The notes under the pieces were generated by a model. The model searched no databases and was not told where the DNA came from. It saw only the letters and a list, made by a program, of their open reading frames with translations. Shown here one piece after another: positions 1 through 38,966 of a stretch of 38,966 nucleotides of DNA (the first letter of the stretch is position 1; every line of letters starts with the position of its first letter). Source of the stretch: Actinomycetota bacterium (GTDB lineage Bacteria; Actinomycetota; Actinomycetes; Nanopelagicales; Nanopelagicaceae); the NCBI GenBank assembly GCA_009701185.1, contig WLKQ01000006.1:1-38966 (forward strand). The letters run 5' to 3'. The translations under genes and the position numbers were made by a program.

Positions 1-304
1 AACTGATCAGATCCTTCGAAGGCTTTTACCAGAAGGTTCACGTTCTGAATGGCGAGATGCCAGTGGAACAATTCAACTTTGTGAAATGCATCCACATAAT
101 GATTGGTATGGTCGATCAATTCTTTTGATTGATCAATTAACCGCAGCGCGAGTTGCATTTGTTACGCGGCTAGGCGTTGGCATGATTCCCGACGTTCACA
201 CTGTTTTGCAACAAGGCGACTTGATTCACGTCATGGTCGCAGATGAAGATATTGCACGCGTTGAGTCAATCCTTGCATCATCACCGGAAGGCGAACGCCA
301 ATGA
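1..304 (+). CDS. TrkA/CeoB-type potassium uptake regulatory subunit, C-terminal part (5' end outside window)
   Basis: The reading frame is open from the first bases of the window (frame starting at base 2) to a TGA at 302-304, so this is the 3' part of a gene whose start lies upstream. The visible part has the look of a TrkA C-terminal (RCK_C) domain: after HNDWYGRSI comes a stretch with VAFVTRLGVGMIP and a closing LIHVMVADEDIARVE, matching the beta-rich fold that binds a ligand and gates the Trk channel. The stop overlaps the next start (ATGA), and the next gene is a second TrkA protein; this pair resembles the actinobacterial ceoB-ceoC arrangement. Family knowledge: cytoplasmic NAD(H)/nucleotide-binding regulators of K+ uptake. 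The Rossmann half is not visible here. Confidence 0.8.
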   Translation, partial: TDQILRRLLPEGSRSEWRDASGTIQLCEMHPHNDWYGRSILLIDQLTAARVAFVTRLGVGMIPDVHTVLQQGDLIHVMVADEDIARVESILASSPEGERQ

Positions 305-957
305 GAATAGCTATCGCTGGTGCCGGAAATGTTGGTCGTGCAATCGCCCGAGAACTTCTTGACAATGGTCACCAAGTTCTTCTGATAGATAAAGACCCTA
401 AAGCCTTAAAGTTAGAGAGCGTTCCTGATGCAGAGTGGTTGATGGCCGATGCATGTGAAATTACCTCATTAGATAATGCGCACTTAAATAATTGCCAAGT
501 TTTAGTTGCAGCAACGGGTGATGATAAAGCTAATTTAGTGACTTCCTTGCTGGGAAAAACTGAGTATGGAGTACCACGCGTCGTAGCACGCATTAATCAT
601 CCAAAGAATGAATGGCTTTTTGATTCATCCTGGGGCGTAGATGTTGCGGTATCAACGCCTCGTATTATCTCGGCACTTGTAGAAGAGGCCGTGAGTGTTG
701 GCGATGTCGTTCGATTATTTTCATTTAAAAAAGGCCAAGCTAATTTGGTCGAGCTCACTTTGCCAGATGGCTCAGCTTGCATCGGTAAAACTGTAGAAGA
801 AATCGCCCTTCCGGATGATGCAGCACTGGCTGCAATTGTTCGCGATGGTCGTGTTATTACCGCAAAAGCCCATGAAGTTTTTGCTGCAGGTGACGAACTA
901 CTTTTCGTGGCTTCATCTACTGCTGAAGTTCAGATAAAAGCCTGCTTCATCGCTTAA
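301..957 (+). CDS. TrkA-family potassium uptake protein (CeoC-like)
   Basis: A 218-residue protein with an N-terminal Rossmann (TrkA_N/RCK_N) domain: the dinucleotide motif GAGNVGRA is at residues 7-14, and an acidic residue at the end of beta-2 (D30) fits NAD(H) rather than NADP(H). Residues of about 135-218 form the TrkA_C ligand domain (LPDGSACIGKTVEEI, GDELLFVASS). It is translationally coupled to the upstream TrkA gene by an ATGA overlap, so two half-size subunits probably form a hetero-oligomeric gating ring. No Trk channel gene is visible. Its stop codon interlocks with that of the DUF3159 gene on the other strand (TTAA at 954-957). Confidence 0.88.
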   Translation: MRIAIAGAGNVGRAIARELLDNGHQVLLIDKDPKALKLESVPDAEWLMADACEITSLDNAHLNNCQVLVAATGDDKANLVTSLLGKTEYGVPRVVARINHPKNEWLFDSSWGVDVAVSTPRIISALVEEAVSVGDVVRLFSFKKGQANLVELTLPDGSACIGKTVEEIALPDDAALAAIVRDGRVITAKAHEVFAAGDELLFVASSTAEVQIKACFIA

Positions 958-1574
958 TCCTTGGCGGTATGAACTGGTGGTACGGTCTTAATCACCAACC
1001 AGGATAAATATCCAGCGGCAATAAAAAGTGGATACCCCATGGCTAAATTGACGCTGCCAAGTAGGTTTACATTTCCACTTCTATAAATCGGATATTGCAC
1101 TGCAATTCGAGCGAAAAACATGATGACCCAGATCCAACTAGCTTTTACATAGACCTTTTTGCGCGCGGGATCTTTTCGCCATGCAAAGTTCTCACCCAGT
1201 AGCGGTCCTAAAACAAGACCGAGAATTGGCCAACCAGCAAGATTTCCTATTAAGTATGCGCTTCCATACGCCAAATTTGTTAGTAACTTTGGAATATAGA
1301 AATCAGAGGCGTTGCCACTCTTATTAGCGAAGTAAGCGCAGACCAAGACGCCCACTAAACCCGATACCGCGTGCTGAATTGTGTCTCTGCGGACTAGGCG
1401 CACGATTGCCAAAAATAACGACAGGATTAGCGCACCAAGTAAAGCGCTCTTCAGATCATCTTTAATGTTAAAAACAATAAGAAAAACTATTGCTGGTAAG
1501 CCAGAATCGATGAGGCCTTTAGTTCCGCCTAAAGCGTTCATTACTTTATCGCGGTCTTGATTATGTTCGCTCAT
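954..1574 (-). CDS. DUF3159 family membrane protein
   Basis: A 206-residue hydrophobic protein with about five to six predicted membrane segments, including IVFLIVFNI near residue 30, ALLGALILSLFLAIV near 45-60 and VSGLVGVLVCAYF near 70-82. The ALGG start of the mature region, the AWRKDPARKKVYVKASWIWV motif and the overall length match the actinobacterial DUF3159 family, commonly found beside dut and trkA. Biochemical function is unknown; its local structure suggests an integral membrane protein, and nothing here shows a substrate. Its ATG overlaps the dut stop by 4 bp (ATGA), so it is cotranslated with dut. The 3' end meets the TrkA gene tail to tail. Confidence 0.82.
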   Translation of the reverse strand: MSEHNQDRDKVMNALGGTKGLIDSGLPAIVFLIVFNIKDDLKSALLGALILSLFLAIVRLVRRDTIQHAVSGLVGVLVCAYFANKSGNASDFYIPKLLTNLAYGSAYLIGNLAGWPILGLVLGPLLGENFAWRKDPARKKVYVKASWIWVIMFFARIAVQYPIYRSGNVNLLGSVNLAMGYPLFIAAGYLSWLVIKTVPPVHTAKD

Positions 1575-2014
1575 GCGCGCCCACTCGATCCAAATCCGCC
1601 TGATCCCCTATCGGTACCGGGAAGAGATGACACTTCAATGAAATCAGCATGCTCGACTTGTTGAATCAGCAGCTGAGCAATTCGATCACCTTTTTTAAAA
1701 CTTACCGAATCTTTACTGTCAAGATTTATTAAAATACATGAAATCTCTCCGCGATAACTCGCATCAATTGTTCCGGGTGAATTAACCAGACTAATTCCAT
1801 GTTTAATCGCAAGACCTGAACGTGGATGAACTAGTGCAACATACCCAGGTGGCAAAGCGATACTAATTCCTGTTGGAACCAACATGCGCTCCCCTGGCTC
1901 CAATGTGAAATCAATCGTGGTCGTTAAATCAGCTCCAGCATCTCCCGGTTTTGCATACGTTGGTAGCGGTACGGATGGATCAGTGCGCGTGATCAGAACG
2001 TTTAAGGATTTCAT
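1571..2014 (-). CDS. dut: deoxyuridine 5'-triphosphate nucleotidohydrolase (dUTPase)
   Basis: A trimeric dUTPase of 147 residues that hydrolyses dUTP to dUMP and pyrophosphate, which keeps uracil out of DNA and feeds dTMP synthesis. The five family motifs are visible in order: AGADL (motif 1), PRSGLA (motif 2), the substrate-specific GTIDASYRGEI (motif 3), RIAQLLI (motif 4) and the C-terminal glycine-rich GSGGFGSSGR (motif 5). I take the ATG at 2014 (MKSLNVL) rather than a further upstream start at 2047, because that extension would run into the thioesterase gene while the chosen start falls 1 bp after its TAA. It sits between the thioesterase and DUF3159 in a tight minus-strand operon. Confidence 0.95.
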   Translation of the reverse strand: MKSLNVLITRTDPSVPLPTYAKPGDAGADLTTTIDFTLEPGERMLVPTGISIALPPGYVALVHPRSGLAIKHGISLVNSPGTIDASYRGEISCILINLDSKDSVSFKKGDRIAQLLIQQVEHADFIEVSSLPGTDRGSGGFGSSGRA

Positions 2015-2015
2015 T

Positions 2016-2600
2016 TTAGGGATTAATCTCAAAATCTGGATCGACAAAGGCTAAAATCTCTGGATTCTTTGAAATCTGCTCTAAATATTCTTTAGGTGCA
2101 TTGGTAAGAAAATGCTCCATGGGAACAATGACATAGAGAGCTGCTGCACGCAGGGCGATAGGACCATCAGGTGAGTTCAATCTGCCTTCTGCGCTTCCAT
2201 AAACCTTGCGGTTGACTTGTCCAGTAATTCTGGCGCTGATGTGCAGGGTTGATCCCAAGGGAACGGGTCGAAGGAAATCAGTTTCCAATCGAGCGGTGAC
2301 TGCGGGTGCACGTAAAAGCCACATCAATTTTCCGAGAGCTTCATCAAAGGCAAGTGAAAGTAAGCCGCCATGAGCTAAACCAGGAGCACCTTGGTGATCC
2401 TCTGTCACCGTGAACTGTGCTGTGATATTTACATCTTCACCGACATAGGCAACGAGATGTAAACCAGTTGGGTGCAGATCACCGCAACCGAAACAGTGTC
2501 CAAAGTGCGATGGGATTTTTGAACCAACCGGTGGAGCTTTTGGGTGGCGCTGCGGAATCAGTGCACCTTCTGGAGGTGTGGTGCTGGCGACCCGACTCAT
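2016..2600 (-). CDS. PaaI-type hotdog-fold thioesterase family protein
   Basis: A 194-residue single-domain hotdog protein. The centre carries APGLAHGGLLSLAFDEALG, the HGG motif plus the following acidic residue that forms the active site in PaaI/4HBT acyl-CoA thioesterases. A CFGCG segment near residue 38 (HFGHCFGCG) is typical of the actinobacterial relatives that sit next to dut. The natural acyl-CoA is not predictable from sequence. It begins the minus-strand operon thioesterase-dut-DUF3159 and is divergent from the DUF3093 gene, whose start is only 30 bp away, so the promoters of the two must overlap each other or the coding starts. Confidence 0.82.
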   Translation of the reverse strand: MSRVASTTPPEGALIPQRHPKAPPVGSKIPSHFGHCFGCGDLHPTGLHLVAYVGEDVNITAQFTVTEDHQGAPGLAHGGLLSLAFDEALGKLMWLLRAPAVTARLETDFLRPVPLGSTLHISARITGQVNRKVYGSAEGRLNSPDGPIALRAAALYVIVPMEHFLTNAPKEYLEQISKNPEILAFVDPDFEINP

Positions 2601-2617
2601 GACGCAAGCCTATCCGA

Positions 2618-2623
2618 TACCGT
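2618..2623 (+). promoter_or_regulatory. candidate -10 of a leaderless promoter (DUF3093)
   Basis: TACCGT matches TAnnnT and ends 7 nt before the ATG at 2631, with no ribosome-binding site between, so transcription would begin at or very near the start codon. Confidence 0.4.
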
Positions 2624-2630
2624 ATCGCCT

Positions 2631-3071
2631 ATGCGATTCCGAGAAGTAGTTCGTATGCCTCTATGGCTCTTACTGCTCATTTATTTCTTCTTTTTATCCT
2701 TCGTTGTATCCATCTGGGCTGCTCTTGGAAATAATGCCGCGCTGGTAACTCTTGCGATTCTCACTTCGTTATTGATTTTTCTGTACGTTAAATCATCCTT
2801 AGAGATCCAGGTCGATGAATCACAGCTATGGGTAGGTAAAGCGCATATTGAATATAAGTACATCGGTGCCACAGTTGCGCTCACAGCTAATGAAATGAAG
2901 AATATTCGTACGCGCGATGCCGACCCCTCGGCCCATCTTGAGATTCGATTTTGGAATCCGCATGGCGTAAAAATTCACATCAATGATTCCCGAGATGTAA
3001 CGCCATATTGGCTGGTAACAAGTAAGAAAAGCGAAGAGCTAAGTAAGCTTCTTAATTCTCTAAAAAATTAA
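2631..3071 (+). CDS. DUF3093 family membrane protein
   Basis: A 146-residue protein with two adjacent membrane segments at the N terminus (LWLLLLIYFFFLSFVVSIW and NAALVTLAILTSLLIFLYV), followed by a soluble beta-rich domain ending in WLVTSKKSEELSKLL. This layout, and the position beside dut and DUF4193, match actinobacterial DUF3093. Function is unknown. I choose ATG 2631 over an upstream in-frame start at 2544, which would lie inside the opposite-strand thioesterase gene and add non-family sequence. No Shine-Dalgarno precedes 2631, but TACCGT ends 7 nt before it, consistent with a leaderless message. The stop interlocks with that of DUF4193 (TTAA at 3068-3071). Confidence 0.8.
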   Translation: MRFREVVRMPLWLLLLIYFFFLSFVVSIWAALGNNAALVTLAILTSLLIFLYVKSSLEIQVDESQLWVGKAHIEYKYIGATVALTANEMKNIRTRDADPSAHLEIRFWNPHGVKIHINDSRDVTPYWLVTSKKSEELSKLLNSLKN

Positions 3072-3364
3072 TTGCACTCTTTACAAACAGCTTTTGCGCC
3101 TTCACCTTTTGCAAGTTGTGTAATGTGATGGACTAAAAAGCAGCGAGAACAAGTGAACTCATCAACTTGCTTTGGAACAACACGAACAGCTAACTCTTCA
3201 CCAGATAAATCAGCACCAGGTAGTTCGAGGGTTTCTGCAGCCTCAGCTTCATCAACATCGATCTGTCCGGATTGAGCATCAACGCGCTTAGCTTTGAGTT
3301 CTTCTAACGACTCTTCGTGGAGTTCTTCATCAGTTTTTCTGGGGGTGTCGTAATCTGTTGCCAC
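3068..3364 (-). CDS. DUF4193 family zinc-ribbon-like protein
   Basis: A 98-residue acidic protein. The N terminus ATDYDTPRKTDEE and the C-terminal cysteines (CSRC, later CKEC) match DUF4193, a small actinobacterial family usually found near dut; the four cysteines suggest a bound zinc. Function is unknown. I chose the GTG at 3364, which gives the family-typical start and lies 8 nt after a GAGG Shine-Dalgarno; the GTG at 3373 is also in frame but overlaps that Shine-Dalgarno. The long acidic middle (DVDEAEAAETLELPGADL) looks disordered. It follows hflX on the same strand after a 119-bp gap. Confidence 0.83.
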   Translation of the reverse strand: MATDYDTPRKTDEELHEESLEELKAKRVDAQSGQIDVDEAEAAETLELPGADLSGEELAVRVVPKQVDEFTCSRCFLVHHITQLAKGEGAKAVCKECN

Positions 3365-3462
3365 TGCTCTCACCTCTTCTCTGTTACCTAGTCACTTCTA
3401 ACGGCGTGGGATTTTCTTACCCCGCGGGCGCATCATTACCTATTGGGAAGGTACTAGTTGTT

Positions 3463-3487
3463 ATAACCCCCGGCGTGTCGGGGTTAT
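3463..3487 (-). terminator. hairpin at the end of hflX
   Basis: ATAACCCC (3463-3470) is the perfect complement of GGGGTTAT (3480-3487), with a short GC-rich loop. The hflX stop codon lies inside the stem. The bases that follow on the minus strand are not a clean T-tract, so termination efficiency is uncertain. Confidence 0.45.
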
Positions 3488-4950
3488 TCCCCACTCACTT
3501 GGGCGATTTCTATCGCCTGCGCCAGAGCACCGTCGACTCGAGCGTGAATCGCTGTGCCCTCTGCCACATACTCTTCAGAAAAGATCTCACCGTGTTCATG
3601 GATGGCGTGGATCAAGTCTCCGCGACTATAGGAAATAACGGTTTTAATCTCGACACTGGGGCGCGGAAGGGAATTTTCTATTGCCTGAACAAGGGCCGCT
3701 ACACCAAATCCGGTGCGCACAGAAAAAGCAAAACTATTGGGTTCTTTGCGCAATATCTCCATGACGGTCTGCGGATCTGCAATATCAACTTTATTTATAG
3801 CGATAATCTCGGGAATGTCAGAGCCACCAATTTCGCTAATTACTTCGCGCACGGCTCGAATCTGTTCAAAAGGGTCAGAGTGAGATCCATCGACTACATG
3901 CACAATCACATCGGCGCCCGATACTTCTTCTAATGTTGATTTGAACGCATCGATTAACTGGTGCGGTAAGTGGCGCACAAATCCAACTGTGTCAGTCAAT
4001 GTATAAACACGGCCATCGCTTGTGGATGATTTACGAACCGTAGGATCAAGCGTTGCAAAGAGTGCATTTTCTACTAATACGCCGGCGTCAGTAAGTCGAT
4101 TAAGAAGTGATGACTTTCCAGCATTTGTATAACCAGCAATTGCAACTGAGGGAATGTTAAAACGTTTGCGCTCTTGGCGTTTTGTATCTCGAGAAACTTT
4201 CATTTCAGCGATTTCTCGACGTAGTTTTGTCATTTTGTCACGAATACGTCGGCGATCGGTTTCAATCTTCGTTTCACCCGGTCCACGTCCACCGATTCCT
4301 GCTCCTCCGGCAGCGCGTCCGCCTACTTGACGCGAAAGTGAATCACCCCAGCCACGTAAACGCGGCAAGAGATAAGCAATTTGTGCCAATTCAACTTGAG
4401 CTTTACCCTCTTTGCTTTTTGCATGCTGCGCAAAAATATCTAAAATTAAGGCTGTTCTATCTACGACTTTTACTTTTACTTTATCTTCAAGCTGACGAAG
4501 TTGTGAAGGTGATAGCTCGCCATCACAAATAACGGTATCTGCACCAGTTGCAATCACTACTTGTCGTAGCTCGGCCACTTTTCCAGAACCAATATAAGTC
4601 GCTGGATCTGGTTTATCTCGACGTTGAATTAATCCTTCTAATACTTCCGAACCTGCAGTCTCTGCAAGGGCTTTTAACTCAGCTAATGAGTTTTCTGCCA
4701 TCAGCGATGTTCCTTCTGTCCACACACCAACAAGTACTACTCGCTCGAGTTGTAACTGGCGATATTCAGCCTCTGAAATATCTTGAAGCTCGGTAGAAAA
4801 ACCTTTAACACGCCGTAAAGCATGACGTTCGGAAAGTTCAAGTGTTGGATCAATGAGCTCATCGATCTCACCGGAATCGTATTCAGCTGCTACCCGTGCA
4901 CTCTCACGCATCAAAGCATCAAATTCATCACCTGTCGGTTTATTAGGCAA
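3484..4950 (-). CDS. hflX: ribosome-associated GTPase HflX
   Basis: A 488-residue HflX GTPase that splits or rescues stalled 70S ribosomes. The N-terminal HflX domain is seen at about residues 100-265, with the Gly-rich RQVGGRAAGGAGIGGRGPGE segment followed by a charged helical linker. The G domain follows: G1 GYTNAGKS (273-280), switch threonine in FATLDPT, G3 DTVG (320-323) and G4 NKVD (386-389). The TTG at 4950 is the likely start: GGAG stands 7 nt upstream; the next in-frame ATG is 13 codons later (4911). The start overlaps the end of dapF by 8 bp, so translation is probably coupled. The first 60 residues are acidic and variable, as in other actinobacterial HflX. Confidence 0.95.
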   Translation of the reverse strand: MPNKPTGDEFDALMRESARVAAEYDSGEIDELIDPTLELSERHALRRVKGFSTELQDISEAEYRQLQLERVVLVGVWTEGTSLMAENSLAELKALAETAGSEVLEGLIQRRDKPDPATYIGSGKVAELRQVVIATGADTVICDGELSPSQLRQLEDKVKVKVVDRTALILDIFAQHAKSKEGKAQVELAQIAYLLPRLRGWGDSLSRQVGGRAAGGAGIGGRGPGETKIETDRRRIRDKMTKLRREIAEMKVSRDTKRQERKRFNIPSVAIAGYTNAGKSSLLNRLTDAGVLVENALFATLDPTVRKSSTSDGRVYTLTDTVGFVRHLPHQLIDAFKSTLEEVSGADVIVHVVDGSHSDPFEQIRAVREVISEIGGSDIPEIIAINKVDIADPQTVMEILRKEPNSFAFSVRTGFGVAALVQAIENSLPRPSVEIKTVISYSRGDLIHAIHEHGEIFSEEYVAEGTAIHARVDGALAQAIEIAQVSGE

Positions 4951-5740
4951 GAAGAAACTCCGTGATATCTACATCTCGAACTAGAACTGCTGGGCCAATC
5001 AGTGTTGCATTTGAGTGCCCATCAATTGAAACCTCTAGACGGCCACCAGGTGGATTAATAATCCATGTCGACGGCAGACGATCTTTAGTATGTAATACGG
5101 CGGCAAGTGCTACCGCGCATGTTCCAGTTCCGCACGAACGTGTTTCACCACTTCCCCGCTCATAAACACGCATCTCTAATTCGTGATCTCCGATAACTTT
5201 TGCAAACTCGACATTTACGCCATCGGGATAAGTATCACGTGGTCGAACAACGGGAGGTTCCCCCATCGGGCCAACGTCACTTAAACTCTCTACAAATACA
5301 ACTGCATGAGGATTGCCAACGCTTATGTGATAGCCATTCCAAATGTGTCCGTTTGTGGCAGCAGTAATCGCTTCACCTTCATCGGTTACCTTTCCCATAT
5401 TGACTGAAATGTCACCTGTCATTGGAACCCGCAAGTGTTTAACACCATCACGAGTATTAATTGCAAAAATTCCCTCAACTACATGACCACGCTCAACTAA
5501 GTATCTAGCCATGACACGGATACCATTTCCGCACATCTCTGCCAGTGAGCCATCGGCATTGCGGTAATCCATAAACCACTTGCCATCGCGTTTAATTATT
5601 CGAATCAATCCATCGGCGCCGACGCCTGTTGTTCGGTCACAAATAGCTGCCGTTTGGGCAGTAGTAATCGAGTGAATATCATCTGGATCAAAGACCAGCA
5701 CGAAATCGTTTTCAGTGCCATGTCCATACGTTGCAATCAT
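4943..5740 (-). CDS. dapF: diaminopimelate epimerase
   Basis: A 265-residue cofactor-independent epimerase converting LL- to meso-diaminopimelate for lysine and peptidoglycan. Both halves of the active site are present: C70 in GSLAEMCGNG, and C203 in GETRSCGTGTCAV. The N terminus GHGTENDFVLV is the usual DapF opening. It lies between miaA and hflX, as in many actinobacteria. The start is preceded by TAAACT 7 nt upstream and by no Shine-Dalgarno, so a leaderless transcript starting inside the end of miaA is possible in addition to readthrough from miaB-miaA. Confidence 0.96.
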   Translation of the reverse strand: MIATYGHGTENDFVLVFDPDDIHSITTAQTAAICDRTTGVGADGLIRIIKRDGKWFMDYRNADGSLAEMCGNGIRVMARYLVERGHVVEGIFAINTRDGVKHLRVPMTGDISVNMGKVTDEGEAITAATNGHIWNGYHISVGNPHAVVFVESLSDVGPMGEPPVVRPRDTYPDGVNVEFAKVIGDHELEMRVYERGSGETRSCGTGTCAVALAAVLHTKDRLPSTWIINPPGGRLEVSIDGHSNATLIGPAVLVRDVDITEFLLA

Positions 5741-5745
5741 TGCGC

Positions 5746-6651
5746 TCAGTTTATCTTCTCTAGATGTTTTAGTACTGTCTCAAATCGAGGTTGTACCGGC
5801 GATATCCATGTGATGCGGGCATCACGAGAGAACCACGTCTCTTGCCGGCGGGCATACTGTCGAGTTGCACGCTTAGTATCCTCGCGCGCCTCGTCTTGGG
5901 TCATTCGCCCTTGTAGATAAGCGATTATCTGAGAATACCCCAGTGCTAATTGCGCCGTACGAGCTTCGGTGATTCCAGAATCTAAGAGCCCTTGAACTTC
6001 AGAGACGAAACCTTGCTCCCACATCAGATCAACTCGCGCGCTGATGCGCACATCCAAACTTTCGCGATCCATTACCAATCCAAATTGGCGTGCATCCGGA
6101 TATCGCGTGCTTTCCTCCCGCGGTAAGTTTGCTGTAAATGGTTTCCCTGTAATCGCAATCACTTCAAGCGCGCGAATGACGCGACGAGCGTTAGCTCTAT
6201 CAATCGCTATTGCGGCGGCCGGATCCAATTTCTGCAATCGCTCGTACATCGCATCAAGGCCGATTTTTTCTAACTCAAGCTCTAGCGCTTTGCGGGTATC
6301 TGGATCAGTGTCTGGAAAATTTAACTCATCCAGAATCGATTTTATATAGAGCCCAGTACCCCCAACAATTATTGGACGCTTACCGCGAGATTCAATCTCA
6401 TTTATCACTTTGCGTGCATAATCTTGATACCAAGCAACCGTTGAGTCTTGAGTAACATCTAATACATCTAACAAATGGTGCGGCACTCCTTGGCGTTGCT
6501 CTAGCGTTAATTTGGCTGTGCCGATATCCATTCCACGATAGATCTGCATGGAGTCGGCATTAATAATTTCTCCATCAAAATGCTGGGCAAGTGATATTGC
6601 TAAATCGCTCTTACCTGTAGCTGTAGCTCCACATATAACTAAAATGCTCAT
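5746..6651 (-). CDS. miaA: tRNA dimethylallyltransferase
   Basis: A 301-residue MiaA that attaches a dimethylallyl group to A37 of tRNAs reading UNN codons. The P-loop GATATGKS is at residues 8-15, followed by [16 protein letters not shown] (substrate site) and PHHLLDVL. The C-terminal RRQETWF motif is also present. Its ATG overlaps the miaB stop by 4 bp, and the next gene, dapF, begins just 5 bp after its own stop. MiaA and MiaB act consecutively on the same nucleotide, so the coupling makes functional sense. Confidence 0.96.
5748..5753 (-). promoter_or_regulatory. candidate -10 of a leaderless promoter (dapF)
   Basis: On the minus strand TAAACT ends 7 nt before the dapF ATG and overlaps the last codon of miaA. 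It matches TAnnnT and there is no Shine-Dalgarno. Confidence 0.35.
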
Positions 6652-8069
6652 CTTTTAACTGTCGGGATTCCAAGCATTGTTAACTTAGCCTCAGACTCTT
6701 TAGTTCGCGCCTCATGTGAGTCTCCTCCGCGCGTTGCCCGAATTGCTCCTGGCGTACCGATTAAATAATGCGCTGATGCGTCGGTGATGGTTACCTCTAC
6801 CTCATCACCTGGGCGAGCTAATGCAGCATTGTCAAAGTGCACAAGGCGAAAATCTTCGCTACGTCCAGTAAGTCGTGCCTGAGCTTCATCGCGACGACCT
6901 TCATAGTCACCCACCAGCACTTTAAATTGCTTACCAATAGCCTCCTTATTTACTGATAAAGATATTTCTTGTTGGTGATTATGAAGTCGGGTATAACGCT
7001 CCCCTACGACATCGGCAGGTACTTGATTGGGCATTGTTGCAGCAGGTGTTCCCGGGCGGATTGAATATTGATATGTATATGCCGCAGCAAAACGGGCCTC
7101 TGAACACAGATCTAATGTCGCTTGAAAATCCGCCTCGGTTTCACCTGGGAAACCAACGATGATGTCCGTGGTTATTGATGCATGTGGCATGGCGGTGCGG
7201 ACGCGATCAAGAATTCCAAGATACCTATCTGTTCTGTATGAACGGCGCATGGTTTGTAAAATGGCATTTGAGCCTGATTGCAACGGCATGTGTAAATGCG
7301 GCATGACATTTGGAGTTTGTGCCATGGCGTCAATAACGTCATCGGTAAAATCACGAGGGTGCGGCGACATGAAACGAACCCGTTCTAAACCGTCAACTTT
7401 CCCGCATTCGCGCAGCAAATTGGCAAATGCACTTCGATCATTAAAGTCAACACCATAGGCATTTACATTTTGACCGAGAAGAGTTATTTCGATTACGCCT
7501 TGATCTACTAGAGCCCGCACTTCTGCCATGATGTCGGTAGCTGGCCGGTCTTTTTCAATTCCACGCAGTGTAGGAACGATACAAAATGTGCATGTGTTAT
7601 TACATCCAACTGAAACCGAAACCCATGAAGAAAAGGCAGATAGTCGACGGGCGGGAAGCGTTGATGGAAAGTGCTCGAGAGACTCTAAAATTTCAATTTG
7701 TGACTCTTCTTCAATTCTTGCTCGCTCTAGTAGAACTGGTAGCGAGCCGACATTGTGAGTACCAAAGACCACATCAACGTATGGAGCTTTTTTTAGAATT
7801 ATCGCTTGATCTTTTTGAGCCAGGCATCCCCCAACGGCAATTTGCATGAGGGGATTAGCTTTTTTGATGGGAGCTAAGAAGCTCAAGTTTCCATAGAGTT
7901 TATTATCTGCATTTTCTCTAACGGCACACGTATTGAAGACGACGATGTCGGCCTGGCTACCCTCAAGTGCTGGAATATAACCAGCTTCATCAAGTAGACC
8001 GGAAATACGTTCAGAATCGTGCACATTCATCTGACAGCCATAGGTCTGGACTGTGTAGGTGCGTGTCAT
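6648..8069 (-). CDS. miaB: tRNA-2-methylthio-N6-dimethylallyladenosine synthase
   Basis: A 473-residue radical-SAM methylthiotransferase acting on i6A37 tRNA. The N-terminal UPF0004 domain carries three cluster-binding cysteines, C12 (YGCQMN), C48 (NTCAV) and C82 (GGCLAQ). The radical-SAM cluster CxxxCxxC is C156, C160 and C163 ([10 protein letters not shown]). A TRAM domain (about residues 375-445; VEVTITDAS) closes the protein, followed by a short basic tail. This is the full two-cluster MiaB layout. It starts the miaB-miaA-dapF-hflX run. TACGAT lies 6 nt upstream of the ATG with no Shine-Dalgarno, consistent with a leaderless start. Confidence 0.97.
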
Positions 8070-8075
8070 GTGCCT

Positions 8076-8081
8076 ATCGTA
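8076..8081 (-). promoter_or_regulatory. candidate -10 of a leaderless promoter (miaB)
   Basis: TACGAT on the minus strand ends 6 nt before the miaB ATG, and there is only a 22-bp gap to the upstream gene. It fits TAnnnT. Confidence 0.45.
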
Positions 8082-8091
8082 GGGCTAAAAA

Positions 8092-8832
8092 TTACAGGGC
8101 AATAACTTCAATCTCAAAAGTCGAACGGTTCACTAGAGCGGCATGATGATTATCTAAGGTTGACCAGCCTGGTTGATTCCAACCACTTGAGGCGAATAGT
8201 ACGCCCTCGGGTGTGGGCAAATATTTGATCTCATAATAATCATCAGGTGCCCAGTCTGGTTTTCGTTCAGTATTGTGTTCGCTGACAGTTACGAAATATT
8301 CCCGGTTCATAATCATGCAGTTGAGGCTAGTTGTATCCCCGTGAGTTTTAATAATTGAGAGCGCTGACTTAATTCCAAGAATTAATCCATGTTTTTCTAT
8401 CTCAGTTATTACTAAATAAAAATATCGTTCGCTATCAGTGTCGCCAACAATTAGCTTGGCAAACTTTGAATCAATATATGGAGCAATCGCATCGGGTGGA
8501 AAAATTGAACCGTTATGAATGAAAGAATAGTCTTCGTACATAAATGGGTGCGTATTGTTTTCGCTAATAGATAGTCCTTTAGTGGCCCAGCGCAAGTGCA
8601 ACAAAGCACCATCGGCCACATTGGTTTCCATGCTGGTATCAAAGCTGGCGCTAGTTGCCGCTGCCTCAACTTTTCGTTCTAGAGTTATATGTGCCCCTGA
8701 TTTGTCGACGGTCGATAAGCCCCAACCATCACAATGGACTGAGGATAAAGCGACAAATTCTGAAAATTCATCCCCCACCAACGCTGGGAAAGAGGTTTTT
8801 GCTGGCGACACGTAGCCCATTAACCGGCACAT
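8092..8832 (-). CDS. class II glutamine amidotransferase family protein (EgtC/GATase_6-like)
   Basis: A 246-residue stand-alone N-terminal-nucleophile amidohydrolase. The sequence starts MCRLMGY, so removal of Met1 exposes Cys2 as the catalytic nucleophile. The substrate-binding hallmarks of class II amidotransferases follow: LLHLRWAT, ENNTHPF and FIHNGSIF. There is no synthase domain attached. EgtC, in the same family, removes a gamma-glutamyl group from an intermediate. The gene is divergent from a permease that heads a GS-like ligase/ALDH/class I amidotransferase set, which suggests a similar gamma-glutamyl hydrolase role. That assignment is inference. A GAGAGGGG purine tract lies 11 nt before the ATG. 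Confidence 0.8.
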   Translation of the reverse strand: MCRLMGYVSPAKTSFPALVGDEFSEFVALSSVHCDGWGLSTVDKSGAHITLERKVEAAATSASFDTSMETNVADGALLHLRWATKGLSISENNTHPFMYEDYSFIHNGSIFPPDAIAPYIDSKFAKLIVGDTDSERYFYLVITEIEKHGLILGIKSALSIIKTHGDTTSLNCMIMNREYFVTVSEHNTERKPDWAPDDYYEIKYLPTPEGVLFASSGWNQPGWSTLDNHHAALVNRSTFEIEVIAL

Positions 8833-8870
8833 TTTGAGTCAAACCCCTCTCAATTGAGTCACACTATAGG
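8833..8870. promoter_or_regulatory. divergent promoter/operator region between class II amidotransferase and permease
   Basis: TTGAGTCA occurs at 8834-8841 and 8854-8861, exactly 20 bp (about two helical turns) apart. The first lies inside an odd palindrome TTTGAgTCAAA (8833-8843). Immediately after the second is a symmetric CTATAG (8864-8869): it supplies TATAGG on the plus strand for the permease and TATAGT on the minus strand for the amidotransferase. No good -35 hexamer is visible in either direction, as might be expected of an activator-dependent promoter. Confidence 0.5.
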
Positions 8871-8908
8871 TAGAAAGGTTACCCCAGAGTCTCAAGGAGG
8901 AGTACATC

Positions 8909-10456
8909 TTGGCAATCACAAATGACGACGAAAAACGTTTAGCAGATCTTGGCTATAAACAAGAGCTAAACCGCAGTTGGTCTGGATTCTCAAACTTTGC
9001 AATCTCATTTTCAATTATCTCAATTCTGGCAGGTTGCTTTACAACCTTCGCTCAGGCTTGGAATAACGGTGGTCCCGTAGCAATATCTATCGGGTGGCCT
9101 ATTATTTCAATGTTTATTCTTATTATTGGTTTTTGTATGTCAGAGCTCGCCTCGGCTTATCCGACATCAGGTGGAATTTACTGGTGGGCGGCAAAGTTAG
9201 GTGGCCCGAAGGCAGGCTTTTATACAGGATGGCTTAATTTAATTGGCCTTGTTTCAGTTACAGCATCAGTCGGTTATGGTGCTGCAAGCTTTCTGAACGT
9301 AATCCTTGGTGCACAGTGGCCAAGTTATGCCACTAGCTTCATGGGTGGAGATTACATCAAGCAGCAGTTCTTCCTATTTGTCATGATTATTCTCTTAGTA
9401 ACGCTGATCAACATCTATAGCGGACAGTTGTTATCTCTCTTTAACAATATTTCCGTGTGGTGGCACGTGTTTGGTGCACTTATTGTTATCGGAATCCTTT
9501 TATTTGTACCTTCAGAACATCAGACATTGTCGTGGATGTTTACCACCAAGATCAATAGCTCTGGATTTAGCGATAACTCATACTGGCTCTATGTTCTGCC
9601 ATTAGGTTTCTTGCTCACCCAGTACACAATCACTGGCTTTGATGCATCGGCTCACTTATCTGAAGAGACCCATAATGCTCATATCAATGCAGCAAAAGGA
9701 ATCTGGAAGTCGATCTTCTACTCAGCAATCGGTGGTTATATCTTGTTGATGGCATTTCTATTCGCCGCAACAAAGTCCGATGTAATTAGCTCATTTGATC
9801 CAGCAGTCAACCCATTTGGTGGAGGATCAGTAATCGCTGTTCTCTACACAGCACTTGGCGGCGGCATGGCTTTCAAGTTGGTCATGATTATTACAACTGT
9901 GGGTCAAATCTTCTGTGTGACTGCCTGCTTAACTTCATGTTCACGCATGATGTACGCATTCTCACGCGATGGCGCAGTTCCAGGGGGAAATCTTTGGAAG
10001 AAAGTTAATAAGCACCACGTGCCATTGAACGCAGTTTTGGCCTCATCATTAGGTGGAATCATTTTGACTCTACCAGCGCTATGGAAGAGTCCAACAGGTG
10101 CACCTACTGCTTTCTACGCAGTTGTATCTGTCTGTGTTATTTCTTTGTATCTTGCATTCTTGATTCCAATTTGGCTAAGGCTAAAGGCTGGCGATTCATT
10201 TAAAGCTGGAGCATGGACACTTGGTGCACGTTACAAATGGATGTGCAGAGTTGCAGTAGCTGAAATTACAATTATTTCTATCTACTTCATCTTGCCATTC
10301 TCACCAGCTGGTACTCCAGGCAATAAGGATTTCACCTGGACTGCAGTTAACTACGCGCCAATTATTACTGGTGGCGCGTTGATCATTCTGTGGGCTTGGT
10401 GGAATATGTCCGCTAAGAAGTGGTTTACAGGACCACGGAGCAACATCAACTCATAA
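8909..10456 (+). CDS. APC-superfamily amino acid/amine permease (ACT family, GABA/polyamine permease-like)
   Basis: A 515-residue protein with about 12 membrane segments and a cytoplasmic N terminus. Signature segments are the first-helix region SNFAISFSIISILAG, then ASAYPTSGGIYWWAAKLGG (83-101) and GFDASAHLSEET (243-254). The last is characteristic of the amino acid-choline transporter (ACT) family, which contains the yeast GABA/putrescine carrier Uga4. The substrate cannot be fixed from sequence; an amine or GABA-like compound fits the neighbours. The start is TTG at 8909 with AAGGAGG 8 nt upstream, a strong Shine-Dalgarno in a genome where many starts lack one. A strong terminator follows, so the next gene probably has its own promoter. 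Confidence 0.88.
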   Translation: MAITNDDEKRLADLGYKQELNRSWSGFSNFAISFSIISILAGCFTTFAQAWNNGGPVAISIGWPIISMFILIIGFCMSELASAYPTSGGIYWWAAKLGGPKAGFYTGWLNLIGLVSVTASVGYGAASFLNVILGAQWPSYATSFMGGDYIKQQFFLFVMIILLVTLINIYSGQLLSLFNNISVWWHVFGALIVIGILLFVPSEHQTLSWMFTTKINSSGFSDNSYWLYVLPLGFLLTQYTITGFDASAHLSEETHNAHINAAKGIWKSIFYSAIGGYILLMAFLFAATKSDVISSFDPAVNPFGGGSVIAVLYTALGGGMAFKLVMIITTVGQIFCVTACLTSCSRMMYAFSRDGAVPGGNLWKKVNKHHVPLNAVLASSLGGIILTLPALWKSPTGAPTAFYAVVSVCVISLYLAFLIPIWLRLKAGDSFKAGAWTLGARYKWMCRVAVAEITIISIYFILPFSPAGTPGNKDFTWTAVNYAPIITGGALIILWAWWNMSAKKWFTGPRSNINS

Positions 10457-10471
10457 TAGAGAACTAACACT

Positions 10472-10505
10472 AGTAACCCCCGTCGCGTAAGTGGCGGGGG
10501 TTACT
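10472..10505 (+). terminator. intrinsic terminator after the permease
   Basis: AGTAACCCCCG (10472-10482) pairs with CGGGGGTTACT (10495-10505). Further G-U and G-C pairs extend it to about 15 bp closed by a GTAA tetraloop (10487-10490). A modest T-containing tail (CTTTG, then TTTTCT) follows. Confidence 0.8.
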
Positions 10506-10533
10506 CTTTGTAGATTTTCTAAGCGCAACTCGA

Positions 10534-10539
10534 TAGCAT
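10534..10539 (+). promoter_or_regulatory. candidate -10 of a leaderless promoter (GS-like ligase)
   Basis: TAGCAT ends 6 nt before the ATG at 10546, just downstream of the permease terminator. No Shine-Dalgarno is present. A TTGTAG at 10508-10513 is a weak -35, with a spacer about 3 nt too long. Confidence 0.5.
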
Positions 10540-10545
10540 CACCTT

Positions 10546-11904
10546 ATGAAATCAATGTCGATAGAAGCGCTCAAGTCCGGAGTCCAGGATGGAAGTATTG
10601 ACACCGTTGTCGTAGCCATGACCGACATGCAAGGTCGCCTTACCGGTAAGCGAATTCACGGACAGTTTTTTCTTGATGAGGTTCTCAAGCACGGCACTGA
10701 AGGGTGTAACTATCTCCTAGCAGTTGACGTCGATATGAACACGGTAGATGGTTATGAAATGTCATCATGGGAGCGCGGATATAGCGACTTTGCGCTAGTT
10801 CCAGATATGAGCACTCTTCGATTAATCGATTGGCAGCCTGGTGCAGTTTTAGTTCTGGCCGATGTCCAGTGGCTAGATCACACAGATGTTGTTGCCTCGC
10901 CTCGTCAAATTCTGCGCAAGCAAGTTAAGGCACTCAATGAGGCTGGCATGGAAGCCATGTGCGGAACCGAGCTTGAGTTTGTTGTTTATAAAGATACGTA
11001 TGAAGAGGCGTGGGATAAGGGTTATAAAAATCTTATTCCGGTCAATCAATACAATGTAGATTATTCAATTTTGGGCGGATCACGCATTGAACCACTTTTG
11101 CGCCGAATCCGTTTATCGATGGCCAATGCGGGTATGACTGTTGAGTCCGTCAAGGGTGAATGTAATTTTGGGCAGCATGAGATCGCATTTAAATACTCTG
11201 ATGCGCTATCAAACTGTGACAACCATGTTATTTATAAGAACGGTGCTAAAGAGATCGCATCCCAAGATGGATACGCACTCACCTTTATGGCAAAACCTAA
11301 TGAGAAGGAAGGCAACTCTTCTCATATCCACTTATCTTTCCGTGGATTAGATGGCTCAATGGTGATGACTGATGAGAACGATAAAGAGCATGGAATGAGC
11401 GATATAGGTCGCTACTTCATCGCTGGCCAAATTACTCATTTGCGTGAACTAGCCCTTCTCTTTGCACCCAATATCAACTCTTATAAGCGTTATGTTCCTG
11501 GCTCTTTTGCCCCTACCGCCATTCGCTGGGGTCGAGACAATCGCACATGCGCACTGCGCTTAGTGGGTCATGGTCCTTCACTTAGACTTGAAAATCGCGT
11601 GGCAGGCGGAGACGTTAATCCGTACCTTGCAGTGGCTGGAATTATCGCCGCTGGTCTTGATGGAATTAAAAACAAAATGGTTTTAGAGCCAGCTTTTGAA
11701 GGAAATGCATATGCCTCAGATTCTGCGCGCATTCCCTCATCAATGCCGGAAGCATTAGAGCTGTGGGAAAACAGCGCATGGGTCAAAGAGGTTTTTGGCG
11801 CAGAAGTACAGGCGCACTATGCAAATATGGCCAAGGTAGAGATCGCTGCTTATGGCAAGGCAATTACCGACTGGGAACTATTTAGAAACTTCGAAAGGTT
11901 TTAA
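10546..11904 (+). CDS. glutamine synthetase family protein, probable gamma-glutamyl-amine ligase (PuuA/GlnA3/GlnA4-like)
   Basis: A 452-residue GS-fold ligase. Conserved parts are the metal-binding GTELEFVVY (E142, E144), GECNFGQHEIAF (205-215), the HIHLSF histidine (260-265) and the NSYKRYVPGSFAPTAIRWG/NRTCALRL phosphate and glutamate site (311-339). The GS-beta N-terminal domain is short and the usual C-terminal adenylylation loop is not obvious. This resembles gamma-glutamylputrescine/polyamine/ethanolamide synthetases rather than housekeeping GlnA. Expected reaction: ATP-dependent joining of glutamate to an amine. It is followed by ALDH after 6 bp, supporting a catabolic gamma-glutamylation route. 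Residues binding the amine cannot be judged by eye, and a true glutamine synthetase is not fully excluded. Confidence 0.82.
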   Translation: MKSMSIEALKSGVQDGSIDTVVVAMTDMQGRLTGKRIHGQFFLDEVLKHGTEGCNYLLAVDVDMNTVDGYEMSSWERGYSDFALVPDMSTLRLIDWQPGAVLVLADVQWLDHTDVVASPRQILRKQVKALNEAGMEAMCGTELEFVVYKDTYEEAWDKGYKNLIPVNQYNVDYSILGGSRIEPLLRRIRLSMANAGMTVESVKGECNFGQHEIAFKYSDALSNCDNHVIYKNGAKEIASQDGYALTFMAKPNEKEGNSSHIHLSFRGLDGSMVMTDENDKEHGMSDIGRYFIAGQITHLRELALLFAPNINSYKRYVPGSFAPTAIRWGRDNRTCALRLVGHGPSLRLENRVAGGDVNPYLAVAGIIAAGLDGIKNKMVLEPAFEGNAYASDSARIPSSMPEALELWENSAWVKEVFGAEVQAHYANMAKVEIAAYGKAITDWELFRNFERF

Positions 11905-11910
11905 ATCAAG

Positions 11911-13269
11911 GTGTCGACTTCATATGATGTAATCAATCCTGCAACCGAAGCAATAGTTAAAAATGTTATTCACTTAGATATCGCTGCCACTGATGATGCG
12001 ATAGCACGAGCTGATAAGGCGTTCCATACCTGGAGAAATATTGCTCCAGGTGAGCGCGCGCGCTTGCTGCGCAATTTTTCTCAGATCGTTACTGAGCACC
12101 GTGAAGAGTTAGCTCAGTTAGAGATTACTAACTCTGGACATACCCGGGGCAATGCTTTGTGGGAGGCCGATAACGTTGCTAATACTTTGATGTATTACGC
12201 AGCTGCTCCAGAACGCTTATTTGGTCGACAAATTCCAGTTGCCGGTGGCGTGGATATAACTTTCAAGGAACCATTGGGAGTAATCGGAATTATTGTTCCT
12301 TGGAACTTTCCTATGCCAATTGCTGCGTGGGGGTTTGCTCCAGCCCTAGCTGCAGGCAATACCGTTGTTTTAAAGCCCGCTGAATACACACCGCTAACTG
12401 CGATTCGTTTGGGCGAATTAGCCCTACTCGCCGGAATTCCAGAGGGTGTATTCAATGTTTTACCCGGCAAAGGAAGCATTGTTGGGAATCGATTTGTTAC
12501 CCATCCCCTAGTTCGCAAAGTTGTCTTTACTGGCTCAACATCGGTCGGTAAGCAGATCATGGTGGGATGCGCTGATCAAGTGAAACGTTTAACTCTTGAG
12601 CTCGGCGGTAAAAGCTCTAACATCATCTTTGCTGATGCTGATATTGCAAAAGCTGCAGCTGGTGCTCCTGGAGCTGTCTTTGATAACGCTGGCCAAGATT
12701 GCTGCGCACGCTCACGCATCTTGATTCAAAAATCAGCTTTCGATACTTTCATGGAGCACTTTGAAGTAGCGGTCAAAAAGTTTCGTGTTGAAGATCCAAA
12801 TCTAGCGACGTCAGATATGGGTCCACTAATCTCGAAGAAACAGTTTGATGCCGTTGAGTCATTCTTAAATGAGCCCGTTGCATTTAAAGGTAGCGCACCA
12901 ACTGGTCCTGGATATTGGATGGCACCCACAGTTCTGCTGCCAAAGAGCACGACTTCACGTTCATGGAGAGAAGAGATTTTTGGACCAGTTGTATCGGTGA
13001 TGACATTTGAGGATGAGGCCGAAGCGATCGCAATGGCTAACGACAGTGAATACGGTTTGTCAGGATCCATTTGGACTCGAGATATTGGACGTGCCCTACG
13101 AGTCTCTCGTGGAGTAGAGACTGGTGCACTGTCAGTGAACTCTAATTCATCGGTGCGCTTCTGGACTCCCTTTGGCGGATTTAAACAATCAGGACTTGGA
13201 CGTGAGCTCGGGCCTGATGCTTTGGATTCATTTACTGAAGTTAAAAACGTTTTTATCGCGAACGACTAA
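11911..13269 (+). CDS. aldehyde dehydrogenase family protein (NAD(P)+-dependent)
   Basis: A 452-residue ALDH superfamily enzyme. Catalytic residues are all in place: N132 in VPWNFP, the general base E230 in LELGGK, and the nucleophile C264 in NAGQDCCA; GSTSVGK (208-214) is the cofactor-binding loop. At 452 residues it is about 30 shorter than typical 480-500-residue ALDHs. It begins with GTG 6 bp after the GS-like gene, with AAAGG 12 nt upstream, and is very probably cotranscribed. Expected role by context: oxidation of a gamma-glutamyl aminoaldehyde (PuuC-like) or another amine-derived aldehyde. The substrate is inference. Its stop codon interlocks with the class I amidotransferase stop. Confidence 0.87.
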   Translation: MSTSYDVINPATEAIVKNVIHLDIAATDDAIARADKAFHTWRNIAPGERARLLRNFSQIVTEHREELAQLEITNSGHTRGNALWEADNVANTLMYYAAAPERLFGRQIPVAGGVDITFKEPLGVIGIIVPWNFPMPIAAWGFAPALAAGNTVVLKPAEYTPLTAIRLGELALLAGIPEGVFNVLPGKGSIVGNRFVTHPLVRKVVFTGSTSVGKQIMVGCADQVKRLTLELGGKSSNIIFADADIAKAAAGAPGAVFDNAGQDCCARSRILIQKSAFDTFMEHFEVAVKKFRVEDPNLATSDMGPLISKKQFDAVESFLNEPVAFKGSAPTGPGYWMAPTVLLPKSTTSRSWREEIFGPVVSVMTFEDEAEAIAMANDSEYGLSGSIWTRDIGRALRVSRGVETGALSVNSNSSVRFWTPFGGFKQSGLGRELGPDALDSFTEVKNVFIAND

Positions 13270-13994
13270 ATTTTAATAATCGGCGCGGATGCGATGCGGT
13301 CAAGAAATTGATCTACTAAATCGTAGGCGCGCTGATTGCTTTCTTTCTCTATCAATTTTGTTTGTGCGCGTAGCTGCTCCACCACAACACCTTCGGATTC
13401 AACTTCAGCGCAACCACCTTCCATAGCCAGCCACAGCTCTAACACATCTGAATTAATCTCTGGATGAAATTGCAGACCAAGGGTTCGACCGAAAACATAT
13501 GCCTGAGCACACAGTTCATTACGAGCAATTGGTGTTGCACCTGGCGGAAAAGTAAATCGATCCCAGTGATATTGAAACCAAGGACCCCTAGGAATGAGTG
13601 ACTCATCGTGGGATTCAATCTCAAACCAGCCCAGTTCTGCATGAGGTGAGCGAGAAACCGTGCCTCCTAATACTCGGGACATCACCTGTCCCCCAAAGCA
13701 GATTCCGAAAATTGGAATTCCAGCATTGTGTACCTCGCGCAGTTGTCTTAACTCAGGCAAGAGCCAATTCCCAATAGCTTCATCATCATAAGCGGCATAA
13801 GGAGCACCCATAACTACGACCACATCAAAATCTAAAAGGTTGGGCCATTCGACAGTGACATTAGGCGTGTTGGCATTTTTTTCATCGACGATAATGAAAC
13901 GAGTAATATCAAAACCGCGTCGCTCGAATTGGGTCCAGATAGGGCCGGCTTCACTGACGTGATCATGTTCAATAAAAATAACGCGCTTGCTCAT
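13266..13994 (-). CDS. class I glutamine amidotransferase (GMP synthase-like GATase domain protein)
   Basis: A 242-residue stand-alone triad amidotransferase. The nucleophile elbow FGICFGGQ places C99, and the catalytic His/Glu pair is FHPE (H177, E179). No synthase domain is attached. Homologues are often annotated as GMP synthase-like; the neighbourhood suggests hydrolysis of a gamma-glutamyl amide, as PuuD does for gamma-glutamyl-GABA, though PuuD belongs to a different subgroup. It is convergent with the ALDH (CTAA at 13266-13269). The last 60 residues are a helical extension. TAAAGT 6 nt before the ATG suggests a leaderless start. Which of the two amidotransferases acts in the pathway is open. 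Confidence 0.78.
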   Translation of the reverse strand: MSKRVIFIEHDHVSEAGPIWTQFERRGFDITRFIIVDEKNANTPNVTVEWPNLLDFDVVVVMGAPYAAYDDEAIGNWLLPELRQLREVHNAGIPIFGICFGGQVMSRVLGGTVSRSPHAELGWFEIESHDESLIPRGPWFQYHWDRFTFPPGATPIARNELCAQAYVFGRTLGLQFHPEINSDVLELWLAMEGGCAEVESEGVVVEQLRAQTKLIEKESNQRAYDLVDQFLDRIASAPIIKI

Positions 13995-14000
13995 GCCTAA

Positions 14001-14006
14001 ACTTTA
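14001..14006 (-). promoter_or_regulatory. candidate -10 of a leaderless promoter (class I amidotransferase)
   Basis: On the minus strand TAAAGT ends 6 nt before the ATG at 13994, and it overlaps the stop of the upstream desaturase gene. No Shine-Dalgarno is present. Confidence 0.4.
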
Positions 14007-14972
14007 CTTGATAATCCGCAAAGGCTCTTGTCCGCGGGCGATGAGACGCTCGAAATATACTTCTCGCTTTTCGTTAAAACGATTGGACTCGAGGGTAGTT
14101 TTATCCAAAAACTGCTGCAATTCATCGCGAGCTGCAAGACCATCACCTGATAAATCTGTACGCTCAAAGACTTTCCAAGCTCGCAGTACAGGAGCAATCA
14201 CTTCTTCAAGGTGTTGCTGCATGTCGTAAATTCCCGCCAGAGCAATCTGAACTGCCTTTCGGTTAAAGCCTGGCATATTGGCACCTGGCATATCAAAGTT
14301 AGTAACGACATCTGCAATCGCACGCATTGCAGCATTTGGTTCCATATCCAAAGCTGCACCGAGAGTGTTGCGATAAAAAAGCATATGCAGGTTTTCATCT
14401 AAAGAGATTCGCTGCATCATTCCCTCAGCAATAGGATCATCAGAGATCTTGCCAGTATTGCGGTGCGAAATTCGTGTAGCTAACTCTTGAAATGAAACGT
14501 AGGCAATCGTGTGCAGCATGTCATTTACATAAGGAGTCTGATACCCCAGTGACATATGTGCCATGCGAAGATCTTCAAGCTCATAAGGATCAACCCCACG
14601 GGTTGCCATTAAATAATCTCTAATAACAATACTGTGACGTGCTTCTTCAGCCGTCCAGCGTTCTATCCACGTGCCCCACGCACCATCTCTGCCCATCGAT
14701 AATGCAATTTCAGTGTGATAGCTGGGCAAATTATCTTCAGTCAAAAGATTTAGAACCAAGGAATCTTGTGCAACTGGTGTTAGTCGCGAATCTTTTGCCT
14801 CCCATGCATCGCCATTGAGCGGGCCTGCATAATCGCGGCCTTCAGACCATGGGACATATTCATGGGGGTACCAGTTCTTCTGAACGCCTAAATGCCGTTC
14901 TAGTTCAACGGCGACCACTGGTTCTAGATCTCGAATAAGTCGTGCTTGAATCGATTCAGCATCATTGGTCAT
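14004..14972 (-). CDS. acyl-ACP desaturase, ferritin-like di-iron (DesA family)
   Basis: A 322-residue soluble di-iron desaturase of the plant stearoyl-ACP/mycobacterial DesA type, introducing a double bond in acyl-ACP or acyl-CoA. The di-iron ligands are visible: E79 region (LLTEDNLPSYH), E109/E110 with H113 (TAEEARH), E163 (FQE) and the second EExxH-like pair E193/H196 (DENLH). It is a cytosolic enzyme needing an external electron donor, which is not encoded here. TAGCGT at 7 nt before the ATG fits a leaderless start. It sits next to trmD, where most actinobacteria carry rplS. Confidence 0.87.
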   Translation of the reverse strand: MTNDAESIQARLIRDLEPVVAVELERHLGVQKNWYPHEYVPWSEGRDYAGPLNGDAWEAKDSRLTPVAQDSLVLNLLTEDNLPSYHTEIALSMGRDGAWGTWIERWTAEEARHSIVIRDYLMATRGVDPYELEDLRMAHMSLGYQTPYVNDMLHTIAYVSFQELATRISHRNTGKISDDPIAEGMMQRISLDENLHMLFYRNTLGAALDMEPNAAMRAIADVVTNFDMPGANMPGFNRKAVQIALAGIYDMQQHLEEVIAPVLRAWKVFERTDLSGDGLAARDELQQFLDKTTLESNRFNEKREVYFERLIARGQEPLRIIK

Positions 14973-14979
14973 AGGTCGA

Positions 14980-14985
14980 ACGCTA
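14980..14985 (-). promoter_or_regulatory. candidate -10 of a leaderless promoter (desaturase)
   Basis: TAGCGT on the minus strand ends 7 nt before the ATG at 14972, between trmD and the desaturase. No Shine-Dalgarno is seen. Confidence 0.4.
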
Positions 14986-15010
14986 TGCCAGAACCTGCCT
15001 TACTCGCGAG

Positions 15011-15694
15011 TTATAAATTCTTTTTGGCGCGCGCGTTTGCAGCCGCTGCCCGCCATTTGGCGATTTCGGCGTGATTGCCACTTAATAAAATCTCAGGAAC
15101 AGCAATTTCTCGCCACACAGCCGGCTTTGTGAAGTTTGGATACTCCAGATAACCATCTTCATTGTGAGACTCTTCAGTCAAAGATTCTGGGTTACCAAGT
15201 ACTCCGGGAAGCAGTCGTGTGATTGCCTCAATCATGACTAACGATGCAACTTCTCCCCCGCCAAGCACATAATCACCAATTGAGACTTCATGGACTCGAA
15301 TGTTTCGCGATGAATACGTTTCTGTGTTGTAGTGCTCTCGTACGCGATCATCAATTCCTTCGTATCTTCCACATGCAAAGACAATGTGAGAGGAGCGTGA
15401 GAACTCTTGTGCCATCGATTGATCAAAGCGCTTTCCAGCTGGAGTCAAAATAATCAGATCAGTCTCATCCACCATCAGTGGGTCAAGGGCTTGTCCCCAT
15501 ACTTCCGGCAACATCACCATTCCGGCCCCACCTCCATATGGAGTGTCATCTACTGCGTGATGATTATTTGTGGCAAAGCTACGTAGGTCGTGAACAACGA
15601 ACTCTAAAATTCCAGACTCTTGCGCTTTTCCCAAAAGTGAAAGTGAGAGCGGCGCAAAGTAATCAGGGAAAATTGTGACTGTCTCGATCTTCAT
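15011..15694 (-). CDS. trmD: tRNA (guanine-N1)-methyltransferase
   Basis: A 227-residue TrmD methylating G37 of tRNAs to m1G, which prevents +1 frameshifting. The N terminus has [12 protein letters not shown], the SPOUT-knot region has [13 protein letters not shown] and [13 protein letters not shown], and the C terminus is rich in basic residues. Its ATG overlaps the rimM stop by 4 bp. It ends the rpsP-khpA-rimM-trmD operon; the conserved next gene rplS is absent. Confidence 0.96.
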
Positions 15695-16194
15695 GAAACT
15701 ATCCCACTCATATCTGGCGGAATAACAACCACGCGCTTGGCTGCGACATCAACTATCGGTACAAGTTGGCGAACGAATGGAATGAGTGATTCTCCAACTT
15801 CAGTCTTGATGGCCAGTAAATCCTGGCCGGGAAGATTGATCACATCGGTAACTTCACCAAAAACTTCGCCGCCTTCAAGAAGTGCAGTACAGCCAATCAA
15901 CTGCAGCACGTGATAATCATCGTCATCTTCGCGCTCTTCGTTGATATCTACATCAGCGTAGAGAAGAACATTGCGTAGTTTTTCAATTTGATTGCGATCT
16001 GTATAACCAGAAAAGCCCAGAAGTAAAATACCGTTATGAACACGTCCAGAAGTAATGGTGAGTTCACCATGTTCATCACTTTGAAGCTTTGCACCTACAG
16101 CAAATCGGCGATCAGGGTCATCGCTTCGAACTTCGATAGTTGCCTCACCTAATATGCCGTGGGCACGACCAATTCGCCCTACGAGTAAACGCAT
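15691..16194 (-). CDS. rimM: 16S rRNA processing protein RimM
   Basis: A 167-residue RimM needed for 30S maturation (head domain, S19 binding). The N-terminal RimM domain starts [18 protein letters not shown], and the PRC-barrel region contains [20 protein letters not shown] and [14 protein letters not shown]. Length and order are typical. It lies between khpA and trmD, overlapping trmD by 4 bp; the gap to khpA is 18 bp. The central acidic stretch [12 protein letters not shown] is variable in the family. Confidence 0.94.
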
Positions 16195-16212
16195 GGCTAA
16201 TTGATCACTAAC

Positions 16213-16452
16213 TTAGTTAGGTTCGTCGGTCTCAACTAGATCGACACGAACTGTGCGACCTGCGAGCGCGCTAACAACTGTGCGCAGAGCTTTAGCAGTA
16301 CGACCATTGCGACCGATTACTTTGCCAATATCTTCTGGATTAACTCGTACCTCAAGGGTTGTGCCGCGGCGATGTGTTTTTTCGCTGACCACAACATCGT
16401 CGGGATTATCGACGATTCCCTTTACGAGATGTTCGAGTGCTTCATCCATCAT
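16213..16452 (-). CDS. khpA: KH-domain RNA-binding protein KhpA
   Basis: A 79-residue KH-domain protein between rpsP and rimM, as in most Gram-positive bacteria. The KH hallmark GxxG loop is GRNG at residues 47-50 within IGKVIGRNGRTAKALRTVV. It binds RNA and in other bacteria works with KhpB in cell-elongation control. The start lies 2 bp after the rpsP stop. The product is small but complete. Confidence 0.93.
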   Translation of the reverse strand: MMDEALEHLVKGIVDNPDDVVVSEKTHRRGTTLEVRVNPEDIGKVIGRNGRTAKALRTVVSALAGRTVRVDLVETDEPN

Positions 16453-16454
16453 GA

Positions 16455-17012
16455 TTATTCGGCAGCCGCTTCTTCAGTTGGTGCTTCAACCACTGCTTCG
16501 GTTGTCACAACTTCAGCTGGAACCTCGGACACAGCTTCAACTGTTTCTGGTTCGGACACAACTGTTTCTGGTTCGGACACAACCGCTTCTTCAATTACTG
16601 GATTAGCCTTTGCAGCTAACTTCTCTTGAGCCTTCTTCTTAAGGGTAGTTGCACCCTCTTTAGGCTCATCCATTGCATGCTTAACGGCTGCTTCATAAGC
16701 AACGATCTTTCCTACGCGAGGAGTTGCAACGCGAAGAGTTCCTTCAGTTCCAGGAAGCCCCTTGTGCTTTTGCCAATCTCCAGTGACCTTAAGCAGCGCC
16801 TCTACAGCAGCTGATGGTTGAGCACCGACTCCGAGCCAGTACAGAGCACGCTCTGAGTTGATCTCGATAAGTGATGGCTCTTGTCCTGGGACGTAGCGAC
16901 CAATCTCTTCAATTGAGAGTCCGTTACGTGCCTTACGTGAGTCGGTAACAACTACACGATAAAAAGGTGTACGGATTTTGCCCATGCGCATTAAGCGGAT
17001 TTTTGTAGCCAA
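16455..17012 (-). CDS. rpsP: 30S ribosomal protein S16 with acidic C-terminal extension
   Basis: The first ~85 residues are S16: [29 protein letters not shown] and [15 protein letters not shown]. The rest of the 185 residues is an extension: a Lys/Ala-rich linker followed by a low-complexity acidic tail with repeats of SEPETV and several Val/Ala/Glu stretches. Bacterial S16 is usually about 80-110 residues, and C-terminal tails like this are known in some actinobacteria. The start is TTG at 17012 with AGGAG 9 nt upstream, giving the expected N terminus. It begins the rpsP-khpA-rimM-trmD operon; the 157-bp region upstream contains a 12-bp palindrome but no convincing promoter. Confidence 0.95.
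16540..16581 (-). repeat. 21-bp tandem repeat in the rpsP tail
   Basis: Two perfect head-to-tail copies of a 21-bp unit (16540-16560 and 16561-16581) encode the SEPETV repeat. Identical copies suggest recent slippage or duplication. Confidence 0.85.
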
Positions 17013-17081
17013 GAAATGTATCTCCTGTAAATGTATGTCATATCAACTCACTGCAGCGGGGTGCGCGGTGAATTCGATTCA

Positions 17082-17093
17082 ACTATCGATAGT
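17082..17093. promoter_or_regulatory. 12-bp palindrome upstream of rpsP
   Basis: ACTATCGATAGT is a perfect palindrome 70 bp before the rpsP TTG start, beside an inverted TGAAT/ATTCA pair (17069-17081). It could be an operator or chance; a 12-bp palindrome is expected now and then in 39 kb. Confidence 0.2.
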
Positions 17094-17169
17094 GGATGTT
17101 GCTGGGGGTAGAGGGCCCCTTCAACAGGTTGCTTATTCTGCCATCCCAAGGGGTTTTACGCGAAATCGC

Positions 17170-18600
17170 CTACTGAGCCTCTTCAATGGCCCGTTTGGCA
17201 GGATTGCCTGACTTGGACTTCTTCTTCTGGACAACGCTCTTCTTAGGCGCGCTCATAGCCGGCATTCCGGGAGGCATTCCCGCCGGCATTGCCCCGTTTC
17301 GGACCTGCTTCATCATCTTTTGAGCCGCCGAGAATCTATCGACCAGATTATTTACATCAGTGACCGCCCTGCCCGAACCCAGGGCAATACGCGCTCGCCT
17401 AGAGCCGTTGAGCAGCTTGGGATCGCGACGCTCAGTGGGTGTCATTGATTGAACGATGGCCCTTGTGCGAATTATTTCGCCTTCATCAAAATTATCAATC
17501 TGTTTCTTCATGGCAGCAGAACCAGGCAACATTGATAAGAGTTTGGACATTGAACCCATCTTCGACATTGCTTGCAGTTGGTCTAAGAAATCCTCCAATG
17601 TAAAATCTTCACCGCTTGCAAACTTCGCCTCTAACTTTGCTGACGTGTCACCGTCAAATGCCTTCTTTGCCTGCTCGGCCAAAGTGGCAACATCGCCCAA
17701 ACCTAAGATTCGAGATGCCATTCGATCTGGATAGAAAATATCAAAGTCGCTGAGTTTTTCTCCAGTTGAAGCAAACATGATTGGTCGTTCGGTCAGAGAT
17801 GCTATCGAGAGCGCAGCACCACCACGAGCATCACCATCGAGTTTTGTAAGGACAACACCATCAAAACCAACGCCATCTAGAAATGCCTGCGAAGTTCGAA
17901 CAGCGTCTTGACCCATCATGGCATCAACAACAAAGAGAATTTCATCGGGTTTAACTGCATCACGTATGCGTACTGCTTCATTCATTAAATTTTCATCAAC
18001 ACCAAGTCGTCCAGCTGTATCAACGATGACCATGTTGTACTGCTTAGCGTGTGCAAATTCGATACCAGCTTGCGCAACTTTTACCGGATCACCGACTCCA
18101 TTTCCGCTTTCAGGTGCAAAAACCGGAACATTAATGCTCTCCCCCACAACTTGTAGTTGTGTAACTGCATTGGGGCGTTGTAGATCGGATGCAACCAAAA
18201 GTGGAGTGTTTCCTTGGTCGGCATAAAACTTAGCTAATTTTCCGGCGAGAGTTGTTTTACCTGCGCCTTGTAAACCTGCCAACATAATGATTGTTGGCCC
18301 TTTTTTAGCAAAGCGAACTCGACGAGCTTGTCCACCTAAAATCTCAATCAGTTCTGCATTTACGATGTCAAAGATGACTTGACCTTGGTTAGTTCCAGAT
18401 TGCACAGTGGGCAGTACTGCCAAGGATTTTTCACTTATGCGTGCAACGAAACTATCGACAACGCTGAGCGCTACATCCGATTCGAGGAGCGCTTGGCGGA
18501 TCTCTGCACACGTTTTCTCAATATCTGATTGAGAGATTCGCCCTCGTGAGCGCAGCGCGCCAAAGGCAGATGTGAAGCGAGAGGACAGAGATTCGAACAT
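17170..18600 (-). CDS. ffh: signal recognition particle protein Ffh (SRP54)
   Basis: A 476-residue SRP GTPase. The N domain is at residues 1-90 and the G domain at about 95-300, with P-loop GLQGAGKT (109-116), the DTAGRLGVDE motif and TKLDGDARGG. The methionine-rich M domain that binds signal peptides and 4.5S RNA follows (MSKMGSMSKLLSMLPG, MMKQVR). The tail is Met/Pro/Gly-rich and then very basic. It follows glnD by 12 bp. Its receptor ftsY is encoded at 22669-23508, with glnD, glnB and amt between. Confidence 0.97.
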   Translation of the reverse strand: MFESLSSRFTSAFGALRSRGRISQSDIEKTCAEIRQALLESDVALSVVDSFVARISEKSLAVLPTVQSGTNQGQVIFDIVNAELIEILGGQARRVRFAKKGPTIIMLAGLQGAGKTTLAGKLAKFYADQGNTPLLVASDLQRPNAVTQLQVVGESINVPVFAPESGNGVGDPVKVAQAGIEFAHAKQYNMVIVDTAGRLGVDENLMNEAVRIRDAVKPDEILFVVDAMMGQDAVRTSQAFLDGVGFDGVVLTKLDGDARGGAALSIASLTERPIMFASTGEKLSDFDIFYPDRMASRILGLGDVATLAEQAKKAFDGDTSAKLEAKFASGEDFTLEDFLDQLQAMSKMGSMSKLLSMLPGSAAMKKQIDNFDEGEIIRTRAIVQSMTPTERRDPKLLNGSRRARIALGSGRAVTDVNNLVDRFSAAQKMMKQVRNGAMPAGMPPGMPAMSAPKKSVVQKKKSKSGNPAKRAIEEAQ

Positions 18601-18612
18601 AGTGCGCTAAGA

Positions 18613-20883
18613 CTACGCCAGAGCCGCTCGTAATCGCGACGTGACTTCTTCTGCTCGTACATTGCTCAATGGGCCACCAGTGAGTTCAGTGACATAGAGG
18701 GTATCGATAGCTTCTGCACCAAGAGTGGTAACAATGGCAGATCGAATATCAACTTTTGAGTGCGTAATTGCAGCACCAATTCTAAAAAGTAGTCCGGGGC
18801 GATCATGACTTCGCACTTCGATAACTGTTGCATCAGTTGCTGCCTCGTTGAAGTAGACGACGTTAGGCGCCGGAACAGGAATTGTTGGAATGGTGGCATA
18901 AATCTTTGCACGGGCCAAAAGTTTTTCTTCAACTGCTTCAGAGTCTTTCACCGCTTTTTCGATCTCATCTCGAAGGCCGTCAGAAGTAATAACTGGTGCA
19001 TGTGGTTGTGGGCTGACAATCCAATACATCACGGCAGATTTTCCATGGGTTTTTGTTCGTGCAGATTTAACATCCAGGCGTGAAATATTCAAAACGCCAG
19101 CAATGAGCGAGAGCAAGCCTGGCATATCTGGTGAAACTATTTCGATCGAATATCCACTCGAATGCTCTAATAATTCAATCGTTAATTCTCCGTTTTCAGC
19201 TAAATCTAACTGCGCTTGACTCAATGATGGTTGTTCGGCAATCTGTGAACCAGACATAAACTTTCGAGTGCGTGTAACTAAATCTGAGACCAACGCCGCC
19301 TTCCAATCACTCCAACCAGCACTTCCAGTTGCTTCGCCGTCTGCAACGCTCAGGGCATGTAGAAGCTCTAGAGTATTTAGATCTGGAATTACGGCGGTTA
19401 TCGATGCGATCGTTGCTGGATCATCTAAGTCACGACGCGTTGCAGTAGATGAGAGCAGTAAATGATGACGAACTAGCAGCTGCAATGTTGCTATGTCTTC
19501 ATTTGAAAATCCTACGCGCTCGGCAATGGGTGCAATCAAGCGCTCACCTCGTTCAGAATGATCTTCTTCTCCCCCTTTTCCAATATCGTGGAAGAGGGAT
19601 GCAAATAGCAGTAAATCTGGGCGGTGCACTTTGCGTGTTAATGAAGCGGCATGGACTGCTGTCTCGACCATATGCCTATCCACGGTATGTCTATGGAGTG
19701 CATTTCGCTGCGGAAGGGAGCGAACAGCGCGCCACTCAGGTATCCAACTAAAGATAATTTCCTCTTGGTCTAACATTTCAAATATTGGAACCATGGCTTC
19801 GCCAGCACCAATTAATGAGATTAACAATTCACGGCCTTCTCGTGGCCATGGCGTTGGGAGTGCAGATTTACCTGCAGCAAGGGACGTTGTGATCATTTCG
19901 CAGGTTTCTAATGACAGTCGAAGCCCAAGCTGGGCCGCCGTAGCAGCTGCGCGCAGAGAGATGACGGGGTCACTATGCAAATCCGCCGCATCATCAATAA
20001 CGATTTCATTATTAACGACACTAATATTTTTAGCTACGGACTGGGCATTATTCGAGCTTTTAGCTTTTCGTGAAGAATGGTGAAGATCCAATAAGTGCCA
20101 GATATAACCGAGTAAATAATCTACAGATCGTGCCGCTTGAGCAACATCGCTCATCATGACATCTGCATCGGCATATGCAAGTGCATGAGCAACTTTATCT
20201 TGCTCTTGAAAAAGTAATCTATCTTTACTGCGACCACTTACTGTGTGCAAGGCTTCTCGCACGTCATCTAACGTTGAGTGTGCTCGGCTCACTCGTTCCA
20301 GCGGAACAGTCACAACCTCTGCAGCCGCTATTGCGTGAAGTGCATTGATATCACGCAAGCCACCGCGTGCCTCTTTTACGTCGGGCTCAAGAAGATACGC
20401 CAACTCTCCCGCACGAATATGGCGTTGCTCCATAGATGCCTTAAGTTCTATTAATCGCGTGCCAGATTCTTTTCGCCATGATTGCTTAGAATCGTTTGCC
20501 ACACTTTCTACTAAATCAGAATCCCCCGCCACAAAGCGAATATCGAGCAGACCAAGTGCTACTTTCAAATCTGAATGCGCAGCTTCCTTGGTTTGTACGC
20601 GTGTTCTGACTGAATGATCAACCTTGTAAGCATCCCAGAGTGGATATAGCAACGCATTTACAAATTTTCCGAGCTTGTCCTCTGAGAACTGCCCTTGATG
20701 CAGAATGAGAATATCTAGATCCGAACCCGGTGAAAGTTCACCTCTGCCATAACCGCCTACTGCGGCAATTGCAATTCCTTGTGGCTCTAAAACAGCTAAA
20801 TGCTCATACGTTGCCATAGAAAAAAGCGAGAGAAGAGTGAGATCACTTTTATGCGATCGCTCTCTTCTCTCGCTTTTACTCAT
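18613..20883 (-). CDS. glnD: PII uridylyl-/adenylyltransferase and uridylyl-removing enzyme GlnD
   Basis: A 756-residue bifunctional nitrogen sensor. The nucleotidyltransferase motif is GGYGRGE (43-49) with DLD (55-57), the HD hydrolase motif is FHDIGKG (431-437), and two ACT glutamine-sensing domains follow at about 570-640 and 680-756. In Actinobacteria the modified target is Tyr51 of GlnB/GlnK, often by adenylylation. It is 50-130 residues shorter than the E. coli or mycobacterial enzymes, mostly at the N terminus. The first 21 codons contain a perfect 16-bp inverted repeat (see repeat entry). TAAGAT 6 nt before the ATG and no Shine-Dalgarno point to a leaderless start that overlaps the end of glnB. 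Confidence 0.94.
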   Translation of the reverse strand: MSKSERRERSHKSDLTLLSLFSMATYEHLAVLEPQGIAIAAVGGYGRGELSPGSDLDILILHQGQFSEDKLGKFVNALLYPLWDAYKVDHSVRTRVQTKEAAHSDLKVALGLLDIRFVAGDSDLVESVANDSKQSWRKESGTRLIELKASMEQRHIRAGELAYLLEPDVKEARGGLRDINALHAIAAAEVVTVPLERVSRAHSTLDDVREALHTVSGRSKDRLLFQEQDKVAHALAYADADVMMSDVAQAARSVDYLLGYIWHLLDLHHSSRKAKSSNNAQSVAKNISVVNNEIVIDDAADLHSDPVISLRAAATAAQLGLRLSLETCEMITTSLAAGKSALPTPWPREGRELLISLIGAGEAMVPIFEMLDQEEIIFSWIPEWRAVRSLPQRNALHRHTVDRHMVETAVHAASLTRKVHRPDLLLFASLFHDIGKGGEEDHSERGERLIAPIAERVGFSNEDIATLQLLVRHHLLLSSTATRRDLDDPATIASITAVIPDLNTLELLHALSVADGEATGSAGWSDWKAALVSDLVTRTRKFMSGSQIAEQPSLSQAQLDLAENGELTIELLEHSSGYSIEIVSPDMPGLLSLIAGVLNISRLDVKSARTKTHGKSAVMYWIVSPQPHAPVITSDGLRDEIEKAVKDSEAVEEKLLARAKIYATIPTIPVPAPNVVYFNEAATDATVIEVRSHDRPGLLFRIGAAITHSKVDIRSAIVTTLGAEAIDTLYVTELTGGPLSNVRAEEVTSRLRAALA
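20822..20877. repeat. perfect 16-bp inverted repeat in the start of glnD
   Basis: AAAAGCGAGAGAAGAG (20822-20837) is exactly complementary to CTCTTCTCTCGCTTTT (20862-20877), separated by 24 nt that contain another palindrome, GCGATCGC. In mRNA this is a long stem starting about 6 nt after the glnD start codon. Confidence 0.85.
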
Positions 20884-20892
20884 GCCTATATC

Positions 20893-22532
<1,640 letters not shown>

Positions 22533-22603
22533 AAGAGAGTCTGCTTTCAGTAAAAATCTAAGAGTTCTTGCCTTTGAGATGGGGCCAAAGATGCCCGCCA
22601 TGG

Positions 22604-22672
22604 GTTACAAGTAAGGCTCTGTCGCGTTTCCAAATGGTGACAAAAATCGTGTCCGTGTTACATCTAGGTTAC
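22604..22672 (-). promoter_or_regulatory. GlnR-type operator upstream of amt-glnB-glnD
   Basis: On the minus strand GTCAC (22641-22637) and GAAAC (22630-22626) are separated by 6 nt, an exact GTnAC-N6-GAAAC GlnR box. A second pair GTAAC-N6-GTAAC lies at 22672-22657 and an extra GTAAC at 22608-22604. Half-site starts are 11, 20, 11 and 22 bp apart, close to helical phasing. The distal pair overlaps the ftsY stop. Confidence 0.6.
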
Positions 22673-23508
22673 GAAAGTAGGCCCTGGATATAGGCGGCAG
22701 GCTCAAATTTAGAGAAATCGGTGTGCGACTCCCCGGTACCCACCCACTTAATTGGAATTCCAAACTCTTTTTCAATGGCTAGGGCGACACCGCCCTTAGC
22801 ACTTCCATCTAGTTTGGTCACGACTATTCCTGTGACTGTGACGCTTTCAGTAAATATCTTGGCCTGAGCTAAACCATTTTGACCAGTAGTTGCATCAATA
22901 ACTAAGAGCACTTCATTAACGGGAGAAACTTTTTCAACAACACGCTTCACTTTTTCTAGCTCTGCCATCAGATCGGTTTTGTTGTGTAATCGCCCTGCGG
23001 TGTCAATAATCAGATTGTTGACTCCTGAGGTTGCCGCCGTTTGTGCAGCATCGAATGCCACTGACGCTGGATCACTGTTTGGCTTTCCAGATATAACTTG
23101 TACACCAATCCGATCTCCCCATGTATGTAGCTGATCGACCGCTGCAGCTCTGAAGGTATCTCCGGCAGCAATCAGAACTGTTTCACCCGATGCCTTAAGA
23201 ACGGAAGCTAACTTTGCCACCGATGTTGTCTTTCCGGTGCCGTTAACACCAACGACCATTGTGACGCTCAAGCCATGTGGATTAACTAGTGGTTTACGCG
23301 AGTGGGTACTGAGTTGATCGGTAAGGATTGCAGTCAGTGCAGATTCGGCATTTTCACTCTTAACTTTCTTAGCTTGCTCAATCAGCGTTCGTGTAAGTGT
23401 CGGACCTAAATCTGATGCGAGCAGTTCCTCTTCTAACTCTTTCCAATCGGAAGATGAGAAACTGGTTGTACCTTTTAATTTTGCAACAAACTTACTAAAC
23501 AACCCCAT
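22669..23508 (-). CDS. ftsY: signal recognition particle receptor FtsY
   Basis: A 279-residue SRP receptor GTPase. It consists of N and G domains only: NG P-loop GVNGTGKT (87-94), DTAGRL and TKLDGSAKGG. The long acidic A domain that precedes NG in E. coli or mycobacterial proteins is missing; the chain starts directly with a short amphipathic/basic helix (MGLFSKFVAKLK) that may attach it to the membrane. It pairs with Ffh at 17170. The gap after smc is 11 bp, so smc-ftsY is an operon. The end overlaps the GlnR-type site. Confidence 0.96.
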   Translation of the reverse strand: MGLFSKFVAKLKGTTSFSSSDWKELEEELLASDLGPTLTRTLIEQAKKVKSENAESALTAILTDQLSTHSRKPLVNPHGLSVTMVVGVNGTGKTTSVAKLASVLKASGETVLIAAGDTFRAAAVDQLHTWGDRIGVQVISGKPNSDPASVAFDAAQTAATSGVNNLIIDTAGRLHNKTDLMAELEKVKRVVEKVSPVNEVLLVIDATTGQNGLAQAKIFTESVTVTGIVVTKLDGSAKGGVALAIEKEFGIPIKWVGTGESHTDFSKFEPAAYIQGLLS

Positions 23509-23519
23509 GAATGAGCGCG

Positions 23520-26500
23520 CTAACTTGCGTCAGACTCACGTAAGCGCTGTGAGATTACTTCGGTAACGCCATCTCCGCGCATGGTTACACCATAGAGTGC
23601 ATCTGCAATCTCCATCGTGCGTTTTTGGTGAGTGATAATGATGAGCTGAGAGCTTGCACGAAGCTCTTCTAGGACACCAAGTAAGCGACCAAGGTTGACA
23701 TCATCAAGGGCGGCTTCAACTTCATCGAGCACATAAAACGGGCTTGGGCGTGCTTTAAAGATTGCAACCAACATGGCCACTGCGGTGAGGGATTTTTCTC
23801 CACCAGAGAGCAAGGAGAGGCGCTTAATACGTTTTCCTGGAGGACGTGCTTCAACGTCCACTCCGCTTGTTAATGGATTATCTGGATCCACCAAAATAAG
23901 TCGACCGTCACCACCTGGGAATAAGCGAGCAAAAATCTCTTCAAAGTGTTTTGCAGTCTCAATATAGGCCTCCATGAAAATCTGCTGAACGCGATCGTCA
24001 ACCTCTTTGATGATGTCGAGTAAATCTCGCTTGGTATTCTTTAAATCTTCTAGTTGATCGGCCAAGAACTTCAAACGCTCTTCAAGGGATGAATATTCCT
24101 CAAGTGCCAGCGGATTAATTTTACCCAATAAATTTAAAGAACGTTCAGCTGATGCCAATCGTTTTTCCTGTTGGTCGCGACGATATGGAATCAACTCAGT
24201 TGTAACTATCTCACCATCTTCATTTTCAAAAAATGTTGGGACGTCATTTTCTGGACCGTATTCGGCGATGAGCGTCTGAGTGTCGATTCCGAACTCTTCA
24301 CTTGTCTTAACTTCGAGAGATTCAATTCTCATTCGCTGCTCGGCGCGAGCGATTTCATCACGGTGAACACTTGAGGTGAGCGCTTCAAGTTCAGTTGCCA
24401 GTTCGCGCCCACGAGTACGGACGGTCAAAGTCTCACCTTCACGAGCGGCTCGAGATTCTTCTAAACGACCTCGCTCGATGGCAGCCTTTGAAATTGAGCG
24501 CTCAATGTGGATAAGTACTTCATATGCAGCCTCTGCAATAGATTGTGAAATAACCGATGCTTTAGCGCGAGCACCTCTGCGAAGAATCGCGCGTTCTGAT
24601 GCCTCACGTTCTGCGCGAGCAGATGCTTCGAGTGTTCGAGCGCGTTCAGCAACTGAGGTGACTCGCTCTTCGATGGTCCGTACAGCAAGGCGTGCCTCTA
24701 CTTCAGCGGTACGCGCTATTGAAACTGAGTTACGGAGATTTTCCGTGGATGTATGGTCAGGCTCAGCGACTGCACCTTGCTGGTGTAGTTGGGTTTGCGC
24801 GATGACTAGTTCGCCCTCATCCCGCGACTTCGCATGATCTGCCTCAGCAATTGTTGAGTTAAGCCTTTCGACTTCAGCAGTTGCAGATTTCATGTTTTGC
24901 CCAGAGACAGCTAGTTGTTCAGTCAGTGCGCCTATTCGAGCATCGGACTCATTGAGTTTGGCAAGGGCTGAATCGAAATCGCTTTGGCGTGCGGCAACTT
25001 CTGTGGTGGCAGATGAAATTTCAAATTTAAGCTGGTTGCACCGCTGGGTAATGTTGGCAAGCTTTCCTTCAAGCTCAGATATCAGGGCGTTTATTTCGAT
25101 AAGTGATGACGATGAGGATGAGCCACCACGAGCACGATTGCGTGAGACTAAATCACCATCACGTGTTACTACGTGAACACTTGGGTGTGAACGTAAAATT
25201 GCCTCTGCATCTCTCGCATTTTCTGCAACAACATAAGTAGATAAAAGAGATGAAAGTAGTTCGCTGATTTGATCTGAGTGGACATGGGTTGCCAATGAGT
25301 TCAGACCCGATGGAATCATGGCCGCTGCACTGCTTCCACGCTCATAAACGAGCACGTCTGCCTGTCCTAAGTTTTGAGAGCGAAGCGTTGTTAAGGCCGT
25401 TACTGCCGATGCTAAATCTTCAACTACTACTGCATCTGCAAATGCGCCTAAGGCGGCAGCTGTCGCAGCCTCCCACCCTGCATCGATATGAATCAAGGTT
25501 GCAACTGAACCGAGGATGCGAACGCCATGCGAAGAACTCATAAGCGCTGAAGCGCCATCGCGCCGCTGTGAAGTCAATTTCATCGCTTCGATCTTTGATT
25601 CAATCGAATTTCGCTCGCGATCAGCAGTACGTTCAGTATCAATTAGTTGAGCAAGCTTCGATTTAGCATTATCGAGAGAAGCCTTGGTACTTTCAAAGTT
25701 TGAATCTAAGTTCAGCTCGCCCGAGTCAGCACTTGCAATATCTAATTCGTAACTGGCATATTCTCGTGCCGCGGTATCAGCGCGATTTTGTGCATCGTTA
25801 CGTGCGCGCGTTAGGCGTTCGATCTCTTCGGATATTGCCTCTAAACGAGCCTGGAGTGACTTGATGTGACCTTCTTGGCGTGCGGTTCCTTCGCGAGCAT
25901 CTGCAATAGCGCGCATAGCTGCGGCAATTTTATCTTCATCTACTTTGAGCGCATGTTCACTCTGTGCGAGTTGGGCTGTGGCACTTGCCAAGCTCTGTTG
26001 GGCTGCGCTGACACTGCTTCTAAGATTTGATTCTTCATCACGCAGGCCTTTGGCCTCATTTTCTAATACATCTGGGTCGCGACCTGACGTTCTGGCCTCT
26101 TCAGCCTCTTCATTGAGAAAACGTGAACGCTCTTGCGCTAAATTTTGAGTTCCGCGGAACTTTTCACGCAGTGAGTTCAGTTGATAATAGGTTTCTTGCG
26201 CAGTAACTAATTGTGGACCCTCGACCGCACTTTGTGAATCTAGTGCCTCTTCGCGCGCACGGATTGCCTCAACTTCTGTTTCGACGAGTGAGCGTCGTTC
26301 ACGAAGAGCGGTTTCATCGGCTACTTCGGCGCTAAGTGTCTTTGATAAAGAGATGAAATCATCGGCAAGTAAACGAAGTTTTGCATCTCGAAGATCTGCT
26401 TGGATCGTTGCCGCTTTCTTGGCAACTTCAGCTTGCTTTCCAAGTGGGCGAAGTTGACGTCGAAGCTCAACAGTTAAATCTTGAACTCTGGCTAAGTTCG

Positions 26501-27056
26501 CTTGCATCGATTCAAGTTTACGAAGAGCTTTTTCTTTTCGTTTGCGATGCTTGAGTACACCTGCTGCTTCTTCAATAAATCCGCGACGCTCTTCAGGGGT
26601 GGCCATTAAAATTGCATCAAGTTGGCCTTGACCAACGATGACATGCATCTCGCGACCAATTCCTGAATCACTTAATAATTCTTGAATATCCAGTAAGCGA
26701 GATGCTTCACCATTAATTAAATACTCGCTCTGACCGTTTCTAAAAAGAATACGAGAAATAGTTACTTCGCTGAATTCAATGGGAAGTGCGCCGTCAGAAT
26801 TATCGATTGTGAGAGAGACTTCAGCGCGACCAAGCGGAGCTCTGCCACTAGTTCCAGCGAAAATTACATCTTCCATCTTGCCGCCGCGCAGAGATTTTGC
26901 ACCCTGCTCACCCATTACCCATGTCAGGGCATCAACAACATTGCTCTTGCCTGAACCATTCGGACCAACAACGCAGGTGATGCCGGGTTCTAGTCGTAAG
27001 GTGGTAGCCGAAGCGAAGGACTTAAAGCCCTTGAGGGTGATGCTCTTCAAATACAC
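23520..27056 (-). CDS. smc: chromosome segregation protein SMC
   Basis: A 1178-residue SMC ATPase. Walker A is GPNGSGKSN (31-39) and the signature motif plus Walker B lie at LSGGEKSL (from 1083) and FYVLDEVEAALDD. Two long coiled-coil arms flank a hinge around residues 500-640 with the GVRILGSVA opening. A serine run, GGSSSSSS, marks the hinge end (base ~25105-25125). The start is GTG at 27056. It is separated from rnc by 40 bp; the fpg/mutM gene that commonly lies there in actinobacteria is not present. No scpA/scpB is in this window. Confidence 0.97.
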   Translation of the reverse strand: MYLKSITLKGFKSFASATTLRLEPGITCVVGPNGSGKSNVVDALTWVMGEQGAKSLRGGKMEDVIFAGTSGRAPLGRAEVSLTIDNSDGALPIEFSEVTISRILFRNGQSEYLINGEASRLLDIQELLSDSGIGREMHVIVGQGQLDAILMATPEERRGFIEEAAGVLKHRKRKEKALRKLESMQANLARVQDLTVELRRQLRPLGKQAEVAKKAATIQADLRDAKLRLLADDFISLSKTLSAEVADETALRERRSLVETEVEAIRAREEALDSQSAVEGPQLVTAQETYYQLNSLREKFRGTQNLAQERSRFLNEEAEEARTSGRDPDVLENEAKGLRDEESNLRSSVSAAQQSLASATAQLAQSEHALKVDEDKIAAAMRAIADAREGTARQEGHIKSLQARLEAISEEIERLTRARNDAQNRADTAAREYASYELDIASADSGELNLDSNFESTKASLDNAKSKLAQLIDTERTADRERNSIESKIEAMKLTSQRRDGASALMSSSHGVRILGSVATLIHIDAGWEAATAAALGAFADAVVVEDLASAVTALTTLRSQNLGQADVLVYERGSSAAAMIPSGLNSLATHVHSDQISELLSSLLSTYVVAENARDAEAILRSHPSVHVVTRDGDLVSRNRARGGSSSSSSLIEINALISELEGKLANITQRCNQLKFEISSATTEVAARQSDFDSALAKLNESDARIGALTEQLAVSGQNMKSATAEVERLNSTIAEADHAKSRDEGELVIAQTQLHQQGAVAEPDHTSTENLRNSVSIARTAEVEARLAVRTIEERVTSVAERARTLEASARAEREASERAILRRGARAKASVISQSIAEAAYEVLIHIERSISKAAIERGRLEESRAAREGETLTVRTRGRELATELEALTSSVHRDEIARAEQRMRIESLEVKTSEEFGIDTQTLIAEYGPENDVPTFFENEDGEIVTTELIPYRRDQQEKRLASAERSLNLLGKINPLALEEYSSLEERLKFLADQLEDLKNTKRDLLDIIKEVDDRVQQIFMEAYIETAKHFEEIFARLFPGGDGRLILVDPDNPLTSGVDVEARPPGKRIKRLSLLSGGEKSLTAVAMLVAIFKARPSPFYVLDEVEAALDDVNLGRLLGVLEELRASSQLIIITHQKRTMEIADALYGVTMRGDGVTEVISQRLRESDAS

Positions 27057-27096
27057 GCGGCAAACCTATCGCGTCGCGAGTGGGTTTTCGGCTTAT

Positions 27097-27774
27097 TTAC
27101 TGCTCAGGTAGCTCGATTTTTAACGCCTCGTAGGCAATTCTTGCCGCGAACTGCTCGGCTTCGCGCTTGCTTTTACCAGTTCCAATTCCGGCCGTAAGTC
27201 CAGCAACCATCGCATGAGCCGTGAAATTCTTATCGTGATCGGGACCTTCTTCTGTGACGACATACTCTGGAACGCCTTTGCCTATGGCCGCGACCAACTC
27301 TTGTAACGCCGTCTTTCCATCTAAACCCGCACCGCGTGCAACTGCCGAATCCAATGTTGGTCCAATTAATCTGCGCACGATATCTGTGCATGTTGCAAAG
27401 CCATACTGTAAGTAAATAGCGCCAATCAATGCCTCTAAAGCATCGGCAAGTAGGGAGTTTTTATCTCGCCCACCAGTAACTTCTTCACCTTTGCCAAGGC
27501 GAATATGTTTTCCCAGTTCTAGGTTTCGTGCGATATCTGCTAATGCACGCATATTTACAACGCCAGAACGAAGTGGAGATAATCGACTCTCATCAAAATC
27601 TGGATATTTTTTGTAGAGTTCTTCGGTAACAATTAAACCTAAAACAGAGTCGCCTAAAAATTCAAGGCGTTCATTAGTTTCTTTGCTCCCTGATTCATAT
27701 GCGAATGAACGGTGCGTAAAAGCTAACTCAAGAAGAGAGGGTTCAATGGCAACCCCCAATCTCTCATTGAGCAA
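27097..27774 (-). CDS. rnc: ribonuclease III
   Basis: A 225-residue double-strand-specific endonuclease. The RNase III signature is NERLEFLGDSVLG (34-46), with second metal-site residues in the DALEALIGAIYL segment, and a C-terminal dsRNA-binding domain is at about 155-222 (TALQELVAAIG, GTGKSKREAEQFAARIA). The start is TTG at 27774; an ATG 7 nt further in is out of frame, and upstream in-frame codons run into a stop, so TTG is forced. The start has only a weak purine tract. rpmF ends 10 bp before it. Confidence 0.94.
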   Translation of the reverse strand: MLNERLGVAIEPSLLELAFTHRSFAYESGSKETNERLEFLGDSVLGLIVTEELYKKYPDFDESRLSPLRSGVVNMRALADIARNLELGKHIRLGKGEEVTGGRDKNSLLADALEALIGAIYLQYGFATCTDIVRRLIGPTLDSAVARGAGLDGKTALQELVAAIGKGVPEYVVTEEGPDHDKNFTAHAMVAGLTAGIGTGKSKREAEQFAARIAYEALKIELPEQ

Positions 27775-27784
27775 CGAGCTCAGA

Positions 27785-27958
27785 TCAGACCTCTAATACC
27801 TGTCGGCGGTTATATGTTCCGCACGTTGGGCAGGCAGTGTGTTGCAACTTTGGTTGCTGGCACTGTGGGCATGTTGCAAGAGAGGCAGCAGTTGTCTTCC
27901 ACTGGCTTCGGCGTGAACGCGTCTTTGAACGCGAGGTTTTCCGCTTTGGTACTGGCAC
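27785..27958 (-). CDS. rpmF: 50S ribosomal protein L32
   Basis: A small gene of 57 codons plus stop. Translation from GTG at 27958 gives a short basic protein starting VPVPKRKTSRSKTRSRRS and ending CGTYNRRQVLEV. Four cysteines (C30, C33, C43, C46; CPQC and CPTC) form a zinc ribbon, so this is the zinc-binding C+ form. GAAGAGG lies 8 nt before GTG. It stands between the DUF177 gene and rnc; the DUF177-rpmF pairing is conserved across bacteria. It is easily missed by a length cut-off of 60 residues. Confidence 0.95.
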   Translation of the reverse strand: MPVPKRKTSRSKTRSRRSQWKTTAASLATCPQCQQPKLQHTACPTCGTYNRRQVLEV

Positions 27959-28021
27959 TTTTCTAACCTCTTCTTTCGCTGCGCAGCGATGGCTGCAGGG
28001 CGTAAGTATCCCTCAAAACCT

Positions 28022-28597
28022 CTAATTCTTGAAATCGGGGCTATCTATTTCCAGGGCGGCTAATGAGGCCCAACGGGCATCGATAGTCTCATGAGCGTGA
28101 TCTGCCGCAAGATCGGCCCACTTCCCGCCACATTCAGGGCATAGGCCCAAGCAATCAGGGGTGCACAGTGGATTAAAGGGAAGCTCTAGGACTATCGCAT
28201 CGCGAATGGGAATCTCTAAATCCATGATGTCACCATCCATCATGAGCTCTTCCTCCAGATCAAGATCATCCTCGTCACTAGATTTCTTAGCGCGGGTTAC
28301 CTTGGCGCTGTAGTTATAGAGCTCTTGAACCTTCTTATCTATCTCTACTACAACTGGGTCTAGGCAGCGCGTGCACTCACCTTTAGCGGTAGCAAAGATT
28401 TGGGCACTGAGCAGAATTCCTTCGGTGACCGATTCCAAGCGTGCATCAACTTCAATAACCTCTCCGGCTGGGACAAATATTAAAGGGACGCCAACATTTT
28501 CTGGAACTTCAATATCGAGCTCATACTCTTTCATTTCACCCGCACGTCTAGGTAGTTCAAACGTATTGAGAGTGAAAACTTCAGATGCGCGTGCCAT
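28022..28597 (-). CDS. DUF177/YceD family protein (23S rRNA accumulation factor)
   Basis: A 191-residue YceD-like protein. Four cysteines are arranged as CTRC near residue 77 and CTPDCLGLCPECGGKW near 145-160, probably a zinc site, and a long acidic loop (SSDEDDLDLEEELM) separates them. The family is required for normal 23S rRNA levels in E. coli and plants, and it is nearly always next to rpmF, as here. The gene precedes rpmF on the minus strand and is separated by 63 bp, with no terminator evident. Confidence 0.88.
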   Translation of the reverse strand: MARASEVFTLNTFELPRRAGEMKEYELDIEVPENVGVPLIFVPAGEVIEVDARLESVTEGILLSAQIFATAKGECTRCLDPVVVEIDKKVQELYNYSAKVTRAKKSSDEDDLDLEEELMMDGDIMDLEIPIRDAIVLELPFNPLCTPDCLGLCPECGGKWADLAADHAHETIDARWASLAALEIDSPDFKN

Positions 28598-28602
28598 GAG
28601 CC

Positions 28603-29085
28603 TTAGTCCGCATCTGAGAGTTGTGACAGAGCATCTTTATCGCCTGCACCAGCCAAGCGCTCGCGACCACGTGCAACAGCATCTTGAGTTTTATTGAGAA
28701 TAACTTCAAGTGTTGCAAGTCTTCCATCAATGTACTCTTCGACTTCTTGTTTCTCTTGCTCTGCGAGTTCACGTGCATCAACTAAAATTTTACGTGCTTC
28801 ATCACGTGCGATCTGAACAATTGACGTTTGCTCAACCATTCGCGCAACATCTTCGCGTGCCATAGAGACCATGGACTCAGCACTTACGCGACCTTCTTCA
28901 ATAAAGGCTTCACGTGCCGCAATAAGTTTTTGAGCCGACTCTAAATCTGCAGGCAATGCTTCACGCGCTTCATCGAGAAGCTCGAGCATCTCACCACGAT
29001 GAACGACGCAGCTGGCCGACAAAGGAACTCCACGGGCTTCTTCGACCATAGAAATTGCTGCCATCAATTTATCAACTGAATCCAT
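28603..29085 (-). CDS. DivIVA-like coiled-coil division protein, SepIVA homologue
   Basis: A 160-residue, largely helical and highly charged protein with heptad-like coiled coil from about residue 45 to 145 (ARKILVDARELAEQEKQEVEEY). The N terminus MDSVDKLMAAISMVEEARGVPLSASCVVHRGEMLELLDE matches the DivIVA-type/SepIVA family, found in mycobacteria beside the DUF177 and rnc genes. SepIVA regulates septation and envelope synthesis in mycobacteria. The mycobacterial protein is about 240 residues, so this one is shorter, with less C-terminal tail. An AGGGA tract sits about 8 nt before the ATG. Function by homology and synteny; confidence moderate. Confidence 0.68.
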   Translation of the reverse strand: MDSVDKLMAAISMVEEARGVPLSASCVVHRGEMLELLDEAREALPADLESAQKLIAAREAFIEEGRVSAESMVSMAREDVARMVEQTSIVQIARDEARKILVDARELAEQEKQEVEEYIDGRLATLEVILNKTQDAVARGRERLAGAGDKDALSQLSDAD

Positions 29086-29089
29086 GTGG

Positions 29090-29569
29090 CTACTTCCCTG
29101 CTACTCGAAGTTTTAGCGCTGCATTGACTGTAGGAGGCACCATTGTCGATACATCTCCCCCATAGTGCGCTAACTCTTTTACTAATGAAGATGATAAAAA
29201 TGAATGAGCCGGTGCTGTTGCCATCAACATAGTTTCAACCCCAGAAGCTTGTAAATTCAATTGAGCCATCTGAAGTTCATAATCGAAGTCAGTAACAGCT
29301 CGAAGACCTTTAACGATTGCATTAATAGAGTTGGTTTTGCAATAGTCAGCTAATAAACCGCTCCAAGAATCTACTTTTACGTTAGACAAGTGTGCAGTTG
29401 TCGCAGTAATCATTTCGATTCGCTCGGCGACAGTAAAGAGGCTGGATTTAGTGCGATTTTCAAGGACAGCCACAATGACTTCATCAAACTGGGCGCTTGC
29501 TCTTTTAATAATATCCAAGTGACCATATGTGATTGGATCAAAGGACCCTGGACAAACCGCACGCTTCAT
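29090..29569 (-). CDS. coaD: phosphopantetheine adenylyltransferase
   Basis: A 159-residue nucleotidyltransferase making dephospho-CoA from 4'-phosphopantetheine and ATP. The TxGH motif is T14-H17 in GSFDPITYGHLDI; the 3' half has the conserved ISS-like SFLSSSLVKELAHYGG. TAGCGT is 7 nt before the ATG and no Shine-Dalgarno is evident. It begins a unidirectional run with the SepIVA-like gene 4 bp behind it and follows rsmD closely, an order conserved in actinobacteria. Confidence 0.95.
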   Translation of the reverse strand: MKRAVCPGSFDPITYGHLDIIKRASAQFDEVIVAVLENRTKSSLFTVAERIEMITATTAHLSNVKVDSWSGLLADYCKTNSINAIVKGLRAVTDFDYELQMAQLNLQASGVETMLMATAPAHSFLSSSLVKELAHYGGDVSTMVPPTVNAALKLRVAGK

Positions 29570-29576
29570 GGCTCAA

Positions 29577-29582
29577 ACGCTA
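29577..29582 (-). promoter_or_regulatory. candidate -10 of a leaderless promoter (coaD)
   Basis: TAGCGT on the minus strand ends 7 nt before the coaD ATG, in the 29-bp rsmD-coaD gap. Confidence 0.4.
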
Positions 29583-29598
29583 GCAATAGATCCCGCAC

Positions 29599-30177
29599 TT
29601 ATCCATTCGCTGGCGCATAATTGCCATAAAAAATACTAGCCGCACCGTAGTTTCTCTCACGTGCGGGGCTAAATCCTTCGGGCCAGCTAAATTTTGGCCC
29701 CTTGGCAGTGCGCTCTACGGCAACGAAGCCATCCTCTTTGAGGAACTCCCCCAATAAAAGTTTTGACAAAATATCTTCAATCTCCGAATTCGTAAAATCA
29801 AATGGAGGATCAATATATACAAAGTGATACTTCTCTTTTGGAGGATCGCTGACAAATCTTTGTGCAGACATTGAATACAAGTGAAATTTTCCTACAGGTT
29901 TATTTTTCATTACTAGCCCATGATTAATTTCAATAGTCTTTTGAGCATCGGCATCTTTTTCAACTGTATGAACTACCGAAGCTCCGCGCGAGAGTGCTTC
30001 AAGACCAATCGCACCTGAGCCACCAAAGAGATCTAAAATGTGTAGCCCAAGAAAATCACCGAACTCTGATGTCAATGAGGAAAATAATCCTTCTCTGGCC
30101 CGATCAGAAGTGGGACGCGTAGCTCCGGCTACTGTTCCCAAAGTTCGACCCTTTGCTACTCCTGCAATGATTCTCAA
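29599..30177 (-). CDS. rsmD: 16S rRNA (guanine(966)-N2)-methyltransferase RsmD
   Basis: A 192-residue SAM-dependent methyltransferase. It has MRIIAGVAKGRTL at the N terminus, the SAM-binding motif DLFGGSGAIGLEALSRGA, and the catalytic YIDPPFDF (DPPF) motif of N2-guanine methyltransferases. The start is 3 bp after the recG stop, with AAGGG in the recG end. recG-rsmD-coaD is a conserved gene order. Confidence 0.93.
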   Translation of the reverse strand: MRIIAGVAKGRTLGTVAGATRPTSDRAREGLFSSLTSEFGDFLGLHILDLFGGSGAIGLEALSRGASVVHTVEKDADAQKTIEINHGLVMKNKPVGKFHLYSMSAQRFVSDPPKEKYHFVYIDPPFDFTNSEIEDILSKLLLGEFLKEDGFVAVERTAKGPKFSWPEGFSPARERNYGAASIFYGNYAPANG

Positions 30178-30180
30178 TGC

Positions 30181-32352
30181 TTAACCCTTGTCTAAATAGT
30201 CGGTTGCTGCATCCTTTGCTAGCTGCGCGATCTCGCGCGCAAGCCCAGGATAACTTGATAAATCTGGTGAGGCGGCAATTATGCCTTCAGCATCGGCTCG
30301 TGCGCGCTCAATTAACTCCTCATCACGTAACACTCGCAAAAGGCGTAAGTGTGAGCGAGTTCCAGATTGGCTAGCGCCTAATACATCTCCTTCGCGTCTT
30401 TGTTCTAAGTCGATACGAGAGAGTTCAAAACCATCAAGAGAGCCGGCTACAGCATCTAGTCTGATGCGAGCCGGACTATCCGCTGGTGAATTTGTAACTA
30501 GCAGGCATAAACCTGGTGCGCTTCCACGTCCCACTCGGCCACGAAGTTGATGCAATTGAGAGACACCGAAACGGTCTGCATCCAAAATCACCATCACTGT
30601 TGCATTTGCGACATCGACGCCGACTTCAATGACAGTGGTTGAGACTAAAACATCAATCTCGCCCGCAGCAAAGGCGCGCATCGTTGCATCCTTTACGTCA
30701 GCGCTTTGCCGGCCATGTAAATCTGCCACCCGTAATCCAGCTAATGCATCCCCCGCAAGGCGTGGTGCCAGCTCTTCTACCGAAGTGATGTCATTAGTTT
30801 CTTGGCCAAAGAGGAAGTCAATATCTGAATTTTCATCCCCTGATGCGCTAATCCGCGGTGCGACAACATATGCCTGGTGTCCCTGTGCAACTTCTTCCCT
30901 AATTCTCTCCCATGCCCGGTCTAGGAAGGCGGGCTTTTCTAGGACCGAAATAACGTGTGTGGTTATAGGTGATCGTCCTAACGGTAATTCTCTAAGAGTG
31001 GAAACATCTAAATCACCAAACACCGTCATTGCAACTGTTCGTGGAATTGGTGTTGCTGTCATGACAAGTAAATGTGGAGGTTTGAGCGCTTTTTCCTTCA
31101 GCGCATCGCGTTGTTCTACACCGAATCTATGCTGCTCATCTACAACGATCAGCCCTAAATCTGCAAACTCAATTTTTTCACCAAGTAGAGCATGCGTACC
31201 GATAATAATTCCAGCTTCACCAGTTGCAGCTAATGAAAGTGCGGCCTTACGTGCAGCCGTATTCTGTGAACCCGTGATTAAAGTTACTTGCGTTGCATCA
31301 CGTGGACTATCCAACATTCCTGCGTGCCCAAGCGGGCCAAGTAATTTCTCAAATGTTCGTAAGTGTTGAGCGGCAAGCACTTCAGTCGGAGCTAAAAGTG
31401 CAGCTTGGCCACCGCTATCAACAACAGCTAACATCGCACGTAAAGCAACAACTGTCTTTCCGGAACCTACCTCGCCTTGCAAAAGCCGATGCATAGGATG
31501 TGATTGCGCTAAATCACTTTCAATTTCTTGAGTAACACTTAACTGTCCTCCAGTTAATTCAAATGGTAAGGCGGCGTCAAAGGCTTCAAGAATTCCGCCT
31601 TTCTTAGCTTTACGAGATACAGAGTGCAATTTCCTGAGCTGAGCTTTTCGCAGTACTAACATCAATTGAAGTAAGAACGCTTCATCAAATGTCAGGCGTT
31701 CGCGCGCAGCCTCTGCGTGATCTAAATCGGCAGGTGAATGTAACTGAACTAGGGCTTGTTGCAGTGTTGGAAAGTTATGCGCATTTCGCACTTCATCGGG
31801 AAGATAATCTTCCAGATCATCAAGTGAGGCAACGGCCATATCCATGCACTGAGAAATCTTCCATGATGGAAGCTTTGACGTTGCGGCATAAACCGGTAAG
31901 TACTTACCGGCGAAATTATCGACAGCATTATCTACATCTGATCCATCGACAATCATTTGATAGTCAGGGTGCGTGAGTTGCTTCTTCTTATTAAAAACGC
32001 CAACTTTTCCCGCGAATAAACCTTGCGCGCCAACTTTCAACTCTTTTTCACGCCAGGGTTGATTAAAGAATGTGAGTGATAATTTGTCGCTACCGTCGGT
32101 CACGATTACTTCCAGAATGCCTCCCTTACGGCCACGTATGTGACGAGTCGTGGATGCAGAAACTTCAGCCAGGATTGTTACTTCATCGCCCTCTTTAAGC
32201 TCGGCAATATCTGAGAGTTCACCGCGCACCATGTACCGCCGTGGATAGTGGCGCAGTAAATCCCCGACCGTCTTGATTGCAAAGGCGTCATAGAGAACTT
32301 TGGCCGTCCGGTCTCCGACCACATCTACGAGCCTGCTGTCGAGGTTACCCAT
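30181..32352 (-). CDS. recG: ATP-dependent DNA helicase RecG
   Basis: A 723-residue branch-migration helicase for stalled forks. The N-terminal wedge/OB region (about 50-150) has MVRGELSDIAELKEGDEVTI; helicase motifs are GEVGSGKT (293-300), DEQHRFG, TATPIPRT, and the C-terminal TRG-like segment RGRVGRG. I chose ATG 32352 (MGNLDSRLVDVVG) because family members begin this way; an in-frame ATG at 32391 would add 13 unconserved residues and abut a palindrome. A GAGAG tract lies 9 nt before the chosen start. Divergent from rpmB. Confidence 0.95.
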   Translation of the reverse strand: MGNLDSRLVDVVGDRTAKVLYDAFAIKTVGDLLRHYPRRYMVRGELSDIAELKEGDEVTILAEVSASTTRHIRGRKGGILEVIVTDGSDKLSLTFFNQPWREKELKVGAQGLFAGKVGVFNKKKQLTHPDYQMIVDGSDVDNAVDNFAGKYLPVYAATSKLPSWKISQCMDMAVASLDDLEDYLPDEVRNAHNFPTLQQALVQLHSPADLDHAEAARERLTFDEAFLLQLMLVLRKAQLRKLHSVSRKAKKGGILEAFDAALPFELTGGQLSVTQEIESDLAQSHPMHRLLQGEVGSGKTVVALRAMLAVVDSGGQAALLAPTEVLAAQHLRTFEKLLGPLGHAGMLDSPRDATQVTLITGSQNTAARKAALSLAATGEAGIIIGTHALLGEKIEFADLGLIVVDEQHRFGVEQRDALKEKALKPPHLLVMTATPIPRTVAMTVFGDLDVSTLRELPLGRSPITTHVISVLEKPAFLDRAWERIREEVAQGHQAYVVAPRISASGDENSDIDFLFGQETNDITSVEELAPRLAGDALAGLRVADLHGRQSADVKDATMRAFAAGEIDVLVSTTVIEVGVDVANATVMVILDADRFGVSQLHQLRGRVGRGSAPGLCLLVTNSPADSPARIRLDAVAGSLDGFELSRIDLEQRREGDVLGASQSGTRSHLRLLRVLRDEELIERARADAEGIIAASPDLSSYPGLAREIAQLAKDAATDYLDKG

Positions 32353-32392
32353 ACGGTGATTCTCTCGCGCCAAGGCGCAGTCAGCGCTCATG

Positions 32393-32422
32393 CCACGCGT
32401 GGATTGGCGTAGCCATGGCTAC
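32393..32422. promoter_or_regulatory. twin palindromes between recG and rpmB
   Basis: CCACGCGTGG (32393-32402) and GTAGCCATGGCTAC (32409-32422, 14 bp perfect) lie in the divergent gap, centres 18 bp apart. They may be operator sites for rpmB or recG; no matching regulator is recognised. Confidence 0.3.
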
Positions 32423-32491
32423 TCGCGATACCCTTGCGCCTTGTCCGTTTGGGACTGAGCACCAATACCGAGATATAAAAGGAGTACCGTC

Positions 32492-32677
32492 GTGGCAGCA
32501 ACATGCGATATCTGTGGCAAAGGCCCAAGCTTTGGCAACAACGTTTCACACTCACAGGTCAAGACTCGTCGTCGTTGGAATCCAAATATCCAGCGCGTAC
32601 GCACGTTGATTGGTGGAACTCCAAAGCGTCAAAACGTATGTACTTCATGCCTTAAGGCAGGCAAAGTCACTCGCTAA
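32492..32677 (+). CDS. rpmB: 50S ribosomal protein L28
   Basis: A 61-residue L28. The sequence AATCDICGKGPSFGNNVSHS and RRWNPNIQRV are the hallmark parts, and cysteines C5, C8, C50 and C53 form a zinc-binding (C+) protein. The start is GTG at 32492 with AAGGAG 7 nt upstream. It is divergent from recG and is followed by a terminator that lies inside thiL. Confidence 0.96.
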   Translation: MAATCDICGKGPSFGNNVSHSQVKTRRRWNPNIQRVRTLIGGTPKRQNVCTSCLKAGKVTR

Positions 32678-32687
32678 TTTTTTTTAC

Positions 32688-33608
32688 TTAATTGAAATGG
32701 CGCCAGGTATCTGGCGCTTTTTTCATTTCTAAACCTGCGACACCCTTTCCGTCAGTTACCGTGCCAACGTGAAGACCTGGCAAGTCTTTACCAGTTGCAA
32801 GAAAAACATGATCTTCTCCCCCAGCAAAAATCCACTGCCAGACATCCACCGAGTGCTTGTCGGCTAACTCTTTCAGCGCTACATACTCTGGGTGATGCGT
32901 GAATAACTGCGCATCAAATTCAAATCGAACTCCCGATGCCTGCGCCATTTGTTCTGATTGAATAATAAGTGCATCACTAATATCGCACATCGCTGTTGCA
33001 CCAGAGCTTGCCAACAACGCTCCAGCGGAGTAGTCCACACTTGGTGCGCAAAACTGATCGATTGCATAGCCTTCAAGGTCATCGAAATTCTCGTTGCTAA
33101 TAAGTGCCAGGCCAGCAGCCGACCACCCTGGAAGTGCTGAGAGGTAGATTGCCTCCCCAATTCCGGCGCCAGAGCGAGTGATGTGTCTTTCAACTGCGCC
33201 AACTGCAGTCATAGCGATTACTTTTGTAGCGCCTTGCGTTAAATCTCCACCTACTACCGAGGCTCCACAACTCCGCGCTTCATGTGCAATGCCCTGGGCA
33301 AGTTCACGAATCCACTCCATACTTTCATCGCCCGACAGAGTCATCGCTACTACTAAGTATTGTGGAATGGCTCCCATTGCATAGATGTCAGCTAAATTCG
33401 CTGCTGTAATCTTTCGTCCAATATCAAAAGCACTCGACCACGCAGTATTGAAATGAGTCCCTTCCACAGCCATATCTGTCGTAATCACTGAACGCGGCTG
33501 CGTTGAAACAACGGCAGCGTCATCACCGATACCAACAATGAGGCCAGGATCGTCTGTGGCAAAGATTTCTGCCAGCATCCCAATCACCTGCGACTCCTCA
33601 AAGGCCAT
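32688..33608 (-). CDS. thiL: thiamine-monophosphate kinase
   Basis: A 306-residue PurM/ThiL-fold kinase phosphorylating ThMP to ThDP. The N-terminal GIGDDAAVV and ITTDMAVEGTHF carry Mg/ATP ligands, and the VGGDLTQG and GGEDHVFLA segments complete the site. ATG 33608 with AAGG 7 nt upstream is preferred over TTG at 33614. The last 10 codons overlap the rpmB terminator, so the 3' ends are packed together. Divergent from the Lrp/AsnC-domain gene. A thiL-Lrp/AsnC-ddl-gpsA neighbourhood is common in actinobacteria. Confidence 0.93.
   Translation of the reverse strand: MAFEESQVIGMLAEIFATDDPGLIVGIGDDAAVVSTQPRSVITTDMAVEGTHFNTAWSSAFDIGRKITAANLADIYAMGAIPQYLVVAMTLSGDESMEWIRELAQGIAHEARSCGASVVGGDLTQGATKVIAMTAVGAVERHITRSGAGIGEAIYLSALPGWSAAGLALISNENFDDLEGYAIDQFCAPSVDYSAGALLASSGATAMCDISDALIIQSEQMAQASGVRFEFDAQLFTHHPEYVALKELADKHSVDVWQWIFAGGEDHVFLATGKDLPGLHVGTVTDGKGVAGLEMKKAPDTWRHFN
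32700..32723 (+). terminator. intrinsic terminator of rpmB inside the thiL 3' end
   Basis: GCGCCAG (32700-32706), loop GTAT, CTGGCGC (32711-32717), followed by six T. The stem lies in the convergent thiL coding sequence. An extra T run precedes it at 32679-32685. Confidence 0.9.
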
Positions 33609-33683
33609 AAACAAACCTTAATCCACTAGCGAGGTATGGCCTATCTGAAGTAGCCTGTTGCCACTAACAAAAAGGAGTCAACG

Positions 33684-33917
33684 ATGTCAGTACAGGCCTA
33701 CATTTTAATTCAGACTGAGGTTGGTAAAGCTAGCTCAGTTGCTAAGGCTGTTTCATCGATTGCAGGTGTCACGTTGGCTGAGGGCGTAACTGGTCCTTAC
33801 GATGTGATCATGCGTGCTGAAGCTCCAAGCATGGAAGAGTTTGGCCGCGTCATTTTATCTAAGGTGCAAACTGTTGCAGGAATTACTAGAACACTAACCT
33901 GCCCCGTTACCTATTAA
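33684..33917 (+). CDS. stand-alone Lrp/AsnC ligand-binding (RAM) domain protein
   Basis: A 77-residue protein that is only the alpha/beta RAM domain of Lrp/AsnC regulators (AYILIQTEVGKA, VTGPYDVIMRAEA, VAGITRTLTCPV). The helix-turn-helix is missing and its start at 33684 is supported by AAAAAGGAG 6 nt upstream, so it is not a truncated ORF. These single-domain proteins dimerise into a ligand-binding pore and may bind an amino acid and tune a full-length partner. It lies 15 bp upstream of an amidohydrolase and divergent from thiL. Confidence 0.85.
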   Translation: MSVQAYILIQTEVGKASSVAKAVSSIAGVTLAEGVTGPYDVIMRAEAPSMEEFGRVILSKVQTVAGITRTLTCPVTY

Positions 33918-33932
33918 TCTTTCTCTCTATAA

Positions 33933-35522
33933 GTGCGGACGCTTTTTCATAATGCCCGATTTTGGTCGGGCACAGAAGAGTTAGTTGAATCGATTCTCGT
34001 CGAGAATGACAGAATCGTTGATATAAATTCCACAGAGCTAAATTCTGATACAAGCGTTGATTTAGGCGGGGCATTTGTTATGCCGGCATTTATCGATGGA
34101 CATGCACACCCGATTTTTGGTGGACGCGAGGCTGCCGGACCAAAAATTAATGGTTTGAACTCGGTGGAAGAAATTATCGCTGAAGTTGCCAGGTATGCAC
34201 ATGAGAACAAGGAAGAGCCTTGGATTATTGGTGGCGCGTATGAGGCTGCAATTATTGAAGCGGGTGATTTTGATGCCCACTGGTTAGATGAAGCAGTAGA
34301 TGATCGCCCAGTCGTTTTACATGCTGTCGATCATCACACAATCTGGGTTAATACCCGTGCACTTGAATTAGCCGGTCTGAATGAAAATACAGTTGATCCA
34401 GTTGGTGGATCTCTCTCACGCCGCGAAAATGGACAACCGAAAGGCACGCTGAGAGAACCAAGTGCTATGGCTTTAATTTTAGAATTAGCTCCACCAGCAA
34501 CAATCGATAGTGATATTGCAGCAATCAAGCGTGCATGCGACTCTTATCTAAGCGTTGGTGTTACTGCCGCTACAGATGCTTGGGTAGAAAAAGATATGGC
34601 ACGCGCATATATGCAAGCGGCACGCACCGGTGATTTAAGTATCAGCATGAATCTCGCATTTCTTGCGACCCCATTAACGTGGAAAGAGCATCTCGAAGAG
34701 TTCAAGCAGCTGCGTGCAGAGTGCAAGAATCTCTCCAATCCCGATTTAATTATGGCCAACACCATTAAATTCTTAGGCGATGGTGCACTTTCTGCTGGTA
34801 CTGCAGCTCTCGTAGAACCGTACGAAGATGCTCCGGAATCCAGTGGAATTATGATCTGGAAAACATCCACTCTCATCGAGGCGATTAAGGCTTTCGATCT
34901 GCAAAAGTTTCAAGTTCATATCCACGCAATCGGAGATGCTGCAGTTAAGCAGGCATTTGAAGCCATAGAAGTAATGATTCATGAGAATCCATTGTGGGAT
35001 CGCCGTCCAGTCATTGCACATTCGCAGTTAATTTGTGATGAAGATTTACATCGTTTTAAAGAGCTCGGGGTTATCGCCAATATCCAGCCACTCTGGTGCT
35101 ATTTAGATCCCATGAATAAGGATTTAATTCTTCCCAGGATTGGGCAAATCCGAAATAATCTTCAATATCGACTACGGACATTAATTGATCATGGCGCGAC
35201 AATAGCCTTTGGAAGTGATTGGCCAGTGACCAGCAATGTTCCGCTTTTGGGTCTGGCTGTACCTATTCATCGCTCAAACCCACTTGATCCCAGTACTAGT
35301 AGTTGGGAAATTTCAGAAGCGCTGCTGATGCAAGAAGCTCTTACCTTTTATACAAGAAATGCCGCATATCAAATGTTTAGAGGGGATGAGCGCGGAACTT
35401 TAGAGGTGGGAAAGAAAGCCGACTTCCTTGTTCTTGCCTCAAATCCGTTCCTGACTGATCCGCATGATGTCAGTAAAATCAAGATTAATGCGGTGTATCA
35501 AAATGGACGAGTTCATTTATAA
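33933..35522 (+). CDS. YtcJ-like amidohydrolase family protein
   Basis: A 529-residue amidohydrolase-superfamily enzyme (Amidohydro_3/YtcJ). Beta-barrel metal motif DGHAHPIF begins around residue 55, with further metal ligands expected in the HIHAIGD, IAHSQLI and GSDWPV segments. The substrate is unknown; characterised relatives hydrolyse cyclic amides or N-acyl compounds. The start is GTG at 33933 with no clear Shine-Dalgarno, so coupling to the RAM-domain gene 15 bp upstream is likely. It ends 3 bp from ddl on the other strand. Confidence 0.83.
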   Translation: MRTLFHNARFWSGTEELVESILVENDRIVDINSTELNSDTSVDLGGAFVMPAFIDGHAHPIFGGREAAGPKINGLNSVEEIIAEVARYAHENKEEPWIIGGAYEAAIIEAGDFDAHWLDEAVDDRPVVLHAVDHHTIWVNTRALELAGLNENTVDPVGGSLSRRENGQPKGTLREPSAMALILELAPPATIDSDIAAIKRACDSYLSVGVTAATDAWVEKDMARAYMQAARTGDLSISMNLAFLATPLTWKEHLEEFKQLRAECKNLSNPDLIMANTIKFLGDGALSAGTAALVEPYEDAPESSGIMIWKTSTLIEAIKAFDLQKFQVHIHAIGDAAVKQAFEAIEVMIHENPLWDRRPVIAHSQLICDEDLHRFKELGVIANIQPLWCYLDPMNKDLILPRIGQIRNNLQYRLRTLIDHGATIAFGSDWPVTSNVPLLGLAVPIHRSNPLDPSTSSWEISEALLMQEALTFYTRNAAYQMFRGDERGTLEVGKKADFLVLASNPFLTDPHDVSKIKINAVYQNGRVHL

Positions 35523-35525
35523 AAA

Positions 35526-36575
35526 CTAATTACCAAGAACGCCATTTCTACGTTGTATTGCAGTGTCAATTAATGCACTGATTAAAGATGTGTAATCGAC
35601 TCCGGTTGCTGCCATTAATTTTGGATACATAGAAGTACGAGTGAATCCAGGCATCGTGTTAATCTCATTAATAACTACGTCGCCCTTATCGGTGTAAAAG
35701 AAATCCACTCGAGCTAATCCACTGCAACCCAAGGCTTTAAATGCCTGCACTGCCTTTGTGCGTATTTCATCGCTCGCGGCCGCTGGAATATTAGCTGGTA
35801 AATTTACAGTTGTTGCATCATCTAAATATTTAGCTTCAAAGTCATAGAATTCAAATTTGCTGTCAATAACAATCTCTCCAACGAGCGATGCTTCAACTAT
35901 GCCATTTCGTTCAAGAACTGCACACTCGATTTCGCGTCCAGTCACAGCATTTTCAATCATAACTTTCTGGTCATAAGAAAATGCATCGTTAAGAGCGTCA
36001 GGTAAAGCGTCAGCACTCTTGACTTTATGAGTACCTCTGCTAGATCCACCGCGGGCTGGTTTAACAAAAACGGGATAATCAATTTTTTCTATTCTGCTCT
36101 TCCAATCATCGCGGGTAACAACTATTCCTTGTGCTACCGCCATTCCAGCACCGGCAAAGATAATCTTTGAAAAAGCCTTATCCATGGCGGCACCCGAAGA
36201 CATGACACCACTTCCAACATAGGCGATATCTGCAGTCTCTAGAAAACCTTGAATAGTTCCATCTTCGCCAAAGGGGCCATGCAGAACTGGAAATACGACA
36301 TCTATTGAAAGAGGTTTTCCACCTAGTGAAAATCCATGCACATCAGCAACAAGTGGCTGGGCATTCTCATCAACAGTTGGCATCACGCCATTAACAATCT
36401 CCAGTGGATAGTCCAACGGTAAGTGAACCCAATCCCCTGCCTTAGTAATTCCAATCAGTACTGCATCAAATTTAGTTGTATCGAGTCCGGCTAAAACGCC
36501 ACTAGCTGATAAACATGAAATCTCATGTTCACTACTGCGCCCTCCGCAGATGATGGCAACGGTTTTTTTAGTCAT
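35526..36575 (-). CDS. ddl: D-alanine--D-alanine ligase
   Basis: A 349-residue ATP-grasp ligase for the peptidoglycan D-Ala-D-Ala terminus. The N-terminal GGRSSEHEIS (11-20), the ATP-grasp loop ARGGSSRGTHK and the C-terminal metal-site NEINTMPGFTRTSMYP are present. The ATGA overlap with gpsA marks the plsC-gpsA-ddl operon. The loop has Arg-Gly-Thr where many Ddl have Val-Gly-Val/Ile, a conservative local difference. Confidence 0.96.
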   Translation of the reverse strand: MTKKTVAIICGGRSSEHEISCLSASGVLAGLDTTKFDAVLIGITKAGDWVHLPLDYPLEIVNGVMPTVDENAQPLVADVHGFSLGGKPLSIDVVFPVLHGPFGEDGTIQGFLETADIAYVGSGVMSSGAAMDKAFSKIIFAGAGMAVAQGIVVTRDDWKSRIEKIDYPVFVKPARGGSSRGTHKVKSADALPDALNDAFSYDQKVMIENAVTGREIECAVLERNGIVEASLVGEIVIDSKFEFYDFEAKYLDDATTVNLPANIPAAASDEIRTKAVQAFKALGCSGLARVDFFYTDKGDVVINEINTMPGFTRTSMYPKLMAATGVDYTSLISALIDTAIQRRNGVLGN

Positions 36576-37573
36576 CGAATAAAGTTTTCGGCCCGAGTTG
36601 TAATCTCCATAAGACGATCAAGTGCCTGAGATGGAGTGATAGCGCCGGATACAACGTCGGCAACGGCTTCAATCACCGGAACCTCAATTCCCACGCGATG
36701 GGCGATTTCAAGAACTGCACTGGAAGAGGCTACGCCCTCCACCGTCTTGGCCATTTCTTGGCGGGCAGTTGCCATCGAGTTCGTCCGTCCGAGGACTTCA
36801 CCAAATGTGCGGTTACGGGAAAGCGGTGACCCGCAACTTGCGACAAGGTCTCCCATGCCAGCTAAACCAGCCGCGCTCAGTGGATCAGCGCCATGGGCGG
36901 CACATAATCGGGCTACCTCGTTGAGGCCGCGCGTAATAAGCATCGCCTGAGTATTTTCCCCAAAGCCCATGCCGATTGAAATGCCCACAGCAAGGGCGAT
37001 TACAGACTTAATCGCCCCAGATAGTTCGCAACCCAAAATATCTGTTGATGTATAGACGCGATAGTAAGGAGTCGCGAATAATTTCAGGATCTTCTCGGCA
37101 GTCATTGTTGTATGCGCTGCAGCTACCGCACCGGCAGGTTGTCGCAAAATTAATTCATTTGCCAAATTAGGCCCCGTAATAATTCCGACGTTCGTGGTCT
37201 CCATTACTTCTTCGATGATCTGAGTCATACGGGACTGCGAACTTACTTCAATGCCTTTTAAAGTACTTATATACAAGGCGTTAGGAGTAGCGAAAGGTTT
37301 CCACGAAATCAGATTCTCACGAAGTGATTGTGCCGGAATTGCTAAAACATAGATAGATGAATACTCAAATGCCTCAGCCAAATCATTTGTTGCCCGTAAT
37401 CCCTGTGGCAAAATATTTGCATCTAAATACTTTTTATTTGTATGGTGAGTATTAATCTCATCAACGACACCTGCATTGCGCCCCCACATGAGTACATGGT
37501 TACCGGCATCTGATAAAACCTGAGCCATGGTACTTCCCCATTGACCAGTTCCGAATACGGTTACTTTGCTCAT
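36572..37573 (-). CDS. gpsA: glycerol-3-phosphate dehydrogenase [NAD(P)+]
   Basis: A 333-residue GpsA supplying glycerol-3-phosphate for phospholipids. The NAD(P) motif is GTGQWG (8-13), the catalytic lysine lies in ELSGAIKSVIALAVG, and the substrate segment GFGENTQAMLITRGLNE is conserved. ATGA overlaps join it to plsC upstream and ddl downstream. The order plsC-gpsA-ddl is shared with many actinobacteria. Confidence 0.96.
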   Translation of the reverse strand: MSKVTVFGTGQWGSTMAQVLSDAGNHVLMWGRNAGVVDEINTHHTNKKYLDANILPQGLRATNDLAEAFEYSSIYVLAIPAQSLRENLISWKPFATPNALYISTLKGIEVSSQSRMTQIIEEVMETTNVGIITGPNLANELILRQPAGAVAAAHTTMTAEKILKLFATPYYRVYTSTDILGCELSGAIKSVIALAVGISIGMGFGENTQAMLITRGLNEVARLCAAHGADPLSAAGLAGMGDLVASCGSPLSRNRTFGEVLGRTNSMATARQEMAKTVEGVASSSAVLEIAHRVGIEVPVIEAVADVVSGAITPSQALDRLMEITTRAENFIR

Positions 37574-38358
37574 CGCTTCAATTTTTTCTGATTCTTAAAG
37601 TTTCCCGTGCGAGGAAGTGTCGATGTATGTGGGTCAAAGATTTCAACGGGGCGTTTTTCACCTCGAAGCTCTTCAAGCAGATCAGTAATCGCTCGCATGA
37701 CAAATGCAGTCGCTTCAATTAAAGCATCAGCATCATTCTCTCTGCCATACCATGGTGAGAGATCAAGAGGTCCCCCAACTAAAATCTTTATGGGAGTGCG
37801 TGGGAAAAATTTAATCTTTTTTTCATAGGTTGGCATTACGATTTGTGAACCCCATTGAGCTATGGGAATTACTTGTGTATGAGTCATAATCGCTAACCGA
37901 GCAAGTCCCGTTTTTGCAATCATAGGCCACCCTTGTGCATCTCGCGTCAGCGTTCCCTCTGGATATACACCCAATAAATGCCCAGCCTGTAGCGTCTTGA
38001 CTGCATGTTCGAGAGCTTTAGCTGCATCTTTTCCTTCTCGGACAACTGGAATTTGTCCGGCAGCAAGAATGATTTTCCCAATGACTGGAACTTTAAAGAC
38101 ACCCTCTTTGCCGATATATCGTGGGGCACGCCCACTTCTATAGAGAAAGTGCGTCAAGAATAAAACATCTAGATAGGAAACGTGATTACTCGCAACAATA
38201 ATTGGACCAGTTGCTGGAATATTTTCCGCACCGCGCCACTGCTTCTTGCCCACCATATTCAACAGAGGAATGACAACGGTGGTGCCGATCTTAAAAGCCC
38301 AGTTAGTCCCGAGTGGCTTTCCGGCAGGTGGAGCGTAAGAAACCTTGTACTCCGTCAT
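37570..38358 (-). CDS. plsC: 1-acyl-sn-glycerol-3-phosphate acyltransferase family protein
   Basis: A 262-residue LPLAT-family acyltransferase. Block I is NHVSYLD, with H59 and D64 (the HX4D motif), and block III is YPEGTLT. A hydrophobic segment (TTVVIPLLNMV, residues 26-36) probably makes it membrane-associated. It should acylate lysophosphatidic acid to phosphatidic acid, consistent with gpsA next to it. The C-terminal tail is basic (KNQKKLKR). The cofC gene that often follows in F420-producing actinobacteria is absent. Confidence 0.88.
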   Translation of the reverse strand: MTEYKVSYAPPAGKPLGTNWAFKIGTTVVIPLLNMVGKKQWRGAENIPATGPIIVASNHVSYLDVLFLTHFLYRSGRAPRYIGKEGVFKVPVIGKIILAAGQIPVVREGKDAAKALEHAVKTLQAGHLLGVYPEGTLTRDAQGWPMIAKTGLARLAIMTHTQVIPIAQWGSQIVMPTYEKKIKFFPRTPIKILVGGPLDLSPWYGRENDADALIEATAFVMRAITDLLEELRGEKRPVEIFDPHTSTLPRTGNFKNQKKLKR

Positions 38359-38375
38359 GGATGCAATGTTAGTGT

Positions 38376-38413
38376 GTAGGAAAAGAAAACGGGGCCAGCT
38401 TTAGCCGGCCCCG
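38376..38413 (-). terminator. intrinsic terminator of HU
   Basis: On the minus strand CGGGGCC (38413-38407) pairs with GGCCCCG (38396-38390), plus an inner GC pair around a small loop, followed by a TTTTCTTTTCC tail. Confidence 0.85.
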
Positions 38414-38434
38414 CCTTTAAAAAGTTAAAAAGAA

Positions 38435-38905
38435 TTACTTCTTCTTAGCCTTCTTTGCTGCAACCTTCTTCTTGGCTGGAGCCTTCTTGGCTGCAACCTT
38501 CTTCTTAGCTGGAGCCTTCTTGGCTGCAACCTTCTTCTTAGCTGGAGCCTTCTTAGCAGCCTTCTTCGCTACTGGCTTAGCCTTAACAACTGGCTTTGGT
38601 TCTGGCTTTGGAGCAGGTCCTAGCTTGCGCTCACCTGAGATGACATCCTTCAAACCCTTTGCAGGTAGGAAACGTGCCTTCTTTGAAGCCTTAATCTTGA
38701 TTGTCTCGCCAGTGAATGGGTTGCGTCCCATGCGTGCTTTGCGATCAACCTTCTTGAACTTACCGAAATCGTTAATCATGACATCTTCGCCCTTGTGTAG
38801 GTTACGAACGATTGTGTCAAAAACGATATCTACAGCGTGTGCTGCTTCCTTCTTGCTGTCGTTGAAGTGTGGTGCCAACGCCGCAATGAATTGGGCCTTA
38901 TTCAT
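38435..38905 (-). CDS. hupB: HU-family DNA-binding protein with lysine/alanine-rich C-terminal tail
   Basis: A 156-residue HU. Residues 1-95 are the HU fold (NKAQFIAALAPHF, MINDFGKF, GRNPFTGE beta-arm with the intercalating Pro), followed by a Pro-rich linker and a histone H1-like tail built from three 11-residue repeats of KKKVAAKKAPA and ending AKKAKKK. This two-part layout is the actinobacterial HupB/HupS type. AAGGGG lies 6 nt before the ATG. The promoter carries an 18-bp palindrome. Position after plsC matches other actinobacteria. Confidence 0.96.
   Translation of the reverse strand: MNKAQFIAALAPHFNDSKKEAAHAVDIVFDTIVRNLHKGEDVMINDFGKFKKVDRKARMGRNPFTGETIKIKASKKARFLPAKGLKDVISGERKLGPAPKPEPKPVVKAKPVAKKAAKKAPAKKKVAAKKAPAKKKVAAKKAPAKKKVAAKKAKKK
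38457..38555 (-). repeat. three 33-bp tandem repeats in the HU tail
   Basis: Copies at 38457-38489, 38490-38522 and 38523-38555 are nearly identical (one or two changes) and encode the 11-residue KKKVAAKKAPA unit. Confidence 0.9.
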
Positions 38906-38919
38906 TGAAATCCCCTTAT

Positions 38920-38958
38920 TACGCGTAAATGTTAAGCAATTGCTTAACGTGTTAACAA
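38920..38958 (-). promoter_or_regulatory. HU promoter with operator-like palindrome
   Basis: GTTAAGCAATTGCTTAAC (38931-38948) is an 18-bp perfect palindrome. On the minus strand TTGTTA, 18 nt, TAACAT is a plausible -35/-10 pair, so the palindrome fills the spacer and touches the -10; a repressor-type site is possible. Confidence 0.55.
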
Positions 38959-38966
38959 ACTTACGC

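What the first reader, a model, noticed from the sequence alone, without database searches (positions are those of the whole stretch)
20822..20877. Perfect 16-bp inverted repeat inside the first 21 codons of glnD
AAAAGCGAGAGAAGAG and its exact complement are 24 nt apart within coding sequence, with a palindrome in the loop. A 16-bp perfect match in coding DNA is unlikely by chance. With a probable leaderless start, the stem would begin near the mRNA 5' end and could limit translation, act as an attenuator or be cut by RNase III. This region is poorly conserved in GlnD proteins, so it is free to carry an RNA signal.
Basis: seen in the sequence. Interest (0 to 1): 0.55.

Follow-up and report, generated by a model that had tools for sequence, protein, structure and literature searches.

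The report
Hidden RNA hairpin opening the glnD gene
A long RNA hairpin that marks the end of a nitrogen-sensing operon is written into the first codons of the next gene, glnD, and in freshwater actinobacteria both halves change together over evolution, so one stretch of DNA carries a protein start and an RNA signal at once.

Summary
The inverted repeat is real: a perfect 16-bp match inside 23-nt arms at 20822-20844/20855-20877, in codons 3-21 of glnD. It is the longest short-loop perfect repeat in 427 kb of this genome that I scanned. Relatives keep a hairpin there far beyond what the encoded protein requires: against synonymous recodings, 50 of 79 distinct sequences in the genus, 19 of 19 and 12 of 12 in two other genera, and only there in the gene. 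Both arms change together (including amino-acid swaps), and G-U pairs on the mRNA strand outnumber A-C, so selection acts on the mRNA. The hairpin follows the end of glnB rather than glnD itself. Where glnD is lost and ffh comes next, hairpins often stand between glnB and ffh, or inside the ffh start when the gap is about 20 nt; ffh behind glnD has none. My best reading is a boundary element ending the amt-glnB transcript, probably an intrinsic terminator, pushed into the next ORF. A leaderless promoter motif overlaps the glnB stop, so translation could gate the hairpin; that is inference. The U-tract association disappears after correction for phylogeny, and no transcript data exist here.

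The parts
20855..20877 (-). 5' arm of the hairpin in the mRNA (inside glnD codons 3-10); 20862-20877 is the perfect 16-bp part
20822..20844 (-). 3' arm of the hairpin in the mRNA (inside glnD codons 14-21); 20822-20837 is the perfect 16-bp part
20845..20854 (-). terminal loop of the extended hairpin
20820..20825 (-). run of six U at the foot of the 3' arm (four inside the arm, two beyond): terminator-like tail
   Evidence: sequence; U-tract statistics
20890..20895 (-). TAAGAT, -10-like element 6 nt before the glnD ATG, overlapping the glnB stop codon TAA (20893-20895); predicted leaderless promoter of glnD
18613..20883 (-). glnD, PII uridylyl/adenylyltransferase, 756 aa, whose first 21 codons hold the hairpin
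20893..21231 (-). glnB/glnK (PII), gene whose end the hairpin follows
21231..22601 (-). amt, ammonium transporter, first gene of the presumed amt-glnB unit
17170..18600 (-). ffh (SRP54), next gene after glnD; follows glnB directly in glnD-less relatives

Best explanation
It is an RNA boundary hairpin of the nitrogen-regulated amt-glnB transcript. When RNA polymerase has passed the glnB stop codon, the nascent RNA folds into a long hairpin. Here and in several lineages a U-tract follows, the form of an intrinsic terminator, so most amt-glnB transcripts should end (or be trimmed and protected) about 60-75 nt beyond glnB. This insulates the downstream genes glnD, ffh and beyond from the nitrogen-regulated promoter. 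Because glnB and glnD are only 9 nt apart, the hairpin had to be written into the first 21 codons of glnD, and the protein's N-terminus has evolved with it. Shown by sequence: the structure is conserved, covarying, on the mRNA strand, and tied to the end of glnB. Inferred: that its effect is termination or 3'-end formation, that amt-glnB is nitrogen-regulated here, and that glnD is expressed from the leaderless promoter and by read-through.
For: Folding exceeds synonymous recodings only at codons 2-27 (mean z -4.60 in 26 full-length glnD; the other 28 windows lie between -0.84 and +0.59); 50/79 (own genus g1), 19/19 (g25), 12/12 (g34) and 1/1 (g39) rank in the top 2 of 200. Compensatory changes: 56 cells changed on both sides against 18.4 in shuffles, covariation 0.259 against at most 0.098 when slid (40 sequences picked for strong folding in one register). 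G-U over A-C: 60:16, 31:7, 24:8. Different genera use different stems and registers. The hairpin follows glnB: ffh directly after glnB with a 19-20-nt gap is structured in 6/7 (g32) but in 1/47 when ffh follows glnD. In g31 the gap between glnB and ffh holds hairpins, 8/9 with z <= -3, several with canonical U-runs. In g26 the hairpin is in the spacer, 3/3. Outside the family 27/42 glnK-glnD junctions have a window with z < -4. In g1 the in-gene hairpin is strongest where the glnB-glnD gap is at most 14 nt: 30/37, against 10/23 (15-35 nt) and 3/18 (36 nt or more). Six of the ten longest repeats of the scanned genome are intergenic.
Against: No U-tract excess in g34 and g35. Within g1 the U-tract/hairpin association (CTT 30/44 against 1/35) is not significant after phylogenetic contrasts (r -0.16, t -1.1, 48 sequences). 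29/79 g1 sequences, 11/14 g35, 1/1 g40, 2/2 g37 and 3/3 g26 do not reach the top 2 of 200 in the in-gene window. In g1 and g35 with long glnB-glnD gaps the gap usually holds no replacement hairpin (mean z -0.29, n 18; -0.01, n 9). Only 19 of 44 glnB-ffh junctions have z <= -3. A terminator lying behind the predicted glnD promoter would also hit glnD's own transcript unless something relieves it. Published work treats amtB-glnK-glnD as one operon in Streptomyces (PMC5826061, passages), so read-through must occur there. No transcript ends were measured.
Confidence: 0.5

Rival explanations
1. Translational brake: the hairpin, starting within about 4-10 nt of the glnD start codon, blocks ribosome entry and reinitiation, so that GlnD is made in much smaller amounts than PII and AmtB. 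No termination is involved.
For: Position right behind the start codon and conserved there in g1, g25 and g34, also without U-tracts; strongest in g1 when the glnB stop is within 14 nt, where reinitiation would be expected; sense strand folds better than antisense in 55/79, 19/19 and 8/12.
Against: The hairpin stays with the glnB end when glnD is gone: in g31, g36 and several g1 genomes it lies in the glnB-ffh gap, outside any start region, and ffh behind glnD lacks it.
Confidence: 0.2
2. Double-strand RNA cleavage or 3'-end protection: RNase III (or another nuclease) cuts the long stem and separates a stable amt-glnB mRNA from a short-lived glnD mRNA; termination is not the primary event.
For: Long stems conserved as structure only, with a U-tract in some genera only. 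In C. glutamicum most mapped ends at predicted terminators lie within stem 1, and the authors suggest processing by RNases that cut double strands (PMC3890552, passages read).
Against: No cleavage data; canonical hairpin/U-run terminators in the same place in g31 fit termination better.
Confidence: 0.2
3. By-product: a mutational process (template switching at quasi-palindromes in DNA) keeps restoring the palindrome, or protein constraint alone produces it.
For: Perfect arms and shared changes would also follow from template switching; the protein motif MGTRERRxRS is conserved.
Against: Protein constraint is excluded as the sole cause by recoding. A DNA process predicts equal G-U and A-C; observed 60:16, 31:7, 24:8, though at wobble-wobble pairs g25 is 6:6 and the g1 weak folders are 71:71 overall. 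Different sequences and registers at one place in several genera, and tracking of glnB, are not expected from a local mutational bias.
Confidence: 0.06

Closest known systems
Intrinsic (Rho-independent) transcription terminator
   Same: Long stem followed by a U-run in this window, in most g1 strong folders and in g25, at the end of a transcription unit; several g31 relatives have textbook terminators at the same junction.
   Different: Embedded in the first 21 codons of the next gene and coevolving with its amino acids; no U-run excess in g34 and g35; termination not measured.
Inverted repeats 25-60 bp downstream of start codons in E. coli (PMC6060812; abstract and passages read)
   Same: An enriched zone of inverted repeats early in ORFs, for which the authors suggest a possible riboregulator role.
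   Different: There a genome-wide statistic on inverted repeats in one species; here one locus with covariation, a mRNA-strand bias and a link to the upstream gene's end.
RNase III-processed terminator hairpins (int gene retroregulation, mentioned in PMC3890552, passages)
   Same: Long hairpin after a gene that can be both terminator and cleavage site.
   Different: Here the hairpin lies in the coding start of the next gene; no cleavage evidence.
Leaderless genes of Actinobacteria (e.g. PMC3160421, PMC4633059; search listings only)
   Same: TANNNT 6-7 nt before the start codon at glnD and at 78 of 372 ORFs of this genome.
   Different: A leaderless start followed at once by a conserved strong hairpin is unusual, because leaderless initiation is thought to want an open 5' end (recalled).

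Membership tests
Intrinsic transcription terminator | Stable hairpin formed in the RNA, beyond chance | tested here: met
   z -7.9; recoding test; mRNA-strand bias
Intrinsic transcription terminator | U-tract right after the stem | tested here: inconclusive
   Present here (UUUUUU); T-run 4.20 against 3.17 expected in 44 g1 strong folders and 5.11 against 3.78 in 19 g25; no excess in g34/g35; not significant after phylogenetic contrasts
Intrinsic transcription terminator | Lies at the end of a transcription unit | tested here: inconclusive
   Tracks the end of glnB in several lineages whatever gene follows, but that amt-glnB is the unit is not shown by transcript data
Intrinsic transcription terminator | RNA polymerase actually stops there | not testable with these tools
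   No transcript or in vitro data
Attenuator/riboswitch of a known RNA family | Match to a known Rfam family | tested here: not met
   No Rfam match reached its gathering score (only low-scoring microRNA-precursor models)
Attenuator/riboswitch of a known RNA family | Conserved aptamer or antiterminator competing with the hairpin | not tested
   A competing structure was not searched systematically; sequence and register of the hairpin change freely between genera
Leaderless gene | -10 element 6-7 nt upstream of the start codon | tested here: met
   75/79 g1, 19/19 g25, 11/12 g34, 3/3 g26, 0/14 g35, 0/2 g37
Leaderless gene | Transcription starts at the first base of the start codon | not testable with these tools
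   No TSS data
RNase III substrate | Cleavage in the stem | not testable with these tools
   Long near-perfect stem present; cleavage unknown
Dispersed palindromic repeat element (RPE/REP-like) | Further copies elsewhere in the genome | tested here: not met
   Own genome: only this site; window: only the two arms exactly. For the relatives' core the coordinates of many glnD hits coincide with the pattern hits, but not every hit was checked

The most novel reading that the evidence does not exclude
A translation-gated terminator: the same hairpin ends transcripts arriving from amt-glnB, because their ribosomes stop at the glnB stop codon and cannot start on the glnD AUG, but is read through by transcripts starting at the leaderless glnD promoter, because a 70S ribosome loads at once on the 5'-terminal AUG and keeps the stem open. 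It would let a streamlined genome insulate two adjacent transcription units with no intergenic space, at the price of an RNA-shaped protein N-terminus, and would be old enough to be shared, in changing forms, across Actinomycetes.
Probability: 0.22. Interest if true: 0.78.

Novelty: new variant of a known kind. Interest (0 to 1): 0.57.

Why it matters
It is a clear natural case of one sequence serving as a protein N-terminus and as a conserved mRNA structure, with amino-acid pairs that covary because their codons pair. It suggests how gene-dense genomes can keep operon boundaries without intergenic DNA, it touches the level of GlnD (the enzyme that modifies PII) in very abundant freshwater bacteria, and it gives a testable prediction for laboratory Actinomycetes, since many class-level relatives have a strong hairpin at the glnK-glnD boundary.

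Tried and rejected
Glutamine or other known riboswitch: no Rfam match above gathering score. Dispersed repeat or mobile palindrome: no second copy in the own genome. Wrong start codon (hairpin in fact intergenic, true start at the Met downstream of it): rejected, because relatives are similar from the upstream Met onward and keep the frame. Conserved loop as a binding site: the loop AACGAGAG is shared by many g1 and g35 sequences but is not kept in the window clade, g25 or g34, so it is not the common feature. Literature searches for a description of this hairpin listed none whose title or abstract start describes it, but only open-licence papers are held.

The consensus terminator scan missed the site, probably because of the interrupted stem. 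The spacer/hairpin correlation in g1 was not corrected for phylogeny. The class-level controls are not perfectly matched: junctions of varying length (up to 400 nt) against a control of at most 150 nt, taking the minimum over windows in both. Four of the seven class-level in-gene hits are from one genus (g19).

Full report
Observation. On the minus strand the order is ftsY, amt (21231-22601), glnB (20893-21231), glnD (18613-20883) and ffh (17170-18600). The 16-bp perfect inverted repeat lies at the stated place inside codons 3-21 of glnD. With a short interruption it extends to 23-nt arms and a 10-nt loop, folding at -40.3 kcal/mol, z -7.9. In 427 kb (window plus 20 other contig pieces of the same genome) only ten perfect arms of at least 11 bp with loops of at most 30 nt were found and this is the longest; six of the ten are intergenic.

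Is it coding? Yes. GlnD relatives in the genus are similar from about query residue 4 (the Met at 20883) onward, with an open frame. The N-terminus M-G-T-R-E-R-R-x-R-S... recurs in the family, so the finding's remark that the region is poorly conserved is only partly right.

Is the structure conserved beyond the protein? I compared each start region (codons 2-27) with 200 synonymous recodings drawn from the genus's codon usage. I had 131 distinct regions; GlnD was found in 183 of 296 family genomes, of which I fetched many but not all. Eight loci without a recognisable motif, two without an anchor (L143, L184) and some of the last 20 fetched (16 kept) were dropped. Top 2 of 200: own genus g1 50/79, g25 19/19, g34 12/12, g39 1/1, g35 3/14, g26 0/3, g37 0/2, g40 0/1. 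A first run on codons 2-22 gave g1 56/79 and missed g34 (0/10), whose structure is longer. In 26 full-length g1 genes only this window is structured (mean z -4.60; the 28 others -0.84 to +0.59).

Architecture. The stems are not one conserved sequence. g1 has an arm pair centred near codon 11, often around the loop AACGAGAG; four g1 strong folders (L019, L020, L137, L138) are in another register. g25 has GGGAACCC.../...GGGTTTC stems followed by T-runs. g34 has a foot of about 12 bp or more with two hairpins on top. What is conserved is a strong structure at this place.

Covariation. On 40 g1 sequences (strong folders in one register, so selected for pairing) 89% of cells pair, with 9 of 21 pairs changing on both sides. 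Cells with double changes are 56 against 18.4 (sd 3.2) in shuffles, and the covariation score is 0.259 against 0.052-0.098 for slid versions; the number of pairs with both-side changes is not itself exceptional (61/500 shuffles reach it). g34 and g25 point the same way, though in g34 the number of pair types does not (468/500). Some pairs carry amino-acid changes, for instance Y/Y and N/F at the two variable residues of RERRxR and DRxL. On a 48-sequence tree the paired columns change repeatedly, e.g. pair 14-53 (counted from 0) with 13 doublet changes.

RNA or DNA? G-U exceeds A-C on the mRNA strand: g1 strong 60:16, g25 31:7, g34 24:8. In the g1 weak folders it is 71:71, in g35 3:2, and at wobble-wobble pairs 35:7, 6:6, 7:3 for g1 strong, g25, g34. 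The sense strand folds better than the antisense in 55/79, 19/19, 8/12 and 10/14 (g1, g25, g34, g35). This favours selection on the mRNA over a DNA-level palindrome or template switching.

Whose element is it? In glnD-less relatives glnB is followed by ffh. Of 45 such loci 44 could be read, and 19 of the 44 have z <= -3 across the junction: g31 8/9 (several with A-rich stem U-run terminators such as AAAAAAGGTGGA...TCCACCTTTTTT), g1 8/23, g32 2/7, g36 1/2, g28/g29 0/3. The clearest test uses the same gene ffh in two contexts. Behind glnD (g1) its start is unstructured (1/47 in the top 2 of 200, mean z -0.47). Directly behind glnB with a 19-20-nt gap (g32) it is structured (6/7, mean z -3.50). 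Behind glnB in g1 (gaps 27-133 nt) and in g31 (gaps 87-126 nt) the ffh start is unstructured (0/20 and 0/8). The two contexts come from different genera, so lineage and context are not fully separated. In g26 the hairpin is in the glnB-glnD gap (3/3, mean z -4.2), while long gaps in g1 and g35 mostly hold none. In g1 the in-gene hairpin goes with short gaps (at most 14 nt: 30/37; 15-35 nt: 10/23; 36 nt or more: 3/18; rho 0.60, not corrected for phylogeny). I conclude that the hairpin belongs to the end of amt-glnB.

Beyond the family. Of 67 class-level loci 42 gave a glnK-glnD junction. 27 of these 42 have a 75-nt window with z < -4, against 1 of 20 control regions downstream. Inside the coding start, 7 of 34 have recoding z < -3.5 against 1 of 19 controls; four of the seven are one genus with 8-9.5-Mb genomes (Streptomyces-like N-terminus, recalled). 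In others the hairpin is intergenic.

Mechanism. Two facts shape it. First, TAAGAT stands 6 nt before the glnD ATG and overlaps the glnB stop. TANNNT at N6-7 occurs in 75/79 g1, 19/19 g25, 11/12 g34 and 3/3 g26 glnD starts (0/14 g35, 0/2 g37) and at 78 of 372 ORFs of the own genome, against at most 6 ORFs at each other spacing and 25 of 2,405 internal ATGs, so leaderless starts are a real feature here. Second, a U-run follows the stem in this window, in most of 44 g1 strong folders (mean T-run 4.20 against 3.17 expected) and in g25 (5.11 against 3.78), but without excess in g34 or g35; in g1 the association does not survive phylogenetic contrasts. I conclude, as inference, that the hairpin forms the 3' boundary of amt-glnB by termination or by processing, and that glnD is served by its own leaderless promoter plus read-through. 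A translation gate would reconcile a terminator behind a promoter, but nothing here tests it.

Prior knowledge. amtB-glnK-glnD is treated as one GlnR-regulated operon in Streptomyces (PMC5826061, passages), and glnK and glnD were reported highly expressed together in Planobispora (PMC8269224, passages). Transcript ends inside terminator stems and possible processing are described for C. glutamicum (PMC3890552, passages). Inverted repeats are enriched 25-60 bp after E. coli start codons, function open (PMC6060812, abstract and passages). PMC9031893 (passages) describes 70S initiation on leaderless mRNA. No title or abstract start listed describes this element.

Noticed in passing
glnB-ffh junctions, e.g. 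L225, L228, L237, L240: In part of the genus and in several other genera glnD is absent while glnB is kept and abuts ffh; PII would then lack its usual modifying enzyme.
   Followed up: partly
L011-L014, between glnB stop and glnD start: One g1 clade carries a second small hairpin (TTTAGGGTTCGCCCCTAAA) in the glnB-glnD gap in addition to the in-gene hairpin.
   Followed up: no
window and L204-L223: TANNNT 6-7 nt before the start codon at 78 of 372 ORFs of at least 150 aa: leaderless genes appear common in this genome.
   Followed up: partly
g32 ffh starts, L240-L242, L278-L281: A roughly 10-bp stem (AGGCCAGAGA-like / TCTCTGGCCT-like) with a loop of about 13 nt is built into the early ffh codons, in 6 of 7 beyond synonymous recoding.
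   Followed up: yes
L208:4303-4335 and L207:16221-16258: Two other 15-bp perfect hairpins fall near called ORF starts in the own genome; the starts may be mis-called and the hairpins may be ordinary bidirectional terminators.
   Followed up: no
window 32699-32718 and 38386-38417: Ordinary strong terminator-like hairpins with T-runs.
   Followed up: no
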